From Comamonadaceae bacterium OH2545_COT-014 (GTDB lineage Bacteria > Pseudomonadota > Gammaproteobacteria > Burkholderiales > Burkholderiaceae_C), in the NCBI GenBank assembly GCA_003859965.1, contig RQYR01000015.1, positions 1-64,000 on the forward strand: a stretch of DNA of 64,000 bases. Direction: 5' to 3'. The position numbers were made by a program, and so were the translations under genes. This document shows positions 1 through 64,000 of the stretch, one piece after another. The notes below the pieces were generated by a model. It did not search any database. It saw only the letters and a program-made list of their open reading frames with translations, and was not told where the DNA came from. Numbering within the stretch: the first letter of the stretch is position 1; every line of letters begins with the position of its first letter.

Positions 1-53
1 TCTCATGCAACGAGCATAGACAAATTGGCAAAAAGATTTTGAACAGGTTCTTA
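1..53. repeat. End of MITE-like dispersed element, copy A (cut by window edge)
   Basis: The last bases read GATTTTGAACAGGTTCTTA, matching the right terminus of the complete copy at 11300-11505 (there GATTTTGAACCGGTTCTTA). Related ends occur at 15543, 22221, 24866 and 53813. The rest of this copy lies outside the window. The core GAACAGGTTC is itself an inverted repeat. Confidence 0.55.
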
Positions 54-128
54 GAGCGTGTTCTGCTCGAACGTTGACAAATCCAAGACCGGGCCGCTGA
101 CTGGCTATCGCCATCTCGCAAGCGGCTC

Positions 129-247
129 TCGTCATGCCCGCGAAGGCGGGCATTCAGCGCCCCCCTTGTGCACGAGAGGGGATGGGCCAACGGCAGCGCC
201 TTCTGTCAGCCTCGCCACGGGACACCCGCCTTCGCGGGTGTGACGAG
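129..247. repeat. Inverted pair of REP-like repeats
   Basis: Positions 129-153 read TCGTCATGCCCGCGAAGGCG and continue GGCAT. Positions 221-246 hold the inverted counterpart, with ACCCGCCTTCGCGGGTGTGA followed by CGAG. Each unit is a hairpin (CCCGC..GCGGG), and the two face each other around about 65 bases. This unit type is widespread between genes in proteobacteria. I see no credible gene in 1-474; short reading frames there overlap the repeats and lack ribosome binding sites. Confidence 0.6.
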
Positions 248-360
248 AACGAGAGAAGGCAGCGCTTGCAGGAAATGTCTTCATCAGAATCGAAACCGCT
301 CTAGAAGCAAAAACTGGCCTCGGGGCACGCCCCGCCTGCCTGAGCAGCTACCTTTTCAAT

Positions 361-410
361 AGCAAACAAAAAAACAAGGCTCGCGGCCCCTCGTAGGGCC
401 GCGAGCCTTG
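361..410 (-). terminator. Intrinsic terminator of acs
   Basis: A perfect 15-bp stem (375-389 paired with 396-410, loop CTCGTA) is followed, read on the minus strand, by seven consecutive T residues and a T-rich stretch. It lies about 65 bases past the acs stop codon. Confidence 0.9.
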
Positions 411-474
411 CGCCTTTCTTGCCCAGCGCGCGTTGCCGCACGCGCTGCCGGGCGCGCGCGGTCAGTACGCACGC

Positions 475-2457
<1,983 letters not shown>

Positions 2458-2651
2458 AAAAACTTGTCTCCTTTGATGCTCAAGATGGCACACAGGCCAG
2501 CCGCGCAGCTTACCGCGCCCAAGCCTGCGACCCTGCCAGATGCCGACCGGGAATGCTCGCTGGCCGCTCTTACAGCCTACTGACACACCGCATGGGGGTT
2601 TGCCCGGAGCCAGGGCCGCTCACGCCATGCGGCGAAAAGCATCGCACCGCC

Positions 2652-2682
2652 CCGGAAACTCAATTTTGATAGCATCACCCCT
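2652..2682. repeat. Half copy of R1 dispersed repeat
   Basis: The stretch CTCAATTTTGATAGC, in the acs-gor divergent region, matches one half of the approximately 60-bp repeat seen in full at 12952, 15856, 35400, 48715 and 53557. Only this half is recognisable. Confidence 0.4.
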
Positions 2683-2740
2683 TGACCGATATTGCCGAAA
2701 AAGGCATTTGCATCCACCTTCTTCCTGAACGGACACCCTC

Positions 2741-4135
2741 ATGACAGCGCAACAGAGTTTTGACCTTTTCGTCATCGGCGGCGGCTCCGGCGGCGTGCGC
2801 GCCGCCCGCATGGCGGCGCAGCGCGGCGCGCGCGTGGCGCTGGCCGAAAGCGCCCGCATGGGCGGCACCTGCGTGAACGTGGGCTGCATCCCCAAAAAGC
2901 TCTACAGCTACGCCGCCCACTATGCCGAAGCCTTTGAAGAAGCGCGCGGCTTCGGCTGGCGCCTGCCCGCCGCGCCCACGCTGGACTGGCCCGCCCTGAA
3001 GGCCGCCCGCGCGGCTGAAATCACGCGCCTGAACGGCATTTACGAGCAGCTGATGACTGGCGCCGGCGTCACCCGCCTGCACGGCCACGCCCGCCTGGCC
3101 GGCGCCGGCCAGGTCAGCGTGCAAGGCGAAGACGGGCAAACGCAAACCTACAGCGCGCGCCACATCCTCATTGCCACCGGCGGCACGCCGCGCCGGCCCG
3201 ACGTGCCGGGCGGCGAGCTGGCCATCACCTCCGACGAGGTATTCGACCTGCCCGCCTTCCCGCGCCGCCTGCTGGTGGTGGGCGGCGGCTACATCGGCTG
3301 CGAGATGGCCAGCATCTTCCACGGCCTTGGCGCGCAAACCACGCTGGTCTACCGGGGCGAGCAAATCCTGCGCGGCTTTGACGGCGAAGTGCGCGACTTC
3401 ATCGCCGCCCAGATGCAGCAGGCCGGCGTGCAGATTCGCACCCGCTGCGACGTCAGCCGCATTGAAGCCGGCGCAGACCATGCCGCCCGCCGCGTTCACC
3501 TCACCGACGGCAGCGTGCTGGAAGCCGACGCCGTGCTCTACGCCACCGGCCGCGTCCCCAACACCCGCGGCCTGGGCCTGGACGAAGCCGGCGTGCGCCA
3601 GGGCAAGGGCGGCCACATTGAGGTGGACGAACGCTTTGCCACCAGCGCGCCCGGCATTTACGCCGTGGGCGACGTGGTGGGCCGCATGGCGCTGACGCCC
3701 GTGGCCCTGGCCGAAGCCATGGCGCTGGTGGACGCGCTGTTTGGCCCCGCCCCCGGCCAGAGCGCCCGCGCCATGGCTTACGACAACATCGCCACCGCTG
3801 TATTCACCCACCCGCCCATCGGCACCGTGGGGCTGACCGAAGAGCAGGCGCGCGAAGGCGGGCGCGCCATCCGCGTTTACCGCAGCGACTTCAGGCCCCT
3901 GAAACACACGCTCTCGGGCCGCGCCGAACGCACGCTGGTCAAGCTGGTGGTGGACGACGCCAGCGACCGCGTGCTGGGCCTGCACATGGTGGGCGCCGAC
4001 GCGGGCGAAATCGTCCAGGGCTTTGCCGTGGCCCTGCAATGCGGCGCCACCAAGGCGCAGTTCGACGCCACGCTGGGCATCCACCCCACCAGCGCCGAGG
4101 AATTTGTCACGCTCCGGCAGGTGTCACGCCGCTAA
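2741..4135 (+). CDS. gor: Glutathione-disulfide reductase
   Basis: NADPH-dependent reduction of oxidised glutathione in the cytoplasm. The 464-aa protein has the N-terminal FAD loop GGGSGG (residues 13-18) and the redox pair in GGTCVNVGC (Cys44 and Cys49). A second dinucleotide fold follows at VVGGGYIGCEMA, then the FAD-contacting ATGRVPNT and YAVGDV. The C-terminal catalytic GIHPTSAEE (His448, Glu453) is intact. Domain order and length fit plant/proteobacterial-type Gor; the separation from trypanothione reductase or other class I disulfide reductases rests on overall similarity. The start ATG at 2741 follows the acs-gor divergent promoter region. Confidence 0.93.
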   Translation: MTAQQSFDLFVIGGGSGGVRAARMAAQRGARVALAESARMGGTCVNVGCIPKKLYSYAAHYAEAFEEARGFGWRLPAAPTLDWPALKAARAAEITRLNGIYEQLMTGAGVTRLHGHARLAGAGQVSVQGEDGQTQTYSARHILIATGGTPRRPDVPGGELAITSDEVFDLPAFPRRLLVVGGGYIGCEMASIFHGLGAQTTLVYRGEQILRGFDGEVRDFIAAQMQQAGVQIRTRCDVSRIEAGADHAARRVHLTDGSVLEADAVLYATGRVPNTRGLGLDEAGVRQGKGGHIEVDERFATSAPGIYAVGDVVGRMALTPVALAEAMALVDALFGPAPGQSARAMAYDNIATAVFTHPPIGTVGLTEEQAREGGRAIRVYRSDFRPLKHTLSGRAERTLVKLVVDDASDRVLGLHMVGADAGEIVQGFAVALQCGATKAQFDATLGIHPTSAEEFVTLRQVSRR

Positions 4136-4217
4136 AGAGCCGCTCGCCCCGCCATCCATCGGCGCGGGGCGGCCATTGGTCCCGCCACGCTTTCCTCTCC
4201 ACCGGCACGGCCCTAGC

Positions 4218-4817
4218 ATGGGCCGCATGCAAAGTCCGGTAAAGCCCCTTTCTTCCGCCCACGCCGCACGGCGCGGTGTCCTGCCCGCGCCGCATGGCTT
4301 CACCGCCATCGAACTGATGGTGGTGATTGCCATGATCGCCATCCTGGCCGCGCTGGCGGCGCCCAGCTTCAACAGCATCATGGAACGCTGGCGCGTTTTC
4401 AAGGCCGTCAAGGGCATGGAGTCCACCCTCCACCTGGCCCGTTCCGAGGCCATCAAGCGCAACGGGCTGGTGGCCATTCAAAAACTGGCCAATAGCACAG
4501 ACTGCTCCCTCGCCAAGACCAATCAGGAATGGAGCTGCGGCTGGCAGATTTTCGTGGACAGCGACAACGATGGTTCGCTCGATAACAACGAAGAAGTCCT
4601 GCAAATCACCCCGGCGCCCAAGAACGTCAACATCATCATGGGCAATGGCGCCCGTTTTCTGAGGGTGGACCGCTGGGGGCAGATCAGCAACCTGGGCACC
4701 GCGGGTATCCAGTTCTCACCGCATCCCACCGGCGTTTCATCGCCTTCCACGACCCGCCTCTGCGTCAGCTCCGGGGGTCGTATCGACGCCCGCCGTCAAG
4801 CCGTTTCATGCAGCTAA
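4218..4817 (+). CDS. fimT: FimT/GspH-type pseudopilin
   Basis: Minor prepilin of the type IV pilus priming complex; 199 aa from the ATG at 4218 (an ATG at 4227 is also possible). The prepilin motif is clear: HG followed by FTAIELMVVIAMIAIL, with Gly-Phe as the PilD cleavage site and Glu at mature position 5, after a long basic leader of about 25 residues. A GspH-like domain follows, with a conserved Cys pair region near the C-terminus. First gene of a six-gene pilin operon; its stop overlaps the start of pilV. Confidence 0.88.
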   Translation: MGRMQSPVKPLSSAHAARRGVLPAPHGFTAIELMVVIAMIAILAALAAPSFNSIMERWRVFKAVKGMESTLHLARSEAIKRNGLVAIQKLANSTDCSLAKTNQEWSCGWQIFVDSDNDGSLDNNEEVLQITPAPKNVNIIMGNGARFLRVDRWGQISNLGTAGIQFSPHPTGVSSPSTTRLCVSSGGRIDARRQAVSCS

Positions 4818-5509
4818 TGCTCTCTACCATGCGCAATTACCCCGCCCAATCTCCCCAACGCCGCGCCCAGCGGGGCTTGGCGTTGATCGAATCCCTCGTC
4901 GCCATTGTCGTGCTCTCGCTCGGCGGGCTGGCCTTGCTCGGCATTCAGCTGCGCACCCTGAACGACACGCAGGCCAGCGTACGCCGCGCCCAGGCCGTCC
5001 GCCTGATCGAAGACTTGAGCGAGCGCATCAAGGTCAGCCCCAACGGTCTGGCTGGTCTCGGAAGCTACCAAACAGGTTGGGACGACACCCTCTCCGCCAG
5101 CACCGATTGCAGCACGGCGGCCTGCGATAGCGCCCAACTGGCCAGCCATGACCTCAAGCAATGGAAAGACAGCGTGGCCGCCTTGCTGCCGCTTGGCAAG
5201 GCCACCGTCTTTCTTGCCGGAGACGAAAGCAATGCCACGCTGGCGCCCAACCGCCGTCAACTCGGCGTCATGATTGGCTGGCGTGAAAACGAGCGCCAGA
5301 AAGAAGGCGAGTCAAACTCCGACCGCGAGGCTCTCAAATGGCCCTTCACCAATGCCGTGAGCACGGGCTCGGCCAAAGTGCAATGCCCTGCCGGGCTGAT
5401 CTGCCACCTGCAATACATCAGCCCCACACAGCGCTGCCTGCCTTCAGCCATTGGCGCCTCCACCTCGCCTGGCGGGGCTACCGTCACTCCGGTGTTCTGC
5501 CCTGACTGA
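4808..5509 (+). CDS. pilV: Type IV pilus minor pilin PilV
   Basis: Minor pilin, part of the pilVWX priming complex at the inner membrane. The prepilin cleavage region is RG followed by LALIESLVAIVVLSLGGLAL, with Glu at mature position 5, then a hydrophobic helix and a globular domain with several Cys residues. Two in-frame starts exist at 4808 and 4817. The latter overlaps the fimT stop in a TAATG arrangement and suggests translational coupling, so it may be the real start. Similar but shorter PilV proteins occur in the same position in other betaproteobacteria. Confidence 0.87.
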   Translation: MQLMLSTMRNYPAQSPQRRAQRGLALIESLVAIVVLSLGGLALLGIQLRTLNDTQASVRRAQAVRLIEDLSERIKVSPNGLAGLGSYQTGWDDTLSASTDCSTAACDSAQLASHDLKQWKDSVAALLPLGKATVFLAGDESNATLAPNRRQLGVMIGWRENERQKEGESNSDREALKWPFTNAVSTGSAKVQCPAGLICHLQYISPTQRCLPSAIGASTSPGGATVTPVFCPD

Positions 5510-5695
5510 ATCGCCACAGGCACTCCCTCCTTTCCAGGTTCATGACGTATTGGCCCTGCCAGGGATCCACCACAACACCCAGCCAGGCTTTTACTCCATC
5601 ACAGGCTTCATCCTCCCATGATTCACGTCCTTTCCTACTCACCGCAGCATGGCGTCGCCGCCAGCCAGCGCCTTCACCGCCGCGCCCCAGTTGTC

Positions 5696-6547
5696 ATGAC
5701 AGCCTCCCCCATGCGGCAAGCTGGTGTTTCACTGATCGAACTTCTGGTTGGCATCACCATTGGCCTGCTTACCGTGGCTGTGGCGCTGGCCGCGCTCATG
5801 GTTTCGCGCGGCGTCACCGGCACCGTCAGCGAAGCCACCACCTTGCAGCAACAGGCCGCCTATGCCTTCCGCGTCATCGGCCAGCAGTTACGGCAGGCGG
5901 GCAGCATGGAGCTGGACTTGGGCCTGCCCATCGTCGCAACGGGGTCAACAGCCCCCGCCGCGGACGGCGCCTATACCCGTGTCGCCTTCGATCCGAACAA
6001 CCGTTTCAACCGCAAAACCGACACGCTTTCCGGCAACGACACTTCCTCCGACACACAGGCCAAGCTGCTCACAAGTTTTCAGAACGTCGAGGAGACCCTC
6101 TACAGAAATCCGCCGGCCCCCAACCAGGAAGCCACAGGCAATCAACTGAAAAACTGCATCGGCGAAAACCCGGGAACCCGCACGACCAACCCCGTCATTC
6201 GCAGCCAGTTCCGCCTGAAAAACAATGAATTGCTCTGTGGAAGCGCCAACAACAGCAGCGGCTCGCAAGCCATCATTCAAAACGTCAGTGATTTCCAGGT
6301 TCGCTATCTGAAACAAACCAATGTGGGCGGCACGCCCAGCATCCAGATTGTCAACGCCGCTGCCGTGGGCTCCGACTGGAGCAAGATTTTCGCCGTGGAG
6401 GTGTGTCTGGACCTCGTGGGCACGGAGCGCATTGATACCGCCGGCGCCAAGTACACCCAGTGCGACGGCACCCAGGCCGACCTGAATAACCGCCTCCACC
6501 TCGTGTTTCGCAACACCTTCCAGATCCGCAGCCAAGGCTCGGTCTAA
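5696..6547 (+). CDS. pilW: Type IV pilus assembly protein PilW
   Basis: Minor pilin of 283 aa from the ATG at 5696. The prepilin motif is G followed by VSLIELLVGITIGLLTVAVA, with Glu at mature position 5. The long C-terminal domain contains Cys residues likely to form disulfides (CIGENPG, ELLCGS, VCLDLVG, QCDG). An upstream ATG at 5618 would add 26 residues with no resemblance to a leader. A gap of about 185 bases separates it from pilV and contains no convincing gene. Base composition is a little more AT-rich than in the housekeeping genes nearby. Confidence 0.88.
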   Translation: MTASPMRQAGVSLIELLVGITIGLLTVAVALAALMVSRGVTGTVSEATTLQQQAAYAFRVIGQQLRQAGSMELDLGLPIVATGSTAPAADGAYTRVAFDPNNRFNRKTDTLSGNDTSSDTQAKLLTSFQNVEETLYRNPPAPNQEATGNQLKNCIGENPGTRTTNPVIRSQFRLKNNELLCGSANNSSGSQAIIQNVSDFQVRYLKQTNVGGTPSIQIVNAAAVGSDWSKIFAVEVCLDLVGTERIDTAGAKYTQCDGTQADLNNRLHLVFRNTFQIRSQGSV

Positions 6548-6592
6548 GCGGCTTCAAGCACATAACGCACGCGCACCAGCGCCTCACACATC

Positions 6593-7324
6593 ATGCGCAC
6601 TTACTCCACAACTTCCCTTGCCAGGCAGCGCGGTATTTCGCTCTTCATCATTCTGGTGGTGGTTCTGCTTTCCACCCTGCTGGCGCTCTGGGCTTCACGC
6701 AGCGCGCTGCTGAACGAAATGATCGTCGGCAACGACGCTGATTACCAGCGCGCCTTCGAAGCCGCACAAGCCATGATCCAGGACGCCGAGCTGGATATTC
6801 AGGGTCTGCGCGCTGACGGGGCTCGCTGTCAGCCCGTCACTGGCAACACCCAGCTCTGCCGCCCGGCCGCATCTGCCATTTTCTTCCCGGATGAAATCAA
6901 GGAATTCGGCCCCCTCATGAGCGCGCTGGATGCTGAAGGCACCAAGTGCAAGAACGGCATTTGCCAAAAGCGCACCGGTGTGCAGGACTTCTGGCGCCAC
7001 AGCAGCACGCTGGATCCCATGCTCGAGCAAGGCGCCCGCTATGGCCAATACACCGGCGCCACGACCGCAGAGTCAAACACCAGCAGCAACCCCATCCTGA
7101 ACGACCGGGGCACAAGCAGCGGCGCTTGGTACTGGGTCGAAGTCATGCGCTATGCCGACGCCAACAAGGTACTCATGTCCTCAACGCCCGGCGCCAACAT
7201 GTTCGCTTACGCCCCCACCGCCAGCAACCCGTTCGTTTACCGCATTACCGCACTCGCCAAAGGCCGCCGACCCGGCACACAAGTCGTCCTGCAATCCGTA
7301 TTCGTGCAAAAACGCCGCGACTGA
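6593..7324 (+). CDS. pilX: Type IV pilus minor pilin PilX
   Basis: Minor pilin of 243 aa. The leader ends RG and is followed by ISLFIILVVVLLSTLLALWA. Mature position 5 is Ile rather than Glu, as is common for the PilX/GspK branch that sits at the pilus tip. The stretch AFEAAQAMIQDAELD matches the conserved post-helix region of PilX. It lies 45 bases after pilW and 19 bases before pilY1, inside the same operon. Confidence 0.87.
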   Translation: MRTYSTTSLARQRGISLFIILVVVLLSTLLALWASRSALLNEMIVGNDADYQRAFEAAQAMIQDAELDIQGLRADGARCQPVTGNTQLCRPAASAIFFPDEIKEFGPLMSALDAEGTKCKNGICQKRTGVQDFWRHSSTLDPMLEQGARYGQYTGATTAESNTSSNPILNDRGTSSGAWYWVEVMRYADANKVLMSSTPGANMFAYAPTASNPFVYRITALAKGRRPGTQVVLQSVFVQKRRD

Positions 7325-7343
7325 AACACAAGGAGCACACCAC

Positions 7344-10300
7344 ATGAAAAAACGCAACGCACTCCGCTTCAGGCACACCGCCCTGGCCGCAGCCGCCGCC
7401 ACAGCCCTTGGCACGCTGGTCAGCCTGCCCGCATTCGCCCAGGACCTTCCTTTGGTTCAATATCCGGCGGGTACGGCTTTACGGACACCAGCACCTAACG
7501 TCATTTTGACACTGGATGACTCGGGCAGCATGAGTTGGGGTATTAATCCCTCACGGGATGTCAGTCAAACCAACCCTTCACGGGTTTCCGTACTGAGACA
7601 GGCCTTGCGAGAAACTTTTTCGCAATCCAATCCGGATGTGGCTGACGGCAGAATCCGGTTGGCCTGGAATATGCTGAACCAATGCCGTAACATTCCTGAT
7701 ATGAGTGGGGGATGCAATAATAACAATTGGATGCAGTCCCTTGAGGGCTCAGACTCCGACCTGGGATCTCACCGCGGAAGGTTCATGGCATGGGCAAACA
7801 ATATTCCCGCAAATGGTGGAACGCCTGTCCATGGAGCATTTCAGAAAGTCGGTGAATATCTGAGAACCACAGGTTCAGCCAATCCATGGCTTAATACGCC
7901 AGGAGATGCCAGTTCCCAGTTTCTGGCATGCCGCAAGTCGTATTACATTCTTATGACAGATGGGGGTTGGAATTCAACTTCAAACTTCAACAGTCGTTTA
8001 AGCCCTGGCTTCACAGATAGCCGCCCAAGAACACTCCCAGATAATGTCAGCTACGACCCTCGGAGCACACAATCAAACGCTTATGTTTACGAGGGGAATC
8101 GCCACCAAAATTTTCCCAACACACCAACTTTGGCGGATCTAGCCTTTCATTACTGGTCCACCGATTTACAGCCTGGCGTTCCGAACGAAGTTAAACCACT
8201 TATCCGGGTTGAAAGCGATGAAACTTATTCCATGAATGGCACCACGCTGAGGTTGCAACCTTACTGGAATCCGAAAAACGATCCATCGACTTGGCAAGGT
8301 ATGTCTACCTACACCATCGGCTTTGGCGATGCTGCTGAATTTTCGTCGCCAAAGTGGGAAAGCTCCACCGATGACATGTACTCAACCAATACCACAAGTA
8401 GCGATTATGTTGGGTTATTGACTGGTCATAAGGAATGGACTTTTCCAAATGAGCGCGTCATCGACGCGCACCGAAGTGACCTCTGGCACGCTGCCGTCAA
8501 TGGACGTGGCCGCTTTATTCCCGCAAGAACGGCTGGGGATTTGAAAAAGGCGTTCTCCACCATTCTCAACCAGATCGCTCTCGACAACACCAAGCCCATT
8601 ACCAGCTTCACCGCCTCTTCCGCCTCTTTCAGCCGCAACGGCACCAACTTCTACAACTCGGGCTACGACGCCGGACAGAACTGGCGCGGCTATGTCGCGG
8701 CGCAAAAGCTCTCCAACAGCGGCTCGCTGCTGCCTGACATGGTGTGGGGCACCACTGGCTCGCCTGCACGCGCCAAGACCACGGCAGACCTGCTGGATGA
8801 GCGCACGGACATTGCCACGGGCCGCCTGATCCTGACCAGCTACACCGACTACACCAACCCTGCCAACCCGCTGTTTTCTGCGGGAGCGTTTCTCTGGGAT
8901 GCGCTCAAGCCCCAGCAAAAGCTCGACCTGCAAGCGCTTGGCGGTACCACGGCCTCGGCAGCCATTGGCAAAGACCGGCTGGACTACTTGCGTGGCGACC
9001 GCAGCAAGGAAGGGGGCACGAGCGGGCTGCGCGCACGCACTTCGCGCCAAGGCGACATCGTGAACTCCACGCTTTGGTACGCGGAAGGGCCGGCCAGCGA
9101 CTACGCCTTTGGCAACTACCCCGCGTTCGCGCAACGCATGCGCGGGCGCACCCCCATGATCTACGTGGGCGGCAACGACGGCATGCTGCACGGCTTCTCC
9201 GCCAAGGATGGCAAAGAACTCATCGCCTACGTGCCGCAAGGGGTTTACAAGAATCTCTCTCGCCTGACATCGTCGCAGTTCGACACCGGCCACCACTATT
9301 TCGTGGACGGTTCGCCCTTTGTGGGTGACGTACAGACCGGCGGCACACAAAACGCCTGGCGCTCCTATCTGGTTGGCACGCTGGCGGCTGGCGGCAAGGG
9401 CTACTTCGTGCTGGATGTGACCAACCCGGGTGGCGCCATCGGTGCCGGCACTGACAGCCCGCCCGCGTTCAATGCCGCCAACGCCAGCCAGCTCGTGGTG
9501 CTGGACAAAACCGATGGCGCTGATCCTGATATCGGCCACATCTTCGGCGAGCCATTGACAGAAGAGGGTAACCCGCAGCGTCCGCTGCAAATCACGCAGG
9601 TCAACGATGGCAGCGCCAACGGCCGCTGGGCGCTGATTACCGGCAACGGCATCAACAGCGCCAGCGGTCAGCCCGTGCTTGTCGTCCAGTATCTGGATGG
9701 CGCGAAGGAAACCATCAAGATCTCCGCAGCCACCACCGGTACGGAATCCTCGGGTAACGGCCTGTCCACGCCCCGCCCTCTGGACGTGAACGGCGACGGC
9801 AAGGTGGACTTTGTTTACGCAGGCGACCTGCGCGGCAACCTGTGGAAGTTCGACCTCTCATCGAACAACGCCTCGCAGTGGAAAGTGTCCACTTTCGGCG
9901 GATCGCCGCGCCCCCTGTTCACGGCTGTCAGCGCCACGGGGGCACGCCAGCCCATCACGTCGGCGCCGCTGGTCAAGCCCAATGGCAGCGTGGGCGGGCT
10001 GATGGTGGCTTTTGGCACAGGCCGCAACGTGACGGAAAACGACCGTACCGATACCGCGACCCAATCGTTTTACGCTGTGCTGGACCAGACCCGCTACAAG
10101 CCTGCGGGCAATAACGTGGAAATCGACTCGACCCAGCCCAACCCGGCCGTCACTGACCGCACCAGCCTGGTCAGCCGCACCTACACCGCAACTGGCGTGG
10201 CTGGCACCGGTGGTGCCACAGGCCTGCAGTTCTGGGGGCAAGAGCAGTCTTCCGGCAGCACCAACGCACCGGTTGAATACGCGGGCAGCAATGCCAAGCG

Positions 10301-10733
10301 CGGCTGGTACTTCGACTTGCCGGAATCTGGCGAGCGCGTTCTGCGCTCCAACGAGTTCTACGACGGCAGCCGCCTGATCGAGATCAAGAGCATCGTCCCC
10401 GCCTCGGGCGGCAGCACGGCGGAAGAGTCCTGCGAAGGCAACCCCCAAGCTGCACGCGGCTTCCGCACGCTGATCAACATTGAAACGGGCAATGCCCCCG
10501 GCCTGAACGTGATGGATGTCAATGGCGACCGTCTGTTCAACGCCGTACATGACAACGTCACCACCGGCATCGTGGCTTCGCGCAGCACGGCAGCGCCCGT
10601 GGAGATCGGCAGCGCCGGGCGTGATGTCAACATCCGTTACAGCGGTGGGGCAGCAGGCAGCCTGCCCGAAACCGTGGAGCTGCGCCGTCTGCCCATCGTC
10701 ATGCTGCGCCCCAGCTGGCGCCAGTTGCAGTAA
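7344..10733 (+). CDS. pilY1: Type IV pilus tip adhesin/biogenesis factor PilY1
   Basis: Large (1129 aa) secreted tip-associated protein needed for pilus biogenesis, adhesion and surface sensing. It begins with a signal peptide (MKKRNALRF... ending at AFA|Q), with AAGGAG upstream of the ATG at 7344. A von Willebrand A-like domain starts with LDDSGSMSWG near residue 56 (MIDAS Asp-Ser-Ser). The C-terminal half is the Neisseria PilC-type beta-propeller (IYVGGNDGMLHGF near 605) with the calcium-loop motif DVNGDGKVD at about 814 and a second DVNGD loop near 1055. The N-terminal third is visibly richer in A/T than the remainder (see findings). Confidence 0.95.
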   Translation: MKKRNALRFRHTALAAAAATALGTLVSLPAFAQDLPLVQYPAGTALRTPAPNVILTLDDSGSMSWGINPSRDVSQTNPSRVSVLRQALRETFSQSNPDVADGRIRLAWNMLNQCRNIPDMSGGCNNNNWMQSLEGSDSDLGSHRGRFMAWANNIPANGGTPVHGAFQKVGEYLRTTGSANPWLNTPGDASSQFLACRKSYYILMTDGGWNSTSNFNSRLSPGFTDSRPRTLPDNVSYDPRSTQSNAYVYEGNRHQNFPNTPTLADLAFHYWSTDLQPGVPNEVKPLIRVESDETYSMNGTTLRLQPYWNPKNDPSTWQGMSTYTIGFGDAAEFSSPKWESSTDDMYSTNTTSSDYVGLLTGHKEWTFPNERVIDAHRSDLWHAAVNGRGRFIPARTAGDLKKAFSTILNQIALDNTKPITSFTASSASFSRNGTNFYNSGYDAGQNWRGYVAAQKLSNSGSLLPDMVWGTTGSPARAKTTADLLDERTDIATGRLILTSYTDYTNPANPLFSAGAFLWDALKPQQKLDLQALGGTTASAAIGKDRLDYLRGDRSKEGGTSGLRARTSRQGDIVNSTLWYAEGPASDYAFGNYPAFAQRMRGRTPMIYVGGNDGMLHGFSAKDGKELIAYVPQGVYKNLSRLTSSQFDTGHHYFVDGSPFVGDVQTGGTQNAWRSYLVGTLAAGGKGYFVLDVTNPGGAIGAGTDSPPAFNAANASQLVVLDKTDGADPDIGHIFGEPLTEEGNPQRPLQITQVNDGSANGRWALITGNGINSASGQPVLVVQYLDGAKETIKISAATTGTESSGNGLSTPRPLDVNGDGKVDFVYAGDLRGNLWKFDLSSNNASQWKVSTFGGSPRPLFTAVSATGARQPITSAPLVKPNGSVGGLMVAFGTGRNVTENDRTDTATQSFYAVLDQTRYKPAGNNVEIDSTQPNPAVTDRTSLVSRTYTATGVAGTGGATGLQFWGQEQSSGSTNAPVEYAGSNAKRGWYFDLPESGERVLRSNEFYDGSRLIEIKSIVPASGGSTAEESCEGNPQAARGFRTLINIETGNAPGLNVMDVNGDRLFNAVHDNVTTGIVASRSTAAPVEIGSAGRDVNIRYSGGAAGSLPETVELRRLPIVMLRPSWRQLQ

Positions 10734-10751
10734 ATCAAGGGAGTCGTTTTC

Positions 10752-11201
10752 ATGTTCATGCCTTATTCGCACCGTCACGCCTTGCCAAAGGCGCATCGTC
10801 TGGAGGCCCGTGGCTTCACCTTGATCGAAGTGATGATCGTGGTGGCGATTGTGGCCATCCTGGCTGCCATTGCCCTGCCCAGCTACAACGAGTACATCCG
10901 CCGGGGCCACCGTGCCGACGCCCGTGGCGCCTTGCTGGAAGCAGCGCAATGGCTGGAGCGTGCCGCCACGGCCGGCGGGCTCTACCCGGAGGAAAGCCGC
11001 TTTCCGGCCAGCCTGAAGACCACCAGTTCTGGGCGGTACAACATTTCGGTCACGGTGGGCAGCAACCGGAACACATTCACGCTGACTGCCGCGCCCCAAG
11101 GCGCCCAGTCCAGTGACAAATGCGGATCGCTCACACTGACCAACACCGGCGCACGCGGCCAAGCCTCGGGCCAAACCACGCAGGAATGCTGGAACCGTTG
11201 A
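10752..11201 (+). CDS. pilE: Type IV pilus minor pilin PilE
   Basis: Prepilin of 149 aa with a long 20-residue leader ending ARG, then [20 protein letters not shown] with Glu at mature position 5, followed by [11 protein letters not shown]. The small C-terminal domain has two Cys (SDKCGS and ECWNR) that could close a D-region disulfide loop. The position directly after pilY1 matches PilE of the Pseudomonas-type minor-pilin operon rather than a major pilin. Last gene of the operon, followed by a terminator. Confidence 0.9.
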
Positions 11202-11229
11202 CCGCAACGCAGCCCATCAACCCCACCCT

Positions 11230-11254
11230 GCCCCGGCTTGCCGGGGCTTTTTAT
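11230..11254 (+). terminator. Intrinsic terminator of the pilin operon
   Basis: The GC-rich hairpin GCCCCGGCTTGCCGGGGC is followed by TTTTTATT, about 30 bases after the pilE stop. Confidence 0.9.
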
Positions 11255-11299
11255 TGGCCACTGCAGCCTGGCCGGCCGTTGCCACAGCCGCCCTCGCCT

Positions 11300-11505
11300 T
11301 AGAACCTGTTCAAAGTCTCGGCGCGATTGGGCAGCAAGCGGTTTGCGATGGAATGCAAGGCGCTACGGGGTACTCATGACGCGGCCAATAGCGCGTGATA
11401 GCCTGGCGCGTGACAGCCCGTTTCATTGGCCCGTTTTGCTTGGCGCCGCAGACCGCCCCAGTCCGCCTCATGGCCCGCCGCGCTGGGATTTTGAACCGGT
11501 TCTTA
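11300..11505. repeat. Complete MITE-like element, copy B
   Basis: An approximately 206-bp element between pilE and lldD. Its left end reads AGAACCTGTTCAAAGTCTCG. The right end, read in reverse, is AGAACCGGTTCAAAATCCCA, so the termini are imperfect inverted repeats of about 25 bp. There is no open frame of useful length. Internal bases 11420-11460 align with 53730-53770 in copy F, showing that this is a family and not just shared ends. It fills most of the pilE-lldD gap. Confidence 0.65.
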
Positions 11506-11554
11506 CAATAATTTCCACGCCTAGCCGCCCTTTCCCTTGCCCGCAGCCCTTTAC

Positions 11555-12760
11555 ATGACCGACCTCAGCAAGATCACCTGCATCGAAGATTTGCGCCTGC
11601 TGGCCAAGCGCCGCGTGCCGCGCATGTTCTATGACTACGCGGATTCCGGCAGCTACACCGAAGGCACCTACCGCGCCAACCAGGACGATTTCAAACACCT
11701 CCTTTTGCGCCAGCGCGTGGCCATCAACATGGAAGGCCGCAGCACCGCTGTGCACATGGCGGGCCAGCCCGTGGCCATGCCGGTGGCGCTGGCGCCCACG
11801 GGCCTGACGGGCATGCAGCACGCCGACGGTGAAATCCTGGCCGCGCGCGCGGCCAAGGCGTTTGGCGTGCCCTTCACCCTCTCCACCATGAGCATCTGCT
11901 CCATTGAGGACGTGGCCGCGCACGCGGGCCAGGGCTTCTGGTTCCAGCTTTACGTGATGCGCGACCGCGACTTCATCGAACGCCTGATCGACCGCGCCAA
12001 GGCCGCCGGCTGCGGCGCGCTGGTGCTCACGCTGGATCTGCAAATCCTGGGCCAGCGGCACAAGGACATCAAAAACGGCCTGTCCACGCCCCCCAAGCCC
12101 ACCCTGGCCAACCTGCTCAACCTGGCCACCAAGCCGCGCTGGGTCATGGGCATGCTGGGCACCCGGCGGCGCCAGTTCGGCAACATCGTCGGCCATGTCA
12201 AGGGCGTGAGCGACATGGGCAACCTGGCCGCCTGGACGGCCGACCAGTTCGACCCCCGCCTGAACTGGGGCGACGTGGAATGGATCAAGCGGCGCTGGGG
12301 CGGCAAGCTCATCGTCAAGGGCATCATGGAGCCGGAAGACGCCCGCCTGGCCGTGGACAGCGGCGCCGACGCGCTGGTCGTCAGCAACCACGGCGGCCGC
12401 CAGCTGGACGGCGCGCCCTCCGCCATCCGCGCCCTGCCCGCCATCGTCGATGCCGTGGGCAGCCAGATCGAAGTGCATATGGACAGCGGCATCCGCAGCG
12501 GGCAAGACGTGCTCAAGGCCTGGGCCCTGGGCGCGCGCGGCACCTACATCGGCCGCGCCTTCCTCTGGGGGCTGGGCGCCGCGGGTGAAGCGGGCGTGAC
12601 ACGGGCGCTGCAAATCATTCACAAAGAGCTGGACACCACCATGGCCTTTTGCGGCCACACCCAGCTCAACCAGGTCGATCGCCACATCCTGTGGCCTGGC
12701 ACGACGGCCCCACCCGCCCAGCCTTCCCCGGCCCATTCGGCCTGCCCGGCGCCACACTGA
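11555..12760 (+). CDS. lldD: FMN-dependent alpha-hydroxy-acid (L-lactate) dehydrogenase
   Basis: Oxidises L-lactate or a related 2-hydroxy acid using FMN, passing electrons to the respiratory chain. 401 aa from the ATG at 11555. Family features are the N-terminal RVPRMFYDYADSGSYTEGTY, the FMN-phosphate region ALAPTGLTGMQHADGE, the lysine of LIVKGIMEPEDA, and the catalytic signature SNHGGRQLDGAPSA with His279. The C-terminal RSGQDVLKAWALGA matches the phosphate-binding region. A short proline-rich tail is unusual but harmless. Substrate is assigned by family; other 2-hydroxy acids are possible. Confidence 0.88.
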   Translation: MTDLSKITCIEDLRLLAKRRVPRMFYDYADSGSYTEGTYRANQDDFKHLLLRQRVAINMEGRSTAVHMAGQPVAMPVALAPTGLTGMQHADGEILAARAAKAFGVPFTLSTMSICSIEDVAAHAGQGFWFQLYVMRDRDFIERLIDRAKAAGCGALVLTLDLQILGQRHKDIKNGLSTPPKPTLANLLNLATKPRWVMGMLGTRRRQFGNIVGHVKGVSDMGNLAAWTADQFDPRLNWGDVEWIKRRWGGKLIVKGIMEPEDARLAVDSGADALVVSNHGGRQLDGAPSAIRALPAIVDAVGSQIEVHMDSGIRSGQDVLKAWALGARGTYIGRAFLWGLGAAGEAGVTRALQIIHKELDTTMAFCGHTQLNQVDRHILWPGTTAPPAQPSPAHSACPAPH

Positions 12761-12951
12761 CGGAGGCATGGCACGGCCAAAGCAGGGCCGTGCTTTCACA
12801 CACGCCGGCACTATGCGCCCGTGCCGTGCCCGCCGCCGTCCATGCCAGCCAAGTGGTTCACGCCGGCACGTCTGGGGGCAACGCAAGCCGTTGGCGCACG
12901 CCCTCATCCCCCAGCATGTCCTGTCGGCTTCGGCATGGCAGACCATTTCTC

Positions 12952-13014
12952 ATCAAGAAAAAATGGCTTCAGGGCACACCCATCGTGCCTCATTAGCTAT
13001 TAAAAATGAAGTAG
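12952..13014 (+). repeat. R1 dispersed repeat, copy 1
   Basis: An approximately 60-bp unit with the layout AAAAATGGCTTCAGGGC, a variable middle, then TAGCTATTAAAAATGAAGTA. It lies between lldD and the EamA gene. The rest of the 12761-13027 gap shows no gene. Matching copies are at 15856 (inverted), 35400 (inverted), 48715 and 53557. Confidence 0.6.
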
Positions 13015-13027
13015 CCCTTTCTCCCCG

Positions 13028-13933
13028 TCAAGCCGCGCTGGTTCTGCGCCCTGGCCCATGCCAGCCCAGCACCATGCCCGCCGCCCCCAGCAGCACCAGC
13101 GCCCCGCCCAGCCACTGCAGAGGGCCGGGCCACTGGCCAAAGGCCCAGACATCGACCGCCAGCGCCACCAGCGGGTAGAGGAACGACAGCGCTCCGGTCA
13201 AATACGTGGGCAGGCGCTGGATGGCCCCATACAGCAGGATGTACATCAGCCCCGTGTGCACCACGCCCAGGGTCACCAGCCAGGGCCAGCTGCCCGCCGC
13301 CACGGCCCCGGCCTGCGGCATGGCAGGCCACAGCAGCGCCGCGCCCACCACGGTGTGCATCAGGCTGAGCAACTGTGGCTGCATGCCGCGCAGCCGCTTG
13401 GCGATGAAGGCCGCCAGCGCATAGAAAAAGGCCGCGCCCAGCGCCATGCCCACCCCGGCCAGATAAGCGCTGCCCGCGCCGCCGGGCCGCGCCTGCGCCA
13501 CCAGCGCCACCCCGCCAAAAGACAGCAGCAACCACAGCCAGCGCGCCAGCCCCGGCCGCTCGCCCAGCAGCAGCGCGCCCAGGGCCACCAGCATGAACGG
13601 CTGCGTGTTGTAGACCACCGTTGCCACCGAAATCGACGTGCGCCCATAGGCGCCAAACAGCAGCAGCCAATTGAGCACGATGGCCACGCCAGCGCAGGCC
13701 GCCAGCGCCAGCTGCCGCGCCCCCGGCCAGGCCGCGCGGCGCAACTGCCCCAGCGCCAGGCACACCGGCAGCAGCGTCAGCGCGCCAAACAGGCAGCGCC
13801 AGAACACCACCTCCGCCACCGGCCGGCCCGAGGACACCACCATCCAACCAATGGTGCCGGAGATCGTCATCGCCGCCGCCATCTCCAGCCCGCCGCGCCA
13901 TGGCGCCGTCTGCCCCGTCTCTACGTTGTTCAT
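13028..13933 (-). CDS. EamA/DMT-family transporter
   Basis: Inner-membrane protein of 301 aa with about ten hydrophobic helices arranged as two EamA halves (first from GLEMAAAMTISGTIGW, second from LAGVGMALGAAFFYALAAF), typical of the drug/metabolite exporter superfamily. The start at 13933 (MNNVETG) is preferred over an upstream in-frame start because the extra residues are hydrophilic. It is divergent from an Lrp-family gene across 158 bases, an arrangement often seen for amino-acid exporters controlled by their own Lrp regulator. Substrate cannot be read from the sequence. Confidence 0.85.
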   Translation of the reverse strand: MNNVETGQTAPWRGGLEMAAAMTISGTIGWMVVSSGRPVAEVVFWRCLFGALTLLPVCLALGQLRRAAWPGARQLALAACAGVAIVLNWLLLFGAYGRTSISVATVVYNTQPFMLVALGALLLGERPGLARWLWLLLSFGGVALVAQARPGGAGSAYLAGVGMALGAAFFYALAAFIAKRLRGMQPQLLSLMHTVVGAALLWPAMPQAGAVAAGSWPWLVTLGVVHTGLMYILLYGAIQRLPTYLTGALSFLYPLVALAVDVWAFGQWPGPLQWLGGALVLLGAAGMVLGWHGPGRRTSAA

Positions 13934-14091
13934 CTGCCTTGCCGCCTTGCTGCCTGTTCTGTCTGTTGCCGTGTGAATGCGTCTGTGCAAAGCCAGGCAA
14001 TGTATCGGTCATGCCGCCCATTCAACAGCCATCATCAAAGGCAAATGGCAAGATAATCATTCGAAAAAAAGGCAAAACCACAGAAAAACCG

Positions 14092-14529
14092 ATGATGCTC
14101 GACGACACCGACCGCCAACTGCTCCACCTGCTGCAAACCGATGCGCGCCTGCCCATCAAAACCCTGGCCGAACAAGTGGGCCTGTCCGCCCCGGCCACAG
14201 CCGAGCGGCTGCGCAAGCTGCAAGAGCGCGGCGTGATCCGCGCCTTCACCGTGCAGGTCGAACCGCGCGCGCTGGGCTACACGCTGCAGGCCATGGTGCG
14301 CATCAAGCCCTTGCCCGGCCAGCTCAAGGCAGTGGAAAAACTGCTGCAAACCATCCCCGAGCTGGTCGAATGCGACAAAGTCACCGGCGAAGACGGCTTC
14401 ATCGCCCGCCTGCACCTGCGCTCCATCGAACACCTGGACCACCTCCTCGAGCGCATCGCCCACCTGGCCGAAACCCACTCGGCCATCGTCAAATCGCAGC
14501 CGGTGGCGCGGCGCCTGCCGGCGTTTTGA
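14092..14529 (+). CDS. Lrp/AsnC-family transcriptional regulator
   Basis: A 145-aa DNA-binding regulator. The N-terminal winged HTH is LDDTDRQLLHLLQTDARLPI through LAEQVGLSAPATAERLRKLQ, then VIRAFTVQVEPRALGY, followed by a RAM/ligand-binding domain (VECDKVTGEDGFIARLHL). Two adjacent ATGs (14092 and 14095) can serve as start. It probably controls the divergent EamA transporter and itself; this is inferred from the arrangement only. Confidence 0.9.
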   Translation: MMLDDTDRQLLHLLQTDARLPIKTLAEQVGLSAPATAERLRKLQERGVIRAFTVQVEPRALGYTLQAMVRIKPLPGQLKAVEKLLQTIPELVECDKVTGEDGFIARLHLRSIEHLDHLLERIAHLAETHSAIVKSQPVARRLPAF

Positions 14530-14756
14530 TACGCGCCCCCCAAAAACACCCACAGGCATGCACGCCGCAACAGCAGCCGCGCCGGAATCTGGCGAACGCA
14601 TGGGTGCAATCGCAGCGGCACGTCCTGTTCCACCCCGTGACGGCTTGTGACGAAAGTTTCGTGTCAGCTTGCGGCACAATCCGCGCCTTGATCACAAGGC
14701 CATGCGCACCCCGTCTGCAGCGTCAGTGCGGCCTTGCTGCTTTTTCGCCGCACCAC

Positions 14757-15545
14757 ATGGAATCCACTCTTTCCTCCTCCCCTCCCCACCCGCCTCTGGC
14801 CGGACCATTCGGCGCCATGAAGCTGGATGAACACGCCCATGAGCCCCTGTGGCGCCAGTTGCTCAACCAAATCGACGATTTGCTGTCCGCCGGCACCCTG
14901 CGCCAGGGCATGAATTTGCCTGCCGAGCGCGAAATGGCTGACGCGCTAGGCGTGAGCCGCATCACCGTCAAACGTTGCTATGACGAGCTGCGCCAGCGCG
15001 GTATGCTGGCCGGTCGCGGCCGGGGCGGCAGCGTGCTGCAGGCGGCTGCCTCGCACGCAACATCGGCGCGCGGGCGGTTGAGCCACTTTGCTGAAGAAAT
15101 GCGCGAACTGGGCATGACGGCCACCACCCGCCTGGCGCGCCGCGCCGTCGTGGGCGACCGGCGCATTGCCTCCCTGTTCGGCCGCCCGTCAGGGGCGCAG
15201 TTTCTGCATGTGCTCTGTGTGCGCGAGGGCGACGGCCTGCCCATTGCACGGGAGCTGGCCTGGTATGACCTGACTGCCGCCCCCGCGCTGGCGGACTGGG
15301 ACGGCCAAAGCTGCGCCCACACCTTTTTGCGCCAACAGGGCGGCCTGAACCTGACGCATGCCGAACAGACGGTGGAAGCCGTTCAAAGCTCGCACGATGA
15401 AATGCAGCTTTTCAATTTTGAAGCGCCGCAACCCTGCCTGCTGTTCAAGCGTCGCACCTACGCCGCCGCAGATACCCTGGTGGAATACGTGGAAGGCACT
15501 TTCCGTAGTGATGCCTACGCCTACCGCCAGCAGCTGGGCTTGTAA
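14757..15545 (+). CDS. GntR-family transcriptional regulator (UTRA/HutC subfamily)
   Basis: A 262-aa regulator with an N-terminal GntR winged helix (PLWRQLLNQIDDLL, then LPAEREMADALGVSRITVKR and CYDELRQRGML at about residues 30-85) and a C-terminal UTRA effector domain (residues ~105-255, LHVLCVREGDGLPIARELAW). HutC-type members sense sugars, amines or histidine derivatives. No obvious target operon adjoins it: a repeat region follows and the Lrp gene precedes it. Its TAA stop is shared with the terminal bases of a MITE-like element. Confidence 0.88.
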   Translation: MESTLSSSPPHPPLAGPFGAMKLDEHAHEPLWRQLLNQIDDLLSAGTLRQGMNLPAEREMADALGVSRITVKRCYDELRQRGMLAGRGRGGSVLQAAASHATSARGRLSHFAEEMRELGMTATTRLARRAVVGDRRIASLFGRPSGAQFLHVLCVREGDGLPIARELAWYDLTAAPALADWDGQSCAHTFLRQQGGLNLTHAEQTVEAVQSSHDEMQLFNFEAPQPCLLFKRRTYAAADTLVEYVEGTFRSDAYAYRQQLGL

Positions 15546-15600
15546 GAACCTGTTCACGGTCTCGGCACAAGCCGAAGAAACCAGGCAGTAATGGAATGCC
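15543..15600. repeat. MITE-like element, copy C (one end clear)
   Basis: It starts at the stop codon of the GntR gene: TAAGAACCTGTTC followed by ACGGTCTCGGC, matching the left end of copy B, with a further matching block AATGGAATGC about 45 bases in. The other end is not identifiable. The remaining gap to 15991 contains an R1 copy and no gene I can support. Confidence 0.5.
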
Positions 15601-15855
15601 CGGTATCCACCTCTGTCTTGGCCTGCTGCCATGGCACGCGCTTGTTGTCGCCTGGGTGCAGCGGCCTGTCTGCGGCTGGTTGCCGTTTGCATTGAAGGTT
15701 TTGACGCGCGCCCAGCGCTGACTCCCGCCATCCCATCAATAGATCCCTTGCCCGTTGGGGGGCAGCCACTGAGCGGTGCAATTGCCAAAAGCATCGGCGC
15801 CACACGCATCAATCTGGTGGCATCCGCATCTGTGTGAGCAGATGCCCTGTTCAAT

Positions 15856-15915
15856 AAATCATCAAAAACAATAGCGACTCAGGCAGACCCATTGTGCCTT
15901 GAGGGCATTTTTGAC
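15856..15915 (-). repeat. R1 dispersed repeat, copy 2 (inverted)
   Basis: Read on the minus strand it gives TGTCAAAAATGCCCTCAAGG, a variable middle and GCTATTGTTTTTGATGATTT, the same layout as copy 1. It lies upstream of the SDR gene. Confidence 0.55.
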
Positions 15916-15991
15916 AACCCAAAGCTCTCTCACGCACGCGGCGGCAAGATGCGGCGAGCCGCATGCCCGCTGCCCTTCTATCATCGGGCGC

Positions 15992-16765
15992 ATGACCGAT
16001 GTTTCTTCCTCCTCACTCACCATCCTCACCGGCGCCTCGCGCGGGCTGGGTCTGGCGCTGGCACGCCAGGTTCTCCAGCGTGGCGGCACGCTGCTGACCC
16101 TTTCTCGCCAGCCGCTTCAAGCCCTGGCCGCTGAAGCGGCGCAGGCGGGCGCCACGCTGATTCAGTGGCCGCAAGACCTGGCCGATGCCCCGGCGGCAGC
16201 CGCGCGCCTGGCCGCCTGGCTGCGCGGGCAGGGGCCAAATGCCTATGCCAGCGCCACGCTCATCAACAACGCAGGGGTGATTCCCCGCATTGGGGCGCTG
16301 ATGGACGCCGACGCCGCCGATCTGGCCAATGCCCTGCGCGTGGGGCTGGAGGCGCCCCTGCTGCTTTCCGCCGCTTTTCTGGATGCCACACGCACCTGGG
16401 CCGGGCCGCGCAAGCTGCTCAATATTTCTTCCGGGCTGGGGCGGCGGCCCATGGCGGCGCAAGCCCCTTATTGCGCGGCGAAAGCCGGCATGGACCATTT
16501 CACGCGCTGCCTGGCGCTGGAAGAGGCTGCCCGCCCCCATGGCGCGCGCGTGTGCTCGCTCGCCCCCGGCGTGGTGGATACCGACATGCAGCACCAGTTG
16601 CGCAGCGCCAGCCCGCAAGACTTTCCTGACCAGAGCCGCTTTGCCGCGCTGAAAAACCAGGGCCACCTGGCCAGTGCCGAAGACACCGCGCGCCGCCTAC
16701 TGGCGTACCTGGCCCGCCCGGATTTCGGCGCCGAGCCCGTGGCCGACATTCGTGACGCCAGCTAA
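15992..16765 (+). CDS. SDR-family NAD(P)-dependent oxidoreductase
   Basis: Cytoplasmic short-chain dehydrogenase/reductase of 257 aa from the ATG at 15992. The cofactor loop TGASRGLG lies near residues 13-20, NNAG near 90, the catalytic Ser in LNISSGLG, and the Tyr/Lys pair in YCAAKAG. The overall layout resembles the sepiapterin/benzil reductase branch (SPR-like), with the C-terminal APGVVDTDMQ. Substrate unknown. It stands alone between a regulator and the MscS gene. Confidence 0.87.
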   Translation: MTDVSSSSLTILTGASRGLGLALARQVLQRGGTLLTLSRQPLQALAAEAAQAGATLIQWPQDLADAPAAAARLAAWLRGQGPNAYASATLINNAGVIPRIGALMDADAADLANALRVGLEAPLLLSAAFLDATRTWAGPRKLLNISSGLGRRPMAAQAPYCAAKAGMDHFTRCLALEEAARPHGARVCSLAPGVVDTDMQHQLRSASPQDFPDQSRFAALKNQGHLASAEDTARRLLAYLARPDFGAEPVADIRDAS

Positions 16766-16815
16766 ACCGCCAGCCAAGCCGCCCGCGCCCTTTCCACCGA
16801 GCTTTTCTGTTGTTC

Positions 16816-17973
16816 ATGTCATTCATTTCGTCCTACCTGCAAATCTCGACCGACCCCAGCATCTGGGTTGTCCAGCTCTTCGTCATCGTCTTTCTTACCG
16901 TGTGCTGCAACTTCGTGCTGCTGCGCATCCTGGGCTTTTTCAGCCGCATCACGCAAAGCACCCGCTCCATCTGGGACGATGCCCTGCTGCAAGCCGCCCG
17001 CCTGCCGCTGCGCCTGCTGGTGTGGGTCATCGGCCTGTCGGCCGCGGCCGCGCTGCTGCACGCGATCGACCCGCACCCGCTGTTCGCGCACGCCAGCGAA
17101 GTGCGGCGCGTGCTGCTGATTGCCATTGGCACGCTCTTTTTCACGCGCTTCATCTCCCACATGGAGACCAACCTCATCAACCCGGAGCGCACCAACCGGC
17201 CGGTGGATGCCACCACGGCGCGCGCGGTTGGCAAGCTGCTGCGGCTGTCGGTATTCATCACGGCGGCGCTGGTGGCGCTGCAAACGCTGGGCTTTTCGGT
17301 GTCAGGCGTGCTGGCCTTCGGCGGCATTGGCGGCATGGCCGTGGGCTTCGCGGCCAAGGACATGCTGTCCAACTTCTTCGGCGGGCTGATGCTCTACCTT
17401 GACAAGCCTTTCGTCGTGGGCGACTGGGTGCGCTCGCCCGACCGCCAGATCGAGGGCACGGTGGAGGACATTGGCTGGCGCATGACGCGCATCCGCACCT
17501 TCGACAAGCGGCCGCTGTACATCCCCAACTCGCTGTTTTCCAGCATCGTGGTGGAAAACCCCTCGCGCATGCTGCACCGCCGCATTCACGAAACCGTGGG
17601 CATCCGCTACGACGACAGCGCCAAGATGGCCGCCATCTGCAACGACGTGCGCCAGATGCTGAAAACCCACCCCGACATCGCGCAGAACCAGACCATCATC
17701 GTCCACTTCAATGGCTACGGCGACTCCAGCCTGAACTTCATGGTGTACTGCTTCACCAAGACCACGGAATGGGTGCCCTTTCACGCCATCAAGGAAGACG
17801 TGCTGCTCAAGATCATGGACATCGTGGCCAGCCACGGCGCCGAATTCGCCTTCCCCACGCAAACGCTTTACATGGCAGGCAACCCCGGCGAGGAGGCCCT
17901 GCCGCCCGGCGGCGGCGCGCCCGCCTCGCCCCTGGACTCAGCCAGAACCGCCCTGCCCGCCGCGCGCGCCTGA
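16816..17973 (+). CDS. MscS-family mechanosensitive ion channel
   Basis: Inner-membrane channel that opens under membrane tension to release osmolytes. 385 aa with about five N-terminal hydrophobic helices, then the pore-lining TM3 region (VLAFGGIGGMAVGFAAKDML, then SNFFGGL), the beta domain (FVVGDWV...GTVEDIGWRMTRIRTFD) and a C-terminal alpha/beta cage. Longer than E. coli MscS, closer to the YbdG/YnaI type in N-terminal helices. The ATG at 16816 is preferred to the TTG six bases earlier. A flexible Pro/Ala-rich tail ends the protein. Confidence 0.9.
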   Translation: MSFISSYLQISTDPSIWVVQLFVIVFLTVCCNFVLLRILGFFSRITQSTRSIWDDALLQAARLPLRLLVWVIGLSAAAALLHAIDPHPLFAHASEVRRVLLIAIGTLFFTRFISHMETNLINPERTNRPVDATTARAVGKLLRLSVFITAALVALQTLGFSVSGVLAFGGIGGMAVGFAAKDMLSNFFGGLMLYLDKPFVVGDWVRSPDRQIEGTVEDIGWRMTRIRTFDKRPLYIPNSLFSSIVVENPSRMLHRRIHETVGIRYDDSAKMAAICNDVRQMLKTHPDIAQNQTIIVHFNGYGDSSLNFMVYCFTKTTEWVPFHAIKEDVLLKIMDIVASHGAEFAFPTQTLYMAGNPGEEALPPGGGAPASPLDSARTALPAARA

Positions 17974-18138
17974 ACAAGCCGCTGATTCTTCCGGCCCTGC
18001 GGGCGGGGCGTGACCATCCGCCGGTCACGCTTGCAAGGGCGCGGCCCAGAGCCAGGTCTGCGCCTTTTCCTCGGCATCCCTCCCGGTCAGCGCGTCGCGG
18101 CTCGCCTTCACGGCTGGCCCCGCCCATAGCGCGGCCAT

Positions 18139-18181
18139 GAAAAAGGGCGGTGCCGCCTTCCGGCCTGCACCACCCTTTTTT
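18139..18181. terminator. Bidirectional terminator between MscS and symporter genes
   Basis: An A-run followed by GGGCGGTGC pairs with GCACCACCC followed by a T-run (18171-18181), one mismatch in the stem. With T-runs on both strands it can serve the converging mscS-type and symporter genes. The gap 17974-18218 has nothing else I can support. Confidence 0.75.
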
Positions 18182-18218
18182 ACCCTTGCGCCGTCTGGCG
18201 CGGGCAATCAACGCACGC

Positions 18219-19571
18219 TCAAGGCAGCTCGCCCCGGCGGCGGCGTTCGATGAAGTCGTTGGTTTCCGCCACCACCACGCCGGTCAGCAGCAGCAGCGCA
18301 ATCAGGTTGGGAATGGCCATCAGGCCGTTGAACACGTCCGACGCCGCCCACACCAGATCCAGGCTAAGCACCGTGCCCGCCATCACCGAGGCCACGTAAA
18401 TCAGCCGGTAGGGCAACACAAAGCCTTCGCCCAGCAGGTAGCTGGCGCACTTTTCGCCGTAATAGCACCAACCCAGGATGGTGGAATAGGCAAAAAACAC
18501 CAAGCCGAACGTGACCACCCAGCCACCCACGCCCGGCAGCATCTTGCCGAAGGTGTGCGTGGTCAGCGCCGCGCCTGTTTCACCGCCCGTGTACATGCCG
18601 CCCATGACCAGCACGATGCCGGTGATGGAGCAAACGATGATGGTATCCAGAAACGTCCCCGTCATCGACACCAGCGCCTGGCGCGCCGGGTGGTCCGTCT
18701 TGGCCGCCGCGGCCGCAATGGGGGCAGAGCCCATGCCGGCCTCGTTGGAAAAGACGCCGCGCGCCACGCCGTAGCGGATCACCGTGCCCAGCGCGCCACC
18801 GGCCACGGCCTGGCCGGTGAAAGCGTCCGAGAAAATCAGCCGCACGGCCGGCCACAGCTGATCCAGGTGCAGGCCGATGATGACCAGCCCGCCCAGCACG
18901 TAGCCCACGGCCATGACCGGCACCACGGCCGACGCCACACGCGCAATGCTGCGGATACCGCCCAGAATCACCAGCGCGGTGAAAGCCGTGAGCGCCACGC
19001 CTGTCACCCAGGTGTCGATCTGGAAGCTGGCCTGGATGGACTGCGCCACCGAGTTCGACTGCACCGAACTGCCAATGCCGAACGAGGCCAGCACGCCAAA
19101 CAGCGCGAACAGCAGCGCCAGCCACTTCTGGCCCAGCCCGCGCTCGATGTAGTACATGGGCCCGCCCGACATCTCGCCACGGCTGTTGGTCACGCGGTAT
19201 TTCACGGCCAGCACGCCTTCGGCGTACTTGGTTGCCATGCCGAAGATGGCCGTCATCCACATCCAGAACACCGCACCCGGCCCGCCCAGCACCACGGCCG
19301 TGGCCACGCCGGCAATGTTGCCCGTGCCGATGGTGGCCGACAGTGCCGTCATCAGCGCCCCGAAGTGGGATACGTCGCCCTCGTGGTCACTGCCATCGGC
19401 CTTTTTCGGATGCGGCTTGAACGCCTGGTGCAAGGCCGTGCCCAGCATCGTGAACTGCAACAGCCGCAGCCGCAGCGTGAGCCAGATGCCCGTACCCACC
19501 AGCAGCACCAGCATGGGCGGGCCCCAAACCCAGCCCCCTATCGCATCAAACCATGCCTTGACTTCCGTCAT
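18219..19571 (-). CDS. Sodium:alanine/glycine symporter (AGCS family)
   Basis: Inner-membrane sodium-coupled amino-acid importer, 450 aa with about ten to eleven hydrophobic segments. Family signatures are present: GALMTALSATIGTGNIAGVA with GGPGAVFWMWM, and later RGVFSNEAGMGSAPIAAAAA. Substrate is alanine or glycine by family; the exact preference is not visible. Isolated leftward gene ending at a shared terminator. Confidence 0.93.
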   Translation of the reverse strand: MTEVKAWFDAIGGWVWGPPMLVLLVGTGIWLTLRLRLLQFTMLGTALHQAFKPHPKKADGSDHEGDVSHFGALMTALSATIGTGNIAGVATAVVLGGPGAVFWMWMTAIFGMATKYAEGVLAVKYRVTNSRGEMSGGPMYYIERGLGQKWLALLFALFGVLASFGIGSSVQSNSVAQSIQASFQIDTWVTGVALTAFTALVILGGIRSIARVASAVVPVMAVGYVLGGLVIIGLHLDQLWPAVRLIFSDAFTGQAVAGGALGTVIRYGVARGVFSNEAGMGSAPIAAAAAKTDHPARQALVSMTGTFLDTIIVCSITGIVLVMGGMYTGGETGAALTTHTFGKMLPGVGGWVVTFGLVFFAYSTILGWCYYGEKCASYLLGEGFVLPYRLIYVASVMAGTVLSLDLVWAASDVFNGLMAIPNLIALLLLTGVVVAETNDFIERRRRGELP

Positions 19572-19717
19572 GTTCTACCCTGCCTTTCCTGTCAAAAACG
19601 CGAAAAATGTGAACATTTTGACACGCTTGCGTTGATGACAGCGTTGGTGGCAGCTGTCCCACAGAAGGCAAGCGCGGGCATCGCTCGCGCTTGTGGTCTA
19701 TGCGCCAGGCACAAAAA

Positions 19718-19748
19718 AGCCGCCTGCGCCCCAAGGGGCACAGGCGGC
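19718..19748 (-). terminator. Intrinsic terminator of the CsbD gene
   Basis: Read leftward: AGCCGCCTGTGCCCC, loop TT, GGGGCGCAGGCGGCT, then TTTTTTG. It lies about 75 bases past the csbD-like stop. Confidence 0.85.
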
Positions 19749-19823
19749 TGCATTCATCTTTCGTCCGGCTCGCAACCCGCACCTGAACAGGCGGGGCGGG
19801 CTGCGCTGGGCGTCTAGAAATGC

Positions 19824-20042
19824 TTAGTCGTCAAAGCGGTAGTCGGGGTGGCGGCCTTGCCAGTCCTTGAGCTGCTTCTCGGCTTCTTCCTTGGCAATGC
19901 CGTGGCGCTCTTGCAGCTTGCCCAGCAACTGGTCACGCTTGCCGGCGATCACGTCCAGATCGTCGTCGGTCAGCTTGCCCCATTGTTCCTTGATCTTGCC
20001 TTTGAACTGGAGCCAGTTGCCTTTGATGCGGTCTTCATTCAT
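19824..20042 (-). CDS. CsbD-family stress-response protein
   Basis: Small 72-aa hydrophilic protein matching the CsbD/YjbJ family (MNEDRIKGNWLQFKGKIKEQ, then WGKLTDDDLDVIAGKRDQLL, then a basic-acidic helix and PDYRFDD). Members are abundant under general stress or in stationary phase; the molecular role is unknown. The ATG at 20042 has AAGGAG seven bases upstream, deciding it over the TTG two codons earlier. Confidence 0.93.
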   Translation of the reverse strand: MNEDRIKGNWLQFKGKIKEQWGKLTDDDLDVIAGKRDQLLGKLQERHGIAKEEAEKQLKDWQGRHPDYRFDD

Positions 20043-20271
20043 TTTCAATCTCCTTGGATGGTGGTTGAAGGTGCATCGCCCGCGCTGTCTGCCTGTGGAG
20101 CCAGCGCCTCGTGCGATGGGTTCAACTGTAGGGCGTCAGCCGCGCGGCGCGGGTAGGTTCATGCAGGCAGGCTGCGTCAGCATGCGCCTACCCAGGGCCA
20201 TGTTCTGTGACATACCGGCCATGGCCCGCAAGGCGGCGCGTCCGCGCCCTGTCCGCCCCGGTCGATGCGCC

Positions 20272-21483
20272 CTATTCGCCCGGTGGCAAAAAAAGCGCCT
20301 GCAGGTCGCTCAAAAAATCGAAACCGCGCGCCGTGGGGCGCACCTGGTCGCCATCGCGCTCGATCCAGCCGTGGCGCTCAGCCTGCGCCAGCGCGGCCGC
20401 CACGCTGCCGGGTGGCAGGCCGGTGCGGCTGGTGTAGTCGCGCATGGCAAAGCCTTCGCGCAAGCGCAGCGCGTTGAGCATGAATTCGAACGGCAGGTCA
20501 GCGCGGGGCACTTCGCGCTCTTGCGCCACGGCCGCGCCTGCCAGCGCCTTTTCCATGTAAAGCTGCGGGTGGCGGTGGCGCGTCTGGCGCACCACGCGGT
20601 GCGCAAAGCTCAGCTTGCCGTGCGCGCCTGCGCCAATGCCCAGGTAGTCGCCAAACTGCCAGTAGTTCAGGTTGTGGTCGCAGCGGTGGCCTTCGCGCGC
20701 GTAGGCCGACACTTCGTAACGCGCCAGCCCGGCGGCGGCGGTCAGCTCGGTCAGGCGGTCCAGCATGTCCCAGGCCGTGTCGTCGTCGGGCAAGGCGGGC
20801 GGATGCTTGGCAAACAGCGTGTTGGGCTCCACCGTGAGGTGGTAGATGGACAGGTGCGGCGGCGCGAAGGCCAGCGCGGTGCGCACATCCGCCTCCAGCT
20901 GCGCCAGGCTTTGGCCGGGCAGCGCGTACATCAGGTCCAGGTTGAAGGTATCGAACGCGCGGGCCGCTTCTTCCAGCGCCGCGCGGGCCTGCGCGCCGCT
21001 GTGCACGCGGCCGATGGCGCGCAGGTGCGCGTCATGAAAGCTTTGCACGCCCACGGAAAGGCGCGTTACCCCGGCTGCGCGGAAAGCGGCGAAGCGCTCA
21101 CGCTCGAACGTGCCGGGGTTGGCCTCCAGCGTGATCTCGGCTCCCGGCAGCAGCGGCAGGCGCGCACGCACGGCGGCCAGCAGCCGCTCGATGGCGTCGG
21201 GCGAGAACAGGCTGGGCGTGCCGCCGCCTACGAACACGCTGACCACGGGGCGGCCCCATACCAGCGGCAAACTGGCCTCCAGGTCGGCCACCAGGGCGTC
21301 CACGTAGCGTTGCTCGGGCAGCCCGTCTGGCGCGCGTTCGTGCGAGTTGAAGTCGCAGTACGGGCACTTTTTCAGGCACCACGGCACATGCACGTACAAA
21401 GCCAGTGGGGGCAGCGCCGCCAGTTGCAGCGTGCCAGGGCGCATGTAGCGCCGCAGATCGGGCACGGGGGCGCTCACGGTCAC
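20272..21483 (-). CDS. hemW: Radical SAM heme chaperone HemW
   Basis: Binds heme and a [4Fe-4S]/SAM centre and is thought to deliver heme to respiratory enzymes; it was long misannotated as a coproporphyrinogen oxidase. 403 aa. The radical-SAM motif VPWCLKKCPYC gives Cys36, Cys40 and Cys43, followed by DFNSH. GGGTPS, the HemW-typical LYALPGQ and the C-terminal HemN_C domain are present. The GTG start at 21483 overlaps the rdgB stop by four bases (GTGA), so the two are translationally coupled. Confidence 0.93.
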   Translation of the reverse strand: MTVSAPVPDLRRYMRPGTLQLAALPPLALYVHVPWCLKKCPYCDFNSHERAPDGLPEQRYVDALVADLEASLPLVWGRPVVSVFVGGGTPSLFSPDAIERLLAAVRARLPLLPGAEITLEANPGTFERERFAAFRAAGVTRLSVGVQSFHDAHLRAIGRVHSGAQARAALEEAARAFDTFNLDLMYALPGQSLAQLEADVRTALAFAPPHLSIYHLTVEPNTLFAKHPPALPDDDTAWDMLDRLTELTAAAGLARYEVSAYAREGHRCDHNLNYWQFGDYLGIGAGAHGKLSFAHRVVRQTRHRHPQLYMEKALAGAAVAQEREVPRADLPFEFMLNALRLREGFAMRDYTSRTGLPPGSVAAALAQAERHGWIERDGDQVRPTARGFDFLSDLQALFLPPGE

Positions 21484-22088
21484 AGCCAGCGCTCGCGCAT
21501 CAGCGCCAGCATGGCCTGCGCGGCGCGGCCGCGGTGGCTGTGGGTGTTTTTCACGTCGGCCGGCAGCTCGGCAAAGGTTTTGCCGAATTCGGGGATGAAC
21601 ATCACCGGGTCAAAGCCGAACCCGCCCTCGCCTTTGGGCGCGCGCGTGATTTCGCCACTGACGCGGCCCGTGGCAATCAGCGGCTCCGGGTCGTCGGGCG
21701 AGCGCACGGCCACCAGGGTGCTGACCATCGCGGCGCGCCGGTCTTCCACGGCCTGCATTTGTTCCAGCAGCGCACGCACGTTGTTGGCATCGCTTTTTTC
21801 GTAGCCAAAGCGGGTGGCGTAGTACGCCGTGTCCACCCCCGGCTGCCCGCCAAAGGCGTGCACGCACAGGCCCGCGTCATCGGCCAGCGCGGGCAGGCCG
21901 CTGGCCGCGGCCGCGTGGCGCGCCTTGGACAAGGCGTTTTCCACGAAGGTGACATGCGGCTCCGGCGCTTCGCCAATCCCCAGATCGGCCTGGCGCACCA
22001 GGGTCAGCCCCAGCGGCGCCAGCATGGCTTGCAGCTCAGCCAGCTTGCCCGCGTTGTTGGATGCAAGAACCATCTTCTTCATCGCCAT
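21480..22088 (-). CDS. rdgB: dITP/XTP pyrophosphatase (RdgB/HAM1)
   Basis: Hydrolyses non-canonical purine triphosphates (dITP, XTP) to keep them out of DNA. 202 aa with ASNNAGKLAEL at the N-terminus, FVENALSKARHAA, the catalytic DDAGLCVHAFGG (acidic pair) and GGFGFDPVMFIPE. AGGAGATG precedes the ATG at 22088. Upstream partner of hemW, a common pairing in proteobacteria. Confidence 0.95.
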   Translation of the reverse strand: MAMKKMVLASNNAGKLAELQAMLAPLGLTLVRQADLGIGEAPEPHVTFVENALSKARHAAAASGLPALADDAGLCVHAFGGQPGVDTAYYATRFGYEKSDANNVRALLEQMQAVEDRRAAMVSTLVAVRSPDDPEPLIATGRVSGEITRAPKGEGGFGFDPVMFIPEFGKTFAELPADVKNTHSHRGRAAQAMLALMRERWL

Positions 22089-22147
22089 TCATCTCCTTGA
22101 GGCATGAGAGGGCGCCAGACGCCCCCGGCGGGCCGCGCCCAAACAAA

Positions 22148-22176
22148 TACACCCACGGCCGGTCAAGCCGTGGGTG
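22148..22176 (-). terminator. Intrinsic terminator of the OmpA-like gene
   Basis: A perfect 11-bp stem (ACACCCACGGC with GCCGTGGGTGT, loop of seven) is followed on the minus strand by ATTTGTTT. Confidence 0.75.
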
Positions 22177-22199
22177 TCATGAACGAACGGGGCGGCCTG

Positions 22200-22221
22200 G
22201 CGCGCTTTGAACAGGCTCTTA
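22200..22221. repeat. MITE-like element terminus, copy D
   Basis: Read leftward TAAGAGCCTGTTCAAAGCGC, starting exactly with the stop codon of the OmpA-like gene. Only the terminus is recognisable; the terminator hairpin follows at once. Confidence 0.4.
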
Positions 22222-22758
22222 CTGCAAGCGCACTTCCACGCGGCGCGCTTCGGCATTGCTGCCGCTGGTCAGTTCGGCCACTTCAGGCTTTTTCAGCTCC
22301 AGCTTGTCTTCGCCAATGCCCAGCGCCGTCAGCGCATTGCGCACGGCCAGCGCGCGCTGCTTGGCCAGCTCGGCGTTGAAGGCCGGGTTGCCCGTGGTGT
22401 CATGAAAGCCGCTGATCACCGCCATGCGGCCCGCCGCCACGCCCCGGACGATGCCAGCCAGCGCTTCCTGCGCGCCCTCGGCCAGATCGGCCTGGCCGGA
22501 GGCAAAGTAGAACTTCACCACGTCTTCGGCCACGTGCACGCTGGCGCCATCGCCAACGGCTGGCTGCGCTCCCGCGGCGGCCACCGCCGTGTCAGCCGGC
22601 GCCGGCATGGCCGGCGCGACCGCCGGCACGGCGGCGCCGGAAGGCTTGGCCGTGCGCCACAGGCCCACGCCCGTGGCCAGGCTGATCGCCAGCAGCACCA
22701 CACTCACCAGAACGGCCCATACGACGCCCTGGCCTTCATCCTTGTCTTGGTTGGTCAT
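22219..22758 (-). CDS. OmpA-like peptidoglycan-binding protein with single membrane anchor
   Basis: 179 aa from the ATG at 22758. An N-terminal membrane helix (GVVWAVLVSVVLLAISLATG, about residues 11-30) is followed by an Ala/Pro-rich linker and an OmpA C-terminal domain (VVKFYFASGQADLAEGAQEA to EARRVEVRL). The domain is expected in the periplasm binding peptidoglycan, anchored to the inner membrane rather than to a beta-barrel. Close in layout to BON/OmpA small proteins but no partner gene is adjacent. Divergent from the sigma-factor gene. Confidence 0.85.
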   Translation of the reverse strand: MTNQDKDEGQGVVWAVLVSVVLLAISLATGVGLWRTAKPSGAAVPAVAPAMPAPADTAVAAAGAQPAVGDGASVHVAEDVVKFYFASGQADLAEGAQEALAGIVRGVAAGRMAVISGFHDTTGNPAFNAELAKQRALAVRNALTALGIGEDKLELKKPEVAELTSGSNAEARRVEVRLQ

Positions 22759-22806
22759 TGAATTTGCTCCACAAAAAGTGCCGCCATTGTATAAACCCCC
22801 GCCTTC

Positions 22807-22827
22807 TACAATTGCGAACGCATCGCA
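22807..22827 (+). promoter_or_regulatory. Possible promoter -10 with overlapping palindrome upstream of the sigma factor
   Basis: TACAAT at 22807-22812 is followed directly by TGCGAACGCATCGCA, a 5-5-5 inverted repeat. Its position suits an iron-responsive operator, but it does not match the classic Fur consensus closely and no good -35 is seen. Tentative. Confidence 0.3.
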
Positions 22828-22915
22828 TCCACCTGCCGCCAAGGCGCCCGCGCCGCGCCGCCGCGCGTGCTGGCACAGAAAGCCTGCCTCCCATCACCTA
22901 CCCAACGGCTGCCCC

Positions 22916-23416
22916 GTGGCTGTCCATTACTACCGAGAACTGCTGAACTTCTGCGCCCGCAACCTGCACGACCGCGACGCGGCGGCCGATCTGGTGCAGG
23001 AAACCTACGCCCGCTTTCTGGGCGTGCTGCGCAATGGGCAAGCCGTGGCCGACCCGCGCGCCCTGCTCTACCGCACCGCCCGCAACCTCATCACCGACCA
23101 GCACCGCCGCAGCCAGGCACGCCCCTGCGAAAGCCTGGAGGACTTGCCCGCCACGGAGCGCCCCGTGCTGCCGCGCAGCCAGCAGCCGGACGAGCTTTGC
23201 GCCTTTGCCCAGTACGCCAGCGCCATGCTGGCCGCCATTGAAGGCCTGCCCCCGCGCTGCCGCGAGGCGTTCGTCCTCCACCGTTTCGACGGGCTGACGC
23301 AGCAGCAAGTGGCCGAACGCATGGGCATCTCGCGCAACATGGTGGCCCAGCATGTCATCCGCGCCGTGCTCGTCTGCAAGGCGTGCGACGACCGCTTTCA
23401 CGGCCGTACGCGCTGA
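22916..23416 (+). CDS. FecI-like ECF sigma factor
   Basis: Extracytoplasmic-function sigma factor expected to transcribe the downstream receptor gene when the FecR-type protein signals ligand uptake. About 166 aa from a GTG at 22916. Region 2 is YYRELLNFCARNLHDRDAAA then DLVQETYARFL; region 4 is IEGLPPRCREAFVLHRFDGL then TQQQVAERMGISRNMVAQHV. The frame stays open upstream, but those residues do not look like sigma factor. No strong ribosome binding site is visible, so the start is uncertain. It is followed at 35 bases by fecR. Confidence 0.88.
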   Translation: MAVHYYRELLNFCARNLHDRDAAADLVQETYARFLGVLRNGQAVADPRALLYRTARNLITDQHRRSQARPCESLEDLPATERPVLPRSQQPDELCAFAQYASAMLAAIEGLPPRCREAFVLHRFDGLTQQQVAERMGISRNMVAQHVIRAVLVCKACDDRFHGRTR

Positions 23417-23451
23417 CAGCCCCTTTCACAGCGCCGCCGCCCCGCGCCCGC

Positions 23452-24867
23452 ATGTCCGCCGCCCGCACACCCACGCCCCCGCCGCCAGCGCCCCCCTCTG
23501 GCGGCAGCGAAGGCGTGCCGTTTGCGCAGCCGCATATCCCCGGGCCTTACCCCGAACCTTCCCCCACGGATGACGCCGCCGATGCCGCCGATGCCGCCGA
23601 TGCCGCCGATGCCGCCGATGCCGCCGATTTTGCCCGCTTCATCGCCGGGCAAGACCCGGCAGACGCCGCCGCCGCCCGCTGGCTGGTGCGCCAGCTCGCC
23701 GGCCTCACGCCCGAAGAAACCGCCGAGCGCGACGCCTGGCTGGCCGCCGACCCGGCGCACGCCCGCGCCTGGCAGGCGCTGAACGACGTTTGGGGCCGCA
23801 TGGATGACCTGCCCCCGGACGGCGTGAACGCCCTGCGCACCCACCTGCCTGCGGCCCTGCCCGCTTCCTCTTGCGCCGCCGCACCCGCACCGCTGGCGCC
23901 GCCGGGCAATGCCGCCATCCCCGCCACCCCTGCCGCTCCCGCCGCCGCGCCTGCCTGGCCTGACACGGCCGCTGCGCCACCTGCCCCGCCCGCCCTCTCG
24001 CCCCTGCCGCCCAAACCGCAAGCCGCCCCCATGCCGCCGCCGGGCCGGCCCGCCAAACCGGGCTGGCTGGCCACGCTGGTGCGCCCCCTGGCCCTGGCCG
24101 CCGTGGCCAGCCTGGTGGTCGGCGCGGGCTGGCAAATCTGGCTGCGCCAGCCGCTTTTCAGCCATCACTACGCCACCGCGCGCGGCCAGCAGCAGGAAAT
24201 CCGCCTGCCCGACGGCAGCGCCCTGCATCTGGACACCGCCACCCGCGCCAACGTCACCTACTACCGCCAGCGCCGCGAAGTTCAGCTGACCGAAGGGCAG
24301 GCCCGCTTCAGCGTGCAGGCCCGTCCCGGCCAGCCCTTTCACGTGCAGGCCGGGCCGCTGCGCGTCAGCGTGCTGGGCACCCGCTTTGCCGTGCGCCATA
24401 CCCAGACCGGGCTGGGCCAGGGCGGCGCCAGCGTGGCCGTGGAAGAAGGCCGCGTGCGCGTCACCCACATCACCCGCGCCACCCCGCCCGCTGCTGGCGC
24501 GACCACCCCAGGCGACTCGGAAAGCCTGCACAGCCTGAGCAGCATTGAACTGGGCGCGGGCCAGGCCATCGCCATCGGGGCCGACGGCCAGCTGGGCCCC
24601 GTGCAACGCCTGCCCGCCGCCAGCGCCGCCGCCTGGCGCGAAGGCCGCGTCAGCTTCAGCGGCGAGCCGCTGGCCCAGGCGCTGGCCGAGTTCGAACGCT
24701 ATGGCCCCACCCGCCTGATCATTCGCGACCCGGCCGTGGCCGCCCTGCGCGTGCACGGCAGCTTCAGCCTGCACCGGGTCGATGCCTTTGCCCGCGCCTT
24801 GCCGCACGTGCTGCCCGTGCGCCTGCAAGCCGCCCCCGGCGGACAGATCGAAATCGTGCGGCGTTAA
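23452..24867 (+). CDS. FecR-family sigma-regulating inner-membrane protein
   Basis: Transmits the receptor signal across the inner membrane to the FecI-like sigma factor. 471 aa. A Pro-rich start is followed by an Asp-Ala-Ala tandem stretch (residues ~42-60), a DUF4880 sigma-binding domain (FARFIAGQDPADA ... DPAHARAWQALNDVWGRM), a long Pro/Ala linker, one membrane helix (~206-229, PLALAAVASLVVGAGWQIWL), the periplasmic FecR domain (IRLPDGSALHLDTATRANV ...) and a C-terminal STN-like region (SGEPLAQALAEFERYG). Longer than E. coli FecR (317 aa) because of the low-complexity segments. Confidence 0.9.
   Translation: MSAARTPTPPPPAPPSGGSEGVPFAQPHIPGPYPEPSPTDDAADAADAADAADAADAADFARFIAGQDPADAAAARWLVRQLAGLTPEETAERDAWLAADPAHARAWQALNDVWGRMDDLPPDGVNALRTHLPAALPASSCAAAPAPLAPPGNAAIPATPAAPAAAPAWPDTAAAPPAPPALSPLPPKPQAAPMPPPGRPAKPGWLATLVRPLALAAVASLVVGAGWQIWLRQPLFSHHYATARGQQQEIRLPDGSALHLDTATRANVTYYRQRREVQLTEGQARFSVQARPGQPFHVQAGPLRVSVLGTRFAVRHTQTGLGQGGASVAVEEGRVRVTHITRATPPAAGATTPGDSESLHSLSSIELGAGQAIAIGADGQLGPVQRLPAASAAAWREGRVSFSGEPLAQALAEFERYGPTRLIIRDPAVAALRVHGSFSLHRVDAFARALPHVLPVRLQAAPGGQIEIVRR
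23575..23628 (+). repeat. 9-bp tandem repeat inside fecR
   Basis: Six near-perfect copies of GCCGCCGAT encode repeated Asp-Ala-Ala just before the DUF4880 domain. A unit of nine bases keeps the frame if copy number changes. Confidence 0.9.
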
Positions 24868-24910
24868 GCTCCTGTTCAAGCGCCTGTTCAAGCGCCTGTT
24901 CAAAGCGCCT
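24866..24910. repeat. 12-bp tandem repeat with MITE-like motif after fecR
   Basis: Three consecutive units of CCTGTTCAAGCG (the last with an extra A) begin at the TAA stop of the fecR gene. CCTGTTCAA is the same core found at the ends of the MITE-like elements. The remainder of the gap to 25052 has no gene. Confidence 0.7.
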
Positions 24911-25052
24911 GCTGGCGGCCTGCGCACCGCCACGCCCAACCGCCCCGGGCCAGCCGCCGCAAAAAATGCGCGCAGCCACCTCAACACATCGCGCGCCCGT
25001 GCGTCATCACAGCCAGCACGCTTTTTTCCAAACCGTTGAGGAGACTCCCGCC

Positions 25053-27590
25053 ATGCGCACCCTACGCGCCGCCCCGCCCGCACCGCGCCTTTGCCCCGTT
25101 AACTCCGTTAACCCCGCCTCGCCTGCCCGCCCCGCGCCGCTGGCGCTGGCCATTGCCCTGGCCTTGGCTGCCAGTGCCGCCGCGCCCCACGCCTGGGCCC
25201 AGGGCCAGCCGGCAGAAACAGCCGCCGCCATCCACCTGCCCGCCCAGCCGCTGGGCCAAGCCCTCAACGAACTGGCCCGCCAGGCCGGGCTGCAACTGCT
25301 GGTGCGCCCCGAACTGGTGGCCGGCAAAACAGCCCCGGCCGTCTCCGGGCGGCTGACGGCGCGGCAGGCACTGCAACGCCTGCTGGCCGGCAGCGGCCTG
25401 GCGGCCGATGTGCGGGGCGCGGAAGTCACCGTGCGCCCCCTGCCCGCGGCCCCGGCCCGGCCTGCCGCCCCCGCCACCCCTGCCGCCGCGCCGGGCGAGG
25501 CCCAAGCCCTGCCCGCCGTCACCGTCACCGCCGCGCCCGATTTGAGCGGCACCACCGAAGGCACGCGCTCCTTCACCACCCGCGCCATGTCCAGCGCCAC
25601 CGGCTTGGCCCTCTCGCCGCGCGAGACGCCCCAGTCGGTCAGCGTCATCACGCGCGAGCGCATCGAGGCCCAGGGCCTGGGCACCTTGAGCGATGCCGTG
25701 GCGGCCACGCCAGGCATGCACACCATGCCAAACGACACGCGCGGCGACCGCATGAGCGCGCGCGGCTTTGAAATCAACAACTACCAGATTGACGGCGTGT
25801 CGCTCAACTGGCCCCGGCAATGGGACGCGGGCGAAACCCGCAACAACCTGGCCATGTACGACCGGGTGGAAGTGGTGCGCGGCGCCACCGGCCTGCTGAC
25901 CGGCGCGGGCGAGCCTTCGGCCAGCATCAACATGGTGCGCAAGCGCGCCGAATCGGACGTGTTCACCGGCCAGGTGCAGGGCGAACTGGGTTCGTGGCAG
26001 CACCGCAGCGGCATGGCGGATGTGTCCGCCCCGCTCAACGCCAGCCGCAGCGTGCGCGCCCGCGTGGTGGCCCAGGCCACCAGCCGCGACACCTTCATCG
26101 ACCGCGAGCACATCGATAGCCAGCTCTTTTACGGCACGGTCGAGGCCGATCTTTCCGATGCCACCCGCCTGACCCTGGGCGGCGATTGGCAAAACTTCAA
26201 GCCGCGCGGCGCACCTTGGAGCGGCCTGTTGCTTTGGGACAGCGAGGGCCGCCGCATCACCGATTGGCCGCGCGGCTACAGCCTCGCGGCCAATTGGGGC
26301 GGTTGGGCCAGCACGCAAAAAACCCTGTTCGCCAAGCTGGAGCACCGCTTCAACGACGACTGGACGCTGAAGCTGGACGCCCAGCACGCCGACAACAATG
26401 CCGACCTCAAACTGAGCTGGCCTGAGGGCGCGCCAGACCGCCACAGCGGCGGCGGCGTGGAGTTTTACAACAGCTATCAGCAAAGCGAGCGTAACCAGAA
26501 GGACCTGGGCTTGCGCCTGAACGGCGCTTTCAATGCCTGGGGCCGCCGCCACGAGCTGATGACCGGCCTGATCTGGGCGCGCCAGCGCTGGTGGGCTGAA
26601 AAAACCCATGAGGGCGAGTACGCGCTGCCCAACGTCTGGGCCTTTGACGGCACGGTGCCCGAGCCGCCCCGGCTAGCCGAACCTGAGCTGATGGGCGATG
26701 TGCGCAGCACGCAGCGCGCCGCCTACGTGGCCGCCCGCCTGCACGTGGCCGAGCCGCTCAAGCTCATCGTGGGCACGCGCGTGACCGACCTCAAGCGCAC
26801 CGGCGGCGCCGGGGCCATCTGGCATTACGCGTTCCAGACGCACGACAAACACGTGTTCACGCCCTACATCGGCGCGGTGTACGACCTGGGCGGCAGCTAC
26901 TCGGCCTATGCCAGCGCCACGCGCATCTTCAAGCCGCAGGAAGATCGCGACCGCCACGGCCAGCCACTGCCCTCGCTCCAGGGCCGGAACCTGGAGGCGG
27001 GCCTGAAGGCCGAATGGCTGGACGGCCAGCTCACCGGCAGCCTGGCCGTGTTCCAGACCACGCAGGACAAACTGGCGGTGCCAGACGGCAACCTGATCGT
27101 GCCCGGCACGGTGGACGAACAGGCCTACCGCGCCGCCAACAACGTGAAAACGCGCGGCTACGAGCTGGAACTGACGGGCCGCCTGGCCCCCGGCTGGGAC
27201 GTGAGCCTGGGCTGGACGCAATTGAGTACCAAGGAAGCCGATGGCGCGCGTGTACGTCCCCAGCACCCCAGCCGCATGCTCAAGCTCTATACCCAGTACC
27301 GCCTGCCTGGCGCGTGGAACAAGCTCACGCTGGGCGGCGGCCTGAACTGGCAAGGCCGCACTTACACAAACACGGAAAACCCGGTCACTGGTGCGCCCGA
27401 GCAACTGCGCCAGAACGCCTACGCACTGCTGAACCTGAGCGCGCGCTACCAGTTCACCCCGCAACTGGGCGCGCGCCTGGCCGTGAACAACGTGCTGGAC
27501 AAGCGCTACCTGTCCAACGTTTCGGCCTTCGACCGCCTGCAATACGGCGCGCCGCGCAGCGTGATGCTGACGGTGGATTACCGCTTCTGA
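25053..27590 (+). CDS. TonB-dependent siderophore receptor with N-terminal signalling domain
   Basis: Outer-membrane ferric-siderophore receptor and signal transducer, 845 aa. GAGGAG lies nine bases before the ATG. A signal peptide ends near AWAQ. The STN domain (~58-129, [20 protein letters not shown]) contacts the FecR-type protein. The plug starts near 172 ([19 protein letters not shown]), with [16 protein letters not shown] and [20 protein letters not shown] typical of FpvA/FoxA-type receptors. The beta-barrel closes with the terminal aromatic strand LTVDYRF. Third gene of a sigma/anti-sigma/receptor set; the siderophore cannot be deduced. Confidence 0.95.
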
Positions 27591-27637
27591 AGCGAGCCAA
27601 TGCGCCTTGCGGCGCATCGCCCGGTTTGCTGCCCAGC

Positions 27638-27670
27638 CCTCACCCTCTCCCGCCAGCGGGAGAGGGAGAA
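27638..27670. repeat. Short hairpin repeat between receptor and pdxH
   Basis: CCCTCTCCCGC pairs with GCGGGAGAGGG across a two-base loop. This hairpin unit is common between genes in proteobacteria. There is no T-run, so it is not a convincing terminator. Confidence 0.6.
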
Positions 27671-27730
27671 CAAGCCAAGGCCCGCGCCCGCCCGGCCACC
27701 CGCCACGGGCTGCCTATACTGCGCGCCGCC

Positions 27731-28384
27731 ATGAATACAGACCTTGCCCGCCTGCGCAAAAGCTACGAGCGCGCCGAACTGAATGAACAAGCCTCCCACG
27801 CTGACCCGCTGGCGCAGTTTGCCCAGTGGTTCGACGAGGCGCGCCGCAGCGAGGTACCCGAGCCCAACGCCATGACGCTGGCCACCGTGGGCAGTGACCT
27901 GCGGCCCAGCACGCGGGTGGTGCTCATCAAGGATTTCGACGCGCGCGGCATCGTCTGGTACACCAACTACCAAAGCCGCAAGGGGCAGGAGCTGGCGGGC
28001 AACCCCTTTGCAGCGCTGCAGTTTCACTGGGTGGAGCTGGAACGCGTGGTGCGCATTGAAGGCCGGGTAGAAAAGGTCAGCGACGCCGAAAGCGACGAAT
28101 ACTTTGCCAGCCGCCCGCTGGAAAGCCGCATTGGCGCCTGGGCCAGCCCGCAGAGCCAGCCCATTGCCGGCCGCGCCTGGCTGGTGGCGGAGGCGGCGCA
28201 ATATGCCGCGCGCTTTTTGCTGCACCCGCCGCGCCCGCCGCATTGGGGCGGCTACCGCCTGCGGCCTGACGCCTGGGAGTTCTGGCAAGGCCGCCCCAGC
28301 CGCCTGCACGACCGTCTGCGCTACCGGCTGGCGCCGGGCGATGACGGCACGGACCGCTGGGTGCGCGAGCGGCTAGCTCCCTGA
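27731..28384 (+). CDS. pdxH: Pyridoxamine 5'-phosphate oxidase
   Basis: FMN enzyme that makes pyridoxal 5'-phosphate from its pyridoxamine or pyridoxine form. 217 aa, the usual size. Typical stretches are [40 protein letters not shown], the FMN/substrate segment [12 protein letters not shown], and the C-terminal [17 protein letters not shown]-type signature. It stands alone after the receptor gene, with about 140 bases between them. Confidence 0.96.
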
Positions 28385-28703
28385 GAGGCTGAAAACAGCC
28401 CGTGCTGCGGGGTTCACCCCGATCCAATCCGCCGGACATCAATCGCCAGGACAAGACTTCGCGCCCACGTATTTCCCTGTGCCCCTTTGGCCCAGCCCAA
28501 GGCGTGTGGCCGTGCCTCACAGCTTGCCGGCAGCCACCCGCCCGCTGGCCCGTGCGCCCTGCGGAAACCAACCAAAAAAGGGAAAAATGGCGCTATGGCA
28601 ATACCCATATGCCACAAACGCTATTCTTTCAAGAGCACGAACCGACTGTTTGAAACCCAGACCAATCCAACGCGCCCTGCCGCGTTAGCGCCTGCGCATG
28701 ATT
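28385..28703. other. Gene-free convergent gap between pdxH and the phosphate transporter
   Basis: About 320 bases between converging genes. Short frames lack ribosome binding sites and homology. I see no clear terminator, tRNA or repeat, only a mildly A-rich stretch near 28567-28590. Confidence 0.5.
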
Positions 28704-29714
28704 TCAAAACAGCACGGTGCTCAGCCAATAGGCCAGTGCCGCCACGAAGGCGCTGGCCGGAATGGTGAGCACCCAGGCCCAAACGATGTTGCCCGCCACG
28801 CCCCAGCGCACGGCGCTGGCGCGCTGGGTGGAGCCTACGCCGACGATGGCGCCCGTGATGGTGTGCGTGGTGGAGACCGGTATGCCCAGCGCGGTGGCGA
28901 TAAACAGCGTGAGCGCGCCGCCCGTTTCGGCGCAAAAGCCGCCCACGGGCTTGAGCTTGGTGATTTTCTGGCCCATGGTTTTGACGATGCGCCAGCCGCC
29001 GAACATGGTGCCGGCGGCAATGGCCACGTAGCAGCTGACAACCACCCAGGCAGGCGGCGCGCTGCTTTCGGCCGCGCTGTAGCCGGTGGCGATGAGCAGC
29101 ATCCAGATGATGCCGATGGTTTTTTGCGCGTCATTGCCGCCGTGGCCCAGGCTGTAGGCGCCAGCAGAGGCCAGTTGCAGGCGGCGGAACCATTTGTCCA
29201 CCTTGCTGGGGCGGGTGCGGCGGAACACCCAGGCCACGCCCACCATCATGAGCGAGCCGAGCAGAAAGCCCAGCAGGGGCGACACGAAGATGAACGCCAC
29301 GGTTTTCAGCAAACCGCCCGCCACCAGCACTCCCGTGCCCGCCTTGGCCGTGGCCGCGCCGACGATGCCGCCAATGAGCGCGTGCGACGAGCTGCTGGGA
29401 ATGCCGTAGTACCAGGTGACCAGGTTCCAGGTGATGGCGCCCACCAGCGCGCCAAAGACCACATGCGTATCGACCACGCCCGGCTGCACGATGCCCTTGC
29501 CCACGGTGGCGGCCACCGAGAGGTGGAAGATGAAGATGGCGATGAAGTTGAAGAACGCGGCGAACATCACCGCCTGCGTGGGCCGCAGCACGCCGGTAGA
29601 GACTACGGTGGCGATGGAGTTGGCGGCGTCATGAAAGCCGTTCATGAAGTCGAACACGATGGCCAGCGTGACGAGCATGGCGATGACCCAGAGGGCGGCT
29701 TGTGCGGTTTCCAT
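28704..29714 (-). CDS. Inorganic phosphate transporter, Pit family
   Basis: Low-affinity metal-phosphate:proton symporter in the inner membrane; 336 aa with about ten hydrophobic helices. The internal-repeat signature of the family appears twice: NGFHDAANSIATVVSTGVLR near the N-terminus and GHGGNDAQKTIGI in the middle, plus GIPVSTTHTITGAIVG. It lies 103 bases downstream of the DUF47 gene in the same direction, a conserved pair in which DUF47 modulates Pit activity. Confidence 0.95.
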   Translation of the reverse strand: METAQAALWVIAMLVTLAIVFDFMNGFHDAANSIATVVSTGVLRPTQAVMFAAFFNFIAIFIFHLSVAATVGKGIVQPGVVDTHVVFGALVGAITWNLVTWYYGIPSSSSHALIGGIVGAATAKAGTGVLVAGGLLKTVAFIFVSPLLGFLLGSLMMVGVAWVFRRTRPSKVDKWFRRLQLASAGAYSLGHGGNDAQKTIGIIWMLLIATGYSAAESSAPPAWVVVSCYVAIAAGTMFGGWRIVKTMGQKITKLKPVGGFCAETGGALTLFIATALGIPVSTTHTITGAIVGVGSTQRASAVRWGVAGNIVWAWVLTIPASAFVAALAYWLSTVLF

Positions 29715-29817
29715 GCGGAGAAAGCGGGTTGAAAGTGGAACAGGTGTGGCCGTGGCGCTGGCCGTGAACGGCGCGGGCGGGCTAACAAGCGGGGCGCAAT
29801 GAGGGGCGGCGGGCCGG

Positions 29818-30465
29818 TCAGGAGTTTTCGAGGATCACGCCCTCGATCTGGTTGGCCACGTCTTCGCACTTGTCGGTCACGCTTTCCAGCAGCTCGTAAA
29901 TGGCCTTGAGCTTGATGAGTTCGCGCACGTCTTCTTCTTCACGGAAGAGCTTGCTCATGGCGCTGCGCAGCACGCGGTCGGCGTCGGATTCCAGGCGGTC
30001 GATTTCCTCGCAGGTCTTGAGGGCCGCTTCGGCGATGGCCGGGTCGGCCACGCGGCCCAGCAGGCTGACGGCGTGGCGCACGCGCTCGCAGCATTTGACG
30101 CAGAGGCTGGCCAGGCGGGAAATTTCCTCCGTCATGTGGCGCACGTCGTACAGCGCCATGGCTTCGGCGCTGTCTTGCAGCAGGTCGGCCACGTCATCCA
30201 TCAGGTTGATGAGGCCGTGGATCTGCTCGCGGTCAATGGGGGTAATGAACGTGGTGTGGATCAGCCGCGTGACTTCATGCGTGACGCGGTCCGCCGCGCG
30301 TTCCGCCTCGTCCACCTCGCGGTTGTGCTGTTCGCGCAGCTGCGCGTCCCCATAGTGGGTGACCAGACGCTCAAAGGCCTGCACGGCCGCCAGAATGCAG
30401 TCGGCGTGCTGGTTGAAAAGCTCGAAAAAATTGCCTTCCTTGGGCAACAGCTTGCTGAACAGCAT
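29818..30465 (-). CDS. DUF47 (PhoU-like) phosphate transport regulator
   Basis: 215-aa all-helical cytoplasmic protein of the DUF47/YkaA family, related in fold to PhoU, co-occurring with Pit transporters. Characteristic parts are FFELFNQHADCILAAVQAFE, HNREVDEAERAADRVTHEVT, the acidic segment DREQIHGLINLMDDVADLLQ and the C-terminal LESVTDKCEDVANQIEGVIL. GGAGG lies nine bases upstream of the ATG at 30465. Confidence 0.93.
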   Translation of the reverse strand: MLFSKLLPKEGNFFELFNQHADCILAAVQAFERLVTHYGDAQLREQHNREVDEAERAADRVTHEVTRLIHTTFITPIDREQIHGLINLMDDVADLLQDSAEAMALYDVRHMTEEISRLASLCVKCCERVRHAVSLLGRVADPAIAEAALKTCEEIDRLESDADRVLRSAMSKLFREEEDVRELIKLKAIYELLESVTDKCEDVANQIEGVILENS

Positions 30466-30822
30466 GGTCAGGGAACCTCCGGCGCTTGGGTAAATGCTTG
30501 AATGGACAGGCAGGCAGCGGACTAGCCAGACGCCCAAGGAATGGCTGGCAATACCAGCCCCTCACGAAAGGCCAACCCCTGCGCAACGGCCTTGCACATG
30601 ACCTGCCAGTTGCGCCCAAGTTTACTTGCGCGCTTGCGGCTGGCTGGGCCGCGTGGCGTGCCCCGCCAGCTCCTCTTGACAACAAAGCTGGAAACGGCCT
30701 TGCCGTTCAAACACCCGCTGCGTGGCCCCTGGCATGGGCCACGTGGTTGGGACAGCCACACGCGCCGCCAACCAGGCCGCAGCCAGCGACTTGGGCGGAT
30801 ATGTGTCCAGCCTTTGGACAGC
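30466..30822. other. Gene-free gap between the DUF47 and His-rich genes
   Basis: About 357 bases. It holds a GTGGCCC/GGGCCAC hairpin near 30720-30742 and a small TGTCC-type hairpin next to the stop of the His-rich gene, neither with a T-run. The open frames here are GC-driven and unsupported. Confidence 0.5.
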
Positions 30823-31185
30823 TTATGCCTGCTGCACCACGGTCACAGGGCCGTGGTCGTCGCAATGATCGCCGTGCGGGTGGTGCAGGTGGCCGTTGAC
30901 CAGATAGTCCACGTGGTCACCGTGCGGCACGGCAGGGTGTCCGCAGCCGGGGCCGTGAATATGCCCTGGCTCATGGCCGCCGCACCGGTGGGCAGGTGTG
31001 CAGGCATCCGGGTTGGTGGCTGAAACGGCGATGACGTGCTCGTCCACATGGTCGCCATGGGGGTGATGCAGGTGGCCGTCGTGCAGGTAGTCCACATGGC
31101 CGTCATGCTCAATGGCGGTGTGGCCGCAGCCAGGGCCGTGCTGGTGGGCATGGTTGGCGTGATGGGGGTGTTGGCAAGTGCTCAT
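30823..31185 (-). CDS. His-rich putative metal-binding protein with tandem duplication
   Basis: 120-aa soluble protein of unknown function, 29 of its residues His. Two near-copies of a 35-residue unit (residues 16-50 and 77-111) share HGPGCGH...DYL..GHLHHPHGDH. The first unit follows CQHPHHANHAHQ. No signal peptide or membrane helix. It follows an SmtB-like regulator gene in the same direction, so a role in binding or buffering zinc (or nickel/cobalt) in the cytoplasm is likely but inferred. The ATG at 31185 has GGAGC upstream. Confidence 0.8.
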   Translation of the reverse strand: MSTCQHPHHANHAHQHGPGCGHTAIEHDGHVDYLHDGHLHHPHGDHVDEHVIAVSATNPDACTPAHRCGGHEPGHIHGPGCGHPAVPHGDHVDYLVNGHLHHPHGDHCDDHGPVTVVQQA

Positions 31186-31347
31186 GGCGTGCTCCTTGGC
31201 AGTGGAAAACCGGCCCTGATGAAAGAAGCCGGGGTTGGGAAAAAGGTAGGCGCCCATGGGGCGCGCCGCAGCGGTACGCCTCCCGCAGTCCGTGGGCCGG
31301 GCAACAAGTGCGAAGCCATGATGCGGCTGCGGCGGCACGCCACGGCT

Positions 31348-31758
31348 CTAGGGTTGAAGGCGGTCTTCGGCTTCACCGGCATGGCGCAACACGTTCTCAA
31401 TCAAGGCTGTCACATGGTCGTCGGCCAGGGCGTAATAGACATGGCGCGCCTCGCGGCGGCGGCTGACCAGGCGTGCCGCATGCAGTGTTTGCAGGCGGGC
31501 AGAAATGCTGCCGGTTTTGCCCTGTTCCAGCGCCGTCAACTCGGCCACGCAGCGCTCTCCGCGTTGCAGCCACAGCAGCAGCCGCATGCGGGCGGGGTCG
31601 CTCATGGCATGGCACATGGCCGCCGCCTGCTCCAGCTGGCGGGTGGTGCAAGCCAGCGGCGATTCATGGGCCGGAGGATGTTCGCAGCAGGCGCCGACTT
31701 CAGGCGCTTGCGGGCGCATGGGCGGCGCGGCAGTGGTGTCCATCTGATATTTCTTCAT
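31348..31758 (-). CDS. ArsR/SmtB-family metal-sensing repressor
   Basis: 136-aa winged-helix repressor. The HTH region is AMSDPARMRLLLWLQRGERC then VAELTALEQGKTGSISARLQ. The C-terminal helix carries D113-x-H115-x10-H126-x2-E129, the alpha-5 zinc site spacing of SmtB/CzrA. An N-terminal arm has Cys24, Cys25, His27 and Cys37, resembling extra alpha-3N ligands. A second in-frame ATG (31743, MDTTAAP) may be the true start, because the first ATG lies inside a palindrome. It likely represses itself and the His-rich gene 162 bases downstream, released by zinc. Confidence 0.9.
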   Translation of the reverse strand: MKKYQMDTTAAPPMRPQAPEVGACCEHPPAHESPLACTTRQLEQAAAMCHAMSDPARMRLLLWLQRGERCVAELTALEQGKTGSISARLQTLHAARLVSRRREARHVYYALADDHVTALIENVLRHAGEAEDRLQP

Positions 31759-31779
31759 TCAAACGAATGATGGAATATT
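31755..31779 (-). promoter_or_regulatory. Candidate SmtB-like operator and -10
   Basis: TCATTCAAACGAATGA (31755-31770) is a perfect 6-4-6 inverted repeat, of the TGAA/TTCA type bound by ArsR/SmtB repressors. It lies directly downstream of a -10-like TAATAT on the minus strand (31774-31779). It overlaps the first possible start codon of the regulator. No convincing -35 was found. Confidence 0.5.
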
Positions 31780-32009
31780 AATCCCAAAAAACGCCACAGC
31801 TGGCGGTGTGGCATTCAGCCCCTGGGCAGAGGGGCATATGAAGAGAAGAAAGCATGCGGAAAATTTGAGCCTGTTCCCATCTGGCGGAGCCAGCCCTGCC
31901 CCTTTTTTCCGGCCAGCCAGCACACGCGCGGCAGTCCGCTGCCGCCTCCCCCGCAAGCCATCCAAGGCATAAGGGAAGCGGTGCGTACCAGGCGTGTGCG
32001 TTGGGGCGG

Positions 32010-33839
32010 TCAGTCCGCTTCGCGGCTGGCGCGCTTGCGCTCGTGCTCTTTGAGGTAGCGCTTGCGCAGGCGAATGCTCTTGGGCGTGATTTCGACCAGC
32101 TCGTCGTCTTCCACGAAGTCCACGCCGTATTCCAGCGTCAGATCAATCGGCGGAGTAATCTTGATGGCATCTTCCTTGCCGCTGACACGGAAGTTGGTCA
32201 GCTGCTTGGTACGCGTGGCGTTCACCACCAGGTCGTTGTCGCGGTTGTGGATGCCCACGATCATGCCTTCGTAAACCGGGTCACCCGCTTTCACGAACAT
32301 GCGGCCGCGATCGTCCAGCTTGCCCAAGGCGTAGGTGAAGATTTCGCCATCGTCCATACTGATGAGCACACCGTTCTTGCGCCCGCCCACGTCGCCCTTG
32401 TAGGGCTCGTAGCCGTCGAAGATGCTGGCGATCAGGCCGCTGCCGCGCGTGAGGTTGAGAAATTCGTTGGAAAAGCCGATCAGCCCGCGGGCGGGGATGC
32501 GGTACTCCAGGCGCACGCGGCCGCGCCCGTCAGGCTCCATGTTGACCATCTCACCCTTGCGCTCGCCCAGCGCCTGCATCACGCCGCCCTGGTGGTTTTC
32601 TTCCACGTCGGCCGTGACGAGCTCCATCGGCTCGTGGCGCTCGCCGTTGATGGTCTGGAACATCACGCGCGGCTTGCTCACGGCCAGTTCGTAGCCTTCG
32701 CGGCGCATTTCTTCGAGCAGGATGGTCAGGTGCAGCTCGCCCCGGCCGCTCACTTCAAACACGCCGTCTTCGTCGGTTTCCTTCACGCGCAGGGCCACGT
32801 TGCTTTGCAGCTCTTTTTGCAGGCGGTCCCAGATCTGGCGGCTGGTGACGAATTTGCCCTCGCGCCCAGCCAACGGACTGGTGTTGACGCAGAAGTTCAT
32901 CGTGAGCGTGGGCTCGTCGATCTTGAGCATGGGCAGCGGCTGCGGGTTGGCGGGGTCGGTAATCGTCACGCCGATGCCGATGTCCTCAATGCCATTGATA
33001 AGCACGATATCGCCCGGGAAAGCCTCTTTCACCTGCACGCGATCCAGCCCCTCAAAGGTCAGCACTTGATTGATGCGGCCCTTGTATTGCTTGCCGTCCG
33101 GCCCTTCCATCACCAGCACGTCTTGCGCGGGCTTGAGCGTGCCCGCATTGATGCGGCCCACACCGATGCGGCCCACGAAACTGTTGTAGTCCAGCGCCGA
33201 AATTTGCAATTGCAGCGGGGCGTTGCGGTCGCACTCGTGCGGCGGCACGTGCTTCAGGATGGTTTCAAACAGGGCCGACATGTCCGGCCCCCACTGCTCG
33301 CCCGGCGCGCCTTCTTCCAGGCTGCTCCAGCCATTGATGCCGCTGGCGTAAACGACCGGAAAGTCCAGCTGTTCGTCGGTCGCGCCCAGCTTGTCGAACA
33401 GATCGAAAGCGGCGTTGATCACCTTGTCGGGGTTGGCGCCAGGCTTGTCCACCTTGTTGACCACGACGATGGGCTTGAGGCCCAGCGCCAGCGCCTTTTT
33501 CGTGACGAAGCGCGTTTGCGGCATGGGGCCTTCTTGCGCATCAATCAACAGCACCACGCCATCGACCATGCTCAAGGCGCGCTCCACCTCGCCGCCAAAG
33601 TCCGCGTGGCCGGGCGTATCCAGGATGTTGATATGCGTGCCCTGCCAGTTCACGGCGCAGTTCTTGGCCAGGATGGTGATGCCACGCTCGCGCTCGATGG
33701 CGTGGTTGTCCATCACCGTATCGACCACTTTTTCGTGATCGGCAAAGGTGCCGCTCTGACGCAGCAACTGGTCAACCATGGTGGTTTTGCCGTGGTCCAC
33801 GTGGGCGATGATGGCGATGTTGCGGATTTGGGAACTCAT
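32010..33839 (-). CDS. typA: Ribosome-associated GTPase TypA/BipA
   Basis: Translational GTPase acting in ribosome assembly and stress adaptation; 609 aa, the family length. G1 is AHVDHGKTT (residues 12-20), followed by switch regions ([18 protein letters not shown]) and NKVD. EF-G-like domains II, III and V follow, with the BipA-specific C-terminal part ([12 protein letters not shown]). Last gene of the long leftward run that starts at rimP; 33 bases separate it from the macrodomain gene. Confidence 0.97.
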
Positions 33840-33872
33840 AAAAAAAACCGTGATGAAAAAAAGAAAAATCGT

Positions 33873-34391
33873 TCAGATCAGCCGCTGGTACAGCGCCAGA
33901 TGGGCGGCGCTGAAGCAGCAGAACACCACTTGATCCAGCGCCGCCAGCCCCGGGTGCTGGCGCACCGCCGCCACGGCAATGGGCGCGGCCTGATCGGCCG
34001 GATAACCATAGACCCCGGTGCTGATGCACGGAAACGCCAGGCTTTTCAGGCCGTGCCGCACCGCCAGATCCAGGCTGTGCGTGTAGCAGGCGCGCAGCAA
34101 ATCCGCCTCGCCCTGCGCGCCGCCGCGCCAGATGGGCCCCACGGCGTGAATGACGTGGCGACACGGCAGGCGGTAGGCGCCGGTCATCCTGGCCTGCCCC
34201 GTGGCGCAGCCGCCCAGCCGGCGGCATTCGGCCAACAGCTCAGGGCCTGCGGCGCGATGAATGGCCCCATCCACCCCGCCGCCGCCCAGCAAAGACGCAT
34301 TGGCGGCGTTGACGATGGCGTCCACGGCCAGGGTGGTGATGTCGGCCTGGAGGGCGATAAGGCGCGGCGCTGGCGTGTTGGAATGGCTCAT
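33873..34391 (-). CDS. Macrodomain protein (ADP-ribose/O-acetyl-ADP-ribose hydrolase-like)
   Basis: 172-aa single macrodomain, like YmdB/MacroD. Ligand-binding and catalytic stretches are [27 protein letters not shown], with the catalytic Asp in GGGGVDG, and later [12 protein letters not shown]. Such enzymes remove acetyl from O-acetyl-ADP-ribose or mono-ADP-ribose from proteins. Its ATG overlaps the stop of the GNAT gene (ATGA), so the two are co-translated; the functional link is unknown. Confidence 0.92.
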
Positions 34392-34957
34392 GCAAATGCC
34401 CTCGGGTCATCCATCGGATGGGCAAGCGGCAAACGATCGCCCCGCCACCGCTGACGGCTCAAGCGCCAAATATCGAAAGGCATCGCCTGCCAGGGCGCAG
34501 GCAGTTGCCCAGGGCCCTGGTTTTGCGCCCCAAAGTGGGCCGCCAGTCTTTGCGAGGCAATGTTCTCTGGATGGATGAAATGGCTGATGTTCTCCCAGCC
34601 CAGCTGCGTGAACACCCAATCGGCGAGCGCGGCCAGGGCTTCGCGCGCCAAGCCCTGCCCCTGGTGAGCAGGATGCAAGGCATAAATCACTTCCGGGCAA
34701 GGCCAGCCTTGGGGATGCCACGGCCCCGCGTAGCCCAGCCAGCGTCCACTGGTTTTATCCAGCACGGAAAACGGCCCGAAGGCTTGCAAGAACCAGCTTC
34801 CGCCCAATTGCAAAAAAGTGCGCCAAGCTTCATGGCGTCCACGTGCCCCGCCGATGAAGCGGCACGCCGCTTCATCGGCCATCAACTCGGCGTAACGCTC
34901 AAAGTCTTGCCGCTGCGGCGGGCGCAGCACGAGCCGGGTGGTTTCCAACGCTGTCAT
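34388..34957 (-). CDS. GNAT-family N-acetyltransferase
   Basis: About 189 aa, RimJ/RimL-like acetyltransferase type ([20 protein letters not shown] at the start, acetyl-CoA loop region [20 protein letters not shown], then [14 protein letters not shown]). Substrate unknown; relatives acetylate ribosomal proteins or small molecules. A start at 34975 would overlap truB by 11 bases; the ATG at 34957 is chosen because family members start just before ETTRL. Placed between truB and the macrodomain gene. Confidence 0.87.
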
Positions 34958-34964
34958 GAACGTT

Positions 34965-35945
34965 TTACGCGCCATTCGGCGCCCCTTCCACCGGTTTTTG
35001 CAGCAGCGTTTGCGCCACCTCCACCGGACTGAGCAGGCGCACGGGGATCAACTCCCCCGCCCTCACATGCGCCGTGCCCAGCAGGGCGCGGGGCTGCTCG
35101 CCGAACACGGCCACCTGCGGCGCGTCTGGCCAGGGGCCGCGGCGGCGCATGCCGCTCAGGAAACGGCCGGCCTCCTCGGACGGCAGCGTGACGGGGGCAT
35201 GCCCGGACAGCAGGCTTTCGATGGGCAGCAGGCAGGCCAGGCGCTGGGCTTCGTCCATTTGCTCCAGCGTTTTCAACGTGATGCACTGGCTTTGGTTGAA
35301 GGGGCCGGTTTGCACGCGGCGCAGGCGCGTCAGGTGGCCGCCGCAGCCCAGGGCATGGCCAATGTCTTCGCCCAGGGTGCGGATGTAGGTGCCTTTGCTG
35401 CACCTTACTTCAATTTTGATAGCTGCTTGGGCTTGCCCATCCTGCCCTAAAGCCAGATTCAATGCATGAATTTGCACCTGGCGCGCTTCGCGCGCCACTT
35501 CCACGCCGGCGCGGGCGTATTCGTACAGCGCCTTGCCGTCTTTCTTCAGCGCGCTGTGCATGGGGGGCACTTGGGCGATGGGGCCCAGAAAGCGCTGGCG
35601 CACGGTTTCGAGCTGCGCGGCCGTGATGGCGGGCACGGGGCGGCGTTCGATCACCTCGCCTTCGGCGTCGCCCGTGGCGGTGCGCACGCCCAGTTGCAGC
35701 GTGGCTTCATAGGCCTTGTCGGCGTCCAGATGGCCGGCGCTGAACTTGGTGGCGGCGCCAAAGCACAGGGGCAGCACGCCGCTGGCTAGCGGGTCGAGCG
35801 TGCCGGTGTGGCCGGCCTTTTCGGCGCGCAGCAGCCACTTGGCTTTTTGCAGCGCCTGGTTGCTGGACAGGCCCAGCGGTTTGTCGAGCAGTAACACCCC
35901 ATGCACCGGGCGCCGCTGCACCCGGGTGCGTGGGGCAGCCGTCAT
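34965..35945 (-). CDS. truB: tRNA pseudouridine-55 synthase TruB
   Basis: Makes the universal pseudouridine 55 in tRNA. 326 aa. Motifs are [17 protein letters not shown] and [16 protein letters not shown] with catalytic Asp51, then the thumb-loop segment and [20 protein letters not shown]. The ATG overlaps the rbfA stop (ATGA). An approximately 55-bp dispersed repeat lies in frame just before the RCSKGTY motif, encoding an extra Gln/Ala-rich segment (see findings). The C-terminal PUA-like part ends before the GNAT gene. Confidence 0.96.
35400..35456 (-). repeat. R1 dispersed repeat inside truB (inverted copy)
   Basis: Read on the minus strand: TGGCTTTAGGGCAGGATGGG, then CAAGCCCAAG, then CAGCTATCAAAATTGAAGTA. 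It aligns over its length with copy 1 at 12952 (TGGCTTCAGGGC ... TAGCTATTAAAAATGAAGTA). It is translated in frame within TruB. Confidence 0.65.
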
Positions 35946-36322
35946 GCGTCTTCGCCCTCTTGCTTGGCGCGCGAGGCGACGGCCTTGGCAATCAGCGCGT
36001 TCATGTCGGCCGCGCGTTCGGTGGTGCGGTCGAAGATGAAGTGCAGCGTGGGCACGGTGTGGATGTGCAGGCGCTTGAACAGCAGGTTGCGCAGGTGCCC
36101 GGCGGCGTGGTTGAGGGCGTCTTGCGTCTGCTCTGCATCGCCGGTGAGCAGGCTGAAATACACCTTGGCGTGGGCGTAGTCGGGCGTGACTTCCACGGCG
36201 TTGAGCGTGACCATGCCGACGCGCGGGTCTTTCAGCTCGCGCGCGATCAGCTCGGACAGGTCGCGCTGGATCTGGTCGGCCACGCGAAAGCCGCGATTGG
36301 GAACGGAGCGCTTGCGGGACAT
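35942..36322 (-). CDS. rbfA: 30S ribosome-binding factor RbfA
   Basis: Late 30S maturation factor acting on the 5' end of 16S rRNA. 126 aa from the ATG at 36322 ([20 protein letters not shown]). The KH-like core is [19 protein letters not shown], preceded by [20 protein letters not shown]. It lies 146 bases after infB, and its stop overlaps truB. Confidence 0.95.
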
Positions 36323-36468
36323 GGGTCGGGGGTAAGCAGAAAGTGACGGAAAAGCCCTGCCGGAGCGGCCCGGCACTCACGCCAGATCGGCGGGGCCTTG
36401 TCCGGGGCATGGGGCTGCGCAGGCCGCGCCGGGGCCACGGCGCGGCGCGCAGGGCGGCGGTCAGGCCA

Positions 36469-39408
36469 TTACAGCGTGCGCGCGATCTCCTTGATCTCGA
36501 AGAATTCGAGCTGGTCGCCTTCCTTGATGTCGTTGTAGTTCTTGAGTTTGATACCGCACTCGAAGCCTTCCTTGACTTCCTTGACGTCGTCCTTGAGGCG
36601 CTTGAGCGACTCCAGCTCGCCGGTGTAGATGACCACGTTGTCGCGCAGCAGGCGGAAGTGGGCGTCGCGCCGCACCACGCCGCTGGTGACGTAGGAGCCG
36701 GCCACGGTGCCGATCTTGGAGGCCACGAACACGGTGCGGATCTCGGCCATGCCGATGACTTCTTCCTTCTGCTCGGGCGCCAGCATGCCGCTCATGGCGG
36801 CCTTCAGCTCGTCCACGGCGTCGTAGATGATGTTGTAGTAGCGGATCTCGACGTCGTTGGCCTCGGCCAGCTTGCGCGCGCCCGCCTCGGCGCGGGTGTT
36901 GAAGCCGATGATGAGCGCCTTGGAGGCGATGGCCAGGTTGACGTCGCTCTCGCTGATGCCGCCCACGGCGGCGTACACCATCTGCACCTTGACCTCGTCG
37001 GTGCTGAGCTTGAGCAGCGAGGCGGCCAGCGCCTCCTGCGAGCCCTGCACATCGGCCTTGATGATGATGGGCAGCTGCTTGACCTCGCCCGCCGTCATGT
37101 CGGAGAACATGTTCTCCAGCTTGGCGGCCTGCTGCTTGGCCAGCTTGGTGTTGCGGAACTTGCCGGCGCGGTAGGTGGCGATTTCGCGGGCGCGGCGCTC
37201 GTCGGCCAGCACCATGAATTCGTCGCCGGCCTGCGGCACGTCGCCCAGGCCCTGGATTTCCACGGGAATCGACGGGCCGGCGGTCTTGATGGGGCGGCCG
37301 TTCTCGTCCAGCATGGCGCGCACGCGGCCGGAGGTCTGGCCCGCCAGCACCACGTCACCCGTCTTGAGCGTGCCGGACTGCACCAGCACGGTGGCCACGG
37401 GGCCGCGCCCTTTGTCTAGGCGCGCTTCGATGACCAGGCCCTTGGCGGCGGCATCCACCGGCGCCTTGAGCTCCAGCACCTCGGCTTGCAGCAGCACGTG
37501 TTCGAGCAGGTCATCAATGCCCATGCCGGTCTTGCTGGAAACAGGCACGAAGGGCGAATCGCCGCCGAATTCCTCGGGCACGACTTCTTCGCCCACCAGT
37601 TCGCCCTTGACCTTCTCGATGTTGGCCTCGGGCTTGTCGGCCTTGGTGATGGCAACAACGATGGGCACGCCGGCTGCCTTGGCATGCTTGATGGCTTCCT
37701 TGGTCTGCGGCATCACGCCGTCATCAGCGGCCACAACCAGGATGACGATGTCGGTGGCCTGCGCGCCCCGGGCGCGCATGGCGGTGAAGGCCTCGTGGCC
37801 GGGCGTGTCCAGGAAGGTGACGATGCCGCGCGGCGTTTCGACGTGGTAGGCGCCGATGTGCTGCGTGATGCCGCCGGCCTCGCCCGCCGCCACCTTGGCG
37901 CGACGGATGTAGTCCAGCAGCGAGGTCTTGCCGTGGTCCACGTGGCCCATGACGGTGACCACGGGCGCGCGCGGCAGCGCCTCGGCCGACTGGGCCTGCA
38001 CTTCTTCCTCGGTGAAAGCCTCGGGATCGTCCAGCGCGGCCACCACGGCGGTGTGACCCATTTCCTCGACGACGATCATGGCCGTGTCCTGATCCAGCGG
38101 CTGGTTGATGGTGACCATCTGGCCCATCTTCATCAGCGCCTTGATGACCTCGGAGGCCTTGATCGCCATCTTGTGCGCCAGCTCGGCCACGGTGATGGTT
38201 TCGGGCACGTGCACCTCAATGACGCGCTGCTCCACCGGTGCGGGCGCGGCGCGTTGCTCCTCGCCACGGCCGCCGCGGTCGCCGCGTTTGCCCTTGGGCC
38301 CGCTGCGCCAGTTGTTGCGGCCCACGCCGCCGGAGCTGTCGCCCCGGGTCGGAATGCCTTTTTTCTTGGCCGGATCGCCCGCCCAGCTCGACGAGAGCTT
38401 GGCCGACTTGACTTCCTTTTGCGCCCCAGCCGCAGGCGCCTTGGCCGTGCCCGTCCCCGTTCCTGCGGGCTTGTGCAACGTGCCTTTCTTGGCCTCTTCG
38501 GCTTTCTTGTCCTCGGGTTTCTTGGCCACCAGCACCTTGCGCGGCGCGTTCATCATGGCGCGGATGGCCTCGGCCTCGGCCAGCGCCTTGCGGCGGCGCT
38601 CCTCCTGGTCTCGCTGGCGGGCGGCTTCATCTTCAGCACGGGGCTGGGGCTGTGCAGGCGCTGGCGCAGCCGCCTTGGCTGTGGCAGGGGGCGCTTTCGC
38701 CTCGGCCGCCGGCGCGGCGACAGGGGCAGGCGCGGGCTTGGCCGGCACAGCCTCAGGCGCCGCAGGGGCAGGCACCGGCTCGGCACTGGCGGCAGGCGCG
38801 GGTGTTACGGCCACAGGCGTACCGGCCGCTGGCGCCGCTTCAGCGCTTGCCGCGCTGGCCGCCTTGGCGGCCTCCTGATCGGCGGCAGCGCGCTGGCGCT
38901 CTTGTTCCTCGCGCTGGCGGCGTTTTTCAGCCGCTTCTTCTTCCTGGCGGCGCAACAGCTCGGCTTGACGGCGCGCTTCCTCTTCGCGGCGGGCGGCTTC
39001 AGCAGCGTCAATCACGGGGGATGCGACAGGGGAAACCGCAGGCGCGGGAGCCGGAGCGGCAGACGGCGCAGGCGCCGTGGCCGCAGGCGCTGGCATCACC
39101 GAATCCTCATCGCGCTTGATAAAGGTGCGCTTCTTGCGCACTTCCACCTGAATGGTGCGCGCCTTGCCCGTGGCGTCGGCCTGCTTGATCTCGCTGGTGG
39201 TTTTCTTGGTCAGCGTGATCTTTTTGCGCGCGGCGCCAGCCGTGCCATGGCTGGTTTGCAGGTAGGCCAGCAGTTTCTGCTTGTCAATTTCGGTCACGGC
39301 ATCGGAGGCCGACGCCTTGGCCACGCCCGCCGCCTGCAACTGTTCCAGCAGGGTGCCAACGGAGCGTTTGAGTTCTTTCGCAAACTCGGCAACTGTGATG
39401 TTCGACAT
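36469..39408 (-). CDS. infB: Translation initiation factor IF-2
   Basis: GTPase that brings initiator fMet-tRNA to the 30S subunit. 979 aa. An IF2_N domain ([20 protein letters not shown]) opens the protein, followed by a long Ala/Pro/Glu-rich linker (residues ~130-390). The G domain starts with GHVDHGKTS near 487, then DTPGHEAF and the NKxD-like ITKAD. Domains II-IV follow, ending [12 protein letters not shown]. The start ATG at 39408 is favoured over an upstream in-frame start that gives Arg-rich nonsense. Operon partner of nusA, with a 23-base gap. Confidence 0.97.
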
Positions 39409-39431
39409 ATTCTGTGCGTGCCTCCATGCCC

Positions 39432-40916
39432 TTACTCTTGGCCGCTGAACCAATGTTCACGCGCCTTCAGAATGAGGGCGCGGGCCTCTTCCTCGGTCTG
39501 TCCCGTGATGTCGGTCAGCTCGTCAATGGCCAGATCGGCCAGGTCGTCGCGTGTGCGCACGCCAGCCTCGGCCAGCTTGGCAATGAGCTCCGGGGTCAGG
39601 CCTTCCAGGTCGCGCAGATCCTGCGAAACGGTGTCCACGCTTTCCTCGCGCGCAATTTCCAGGGTGAGCAGCGCGTCCTTGGCGCGTGCGCGCAGTTCAT
39701 TGACGGTGTCTTCGTCGAAGGCCTCGATCTCCAGCATTTCCTGCAGCGGCACATAGGCCACTTCTTCCAGGCTGGTGAAGCCTTCCTCAATGAGGATGTC
39801 GGCGATTTCCTCGTCCACATCCAGCTTTTCCATGAAGAGCTGGCGGATGGAGCCGGTTTCCTCAGCTTGTTTCTGGGCCGATTCGGCCGCGTCCATGATG
39901 TTGATCTTCCAGCCCGTCAGCTCGGAGGCCAGGCGCACGTTCTGCCCGCCGCGGCCGATGGCAATGGCCAGGTTTTCCTCGTCCACCACCACGTCCATGG
40001 CGTGCTTTTCCTCATCCACCACAATGGACGACACGTTGGCCGGCGCCAGCGCGCCAATGACGAATTGCGCCGGGTCTTCGCTCCACAGCACGATATCCAC
40101 GCGCTCGCCTGCCAGTTCATTGGTGACAGCGCCCACGCGCGAGCCCCGCACGCCTACGCAAGTGCCAATGGGGTCGATGCGCTTGTCGTGGCTGACGACG
40201 GCGATCTTGGCGCGGCTGCCCGGGTCGCGCGCGCAGCTCTTGATCTCCAGCAGGCCCTGCTCGATCTCGGGCACCTCCTGGCGGAACAGCTCGACCATAA
40301 ACTCCGGCGCCGAGCGCGACAGCAGAATGGGCGCGCCGCGCAGCGTCAGATCCACCGACATGATCATGGCGCGCACGCGGTCGCCGTTGCGCAGGTTTTC
40401 CTTCGGAATCATCTCGCTGCGGCGCAGGCGCCCTTCCACCCGGCCCGATTCGACCAGGATGTCGCCCTTGTCCATGCGCTTGACGGTGCCGGTGAAAATC
40501 TTCTCGCCCCGGCTCATGAAGTCATTGAGCAGCATTTCGCGCTCGGCATCGCGGATCTTCTGCAGGATGACCTGCTTGGCCGCCATCGCGCCGATGCGCC
40601 CCACAGGCACCGATTCGACCGGCTCCTCGATGTATTCGTCCACCTCAATGTCGGGAATCTGCTCGCGCGCTTCGAACAGCAGGATTTCCTGGTCAGGCAG
40701 CTGCAGGCCCGCCTCATCCGGCACCACGTGCCAGCGGCGGAAGGTTTCATATTCGCCCGTGTCGCGGTTGATCGCCACGCGCAGATCCACCTCGCCTTCG
40801 TACAGCTTCTTGGCCGCCTGCGCCAGCGCCGCTTCGACGGCGCCAAACACCACGTCGCGCTCGACGTTCTTTTCACGCGAGATTGCCTCGACCAGCATCA
40901 ACAGTTCGCGGTTCAT
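39432..40916 (-). CDS. nusA: Transcription termination/antitermination factor NusA
   Basis: RNA-polymerase-binding factor in pausing, termination and antitermination. 494 aa. Domains in order: N-terminal domain ([20 protein letters not shown]), S1 ([20 protein letters not shown]), KH1-KH2 ([40 protein letters not shown]), and two acidic C-terminal repeats typical of proteobacterial NusA. It lies between rimP and infB, the conserved order. It probably controls its own operon through the leader terminator. Confidence 0.97.
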
Positions 40917-40978
40917 GATTTCAGCCCTGCTCCATCCATCCTGATTGCATTCAGCTTGACCTGTCTGCTCTTACCCAA

Positions 40979-41557
40979 TCATTCTTGCGCCGGCGTGCGC
41001 TGCCGGCCCTTGAAATCCACCACTGGCGCCAGCCGCGCCTCGCGCAGCTCGTCCAGCGTAAAACCCATGACATTCAGCGGCGCTTCCGCCAGGCGCTTGG
41101 CGCTGACGCGCTGGCCCGGCTTGGCCGGCGCCGGCTCATCACGCCAGACGATCTGCCAGCCGCCGTTTTCGGCGTGCTGCAAGGCGCCGCGAAACTTCTT
41201 GCGATTGGCGTTCACGCGCCCGCCAGCGGCCTCCGCCCCGATGGGCGCTTTCAGCGTCACATCCACCACTTCGCCCACGAAACGCTCGAAATCCTGCTCG
41301 TGGCGCAGCAAGCGGTCGATGCCGGGCGATGACACCTCCAGCCGCTTGTAGTCCACGCCCTCCACCTCCAGCGCGTACTGCAGCTGGCGGGTGGCACGCT
41401 CGCAGTCGTCCACCGTCACCGGCTCAGCGGGCGGCTGCCCCGGCTGCCAGGGAAAATCAATCGTCACGCGCAGCAAGCCGCCTGCAGAGCGCTCCAGCTC
41501 CACCAGCTCGTAACCCAGACCACGAACCGTGTCGTCGATGATTTGATGCAATGCCAC
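40979..41557 (-). CDS. rimP: Ribosome maturation factor RimP
   Basis: 30S assembly factor, 192 aa from a GTG at 41557 (VALHQIIDDTVRGLGYELVE). Conserved stretches are VTIDFPWQPGQPPAEPVTVD DCERATRQL and the strongly conserved LEVSSPGIDRLL. The longer upstream frame would read through the leader hairpin and is rejected. First gene of the translation operon. Confidence 0.95.
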   Translation of the reverse strand: MALHQIIDDTVRGLGYELVELERSAGGLLRVTIDFPWQPGQPPAEPVTVDDCERATRQLQYALEVEGVDYKRLEVSSPGIDRLLRHEQDFERFVGEVVDVTLKAPIGAEAAGGRVNANRKKFRGALQHAENGGWQIVWRDEPAPAKPGQRVSAKRLAEAPLNVMGFTLDELREARLAPVVDFKGRQRTPAQE

Positions 41558-41581
41558 GCGCGATGTACGAAAGCGAATAAA

Positions 41582-41613
41582 CAAAAAAAATGGGCGGTTG
41601 GTTACCCGCCCAT
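41582..41613 (-). terminator. Leader terminator/attenuator of the rimP-nusA-infB operon
   Basis: Read leftward: ATGGGCGG, loop, CCGCCCAT, then eight T residues, about 25 bases before the rimP start and about 15-45 bases after the probable transcription start. No gene lies upstream on this strand within the gap, so it probably acts as a transcription attenuator of the operon it precedes. Confidence 0.75.
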
Positions 41614-41635
41614 TCGGTCGTGAATAATCAGCCGA

Positions 41636-41641
41636 ATTGTA
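41636..41641 (-). promoter_or_regulatory. Extended -10 promoter of the rimP operon
   Basis: On the minus strand TGCTACAAT gives an extended -10 (TGN before TACAAT). Transcription would start near 41629, giving a leader of about 70 bases containing the terminator hairpin. No strong -35 is visible. Confidence 0.5.
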
Positions 41642-41875
41642 GCACAAGGTGTGCCAGAAATGCGTTCACCCATCGCTGTTTCGGCTCACGGATAGGCGCA
41701 AGCCACTGCCCCGAAACAGGCCTGGCCTCTGGTGGCGGCGGTAGATGGCTTGGCACCCTTTCCCCTCCCAAACGGTTCACCACCTGCTACCTTGCCTTGA
41801 TTTGCTCGGAAAAAGCGGCATAGAGCCGCTGGTTCATAATTTTGGCCGTTGAAATTTTCTCCCACACGCTTGCGC

Positions 41876-42154
41876 ATGCCTTCTTCCATTGCTCCGCCCG
41901 ACCACCTTGTCTCCGAAGTGGCTGCCCTGCTGGTTTCGGCTCTCAACCTGGACATGGATCCCTCCAGCATTGATCCTGACGCTCCCCTTTATGGCGATGG
42001 TCTGAATCTGGATTCGATCGATATTCTTGAAGTGGCCTTGGCCGTTTCCAAAAAATACGGCTTCCAGCTGCGCGCGGACAACGAAGACAACGCCGCGATC
42101 TACGCATCCTTGCGCAGCCTGAGCGCCTATATCGCAGCCCACCGGACGGCCTGA
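41876..42154 (+). CDS. Acyl carrier protein
   Basis: 92-aa carrier protein with the phosphopantetheine site DGLNLDSIDILEVALA (Ser47). The Asp-Ser-Ile-Asp form is the one found in ACPs of aryl-polyene-type clusters rather than the fatty-acid AcpP (DSLD). First gene of a ten-gene rightward cluster; it likely carries the acyl or aryl intermediate that the following enzymes load, dehydrate and transfer. Confidence 0.9.
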   Translation: MPSSIAPPDHLVSEVAALLVSALNLDMDPSSIDPDAPLYGDGLNLDSIDILEVALAVSKKYGFQLRADNEDNAAIYASLRSLSAYIAAHRTA

Positions 42155-42183
42155 GCCGAGGCGCTGCGGCCCCGTTTCTTGCC

Positions 42184-42867
42184 ATGCGCGTCTGGTCCGT
42201 TTCCCTGTCATCGCTTTGCCTGGTCGCAGGCGTTGTGCTCGCGGCGCTTTACGCGCTGGCCGCTTACTGGAGCGCTGACCGCTCTACCGTTTTCATTCTG
42301 TTCGCAGCTTTGCTGCCGCTGGCCTGGGGTGCCCTGGCGCTGGCACGCAGTGCCTTGCGGCCGGGCGTGCGTCCAAGCGCCCGGGCATGGCGGCTGGCGC
42401 CGGCGCTGCTTTTGCTGGCTGGCCTACCGCTGGCCTGGCAGCCACTGATGGACAACGTGCGCCTGCTCTACCTGCTGCAGCACGCCGGAATGCACGCGGC
42501 GCTGGCCTGGGTGTTTGGCCGCACGCTGGCGCCGGGCCGCACGCCCCTGTGCACGGAGATGGCAAGCTGGGTTCATGAAGACATCAATGCCCCGGCGCTG
42601 CGCCGCTACACGCGCAGTGTTACTGTGGTCTGGACAGCTTTCTTCGTGCTGATCACTGCCCTGTCGCTCGCGCTTTACCTGTGGGCCACCGCCCGCGTCT
42701 GGGCGATCTTTTCCACCGCGATCTCGCCGCTGCTGACGGGTCTGCTGTTCATTGCCGAGAACATGGCCCGCCACTGGCGCCTGCCGCCGCAGGATCGCGT
42801 TGGATTCAGCGGCACCTGGCGCGCTGTCCGGGCACGGCTGGCCGCCCGTGCGCAACAAGCGCCATAA
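42184..42867 (+). CDS. Conserved membrane protein of aryl-polyene-type clusters
   Basis: 227-aa inner-membrane protein with about five hydrophobic helices and a central soluble loop (HEDINAPALRRYTRSVTVVW). It matches in position and appearance the predicted membrane protein (COG4648-like) that follows the ACP in aryl-polyene clusters. Function unknown; no catalytic motif seen. It lies 29 bases after the ACP gene and 3 bases before the ligase. Confidence 0.75.
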   Translation: MRVWSVSLSSLCLVAGVVLAALYALAAYWSADRSTVFILFAALLPLAWGALALARSALRPGVRPSARAWRLAPALLLLAGLPLAWQPLMDNVRLLYLLQHAGMHAALAWVFGRTLAPGRTPLCTEMASWVHEDINAPALRRYTRSVTVVWTAFFVLITALSLALYLWATARVWAIFSTAISPLLTGLLFIAENMARHWRLPPQDRVGFSGTWRAVRARLAARAQQAP

Positions 42868-42870
42868 CCC

Positions 42871-44316
42871 ATGATGGCCACTCGCCCACTCAGCACACAC
42901 GCGCCTGACAGCGTGATCGCCTGGACCGCCACAGGCGCCGTGACCACGGCGCAGTACTGCGCTGACGTGATGCGCCTGGCCACCCAGCTTGCCACGCAAG
43001 CTGTCACTGCACCGGCTGCGGCTGGGCAGCCCCCCCAGCGTTTTGGCGTATTGAACACCTGCCAGGACCGCTATGGCTTCATGGTGGGCCTGGGCGCTGC
43101 ACTGGTGCAGGGCGCGGTCACGCTGATGCCGGCCAACCTCACCCCGGTCGTGTTGCGCCAGCTGGCGCAAAGCCACGGCACGCTGCTGAACCTGCATGAC
43201 GGCCATGCCCGGGCTGAAGGTGTGCCCGGCCTGCACGTCGCCCCGGTCGCCAGGCAGGGCGATGCTGCACCCATGCCACACATTCCCGCCAATCAGCTGG
43301 CGGTGGTGGCGTTCACATCCGGCTCCACCGGCACGCCCACGGCCCATGCCAAGCACTGGGGCGCGCTGTGCCTGAACGGCGCCAACGAGGCTGCCCGCCT
43401 GAATGCAGCCGGCCGGGCCATCGTCGCCACGGTGCCGGCACAACACATGTATGGCTTCGAATCCAGCGTGCTGATGACGCTGCACGGCGGCGCCAGCCTG
43501 TGGCACGGGCGCCCTTTCTACCCCGCCGATATCGCCGCGGCGCTGGCGTCCGTGCCACGCCCGCGCATGCTGGTGACCACGCCGTTTCACCTTTCCAACT
43601 TCATCGCCTCAGAGCTCACCCCGCCCCCCTGTGACCTGCTGCTATGCGCCACCGCCCCGCTGCACGAAGCGTTGGCCGAGCGTGGCGAAGCCTTGTTCGG
43701 CGCGCCATTGTTCGAAATCTACGGCTGCACTGAAAGCGGCCAGATTGCCAGCCGCCGCCTGCGGCACGACGCGGCCTGGCAGCTGCTGCCCGGCGTGGAA
43801 ATGCATGTGGAAACAAGCGCCGAGGCCCAGAACCATGCCCTCACCGGCCCCGGCATGGCGGACGAGCCCGGTAGCGCCTGGGTTCACGGCGGCCATGTGG
43901 AAGGGCGCGTGGCTTTGTCCGACCGCATCCAGCCATTGCCTGACGGGCGCTTTTTGCTGCGCGGCCGTCACGCGGACATGGTCAACATCGCAGGCAAACG
44001 TGCGTCGCTGGCCAGCCTGAGCGCGCAATTGCGCGCAATCCCCGGCGTGACCGACGGCTGCTTTCTGCTGCCGGAAAGCCCGGCCGACCCCGCTAACCCT
44101 GCCGGCGTGACCCGCCTGGCCGCACTGGTGGTCGCCCCGGGCCTGAACAGCGCGCAGGTGCGGCATGCCTTGCGGCAGGCGATAGACCCGGTATTTCTGC
44201 CCCGCCCGCTGGTATTCGTGAACGCCCTGCCCCGCAATGCCACCGGCAAGCTGGTTCTGGCCGATCTGCAGCGCCTGCTGCCGCCCGTGCGCCGCAACCA
44301 GCGGCAAACCGGCTGA
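42871..44316 (+). CDS. AMP-dependent acyl/aryl ligase
   Basis: Adenylate-forming enzyme of 481 aa expected to load a carboxylic acid on the cluster ACP. The AMP loop FTSGSTGTPTAHAKHW starts at residue 148, with Pro-Thr-Ala in place of the usual Pro-Lys-Gly. YGCTESGQIASRR, the hinge LRGRHADMVNIAGKRASL and the C-terminal NATGKL with Lys460 are intact. Relatives in aryl-polyene and acyl-ACP pathways share this altered loop. The substrate cannot be inferred from sequence alone. Confidence 0.85.
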   Translation: MMATRPLSTHAPDSVIAWTATGAVTTAQYCADVMRLATQLATQAVTAPAAAGQPPQRFGVLNTCQDRYGFMVGLGAALVQGAVTLMPANLTPVVLRQLAQSHGTLLNLHDGHARAEGVPGLHVAPVARQGDAAPMPHIPANQLAVVAFTSGSTGTPTAHAKHWGALCLNGANEAARLNAAGRAIVATVPAQHMYGFESSVLMTLHGGASLWHGRPFYPADIAAALASVPRPRMLVTTPFHLSNFIASELTPPPCDLLLCATAPLHEALAERGEALFGAPLFEIYGCTESGQIASRRLRHDAAWQLLPGVEMHVETSAEAQNHALTGPGMADEPGSAWVHGGHVEGRVALSDRIQPLPDGRFLLRGRHADMVNIAGKRASLASLSAQLRAIPGVTDGCFLLPESPADPANPAGVTRLAALVVAPGLNSAQVRHALRQAIDPVFLPRPLVFVNALPRNATGKLVLADLQRLLPPVRRNQRQTG

Positions 44317-44331
44317 AACCGGCACCGCCTC

Positions 44332-44724
44332 ATGTCCACGCCCCCCACACCTCCCGCGTCTTGCCCATCGCCAGCGTTATCGCCCGTGCGGCCCGCAGCG
44401 CACGGCTGGACGCACTGGCCCGTGCAAGCCTGCTGGAACGTGCCACCCGCACACCCGGCGCTGGTGGGGCACTTTCCCGGCCACCCCATCGTGCCCGGTG
44501 CGCTGTTGCTGGACACAGCCATTGCCCATGTCGAAGCCACGCGAGGCCGCCGCGTGCGGCAGGTCAGCGACGCCAAGTTCACCCTGCATGTCCTGCCCGG
44601 CCAAGCCTTGCGCCTGCACGTCCGCGAAGACCAGGGCGCCGCCTGCCGCGTTGTCATTGCGGTGCAAACCACGCCCGACGACTGGCACGCCGCCGCCAGC
44701 GCGCAGCTGGATCTGCAAGACTGA
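44332..44724 (+). CDS. Hotdog-fold 3-hydroxyacyl-ACP dehydratase (ApeI-like)
   Basis: 130-aa FabA/FabZ-type protein. The catalytic region HPALVGHFPGHPIVPGALLLD supplies His and, in the following helix, an acidic residue. Small dehydratases of this type act on ACP-bound 3-hydroxyacyl chains in aryl-polyene synthesis. A Pro-rich N-terminus is unusual. Its stop lies four bases before the next start. Confidence 0.85.
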   Translation: MSTPPTPPASCPSPALSPVRPAAHGWTHWPVQACWNVPPAHPALVGHFPGHPIVPGALLLDTAIAHVEATRGRRVRQVSDAKFTLHVLPGQALRLHVREDQGAACRVVIAVQTTPDDWHAAASAQLDLQD

Positions 44725-44728
44725 TTCG

Positions 44729-45694
44729 ATGCCTTCACCGCCGGCCACACCACCTGCGCGCCCACCCACCCCACCCGGCTGGCGCGCCGCCCCGGAACGC
44801 AGCTCCCCCGCCGTGCTGCGCCTGATGCGCTGGCTCTCGCTGCGCCTGGGGCGGCGCGCCAGTCGGCTCATTCTCTATCCCATCGCCGCCTATTTCGTGA
44901 GTTTTGCCCCTGCGGCGCGGCGCGCCAGCAAAGCCTATCTGGCACGCGCCCTGGGCCGGCCGCCTGTGCTGGCCGACGGCTTCCGGCACGTGCTGAGCTT
45001 CGCCTCCGTCATTCATGACCGCGTGTACTGGCTCAGCGGCCGGCTTGACCTGTTCGACGTGCGCGTCAGCGGCGAGGCTCACCTCGGCGCGCTGCGCCAG
45101 CAGGGGCGCGGCATCGTGTTCCTGGGCGCGCACTTTGGCAGTTTCGAAGCCTTGCGCGTGCTGGGCGAGCGCCATGCGCTGGACGTGAAAATGCTCATGT
45201 ACCCCGACAACGCCCGCATGGTCACGGCCACGCTGGCCGCCATCAACCCGGCGCTGGCTGACCGCGTGATCGCGCTCGGCCGGCCCGAATCGGTCTTGCT
45301 CGTGCGCGAACACCTGGCACGCGGCGGCTGCATCGGCATCCTGGCCGACCGCCTGTTGCACGAAAGCGATGACAAGGCCCGCACCCTGCCCTTTCTGGGC
45401 CATGCGGCGCGCTTTCCCACCGGCCCGCTGCGCCTGGCCGCCATGCTGGGCGCGCCCGTGGTATTCATGGCCGGGCTTTATCTGGGCGGCAACCGCTACC
45501 ATTTGCGCTTTGCCCCCGTGGCCGATTTCTCCGCCGTGAAAGCGCCCGACCGCCCGGCCGCCGTGGACGAGGCGCAGGCGCGCTTTGTCGCCCTGCTGGA
45601 ACAAAATTGCCGTGAAGCCCCGTGGAACTGGTTCAACTTCTATGACTTCTGGCACCTCCCGCCCCGCCCGCCTGACAGCACACCGCCGCATTGA
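44729..45694 (+). CDS. LpxL/HtrB-like lysophospholipid acyltransferase
   Basis: 321-aa membrane-associated acyltransferase of the lipid A late-acyltransferase fold. The motif HFGSFE (H135, E140) is the HX4E catalytic dyad of LpxL-type enzymes; LADRLLHESDDKARTLPFLG resembles their substrate-binding block. The Pro-rich N-terminal 25 residues may be untranslated if a later start is used. In this cluster it probably moves the ACP-bound chain to a lipid or glycan acceptor. Confidence 0.88.
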   Translation: MPSPPATPPARPPTPPGWRAAPERSSPAVLRLMRWLSLRLGRRASRLILYPIAAYFVSFAPAARRASKAYLARALGRPPVLADGFRHVLSFASVIHDRVYWLSGRLDLFDVRVSGEAHLGALRQQGRGIVFLGAHFGSFEALRVLGERHALDVKMLMYPDNARMVTATLAAINPALADRVIALGRPESVLLVREHLARGGCIGILADRLLHESDDKARTLPFLGHAARFPTGPLRLAAMLGAPVVFMAGLYLGGNRYHLRFAPVADFSAVKAPDRPAAVDEAQARFVALLEQNCREAPWNWFNFYDFWHLPPRPPDSTPPH

Positions 45695-45701
45695 ACGTGC
45701 C

Positions 45702-46325
45702 ATGCTGCGCGCCACCGCCCGCCAGCGCTTGCTGCTTGCCCGCCACGGGCTGGCAGCCCTGCTGTCAGCGTGCCTGGCCACGCCCGCCAGCGCCGCCGCC
45801 TGGAACCTGGCCACGCTGATGCAGGCACTGGGACAGCAAGCCGCAGGCCATGCCCGTTTCACTGAAACGAAAACACTCGCCCTGCTGGAGCAGCCTTTGA
45901 CCAGCCGGGGCGAGCTGGTCTATGCCCCGCCAGACCGGCTGGAAAAGCACACCGTGCAGCCACAAGCGGAATCCATGCGCGTGGCCGGCGACACGCTCAC
46001 ACTCACCCGCCAGGGCCAGGTTCACACCCTGCACTTGCCCGAACAGCCCCAGGCCCGCGCCATTGTGGATGCGGTGCGCGGCACGCTCACGGGCAACCAC
46101 GCCCTGCTGGCGCGGCACTACACCCTGCGCCTGAGCGGCACGGCCGCCCGCTGGCGGCTCACGCTCACCCCGACAGGCACGGGCATGCGGCAGTGGGTCA
46201 GGCAGATCGAAGTGTCAGGCACGCAGGGGCGCATCCAGCAAATCGAAACGTTCCAGACCGACGGCGACCGCAGCCTGCTCGTCATCACGCCCTGCCCGGC
46301 GGGCGCCTGCCCTCCCGCCCGCTGA
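45702..46325 (+). CDS. LolA-like outer-membrane lipoprotein carrier
   Basis: 207-aa periplasmic protein with a signal peptide (hydrophobic core HGLAALLSACLA, cut after ASA) and a LolA-like fold (HARFTETKTLALLEQPLTSR, GELVYAPPDRLEKHTV). LolA-like members of aryl-polyene clusters are thought to carry a hydrophobic product across the periplasm. Its TGA overlaps the ATG of the exporter gene (TGATG), so the two are made together. Confidence 0.87.
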   Translation: MLRATARQRLLLARHGLAALLSACLATPASAAAWNLATLMQALGQQAAGHARFTETKTLALLEQPLTSRGELVYAPPDRLEKHTVQPQAESMRVAGDTLTLTRQGQVHTLHLPEQPQARAIVDAVRGTLTGNHALLARHYTLRLSGTAARWRLTLTPTGTGMRQWVRQIEVSGTQGRIQQIETFQTDGDRSLLVITPCPAGACPPAR

Positions 46326-48757
46326 TGACGGCCCCCGCCCCCATGCCTTCGCCAGCCCGCCGCGCCTGGGCATTGGGCCTGTGGCTGGCCTTGCTGGCCG
46401 CCGCGCTGGCCGTGGCGCTGCAAGCGCGTTACAGCAGTGACATGACAGCGTTCCTGCCGCGCCACCCCGATGCGCAAGAACGCTTGCTGGTCGAGCAGAT
46501 CCAGCATGGCGCGCTTTCGCGCACCGTGCTTCTGGGCATTGACGGCGGCACCCCCGCGCAGCGCGCCGATACCTCCCGCGCGCTGGCGGCGGCCTTGCGC
46601 AGCATGCCCGGCTTCGTGGGCGTGCTCAATGGCGATGCCGACAGCCGCGCGCGCGACCAGCAATGGCTGCTGGCGCACCGCTACGTGCTCAGTCCCGCGA
46701 TCACCCCTGCACGCTTTGAAGCAGCGGGGCTGCGCCAGGCCGTGGCCGCCAGCATCACGGCCCTGAGCGGCAGCGCCGGCCTGGCCCTCAAGCACCTGCT
46801 GCCCAGCGATCCCACTGGCGAGTTGGCGCAAACCCTGGCCACCGCAGGCACCACCGGGGCCAGCCAAGCCCCCGCCAGCCACGAAGGCGTGTGGGCCACG
46901 GCAGACGGCGCGCGCGCGCTGCTGGTGGCGCTGCTGGCCGCTGACGGCACCGACATCGACGCTCAGGCCGCCGCGCTGGCGGCCATCCAGAGCGCCTTCC
47001 GCGCGGCCAGCCCTGGCAGCGCACTGCATTTGGCGCTGGCGGGCGGCCCCGTTCAGGCGGTGTATGCCCGGGCCACCATCCGCCATGAAGTCCAGCGCCT
47101 GTCCATGCTGGGGGGGCTGGGCGTGCTCGCCTGGCTGTGGCTGGCTTACCGTTCGCCGCGCAACGTGCTGATCGGCCTGCTGCCCATTGCCACCGGCGTA
47201 GCCGCCGCCATAGCCGCCGTGGCGCTGGGGTTTGGCACCGTGTACGCCATCACCATCGGCTTTGGCACCACCCTGATGGGCGAAGCCATGGACTACAGCA
47301 TCTATTACCTGACGCAAGCGCGGCGCGGCCATGCCTGGCAACGCGGCTACTGGCCTGCCGTGCGCCTGGGGGTGGCCACTTCGGTCTGCGGGTTCGCGGT
47401 GCTGCTGCTGTCCAGCTTTCCGGGGCTGGCCCAGCTGGGCGCGTATTCCCTGGCGGGCCTGCTCACGGCGGCGCTGGTCACGCGCTTTATCCTGCCCGCC
47501 CTGCCTGCGGCCCCCGTTGCGCCCGGCCGCCTGGCCCGCCTGGGGGCCGGCATGGCCATGCTGTACCACGCCCTGCCCCGCCTGCGCTGGCCGCTGGCGG
47601 GTTTGACGCTGGCCGCACTGGCCATGGTGCTGCTCACCCTGAGCGGGCATGGCCGCGCCCCGCTCTGGGCCGAAGGGCTGGCCGGCCTGAACCCGGCCCC
47701 GCGCCACCTGCAGATACTGGATGCCGAGCTGCGCCAGGCACTGGGCGCCCCCGATCCGGTGCATCTGGTCGTGGCCACAGCCCCCACGGCCGACGCCGCC
47801 TTGCGCACGGCCGAGCAAGCCCAGCAGCAACTGGCCGGCTTGCTGGCCAACGGGGCCATCACCCATCTTCAGAACCCGGCCCACTGGCTGCCCAGCGCCG
47901 CCACGCAGGCGGCACGCCGCGCCGCCCTGCCTGACGAAGCCACGCTGCGCGCACGCCTGCCGCACGCATTGGCCGGCCTGCCGCTGCGGGCTGAACGGCT
48001 AGAGCCTTTCGTGCAAGACGTGGCCCAGGCGCGCGAACAGCCACCGCTCACGGCCAGCCACCTGGCAGGCAGCAGCTTTCACTGGATGGTGCAAACCCTG
48101 CTGCTGCCGCATGACGGCGGCTGGGCAGCCCTGCTGCCGCTGACGCTGCCGGCCGATGCGGCCACCCGCCTGCGCAGCGCCGCGGCCATCCGCCAGGCAC
48201 TGGCCAGCGCCGCCCCCCGCCTGAGCGCAGGCGCTTCCTTGCATTTTCTGGACGTGCCCGCGCAAACCGCGCGCATGTTTGGCCGTTATCTGGACGAAGC
48301 CTTGCGCCTGGTCACGGCGGGGTGCCTGGGCATTGCGCTGCTGCTGGCCTGGGCGCTGCGGCGCGCCGCCACACTGGCGCGCGTGCTGCTGCCGCTGGCG
48401 GCCGCCGTTGCGTGGGTCATGGCCGCCCACGCGGCGCTGGGCGTGCCTATGACGCTGCTGCATCTGGTGGGCCTGCTGCTGGTCGTGGCCGTGGGGTCCA
48501 ACTACGCCTTGTTCCTCGTCCGTCACAAAGGGGGGACGGCCCCGCTCGCTCCTCTGGCTCTGGCCAACCTGACCACGATCACCGGCTTCGGCGTGCTGGC
48601 CTTCTCGCCCGTGCCCGTGCTGCATGCCGTAGGCGCCACCGTCGCGCCGGGGGCTCTGCTGGCTTTGCTGCTGGCCATGGCCTGGCGCCCCATGCCTCCG
48701 TCCCACCATGCAAGCACGAATGAAAAACACGCTTACAGCAATACCATGCTTGGTTGA
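46325..48757 (+). CDS. MMPL/RND-type lipid exporter
   Basis: 810-aa inner-membrane transporter with the two-fold MMPL layout: one helix, a large periplasmic domain (~35-260), five helices (LGGLGVLAWLWLAYRSPRNV on), a second single helix and periplasmic domain (~430-660) and five more helices. GEAMDYSIYYLT in the first half and VGSNYALFLVRHKG in the second half are the conserved transmembrane charged/GxxxD-Y-type regions. Likely extracts the cluster product and hands it to the LolA-like carrier. Its last 14 codons lie in a copy of the R1 repeat. Confidence 0.92.
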   Translation: MTAPAPMPSPARRAWALGLWLALLAAALAVALQARYSSDMTAFLPRHPDAQERLLVEQIQHGALSRTVLLGIDGGTPAQRADTSRALAAALRSMPGFVGVLNGDADSRARDQQWLLAHRYVLSPAITPARFEAAGLRQAVAASITALSGSAGLALKHLLPSDPTGELAQTLATAGTTGASQAPASHEGVWATADGARALLVALLAADGTDIDAQAAALAAIQSAFRAASPGSALHLALAGGPVQAVYARATIRHEVQRLSMLGGLGVLAWLWLAYRSPRNVLIGLLPIATGVAAAIAAVALGFGTVYAITIGFGTTLMGEAMDYSIYYLTQARRGHAWQRGYWPAVRLGVATSVCGFAVLLLSSFPGLAQLGAYSLAGLLTAALVTRFILPALPAAPVAPGRLARLGAGMAMLYHALPRLRWPLAGLTLAALAMVLLTLSGHGRAPLWAEGLAGLNPAPRHLQILDAELRQALGAPDPVHLVVATAPTADAALRTAEQAQQQLAGLLANGAITHLQNPAHWLPSAATQAARRAALPDEATLRARLPHALAGLPLRAERLEPFVQDVAQAREQPPLTASHLAGSSFHWMVQTLLLPHDGGWAALLPLTLPADAATRLRSAAAIRQALASAAPRLSAGASLHFLDVPAQTARMFGRYLDEALRLVTAGCLGIALLLAWALRRAATLARVLLPLAAAVAWVMAAHAALGVPMTLLHLVGLLLVVAVGSNYALFLVRHKGGTAPLAPLALANLTTITGFGVLAFSPVPVLHAVGATVAPGALLALLLAMAWRPMPPSHHASTNEKHAYSNTMLG

Positions 48758-48773
48758 TTGCTATGTTTTTTGA
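48715..48773 (+). repeat. R1 dispersed repeat at the 3' end of the exporter gene
   Basis: GAATGAAAAACACGCTTACA then GCAATACC, a variable middle and GATTGCTATGTTTTTTGAAA. It aligns with copy 53557-53622 (TGAAAAATGCCATTCAGGCA ... TTGCTATCTTTTTTGATAGC). The exporter's stop codon at 48755-48757 falls inside the repeat. Confidence 0.6.
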
Positions 48774-48870
48774 AATCCACCCGAATGACGCCGCCCCCGG
48801 TGCCATAATGCCGCGCCGCCATGCAGGGGTTGTCCCGCCCTGGCTCCGGCTCGTTTCACGGAGTGCCTGA

Positions 48871-50208
48871 ATGTTGCCTACCGCCGCCCCCCCACCTCCT
48901 GCCAACTGCGACGTACTGGTCATTGGCGGCGGCCCTGCCGGCAGCACGGTAGCCGCCTTGCTGGCCCGCCAGGGCAGGCAGGTCGTCCTGCTGGACAAGG
49001 ACGCCCATCCGCGCTTTCATATTGGCGAATCGCTGCTGCCAGCCAACTTGACACTGTTCGAACGGCTGGGCGTGGCCGACGAGATCCGCGCCATCGGCAT
49101 GGACAAATGGGCGGCCGAATTCGTTTCGCCCTGGCACACGCACCGGCAGCAGTTCCTGTTTGCCGACGCCTGGGACAAGACCATGCCCATGGCCTACCAG
49201 GTGCGCCGTTCCGATTTCGACCTGACCCTGCTGCGCAACGCCGAGCGTTGCGGCGCACAGGTATCGCAGCAGTGCGAAGTCACTGCCGTCGCACTTGAAG
49301 GCGAAAGCAAAGACGAAGGCCCGCTGGTCACGGCCCGCCACGCTGACGGACGCACGCAGCAATGGCGCCCGCGCTTTCTCGTCGATGCTTCCGGGCGCGA
49401 CACCTTTCTGGCCAGCCGCCTGAAGATCAAGCACAAGAACCCGCGCCACAACAGCGTGGCCGTGTTCGGCCACTTCAGCGGCGCACGTCGCAACCCGGGG
49501 CGTGACGAGGGCAACATCACCATCTTCTGGTTCGATCACGGCTGGTTCTGGTTCATCCCCCTGCAAGACGGCATCACCAGCGTGGGCATGGTCACCTGGC
49601 CCTCCTTCATGAAAACGCGCGGCGAGCGCAGCCTGCACCAGTTTCTGTTGGATGGCATCGCGCTCGCCCCGGCCCTGGCCGAGCGCCTGCAAGGCGCGCA
49701 GTGCGTGCATGCGGTGGAGGCCACCGGCAACTTCTCCTACACCAGCGAACGCACCCATGGCCCCAACTACGTGCTGCTGGGCGACGCCTTCGCCTTCATC
49801 GACCCGGTGTTTTCCTCCGGCGTGATGCTGGCCATGCAAGGCGGCTTTGCCGCCGCCGAAGCCATTGACCGCTGGCTCGCCACCCCCGAGCCAGCCCGCC
49901 GCGCGGCGTTGCTGACCGAGCTGGACAAGACCCTGCGACACGGCCCGCGCGAATTTTCCTGGTTCATCTACCGCATGACCAACCCGGTCATGCGCGAGCT
50001 GTTCATGGGCCCGCGCAACACGCTGCGGGTGAAAGAGGCCTTGCTGTCGCTGCTGGCCGGCGACATTTACGGCAGCACGCCCATCTGGCCCCGGCTGACC
50101 GTTTTCAAGGCCATCTATTACCTCAGCTCGGCGCGCCACTTGCCAACGGCGCTGTCTGCCTGGCGCCGCCGCCAGCGCCAGCTGCGTGCGGCCTCCAGCG
50201 CCCCCTGA
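48871..50208 (+). CDS. FAD-dependent halogenase-like oxidoreductase
   Basis: 445-aa flavoprotein. The FAD loop is GGGPAGS (19-25). HIGESLLP, the candidate catalytic lysine at residue 79 (GMDKWAAEF), the halogenase signature W225-F-W-F-I-P230 and FIDPVFSSGVMLAM are as in flavin-dependent halogenases of the CmlS/PltA/PrnA superfamily. Many aryl-polyene clusters have such a gene; xanthomonadins, which are brominated aryl polyenes, give a precedent. It could instead be a non-halogenating monooxygenase. A 113-base gap before it leaves room for a separate promoter. Confidence 0.85.
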   Translation: MLPTAAPPPPANCDVLVIGGGPAGSTVAALLARQGRQVVLLDKDAHPRFHIGESLLPANLTLFERLGVADEIRAIGMDKWAAEFVSPWHTHRQQFLFADAWDKTMPMAYQVRRSDFDLTLLRNAERCGAQVSQQCEVTAVALEGESKDEGPLVTARHADGRTQQWRPRFLVDASGRDTFLASRLKIKHKNPRHNSVAVFGHFSGARRNPGRDEGNITIFWFDHGWFWFIPLQDGITSVGMVTWPSFMKTRGERSLHQFLLDGIALAPALAERLQGAQCVHAVEATGNFSYTSERTHGPNYVLLGDAFAFIDPVFSSGVMLAMQGGFAAAEAIDRWLATPEPARRAALLTELDKTLRHGPREFSWFIYRMTNPVMRELFMGPRNTLRVKEALLSLLAGDIYGSTPIWPRLTVFKAIYYLSSARHLPTALSAWRRRQRQLRAASSAP

Positions 50209-50224
50209 CCCGCCCCGCCCGCGA

Positions 50225-51016
50225 ATGATGCGCCCGCGCGCCCTGCTGCATCCCTTGCTGCAATGGCCGTGGCGCATCTATGAAATGGCGGCCATGGTCG
50301 TCGGCCTTGGCCTGCTGGCGCTCATCTGCCTGGCATGGACGCCGTTTGCGCTGCTGCTCAATCCGCTCCTGCCCGAGCGACATGCCCGCCGCACGGGGCG
50401 CGCGGCCATCCATGTCTGCTTTCGCCTTTACCTGACGCTGCTGCGCTGGCTGTGCTTCTGCCGCTTTGACCTGACTGCCCTGCAAGCCCTGGCGCGCGAG
50501 CCGGGGCCGCGCATCGTGGTGGCCAACCATCCTTCACTGCTGGACGCGGTATTGCTTGTGGCCTGCCTGCCCAACGCCGTGTGCGTGATGAAAGGCAGCC
50601 TGATGCGCAACCCCCTGCTGGGCGCGGGCGCGCGCATGGCCCGCTACATCGTCAACGACACGCCGCTCACCATGATCCGCCAGGCCATCCGCACACTGGC
50701 CGAGGGCGATGCCAGCCTCATCATCTTCCCCGAAGGCACCCGCACCGCCACGCCGCCCGTGGGGCCATGCGCCGCCACCGCCGGGCTGATCGCCGCCCGC
50801 AGCGGCGTTGCCGTGCAGGCCCTCATCATCGAGATGAGCACGCCCTACCTGGGCAAGCGCTGGCCGCTGTGGCGGCCGCCACGCCTGCCGCTCACCTGCC
50901 GCTTGCGGCTGGGCCGGCGCTTTGACCGCTTGCCCGCCCCGCAACGCTTCGGCGCAGACATTGAGGTGCACTTTCGCGACGAACTCTCGCGCCCCACGCC
51001 CTTTCCCCATGACTGA
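50225..51016 (+). CDS. PlsC-like 1-acylglycerol-3-phosphate acyltransferase
   Basis: 263-aa membrane-bound acyltransferase. The HX4D motif NHPSLLDAV (H102, D107) and the phosphate-binding FPEGTR (E170) are intact; two N-terminal hydrophobic helices anchor it. It belongs to the PlsC superfamily, but the acceptor need not be lysophosphatidate. It is the second acyltransferase of the cluster. Its frame is open into the end of the flavoenzyme gene; the ATG at 50225 is the simplest start. Confidence 0.88.
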   Translation: MMRPRALLHPLLQWPWRIYEMAAMVVGLGLLALICLAWTPFALLLNPLLPERHARRTGRAAIHVCFRLYLTLLRWLCFCRFDLTALQALAREPGPRIVVANHPSLLDAVLLVACLPNAVCVMKGSLMRNPLLGAGARMARYIVNDTPLTMIRQAIRTLAEGDASLIIFPEGTRTATPPVGPCAATAGLIAARSGVAVQALIIEMSTPYLGKRWPLWRPPRLPLTCRLRLGRRFDRLPAPQRFGADIEVHFRDELSRPTPFPHD

Positions 51017-51800
51017 CGCCCCGCGCAAGCCGCCCTCGGCCACCCATCTCGTTCTTATCCCCTGCTACAACCCTGGCGCCAAGGCGGCCGCCACCGTGCA
51101 GGCCGCGCGCGCAGCCTGGTCGCCTGTATGGGTGGTGGTCGACGGCAGCACCGATGGCAGCACCGACGTGCTGCGACAGCTGGCCCGGCAGGACCCGGAA
51201 CTCCGCCTCATCGTTTTGCCCAGCAACCAGGGCAAGGGCGCGGCCGTGCTCGCCGGTTTGCAGCAGGCCGCGCGCGAAGGCTTCACCCACGCCCTGACGC
51301 TGGACGCCGACGGCCAGCACCCCACGGAACTGATCGCGGAGTTCATGGCCGTTTCGCTGGCGCAGCCCGCCGCCATGGTGCTGGGCGCGCCCGTGTTCGG
51401 CCCCGAGGCGCCGCGCATACGTGTGTGGGGTCGCAAGATTTCCAATGGCTGGGCCAACCTGGAAACACTGGGCGCGGGCATTGGCGACTCGCTCTACGGC
51501 TTTCGCGTCTACCCCATCGCGCCGCTGATACGCGTGATGCAGGGGCAACGCTTCATGCGCCGCTTCGACTTCGACCCGGAAGCCGCCGTGCGCCTGGCCT
51601 GGGCCGGCGTGCCGGCCGTGAACCGGCCTGCGCCCGTGCGCTACTTCAGCGCGGAAGAAGGCGGCGTTTCACACTTCAAGTACCTGCGCGACAACCTCTT
51701 GCTAACCTGGATGCACCTGCGCCTGGTGGCCGGCTTTGTGCTGCGCCTGCCAACCCTGCTTTGGCGGCGCCTGAAAACACCCCGCCCGCCCCGGCCTTGA
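51009..51800 (+). CDS. Family 2 glycosyltransferase
   Basis: 263-aa GT-A glycosyltransferase. LVLIPCYNPG at the start, VVVDGSTDGSTD (D45 region) and the metal-binding DADGQHP (D99, D101) define family 2. The nearest look-alikes are dolichyl-phosphate-mannose-synthase-like or cluster-associated enzymes. The ATG overlaps the acyltransferase stop by eight bases. It has a C-terminal hydrophobic segment that may associate with the membrane. Last gene of the cluster. Confidence 0.9.
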   Translation: MTDAPRKPPSATHLVLIPCYNPGAKAAATVQAARAAWSPVWVVVDGSTDGSTDVLRQLARQDPELRLIVLPSNQGKGAAVLAGLQQAAREGFTHALTLDADGQHPTELIAEFMAVSLAQPAAMVLGAPVFGPEAPRIRVWGRKISNGWANLETLGAGIGDSLYGFRVYPIAPLIRVMQGQRFMRRFDFDPEAAVRLAWAGVPAVNRPAPVRYFSAEEGGVSHFKYLRDNLLLTWMHLRLVAGFVLRLPTLLWRRLKTPRPPRP

Positions 51801-51868
51801 CCGGCAAGGCAATCCGGATGAGCGTTCGGCGGACTAGACCCCGGGGCCGCCCCGGCGTGCCAGAGTCC

Positions 51869-52600
51869 TCAGCCCTCCGCCTGCACCCAGCGCACAAAGC
51901 TGCCAACCGGCTCGCGCGGCGTGAAGAACGCGTTGACAGGGGCGCTCTCGTCGGCCCAGCCCAGCGCCAGGGCGCACACCAGCATCTCCTCGGCCGTGGC
52001 GCCAATATGCGGCAGAACGATGCTGGCGTAGGTGTTCCAGGCCGCCTGCGGGCAGGTGTGCAAGCCACGGGCGCGGGCTGCCAGCATGATGTTTTGCACG
52101 AAGGCGCCGCAGTCCAACAAGCTGCCCTGCCCCATCACACGGTCCACCGTCACCATCAGCCCGACAGGCGCGCCAAAGAACTGAAAGTTGCGCTGGCGCT
52201 GCGCGTGCCGGGCGTCCGGGTCGTCCTTGCCGATGCCGAGCAGCGCGTACAGGCTCAGGCCGTTCTGGCGGCGGCGCGACAGGTAAGGCTCGACCCAGTG
52301 GCGCGGGTAATAGTCATAGTCCTCGCGGTAGCGCGTTTCCAGCTCGGGGTGTTCGCGCAGCTCGTCGTGCGCGGCGCAGACCTTCTTGGCCAGGCTGTCC
52401 TTGGCCGCGCCTTCCAGCACATACACCTTCCAGGGCTGGGCGTTGGCGCCCGACGGCGCACGGCTGGCCACGCGCAAGATGTTCTCCAGCATTTCGCGCG
52501 GCACGGGCGTGGGCAGGAAAGCGCGCACGGAAAAGCGGTTCTCGATGGCGGCATCCACGCTGGCCGGATCAGCGATTCTGGCGGTCAGTTGCTGCGACAT
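51869..52600 (-). CDS. Nitroreductase family protein
   Basis: 243-aa FMN-dependent NAD(P)H reductase. The FMN-binding stretches are NRFSVRAFLPTPVPREMLEN, ASRAPSGANAQPWKVYVL and the C-terminal GWADESAPVNAFFTPREPVG. Physiological substrate unknown (nitroaromatics, quinones or flavins by family). The ATG at 52600 is chosen; upstream residues are unrelated. It converges with the end of the lipid cluster, so it is probably not part of it. Confidence 0.92.
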   Translation of the reverse strand: MSQQLTARIADPASVDAAIENRFSVRAFLPTPVPREMLENILRVASRAPSGANAQPWKVYVLEGAAKDSLAKKVCAAHDELREHPELETRYREDYDYYPRHWVEPYLSRRRQNGLSLYALLGIGKDDPDARHAQRQRNFQFFGAPVGLMVTVDRVMGQGSLLDCGAFVQNIMLAARARGLHTCPQAAWNTYASIVLPHIGATAEEMLVCALALGWADESAPVNAFFTPREPVGSFVRWVQAEG

Positions 52601-52768
52601 GCGGGTCTCCAAAAACAGATCAAGAAAGCAGCGCAAGCTGTTCATTCTGCCAGCCCGAAATGAGCGGCCATACGCTTTTTCACACGCCTGGTGCGGGCCT
52701 GCGCCACGCCAGGCCGCCTCCGCCAAGTACGTTCTCACATGAAAATGTTGCGGCGCAGCAAAAAAGGC

Positions 52769-52796
52769 TTGCAATCGCGCGCCAGCGCCTTAGAAT
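52769..52796 (+). promoter_or_regulatory. Sigma-70 type promoter of the phasin gene
   Basis: TTGCAA (52769-52774), 16-base spacer, TAGAAT (52791-52796). Transcription would begin near 52803, giving a leader of about 90 bases before the phasin ATG. The 52601-52894 gap has no other feature. Confidence 0.6.
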
Positions 52797-52894
52797 CCGC
52801 CTCATGCTGCACTGCAACAAAAAGCAGTGGTGTTCAGAGCAGCAGCCTGGCCCGGCCCCTGGCCCTCTTGCAACTTTTCCCAAGGACATTTGTC

Positions 52895-53452
52895 ATGCTG
52901 ACTCCCGAACAACTCATCGCCTCCCAGAAAGCCAACATGGAAACTCTGTACGGCCTGACCGCCAAGGCTTTTGAAGGGGTCGAGAAGCTGATCGACCTGA
53001 ACGTCACCGCCACCAAGGCCGCGTTGAACGAGTCCGCCTCGCACGCCCAGGCCATGCTGAGCGCCAAGGACGCACAAGAGCTGCTGGCCCTGCAAGCGAG
53101 CCTGTTCCAGCCGCTGGCTGAAAAAGCCGCCGCCTACAGCCGCCACCTGTACGACATTGCATCCGGCACGGGCGCCGAGTTCGGCAAGGCTTTCGAAGCC
53201 AAGGTGGCCGAGCAGCAAGCCCAGTTTGCCAACCTGGTGGACAACGCCGCCCGCAATGCGCCGGCTGGCTCCGAAACGGCCGTGGCCGTGATGAAGAGCG
53301 CCGTGGCCGCCGCCAACAACGCGTTCGAGTCGGTGCAAAAAGCCGTCAAGCAGGCCTCCGAAGTGGCTGAGGCCAACTTCAACGCCGTGACCACCAGCGC
53401 CACCAACGTGGCCAAGAATGCCTCCGCTGCCGCCAAGAAGAGCGGCCGCTGA
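52895..53452 (+). CDS. Phasin family protein (PhaP-like)
   Basis: 185-aa Ala-rich, all-helical protein that coats polyhydroxyalkanoate granules. It starts [20 protein letters not shown], continues [20 protein letters not shown] and ends with an Ala/Lys-rich tail, typical of burkholderial phasins (TIGR01841-like). AAGGACA precedes the ATG. It implies PHB granules in this organism. Monocistronic, with its own promoter and terminator. Confidence 0.95.
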
Positions 53453-53511
53453 TCCCCCGTTGTCTCCTCGGGTCCTTTCGACACCCTTGACAGGGTTCAG
53501 GGATCCCTTCC

Positions 53512-53541
53512 AGGGCTAGCCGCAAGGCTGGCCCTTTTTTT
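53512..53541 (+). terminator. Intrinsic terminator of the phasin gene
   Basis: AGGGCTAGCC, loop GCAA, GGCTGGCCCT (one G-T pair), followed by TTTTTTTA. Confidence 0.92.
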
Positions 53542-53556
53542 ATGCGTCAATGGCTT

Positions 53557-53622
53557 TCAATGAAAAATGCCATTCAGGCAATAACCACGCCGTTTGTTGC
53601 TATCTTTTTTGATAGCAATGCC
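53557..53622 (+). repeat. R1 dispersed repeat, copy 5
   Basis: TTCAATGAAAAATGCCATTC, then AGGCAATAACC, a variable middle and TGCTATCTTTTTTGATAGCA. Same layout as the copies at 12952, 15856, 35400 and 48715. It directly follows the phasin terminator. Confidence 0.6.
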
Positions 53623-53638
53623 TGTGCACGGCGTCAAA

Positions 53639-53813
53639 GCCTGTCCTCAAAACCGTCGTGAATAGCGATCGCCCCAGGACGGGGATGCGTGCAAGGCGCA
53701 AAACACAGCCCAAGCGCGAACAATGGCTCGTGTCATTGGCCAGATTTGCTTGCACCGCAAACCGCCTAACCCAAGGATGAGCATGACGCGAGGATTTTGC
53801 AGACAGGTTCTCA
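53639..53813. repeat. MITE-like element, copy F
   Basis: Left end CCTGTCCTCAAAACCGTCG; right end, read in reverse, GAGAACCTGTCTGCAAAATC. Its inner part (53730-53770, TCATTGGCCAGATTTGCTTG and on) aligns with 11420-11460 in copy B. The reverse-read right end begins with TGA, the stop codon of the DUF1854 gene. With the R1 copy it fills the 53453-53810 gap, which has no gene. Confidence 0.6.
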
Positions 53814-54281
53814 AAGAAAGCGGTCCAGCAGCTTGCGGCTGGCACGATCCATGTCTTGCGGGTTGCGTACCAGGTATTGCACGCCGTGTTCATCACAAAC
53901 GATGAGCAGCTGGTGGTTGAGCCGGCGAATGTCCTCCTCGCCCTTGAGCACGAAGCGGGTGGCGCCGCGGTCGGTGTCCACCTCCCAGGTGCAGGGGGTG
54001 ACGAAGCCGCTGACGGCTTTCAGGCGCTGGATGACGGGCATGAATTCGCGCTGCGCCAGCGCCTCGGCCACCAGGCCGCGTGCCGGTTCGGGCAGGGTGT
54101 CCAGGCGCTCGATCCAGGCGCGCTCGTGGCCATCCGCATCAACCAGGCTCACGCATTCGTCCGGGGCGTGGATGGGGAAAGCGCGCACGGCCACCACACC
54201 CACGTGAACATGGCCTTGCGCGTCCGTCAGCACCAGGCGGCCAAAGGCGTCGCGCTGCAAGTCAAAGGCCATGGTGTTCAT
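53811..54281 (-). CDS. Cyanophycin-associated DUF1854 protein
   Basis: 156-aa soluble protein of the DUF1854 family, which occurs next to cyanophycin synthetase genes. Recognisable parts are FDLQRDAFGRLVLTDAQGHV, RAFPIHAPDECVSLVDADGH and the C-terminal RRLNHQLLIVCDEHGVQYLV RNPQDMDRASRKLLDRFL. Molecular role unknown. Its ATG overlaps the ABC-transporter stop by four bases (ATGA), so it is coupled to it and presumably works with it. Confidence 0.88.
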   Translation of the reverse strand: MNTMAFDLQRDAFGRLVLTDAQGHVHVGVVAVRAFPIHAPDECVSLVDADGHERAWIERLDTLPEPARGLVAEALAQREFMPVIQRLKAVSGFVTPCTWEVDTDRGATRFVLKGEEDIRRLNHQLLIVCDEHGVQYLVRNPQDMDRASRKLLDRFL

Positions 54282-56548
54282 GCGCGTACCTCCTGCGGCT
54301 GGGGCGTTTCGGCACCGCCGGCGGCCGCGTCCGCCAGGCGGTCGCGCTCGGCCTGTTCCTGGCGGGCCTGGGCTTCATACAGGCGCCAGTAGGCGCCGCG
54401 CCGGGCCATCAGCTCGGCATGGCTGCCCTCCTCCACCTTGCTGCCTTTGTCCATGACCACCAGGCGGTCGGCCTTGCGCAGCGTGGACAGGCGGTGGGCA
54501 ATGGCAATGGTGGTGCGCCCGCGCACCAGGTTGTCGAGCGCTTTCTGGATTTCCTTCTCGGTCTCGGTATCGACCGACGAGGTGGCTTCATCAAGGATGA
54601 GGATGCGCGGGTCGATCAACAGCGCGCGCGCAATGCTGATGCGCTGGCGCTCCCCGCCCGACAGGCCCTGGCCGCGTTCGCCCACGAGCGAGTCATAGCC
54701 CTGGGGCAGCCGCAAGATGAATTCATGCGCATGGGCGGCGCGCGCAGCGGCAATGATTTCGGCGCGCGTGGCCCCGGGCTTGCCGTAGGCGATGTTCTCG
54801 GCGATGGTGCCGAAGAACAGGAAGGGCTCTTGCAGCACCAGGCCGATGTGGCGGCGCCAGTCGGCCACGCGCAGGTCGCGGATGTCAATGCCGTCCACGC
54901 AGATGCGCCCGCCCGTCACGTCATAGAAGCGGCAAATCAGGTTCACCAGCGTGCTCTTGCCCGAGCCGCTGTGCCCCACCAGGCCCACGAATTCGCCGGG
55001 GGTAATGTCCAGGTTCAGCCCACGCAAGATGCCACGGCTGCCGTAGCGGAAGCTGGCGTTTTCCACCGTGATGCGCCCTTGCACGGCCGGCAGCTGCACG
55101 GGGGTTGCCGGTTCGGGCACGCTGGAGCTGTGGTCAAGAATTTCAAAAATGCGCTTGGTGGCCGTGGCCGCCTTCTGCGTGACGGAAACGATGCGGCTCA
55201 TCGAATCCAGCCGCGCGTAAAAGCGCCCGATGTAGGCCAGAAAGGCTGTCAGCACGCCCACCGTGACCTCGTTCTGGCTGACCAGCCAGATGCCGAAGGC
55301 CCACACCACCAGCAGGCCCGCCTCGGTCAGCAGCGTGACGGTGGGGGCAAACAGCGACCAGAGCCGGTTCAGCCGGTCATTGACTTGCAGGTTCTGGCGG
55401 TTGGCATCCTGAAAGCGCCGCGCCTCGCGCTCTTCTTGCGCGAAGGCCTTGACCACGCGGATGCCGGGAATGGTGTCGGCCAGCACGTTGGTCACTTCGC
55501 TCCAGACACGGGAGATCTTTTCAAACCCGGTGCGCAGGCGGCCGCGCACCACGTGGATCATCCAGCCGATGAAGGGCAGCGGCACCAGTGTGACCAGCGC
55601 CAGCGTGGGGTTGATGGAGAACAGAATGACCGCCGTCATCAGGATCATCAGCACGTCGGTGGCGAAGTCCAGCAGGTGCAGCGAGAGAAAGAGGTTGATG
55701 CGGTCCGTCTCGCTGCCGATGCGCGCCATCAGGTCGCCCGTGCGGCGGCCGCCAAAGTATTCCAGCGACAGTTGCAGCAGGTGTTCGTAAGTGGTGGTGC
55801 GCAGGTCGGCGCCGATGCGTTCGGACACCAGCGCCAGCATCCACGTCTTGGCCCAGCCCAGCACCCACGCCAGCAGCGCCGAGCCCAGCAGGCCGCTCAA
55901 ATAGAACGCCACCAGGCCAGGGTCGATGGGCTGGCCGCTCTGGAACGGGATAAGCACCTTGTCCATCAGCGGAATGGTCAGGTACGGCGGCACCAGCGTG
56001 GCGGCCGTGGCCGCCACCATGAGCAAAAAAGCCCCCAGCAGCTGCCAGCGGTAGGGGCGCGCAAAGCGCCACAGGCGCAGCAGGGTCCAGGTGCTGGGGG
56101 GCTGGTCGGCCACGGCGGCATCGGCTGGCGGGTCGTCCGTTTCCGGCGCCGCCAGGGGCGTGCCGCCTTGCAGGGCCGCCCGGGCGGCTTCAAAGTGCGT
56201 CATCAGGCGCAGCGCCTGCGGCTGCCGGCCCAGCGTGTAGCGCCATGCTGCCAGCAAGCCTTGCGCATCGCGCAGCTCCAGCGTGCCCACGCCGGCGTGA
56301 TCGTGGTGCGCCAGCGTCAAATCACCGTGCAGATTCCACGATTTCCAGCCTGTTTCATCCGGAAACCAGGCCAGCAGCCGCTGGTTTGTAACGTGTAGCT
56401 GTCCTGGCGCAAAGTGCAGGCGGGCGTCCAGATCGATACTCAGGCTGGCCGTGACGCGCTCGTCAGCGCGCAGCGGCACGGCCTCTGGCGGGCTGGGCAA
56501 AGACGCCGGATCGCCAGCTTCTGAAACGTGAGATACGTGAAACGACAT
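54278..56548 (-). CDS. Cyanophycin-associated ABC exporter with N-terminal PH-like domain
   Basis: 756-aa half-transporter. Residues ~1-150 form a non-membrane domain (FAPGQLHVTNQRLLAW..., GRAM/PH-like in appearance) not found in ordinary exporters. Then come six membrane helices (WQLLGAFLLMVAATAATLVP on) and a nucleotide-binding domain with Walker A GHSGSGKST, signature LSGGERQRISIARAL, Walker B ILILDEATSSVD and the H-loop IAHRLSTL. It functions as a dimer. The substrate is unknown; linked to cyanophycin metabolism by its constant neighbourhood. Divergent from the two synthetase genes. Confidence 0.92.
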   Translation of the reverse strand: MSFHVSHVSEAGDPASLPSPPEAVPLRADERVTASLSIDLDARLHFAPGQLHVTNQRLLAWFPDETGWKSWNLHGDLTLAHHDHAGVGTLELRDAQGLLAAWRYTLGRQPQALRLMTHFEAARAALQGGTPLAAPETDDPPADAAVADQPPSTWTLLRLWRFARPYRWQLLGAFLLMVAATAATLVPPYLTIPLMDKVLIPFQSGQPIDPGLVAFYLSGLLGSALLAWVLGWAKTWMLALVSERIGADLRTTTYEHLLQLSLEYFGGRRTGDLMARIGSETDRINLFLSLHLLDFATDVLMILMTAVILFSINPTLALVTLVPLPFIGWMIHVVRGRLRTGFEKISRVWSEVTNVLADTIPGIRVVKAFAQEEREARRFQDANRQNLQVNDRLNRLWSLFAPTVTLLTEAGLLVVWAFGIWLVSQNEVTVGVLTAFLAYIGRFYARLDSMSRIVSVTQKAATATKRIFEILDHSSSVPEPATPVQLPAVQGRITVENASFRYGSRGILRGLNLDITPGEFVGLVGHSGSGKSTLVNLICRFYDVTGGRICVDGIDIRDLRVADWRRHIGLVLQEPFLFFGTIAENIAYGKPGATRAEIIAAARAAHAHEFILRLPQGYDSLVGERGQGLSGGERQRISIARALLIDPRILILDEATSSVDTETEKEIQKALDNLVRGRTTIAIAHRLSTLRKADRLVVMDKGSKVEEGSHAELMARRGAYWRLYEAQARQEQAERDRLADAAAGGAETPQPQEVRA

Positions 56549-56664
56549 AGGCCGCCTAGTGTGCCCCAGCCCGCCGTCCGCCCGCGGCAAAAGGCGCAAA
56601 CCTTCGTAAACACTTGACACCCGCAGCACGCTCCAAACAAGGCACACTCTGCGCCCTATCTCTC

Positions 56665-58977
56665 ATGCGTCCCATGGATTCTGATCTTCTTCATGCCCAC
56701 GGCAACCCAGACGCCGTGGCCGGCGCCGTCACCACGAACCATGCAGGCGAGGCGGCCCCCGCCCAGCCCTTCGCCGACATCGTGATCCGCCGCATGGCCT
56801 ACTTGCGCGGCCCCAGCATCTGGACCTACCGGCCGGTGATTGAAGCCGTGGTGGACATTGGCGAGCTGGAAAACTTTCCCTCCAACACCTTGCCGGGTTT
56901 TTATGAACGCCTGACGCGCTGGCTGCCTGGCCTGATCGAGCACCGCTGCAGCGTGGGCCGGCGCGGCGGCTTTCTGATGCGCCTGCGCGACGGCACCTGG
57001 CCGGGCCACATCCTGGAACACGTGGCGCTGGAGCTGCAAACCCAGGCCGGCATGAAAACCGGCTTCGGCAAGGCCCGCATGACGCACGAGCAGGGCGTGT
57101 ACAAGGTGGTGATCCGCACCCGTGATGAGGCCGTGGGCCGCGCCGCCATTGAGGCCGCACGCGATCTCGTCATGGCTGCCATCAACCACCGGCCGTTCGA
57201 CGTGCCGGCCGTCATCGCCCGCCTCAAGGACATGGTGGATCGCCGCTGCCTCGGCCCCAGCACGGCCAGCATCGTTGAAGCCGCCAGCGAACGTGGCATC
57301 CCCGCCCTGCGCCTGAACAGCGGCAACCTGGTTCAGCTCGGTCATGGCGCTGCCCAGCGCCGCATCTGGACCGCCGAAACCGATTGCACCAGCGCCATTG
57401 CCGAAGGCATTGCCCGCGACAAGACGCTGACCAAGACGCTGCTGTCCGCCTGCGGCGTGCCCGTGCCGGCGGGCTGCGTCGTGCACAGCGGCGCCGAGGC
57501 CTGGGAAGCGGCCGAAGACATCGGCCTGCCGGTGGTGGTCAAGCCGTCGGACGCCAGCCAGGCGCGCGGCGTATCGCTGCACCTGCACACGCGCCAGGAG
57601 GTGGAAGAAGCTTTCACCGCCGCCGAACAGGAAGGCGGCGAGGTCATGGTCGAGCGCTGCATCGCCGGTGAGCCGCATCGCCTGCTGGTGGTGGGCCACA
57701 AGGTGGTGGCCGCCATCCGCGGTGAAACCGCGCGCATTCATGGCGATGGCCGCACCTCCGTGGCCGGGCTGATCGCCTCGCAAATCAATACCGACCCGCG
57801 GCGGGGCGCCGAAGCCCGGCGCCCGCTGGCCCCGCTGAACGTGCAAGACCCCGCCGTGCAGCGCGAGCTGGCCCGCCAGGGGCTCACCGCCGCCAGCGTG
57901 CTGCCCGTGGGCCGCAGCGCCGTGGTGCAGCGCACCGGCAACCTGATACACGACGTGACCGCCCTGGTCCACCCCGACGTGGCGCACCAGGCCAGCCTGG
58001 CCGCGCGCGCCGTCGGGCTGGACATTGCCGGCATCGACCTGGTCACGCCAGACATCAGCCAGCCGCTGGCAGCCCAGGGCGGCGCCATCATCGAAGTGGA
58101 CGCCGGCCCCAGCCTGCTGATGCACCTGCAACCAGCCGTGGGCCGCGCCCAACCCGTGGGCGAAGCCATCGTGGGGCACTTGTTTCCCCCTGGAGAAAAC
58201 GGCCGCATCCCCATCGTGGGCATCACCGGCGGCGCGGACGATGGCCACGCCAGCCTGGCCGCCCGCCTCATCGCCCGGCTGCTGAACCTGAGCGGCCGCC
58301 TCACCGCCCTGGCCTGCGCGGACGGCCTGTACCTCGGCCCGCGCCAGCTTGCCGAAGGCCATTCCCTGGGCTGGGAGGCGGGCGAGCGCATGCTCATCAA
58401 CCGCACCGTGCAAGCCGCCGTGCTGCAAACCACGGCCCGCCACATCCTCACCGAAGGGCTGCCTTATGACCGCTGCCTGATCGGCGTGGTCACGGCCATG
58501 CCCTCGCCCGCCGGCCTGCATGACCTGTACATCACCGAAGCCGGGCAGATGCCCGGCATCATCCGCACCCAGGTGGACGTGGTGCTGCCCAGCGGCTGCG
58601 CCGTGCTCAACGCCGACGATCCCGGCGTGGCCGAGCTGGCCGGCTACAGCGATGGCGACGTGATCTTCTACGCCACCGATGCCGCCAACCCCGCCGTTGC
58701 CGCCCACCGCGCCAGCGGCGGCCGCGCCGTGCTGGCCAACGGCAGTGCGCTCACCCTGGCCAAAGGCCGCAGCGAAACCACCTTGCTTGACCTGGCAGCT
58801 CCGGCGTTTGCAGCGTTCGCCAACCTGGCCGCCAGCGCTGACCAGCCCGCCCGCGCGCATGACATTCGCCCGGCCGTCATGGCCGCCGCCGCCGCGGCCT
58901 GGGCGCTTGGCATTGCCCCGGACCTGATCCGCGCCGGCTTGCAAAGCCAGGGCCAGCCCCTTGGCGCCAGCGCCTGA
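56665..58977 (+). CDS. Cyanophycin synthetase-like protein CphA' with degenerate ATP sites
   Basis: 770 aa (767 if the ATG at 56674 is used). The N-domain (LRGPSIWTYRPVIEAVVDIG) has GHILEHVALELQ with H115-x-x-E118-H119. An ATP-grasp domain follows, but its loop reads KPSDASQARGV where CphA has KPQDGNQGKGV. The Mur-ligase-like domain has GITGGADDGHAS (from ~519) in place of GTNGKTTT. The protein ends where the Mur C-terminal lobe would begin. Comparable to the second paralogue (CphA') of Cupriavidus and Nitrosomonas, or to CphA2. It may be a partner of CphA rather than a full polymerase. Confidence 0.9.
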   Translation: MRPMDSDLLHAHGNPDAVAGAVTTNHAGEAAPAQPFADIVIRRMAYLRGPSIWTYRPVIEAVVDIGELENFPSNTLPGFYERLTRWLPGLIEHRCSVGRRGGFLMRLRDGTWPGHILEHVALELQTQAGMKTGFGKARMTHEQGVYKVVIRTRDEAVGRAAIEAARDLVMAAINHRPFDVPAVIARLKDMVDRRCLGPSTASIVEAASERGIPALRLNSGNLVQLGHGAAQRRIWTAETDCTSAIAEGIARDKTLTKTLLSACGVPVPAGCVVHSGAEAWEAAEDIGLPVVVKPSDASQARGVSLHLHTRQEVEEAFTAAEQEGGEVMVERCIAGEPHRLLVVGHKVVAAIRGETARIHGDGRTSVAGLIASQINTDPRRGAEARRPLAPLNVQDPAVQRELARQGLTAASVLPVGRSAVVQRTGNLIHDVTALVHPDVAHQASLAARAVGLDIAGIDLVTPDISQPLAAQGGAIIEVDAGPSLLMHLQPAVGRAQPVGEAIVGHLFPPGENGRIPIVGITGGADDGHASLAARLIARLLNLSGRLTALACADGLYLGPRQLAEGHSLGWEAGERMLINRTVQAAVLQTTARHILTEGLPYDRCLIGVVTAMPSPAGLHDLYITEAGQMPGIIRTQVDVVLPSGCAVLNADDPGVAELAGYSDGDVIFYATDAANPAVAAHRASGGRAVLANGSALTLAKGRSETTLLDLAAPAFAAFANLAASADQPARAHDIRPAVMAAAAAAWALGIAPDLIRAGLQSQGQPLGASA

Positions 58978-59146
58978 AAGCGCCCTGTCCGAACGCCATG
59001 CCCGGCCCCGCCGCCAGACCAAGATGCCCCATACGCTTTTTACAAGCCAAAAACACCTTCAAGGCTTGAGACACGGACGTTAGAAGCTATATTTTTCATA
59101 GTTCTCAGCGTCGACGGCCGTACGGGGCCGATTTGCACCGTTGGTG

Positions 59147-59201
59147 CCTTCTTTGTGTCCCCGTTTTCTTGGGGTCCCTTCTTGGTGTCCCGTTTGCCTG
59201 G
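59147..59201 (+). repeat. Two direct repeats upstream of cphA
   Basis: CCTTCTTTGTGTCCCCGTTT (59147 on) and CCTTCTTGGTGTCCCGTTT (59177 on), 30 bases apart, in the 249-base gap before cphA. They end about 25 bases before the start codon, so they lie in the leader or promoter. Confidence 0.65.
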
Positions 59202-59226
59202 CGCTCCACCTTCCTGAAAGCAGTTC

Positions 59227-61932
59227 ATGGAAATCACCCGCATCCGCGCACTGCGCGGCCCCAACCTCTGGAGCCGCCACACGGCTATCGAAGCCGTGGT
59301 GGCCTGTAGCGAACCCGAGCGCGACCTGAGCGCCACCCCTGCCTTCGAGGCCCGCCTGCGCGAGCTTTTTCCCGGCCTGGGCGCCTTGCGCTCCAACCGG
59401 CCGGGCGTGCCCGTTTCCCTGCCCCATGCGCTGGAGCTGACCGCGCTGGCACTGCAGGCGCAGGCCGGCTGTCCCGTCACCTTCAGCCGCACCACGCCCA
59501 CTGAGATGCCGGGCGCCTTTCAGGTGGTGGTGCAGTACACCGAAGAGGCCGTGGGCCGGCTGGCCTTTGAAAAGGCGCAGCAGCTGTGCCGCGCTGCCGC
59601 CAGCCGCCTGCTGAACCCCGCTGCCGAAGATGACAGCCCGGCCTTTGACCTGGCCGCCGCGCTGGCCGAGCTGCGAGAGCTGGATGAGGACGAACGCCTC
59701 GGCCCTTCCACGGGCGCCATCGTCAATGCTGCGCTGCAGCACGGCATTCCCTGCAAGCGCCTCACGCGCGGCAGCCTGGTACAACTGGGCTGGGGCAGCC
59801 ACCAGCGGCGCATTCAGGCTGCGGAGGTGGACGGCACCAGCGTCATCGCCGAATCCATCGCGCAAGACAAAGACCTGACCAAGAAACTGCTGCACGCCGC
59901 TGGCGTGCCCGTTCCGGCTGGCCGCCCCGTTGCCAGTCTGGAAGATGGCTGGGCCGCTGCGCAAGCCATTGGCCTGCCTGTTGTCGTCAAGCCGCAAGAC
60001 GGCAACCAGGGCAAGGGCGTTACCGTCGGCATTGTCGATCGCGGCCATTTCGAAGTGGCCTACCAGGCTGCTGCGCGTTACGGCGGCGTGATGGTGGAGC
60101 GCTACCTGCCCGGCCACGACTACCGCCTGCTGGTAGTGGGCGACAAACTGGTGGCGGCCGCCCGGCGTGATCCGCCGCTGGTCACTGGCGACGGCCGCCA
60201 CACGGTGCGTGAACTGGTGGATGAGGTCAACCGCGACCCGCGCCGTGGCGCTGGCCATGGCACTTCCCTCACCCGCATTCGTATCGACGACATCGCCGTG
60301 GCCCGCCTGGCCGCGCAGGGGCTCACGCCTGAGAGCGTACCCGCCAAGGGCCAGCGCGTGGTCTTGCGCAACAACGCCAACCTGTCCACCGGCGGCACCG
60401 CGACCGACGTAACCGACAGCGTGCACCCCGAAGTAGCGGCCCGCGCCGTGGAAGCGGCGCAAATGGTGGGTCTGGACATCTGCGGCGTGGACGTGGTGTG
60501 CGAGAGCGTGATGCAGCCGCTGGAATCGCAAGGCGGCGGCATCGTCGAAGTCAACGCGGCGCCCGGCTTGCGCATGCACATCAGCCCCTCTTTCGGCAAA
60601 GGCCGTGACGTGGGCCGCGCCATCATCGAGCACATGTACCCGGACGGCGGCAATGGCCGCATTCCCGTCATCGCCGTCACCGGCACCAATGGCAAGACCA
60701 CCACCGTGCGCCTGGCCGCGCATCTGCTCAAGGCCCACGGCCTGCGCGTGGGCATGACCAACACCGACGGCGTGTACGTCAATGGCCGCCAGACCGACAG
60801 CGGCGACTGCTCCGGCCCGCGCAGCGCGCGCAACGTGCTGGCCCACCCGGACGTGGATGCCGCCGTGCTGGAAACCGCACGCGGCGGCCTGCTGCGCGAG
60901 GGGCTGGCCTTCGACCGCTGCGACGTGGCCATCGTCACCAACATGGGCGCGGGCGACCACCTGGGCCTGAACTACATCACCACGCTCGAAGACCTGGCGG
61001 TGCTCAAGCGCGTCATCGTCAAGAACGTGGCGCCTGGCGGCATGGCCGTGCTCAACGCCGCCGACCCTGCCGTGGCGGCCATGGCCCCGCACTGCCCGGG
61101 CCGCGTCACCTTTTTCGCGCTGGACGGCACGCACCCCGTCATCGACACCCACCGCGCAAAAGGCCAGCGCGTGGTGTACGTGGAGCGCGGCGACATCATC
61201 TGCGCCGAAGGGCGCTTCAGCAAACGCTTGCCGCTGGCCCGGGTGCCGCTCACGCGCGACGGACAGATCGGCTTTCAGGTGCAGAACGTCATGGCCTCCG
61301 TGGCCGCCGCCTGGGCCTTGGGCCTGCCCTGGGCCACCATCCAGCGCGGCCTGGCCAGCTTCATCAGCGACACGCACGGCGTGCCCGGCCGCTTCAACGT
61401 GTTCGACTACCGTGGCGCCACGCTGATTGCCGACTACGGCCACAACCCCGACGCCATCGCCGCCCTGATTGATGCCGTCAACAACCTGCCTGCCCGCCAG
61501 CGCAGCGTGGTCATCAGCGGTGCGGGCGACCGGCGCGACGAAGATATCCGCGCCCAGACCCGCCTGCTGGGCGCGGCCTTTGACGAAGTGTTTCTCTACC
61601 AGGATGCCTGCCAGCGCGGCCGCGCAGACGGTGAAGTGCTGGCCCTGCTGCGCCAGGGATTGGAAGGCGCGCACCGCACGCGGCATGTGGAAGAAATCCA
61701 GGGTGAGCTGAACGCCATTGACCACGCGCTGGCCCGTCTTTCAGCGGGAGACTTGTGCCTGATCCTGATCGACCAGGTGGAACTGGCGTTGGCCCACATT
61801 CAACAGCAGGTACAAGCCGCCCGCCCGCCACGCCGCCGCAAGGCCGCCGCAGCGGCAGCCCCGCGCGCATCCGGCACGTCACGACTGACGGCAACCCACG
61901 CCGCTGGCGGCACGCATTCATTGCACCTGTGA
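59227..61932 (+). CDS. cphA: Cyanophycin synthetase
   Basis: Polymerises Asp and Arg, with ATP, into the nitrogen-storage polymer cyanophycin. 901 aa. The N-domain (MEITRIRALRGPNLWSRHTA) is followed by an ATP-grasp domain with KPQDGNQGKGV, which adds Asp. The Mur-ligase-like domain has P-loop GTNGKTTT at ~486 and a full C-lobe (HGVPGRFNVFDYRGATLIAD YGHNPDAI), which adds Arg. A basic Ala/Arg tail ends it. In the N-domain the HxxEH element of CphA' is HALEL (H67, E70, no second His). It follows CphA' in the same direction. Confidence 0.97.
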   Translation: MEITRIRALRGPNLWSRHTAIEAVVACSEPERDLSATPAFEARLRELFPGLGALRSNRPGVPVSLPHALELTALALQAQAGCPVTFSRTTPTEMPGAFQVVVQYTEEAVGRLAFEKAQQLCRAAASRLLNPAAEDDSPAFDLAAALAELRELDEDERLGPSTGAIVNAALQHGIPCKRLTRGSLVQLGWGSHQRRIQAAEVDGTSVIAESIAQDKDLTKKLLHAAGVPVPAGRPVASLEDGWAAAQAIGLPVVVKPQDGNQGKGVTVGIVDRGHFEVAYQAAARYGGVMVERYLPGHDYRLLVVGDKLVAAARRDPPLVTGDGRHTVRELVDEVNRDPRRGAGHGTSLTRIRIDDIAVARLAAQGLTPESVPAKGQRVVLRNNANLSTGGTATDVTDSVHPEVAARAVEAAQMVGLDICGVDVVCESVMQPLESQGGGIVEVNAAPGLRMHISPSFGKGRDVGRAIIEHMYPDGGNGRIPVIAVTGTNGKTTTVRLAAHLLKAHGLRVGMTNTDGVYVNGRQTDSGDCSGPRSARNVLAHPDVDAAVLETARGGLLREGLAFDRCDVAIVTNMGAGDHLGLNYITTLEDLAVLKRVIVKNVAPGGMAVLNAADPAVAAMAPHCPGRVTFFALDGTHPVIDTHRAKGQRVVYVERGDIICAEGRFSKRLPLARVPLTRDGQIGFQVQNVMASVAAAWALGLPWATIQRGLASFISDTHGVPGRFNVFDYRGATLIADYGHNPDAIAALIDAVNNLPARQRSVVISGAGDRRDEDIRAQTRLLGAAFDEVFLYQDACQRGRADGEVLALLRQGLEGAHRTRHVEEIQGELNAIDHALARLSAGDLCLILIDQVELALAHIQQQVQAARPPRRRKAAAAAAPRASGTSRLTATHAAGGTHSLHL

Positions 61933-61934
61933 AA

Positions 61935-61955
61935 ACAGGCCGGGGGCCGGCCTGT
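61935..61955 (+). terminator. Hairpin after cphA
   Basis: Perfect nine-base stem ACAGGCCGG/CCGGCCTGT with a GGG loop, two bases past the cphA stop, then GTCGTCTTG. It lacks a strong T-run, so termination strength is uncertain. The remaining gap to 62215 shows nothing else. Confidence 0.5.
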
Positions 61956-62215
61956 GTCGTCTTGCTCGGCGCGGGTTTATACGCCCTTCCCGCCCTCACA
62001 ACCTTTGCACCCCCTTTACGCCCCTTTTACGCCTGCTAAAGAGCGCTTTGCGGAAAGACCGAGGGCGCGCGGCGGGCCATGGGCGGTTTTGCGTGCCTGA
62101 CGCGCCACCCCGGTTATTGCAGCACCGCCAAGCCGCACACAGTGACCGCGCCGGACTGACACTGGCGTGAAACGCCCCTGGTAGCCGCGAGTCGCGTCAG
62201 CACACGCTGGCGGCA

Positions 62216-62755
62216 TCAGCGGCTGAAGCGCGCCAGCTCGCGCCGGATGCCTTCGATATCGCTCTGGTTGCGTTCGATCGCCGCCTTCATCTCAGCCACG
62301 CGGTCCAGATATTTCTGGTAGTTGCGTGCCTCGCCGCCAATCTTGTCCGGTTCGCCGTTGTTGTATTCCTTGACCAGCTCGGCCTGCCGGGCTTCGGCAC
62401 GGCGCAATTCGTTTTCAAGAATGGCCTTGGCATCCGCATCACGCGCCCGCTGGGCAGGCGAATCATTGCGCGGCGCGGAAGGCGGCGCGCTCACCACGCG
62501 CGCCGGCGAACCGCTGCCGCCACCACCGGACGATGCCGCGGGCTGGCGTGTGGGCAAACGCGGCACGGTGCCGCTGACCACGGTGACGTTTCCCCCTTCC
62601 ACCACACGGCAGTCCTTGCGGTTGGCGGGCAGGCGGTTGGTGTACTCATTGCCGCAACGGTAAATGCGGTCTTGCGCCAAGGCTGGCTGGCTGGCCAACA
62701 GCCCCGCGCCCGCCCAAACAGCGGCCAGACTGAACAGAAGCGAAATGGATTTCAT
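62216..62755 (-). CDS. DUF4124-like exported protein
   Basis: 179 aa with a signal peptide (MKSISLLFSLAAVWAGAGLL, cut after ALA). Mature RIYRCGNEYTNRLPANRKDC is a DUF4124-like Cys pair region, followed by a Ser/Gly/Pro-rich linker and a long helical C-terminal part rich in Glu, Arg and Lys that is likely a coiled coil (AILENELRRAEARQAELVKE...). Periplasmic; function unknown. It commonly lies just downstream of glnA in betaproteobacteria, as here. Confidence 0.83.
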   Translation of the reverse strand: MKSISLLFSLAAVWAGAGLLASQPALAQDRIYRCGNEYTNRLPANRKDCRVVEGGNVTVVSGTVPRLPTRQPAASSGGGGSGSPARVVSAPPSAPRNDSPAQRARDADAKAILENELRRAEARQAELVKEYNNGEPDKIGGEARNYQKYLDRVAEMKAAIERNQSDIEGIRRELARFSR

Positions 62756-62861
62756 CAGGGCGTCTCCACGCGCCTGCCAACTTGGCAAACGCCTGTAACA
62801 ATAATGAACAAGTATCGGTGAATAGAGGGCTTTCACCAAGCCGTGTTCCCCGCCAAACGCC

Positions 62862-62888
62862 AAAAAGGACGGCTCTGGCCGTCCTTTT
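62862..62888 (-). terminator. Intrinsic terminator of glnA
   Basis: Read leftward: AAAGGACGGC, loop CAGA, GCCGTCCTTTTTGG. It lies about 90 bases past the glnA stop. Confidence 0.88.
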
Positions 62889-62973
62889 ACATTTGCAGCG
62901 CAGCCGTGGCGCAACAAACACACCGGTATCAAGCCGGTGCGCAAGGCCGCCCGGTGGCTGCCGTGCCGGCTGG

Positions 62974-64000
<1,027 letters not shown>

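Follow-up and report, generated by a model that had tools for sequence, protein, structure and literature searches.

Apparent division of active sites between two cyanophycin synthetase paralogues in a Comamonadaceae bacterium, and CphA' as a candidate primer-generating hydrolase

CphA1-type cyanophycin synthetases have been described as machines that make their own primers, and enzymes without a working N domain as likely to depend on leftover chains (PMC9262961). The N-domain hydrolase of the published enzyme is slow and releases mainly tetramers that need further hydrolysis; its signature, Cx19HxxEH, is present in 83% of nr70 CphA1 sequences, and the N-dead TmCphA1, which is primer-dependent, was released from this need when either an isolated N domain or a SuCphA1 inactivated at its G and M sites was supplied in trans (PMC9262961). 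In the G domain of TeCphA1, aspartate binding is served by R323, S396 and R458, and a role of N394 is treated alongside these three (PMC9427784); H267 has been reported as critical in the same enzyme. Two synthetase homologues, CphA and CphA', are attributed to Ralstonia eutropha (Cupriavidus necator) H16 in reviews, and expression of these homologues is stated there to have given no detectable cyanophycin (Adames 2013, via two reviews). Beta-proteobacteria account for 903 of the 1614 CphA1 genomes in a RefSeq count, yet a cyanophycinase can be recognised in only 2.8% of these beta-proteobacterial genomes, a scarcity called unanticipated (PMC10206079).

Two synthetase paralogues and their sites

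The window analysed here, a stretch of 64,000 nucleotides from contig RQYR01000015.1 of Comamonadaceae bacterium OH2545_COT-014, carries two synthetase genes on the forward strand. The first, cphA' (56665..58977), encodes an N+ G- M- paralogue of 770 residues, running from an ATG at 56665 to a stop at 58977 (787 residues if an alternative TTG at 56614 is used), with no internal stop or frameshift; the open reading frame and profile matches place its end before the Mur C-lobe. CphA' reaches 650.5 bits against TIGR02068, below the curated cut-off of 850, and 915 bits against the broader NF010623, above its cut-off of 877, and judged by its residues it lacks the working G and M sites of TIGR02068 CphA1 members. 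The second gene, cphA (59227..61932), encodes an N- G+ M+ cyanophycin synthetase of 901 residues, which scores 1219 bits against NF010623 and 955.5 bits against TIGR02068 and so passes the CphA1 score criterion of 850. The AlphaFold model of CphA' has a mean pLDDT of 79.6, and the ten best PDB matches in a fold search with it are all CphA1, followed by CphA2 structures.

An earlier note on this DNA, made from the sequence alone, had seen an HxxEH motif in CphA' and suggested that it fits the metallopeptidase site of CphA1, and both readings hold. HILEH occupies CphA' residues 115-119 and aligns exactly on H79-x-x-E82-H83 of SuCphA1 (7lg5; 7txv is the E82Q mutant), C95 corresponds to C59, the third published ligand, at the spacing x19, and H93, F103, R106 and E123 correspond to H57, F67, R70 and E87. 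The codons of these eight residues (H93, C95, F103, R106, H115, E118, H119 and E123) lie within 56941..57033 on the forward strand, and in the model H115, E118 and H119 fall in a predicted helix, 113-127. CphA' thus carries the residues that define a CphA1-type, inverzincin-like N-domain metallopeptidase, C-x19-H-x-x-E-H plus H57, F67, R70 and E87. All eight are invariant in 79/79 and 50/50 CphA' relatives with coverage, and likewise in alignment A1, which rules out a chance motif. Further along the chain, D638 (58576..58578, forward strand), an aspartate in 134/134 CphA', is the equivalent of SuCphA1 E607, a residue of the M domain reported to contact polymer lying in the N site (PMC9262961). 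Position 607 is one of five in a scan of residues 120-668 that are alike in CphA' and other CphA1s and unlike in CphA; it is also acidic in 22/130 CphA.

The ligase sites of CphA' are degenerate. Its ATP-grasp loop reads SQARGV (N266S, H267Q, G268A; residues 298-303, 57556..57573, forward strand), its Mur P-loop reads GGADDGHAS (residues 522-530, 58228..58254, forward strand), and N452D and G456S are further changes, the latter common to 11/134 CphA'. The earlier note had emphasised the two altered loops, and both are present in the window, but SQARGV was found only in the window copy among the CphA' read, most relatives keeping the ATP-grasp loop (N266 in 133/133; H267 in 128/133, with Arg in the other five), so that altered ATP loops were rejected as a hallmark of CphA'. 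What all CphA' read have lost is the aspartate pocket together with key M-domain residues: R323 is kept in 0/133, R458, P540 and R561 in 0/134, and S396-G399 are deleted in 134/134, leaving in the window a shortened G-omega loop (57937..57957, forward strand), whereas R323, S396-G399, R458, P540 and R561 are kept in every CphA with a letter at the position. The Mur C-lobe is usually lost in the CphA' of pairs, and its absence from the window copy, as the earlier note had it, is borne out by an NF010623 match that stops at profile position 713 of 871 and by the lack of any match to Pfam Mur_ligase_C, a model that does match CphA.

CphA presents the opposite inventory, again much as the earlier note had read it. 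Both ATP-site motifs are intact, NQGKGV at residues 260-265 and GTNGKTTT at residues 486-493 (60682..60705, forward strand), the C-lobe (PF02875) spans residues 721-846 (61387..61764, forward strand), and R323, S396, G398, G399, R458, K499, R561, D585 and H586 are all present, so that both the G pocket and the M catalytic residues are complete. At the metal site CphA aligns PHALEL, with HALEL at residues 67-71 (59425..59439, forward strand): H83 is replaced by Leu, the cysteine of C59 is lost as well, and the loop carries a deletion. CphA accordingly lacks the N-domain Cx19HxxEH of CphA1, a feature that is not universal in CphA1. Gln occupies the H267 position in 130/132 CphA, the window copy included, and the G activity or product of CphA may therefore differ.

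Reciprocal conservation and a proposed duplication

Among paired relatives with N-domain coverage, the full N site is present in 129/129 CphA' and 0/133 CphA, one CphA (L140_A) having HxxEH without the Cys; at 90% non-redundancy, applied because some genomes occur in both collections, the figures are 88/88 and 0/85. The earlier note's expectation that loss of HxxEH in CphA goes with a CphA' that keeps it holds throughout these pairs, but N-dead CphA1s also occur elsewhere, in Tatumella, in A. baylyi and on a plasmid of Chryseobacterium sp. SNU WT5, and two further N-dead copies (L121) lie in a genome that holds a CphA'. Other CphA1 copies have the N site in 45/47 cases. These counts leave out a 659-residue ATP-grasp protein (L177) and Mur-like neighbours, all below 200 bits, and five CphA' fragments that do not extend over the N domain (L005, L006, L007, L018 and L138, the last scoring slightly nearer CphA and labelled CphA' by position); one search gave 34 matches, from which 4 without a locus were left out of the reading. 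As far as sequence can tell, the N site in Burkholderiales pairs is not simply lost and resides on the neighbouring paralogue, and most sampled relatives carrying the enzyme appear to be split like the window pair. Titles and abstract openings among the matches listed in CC-licensed PMC literature do not describe such a split.

The same reciprocity is seen in degree of conservation. Measured against 45 other CphA1s (30 of them from one family, f60, and the two L121 copies dropped beforehand), CphA' of the window keeps 24 and CphA 9 of the 25 N-domain residues that are at least 97% conserved, CphA' 18 and CphA 37 of 39 conserved M residues, and CphA 72 of 78 conserved G residues. Twelve non-overlapping close pairs were hand-picked from the tree; CphA' shows the higher N-domain identity in 10/12 and the lower M-domain identity in 12/12, one of them over 8 columns only. 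Between the window and its sister locus (L008), CphA' identity is 98% in the N core, 73% in G and 66% in M, and CphA identity is 72%, 82% and 90%; dN/dS of CphA' is 0.02 for the N core and does not exceed 0.28 in the other parts. With the next relative (L093) the CphA' N core is 73% identical, with a dN/dS of 0.42.

In trees built without CphA2 and without the Tatumella chain, CphA' forms one clade (100; 100/100) and CphA another (96; 90/91), the A. baylyi chain branching outside the latter, and these trees are compatible with one duplication. Upstream of cphA' on the reverse strand lie genes for a divergent cyanophycin metabolism-associated ABC transporter (NF052233, 54278..56647; 1334 bits, cut-off 880) and a cyanophycin metabolism-associated DUF1854 protein (NF052234, 53811..54281; 233 bits, cut-off 150), and the transporter is upstream in 63 of the 64 named loci that hold a pair and span 13.5 kb or more. 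One genome outside the order, G478 (locus L206), has the same ABC transporter and DUF1854 neighbours and the Gln267/Lys269 loop of CphA; unlike the window it has a single synthetase, which still carries its N site and follows the transporter with no CphA' in between, on a contig that ends inside the gene. This locus is probably the pre-duplication state. A search of its order for further such loci gave 1/48, G478 itself, and 198 genomes from the family of G460 gave no match.

Possible roles of CphA'

It is probable, given the observed site inventory, conservation, paralogue grouping, reciprocal constraint and conserved synteny, that CphA' is a trans-acting, primer-generating endo-cyanophycinase whose sites were divided with those of CphA after duplication. 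The ancestor would have been a three-site synthetase, with an N hydrolase, a G aspartate ligase and an M arginine ligase, duplicated in tandem in Burkholderiales-type bacteria. In CphA the zinc site would then have disappeared while both ATP-driven ligase sites persisted; in CphA' it would have been the zinc site that persisted, with loss of the aspartate pocket, of M-site residues and, in most members, of the Mur C-lobe. As a slow zinc endo-cyanophycinase, CphA' would cut CphA-made chains into short primers, perhaps in physical contact with CphA, and CphA would then need CphA' in trans for an efficient start. With the hydrolase on its own polypeptide, the cell could adjust cutting independently of building, an option that expression level does not offer for a single-chain CphA1. 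The division into primer-making and elongation proposed in the earlier note thus gains support from the metal-site match, the co-occurrence, the reciprocal conservation and the published trans-complementation, which by analogy is a model for the window pair, the arrangement being apparently native here.

Several observations stand on the other side. Heterodimer data from the literature slightly favour a hydrolase acting in cis. The H16 expression result, the Gln267 of CphA and the acidic residue 607 of some CphA also count against a simple division, as do the lower N-core identity to L093 and the reversal of the N-domain order in 2/12 pairs.

A possible but doubtful alternative is that CphA' is mainly a mobilising enzyme, the missing beta-proteobacterial cyanophycinase that replaces CphB under nitrogen shortage, with priming secondary. 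Cyanophycinase (TIGR02069 above cut-off) is found, among the same 300 genomes of the order, in 9/9 with a lone CphA1 (8 read, G229 assigned by genus) against 7/104 of the pair type (G016 and G136, weak or partial, excluded), a contrast with a Fisher p of 2e-9 that is uncorrected for kinship, the 9 coming from two families. Outside the order it is found in 8/9 single-CphA1 genomes tested, the exception being G478, which brings unpaired CphA1 genomes with cyanophycinase to 17/18 overall. In the genome of the window (99.8% complete), TIGR02069 finds nothing at E <= 0.001, and so no recognised CphB or CphE, PF01112 (the IaaA family) has no match either, and the IadA model reaches only 19 bits; the scarcity already called unanticipated in beta-proteobacteria points the same way. 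Against this, G478 (93% complete, 8% contaminated), unsplit at the same ABC transporter/DUF1854 locus, also lacks TIGR02069, so a tie between cyanophycinase loss and the split was rejected and the absence may instead be linked to this type of locus; the published hydrolase is slow, with tetramer products that need further hydrolysis, and an unrelated cyanophycinase may exist. A dedicated hydrolase paralogue makes the beta-proteobacterial gap testable. More speculatively, CphA' might both seed and mobilise the polymer; the two synthetase paralogues, the ABC transporter and the DUF1854 protein would then form a self-contained alternative to CphA1 plus cyanophycinase, and many CphA1s counted as naturally primer-dependent might neighbour a primer-maker.

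It is unlikely that CphA' is instead a CphA2-like ligase, with a pocket enlarged by loss of R323, S396-G399 and R458, that joins beta-Asp-Arg dipeptides or uses another nucleophile. K261, E300 and R309 are kept in 133/133 relatives and N452 in 134/134, alongside the widely kept H267, and the M domain is usually truncated as in CphA2, whose structures rank directly below those of CphA1 among the fold matches. In the window, however, N266, H267, G268, N452 and G456 are all changed at the ATP/Mg site while the N core stays 98% identical to the sister, so ligase activity does not appear to be what this CphA' retains; nor does it belong with CphA2, which has no N-site motif (PMC9262961) and one working ATP-grasp site. 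Equally improbable is a non-catalytic partner of CphA, a scaffold or regulator, with the N site as a polymer- or metal-binding element. In CphA' about 600 scaffold residues of the G and M domains are under purifying selection (dN/dS 0.12 and 0.28, window versus L008), more than a plain peptidase needs, which also stands against the preferred endo-cyanophycinase, and R309 and the 603/607 contacts are invariant; yet E118, which corresponds to the general base E82 of SuCphA1, and every metal ligand are invariant too, which binding alone would not require. A decaying pseudogene, suggested by the degenerate M domain, the altered G loop, faster G-domain evolution (end branch 0.31 versus 0.13 in the sister) and M-domain dN/dS that rises to 0.67 and 0.85 in two further pairs of CphA', is scarcely credible and refuted in the main by the uninterrupted frame, the low dN/dS values of the window copy and the site kept in all non-redundant CphA'.

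Comparison with described systems

SuCphA1 (Synechocystis sp. UTEX2470; 7lg5, 7txv) has the same fold and domain order, and its Cx19HxxEH is identical in CphA'; it places three sites on one chain where the window has two chains. Tatumella morbirosei CphA1 (7lgn) and Acinetobacter baylyi CphA (7lgm) resemble the window CphA in being N-dead. CphA2 (7ta5, 8fxh/8fxi) is a CphA1 relative with a shortened M domain and has one active site (PMC10206079), whereas in CphA' the N site is present and the aspartate pocket is gone. The Group 1 cphA cluster of activated-sludge bacteria likewise has two cphA copies, an ABC transporter and no cphB, a gene neighbourhood identical to that of the window (PMC10687191). 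The pair of R. eutropha H16, which the window pair resembles in its two homologues, was studied before the N-domain site was known. Its CphA' reportedly lacks much of the J-loop, possibly the same deletion as in the CphA' of the window. The split could explain the absent polymer from the H16 genes, if those were expressed singly, and co-expression of the pair is suggested for cyanophycin production.

The hydrolase site of the N domain

CphA' (56665-58977, forward strand, 770 aa) and the adjoining CphA (59227-61932, forward strand, 901 aa) are paralogues of cyanophycin synthetase, both above the 877-bit cut-off of NF010623, a broad NCBIfam model, with 915 and 1219 bits, while CphA passes the equivalog model TIGR02068 with 955.5 bits (cut-off 850) and CphA' falls below it at 650.5. 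The Pfam N-terminal domain PF18921 is matched at 130.6 bits in CphA' versus 40.9 in CphA, and Mur_ligase_C is matched in CphA only, in keeping with the earlier note's statement that CphA' lacks the Mur C-lobe. When CphA' was used as query against the genome, these two genes were recovered, along with one 30-bit match elsewhere.

In the available text of PMC9262961 the hydrolase (N) site is the motif Cx19HxxEH, with zinc ligands C59, H79 and H83 and the base E82 (numbering of SuCphA1, from Synechocystis sp. UTEX2470). The proposal that the HxxEH of CphA' corresponds to this metal site holds by alignment, as C95, H115, E118 and H119 align on C59, H79, E82 and H83; equivalents of H57, F67, R70 and E87 are also retained in this alignment. 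An AlphaFold model of CphA' (mean pLDDT 79.6; ten-residue blocks over residues 61-180 at 77 to 96) places H115, E118 and H119 on a predicted helix at 113-127, and the ten best matches in a PDB fold search with this model are all CphA1. The site of CphA is altered, as had been noted: it reads HALEL, the Cys is absent and the loop is shortened.

The survey of relatives, with 80 named loci, included an order sample of 300 genomes (59 genomes read in 60 stretches and representing 52 of the 57 genera in which there were matches), a phylum sample of 398 (ten loci added, L148 and L168-L176, besides order members already covered) and a family sample of 101 (28 new loci). The gene immediately upstream of CphA is CphA' in 79 of the 80 named loci, the remaining one stopping at a contig end, and in 50/51 pair-type stretches of L088-L147, the exception (L097) being at a contig edge. 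The co-occurrence expected earlier was borne out: among copies with N-domain coverage, the set H57, C59, H79, E82 and H83 is kept by 129/129 CphA' and 0/133 CphA (88/88 and 0/85 when made non-redundant at 90%). It is also kept by 45/45 other CphA1s (30/30 non-redundant), thirty of the 45 coming from one family (f60), and is missing from two further copies in genome G056. Single residues often persist in CphA (H79 in 111, E82 in 105), and the HxxEH pattern was found in one, HVLEH at L140, where the Cys loop is absent.

The two G056 copies (locus L121, G056:C1:5337500-5347500) are extra N-dead CphA genes in opposite orientations, with a cyanophycinase as neighbour, and G056 carries a CphA'/CphA pair as well (L120). 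Match positions point to similar arrangements in two congeneric genomes, G269 and G298. Tetrasphaera is described in the accessible part of PMC10687191 as having two cphA in series next to a cphB. The N site is present in five of the six named plasmid-borne single CphA1s and absent from the Chryseobacterium sp. SNU WT5 copy (L214); this copy has Gln at 607, and no cyanophycinase was found among its annotated neighbours within the stretch.

Ligase sites and constraint

Among positions conserved in at least 97% of the 45 other CphA1s, CphA' of the window retains 24/25 in N, 57/78 in the aspartate ligase (G) domain and 18/39 in the arginine ligase (M) domain, and CphA 9/25, 72/78 and 37/39. In TeCphA1 the aspartate pocket involves R323, the S396-G399 stretch, R458 and N394 (PMC9427784, in the portion available). 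R323 is kept in 0/133 and R458 in 0/134 CphA', and the S396-G399 stretch is deleted in 134/134; given these losses the G site of CphA', judged by residue, is dead as an aspartate ligase. N394 and the ATP residues of this site mostly persist, and the window copy is further changed at N266, H267, G268, N452 and G456. In the M domain P540 and R561 are kept in 0/134, and A560, G563 and K602 in 1, 2 and 1; seven long CphA' (816-907 aa) have the same pocket and M losses.

Constraint was compared in 12 non-overlapping close pairs picked from the tree. CphA' exceeds CphA in N-domain identity in 10/12 and falls below it in M-domain identity in 12/12, one CphA M-domain comparison spanning 8 columns only. 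Between the window and its sister L008, CphA' is 98% identical in the N core, 73% in G and 66% in M, and CphA 72%, 82% and 90%; against L093 the CphA' N core is 73% identical, a weaker contrast at this distance. Residues 120-668 were scanned for positions that CphA' has in common with other CphA1s but not with CphA, which gave 206, 267, 269, 308 and 607, the last an M-domain contact to polymer bound in the N site (PMC9262961, available text). Residue 607 is acidic in 134/134 CphA', 45/45 other CphA1s and 22/130 CphA, and non-acidic in both N-dead L121 copies; a counter-case is L212, a plasmid enzyme with the N site and Arg at 607.

CphA has Gln at 267 in 130/132 copies, versus His in other CphA1s, and mostly Lys instead of Arg at 269; the window's Gln267 loop is residues 260-265 (60004-60021, forward strand). 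H267 is reported as critical in TeCphA1. These substitutions are a caveat on CphA's own catalysis, and CphA may conceivably use another substrate or make another product.

Cyanophycinase distribution and history of the locus

CphA matches occur in 115/300 genomes of the order sample: nine lone-type (eight by sequence, G229 by genus), 104 pair-type (53 examined whole or in part, the others assigned by at least two matches or a contig-edge match), and G016 and G136 with weak or partial matches. The cyanophycinase family TIGR02069 is above cut-off in 9/9 lone-type versus 7/104 pair-type genomes, three of the seven belonging to a single genus in which an additional CphA cluster stands next to a cyanophycinase of its own. 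Outside the order it occurs in 8/9 single-CphA1 genomes, the ninth being G478, which makes 17/18 single or lone genomes overall. The window's genome gave no match to TIGR02069 or PF01112, and an IadA match of 19 bits only. That CphA' mobilises stored polymer is a serious candidate beside this distribution, as a second role or as a rival reading, if a somewhat unlikely one.

Two cphA copies and an ABC transporter without cphB are described in activated sludge in the accessible part of PMC10687191, and the neighbourhood is therefore already known. A DUF1854 protein and an ABC transporter (53811-56647, reverse strand) are strongly tied to the pair, being present in 63/64 named pair loci that span 13.5 kb or more; within the stretch available they were not found at any of 15 single or other loci. 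We know of no tested role for either in cyanophycin metabolism; they could handle oligomers or dipeptides. The translation of 62974-63837 (reverse strand) resembles by eye the C-terminal part of a type I glutamine synthetase, presumably a nitrogen gene beside the storage locus.

The G-domain trees put CphA' in a single clade (57 rows, 100; 21 rows, 100/100) and CphA in another (58 rows, 96; 21 rows, 90/91; 86% of bootstrap trees, the bootstrap not having settled), and other enzymes fall outside both. G478 has a single synthetase (L206:6284-11779, G478:C9; also L168) with all three sites and the Gln267/Lys269 loop, placed near the base of both clades at a position the trees do not fix; divergently upstream, as at the pair loci, lie an ABC transporter (1230 bits) and a DUF1854 protein (196 bits). 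No CphA' stands between these genes and the synthetase; the contig ends inside the latter, so a downstream copy is possible, and the assembly is 8% contaminated. This locus is likely the pre-duplication state. In the simplest history a three-site gene would have been duplicated in tandem at the ABC/DUF1854 locus, after which the N site would have been lost once in CphA and the ligase sites in CphA'.

At L109, L111-L116, L170, L171 and L174 a CphA1 outside the pair clade is followed by a second Mur-ligase-like protein (~576-720 aa; cut by the stretch end in the last three), which may be another side-chain ligase; among named sequences this is seen on the Ruegeria sp. THAF33 plasmid (L213).

The pair and the published trans arrangement

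Against CphA' as a primer-maker, R. eutropha H16 homologues reportedly yielded no cyanophycin, CphA has Gln267, and N-dead CphA1s exist elsewhere, possibly without a CphA' partner. The retained scaffold suggests a possible CphA'-CphA hetero-oligomer, against which stands a published heterodimer test where the hydrolase did somewhat better in cis (PMC9262961, available text). Each of three elements, the N site, the gene pair and the genes around it, is already known separately; no paper joining them was among the literature matches listed (titles and abstract starts, CC-licensed PMC).

According to the same available text, SuCphA1 whose G site, M site or both are dead makes the N-dead CphA1 of Tatumella morbirosei (TmCphA1) primer-independent in trans, as does the isolated N domain, which cuts slowly and mainly to tetramers; with both activities on one chain, their balance cannot be set by expression (PMC9262961). 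The native pair is this arrangement, a chain with the N site and dead ligase sites beside an N-dead synthetase, and by that analogy CphA' is quite probably a trans-acting, primer-generating endo-cyanophycinase for CphA.
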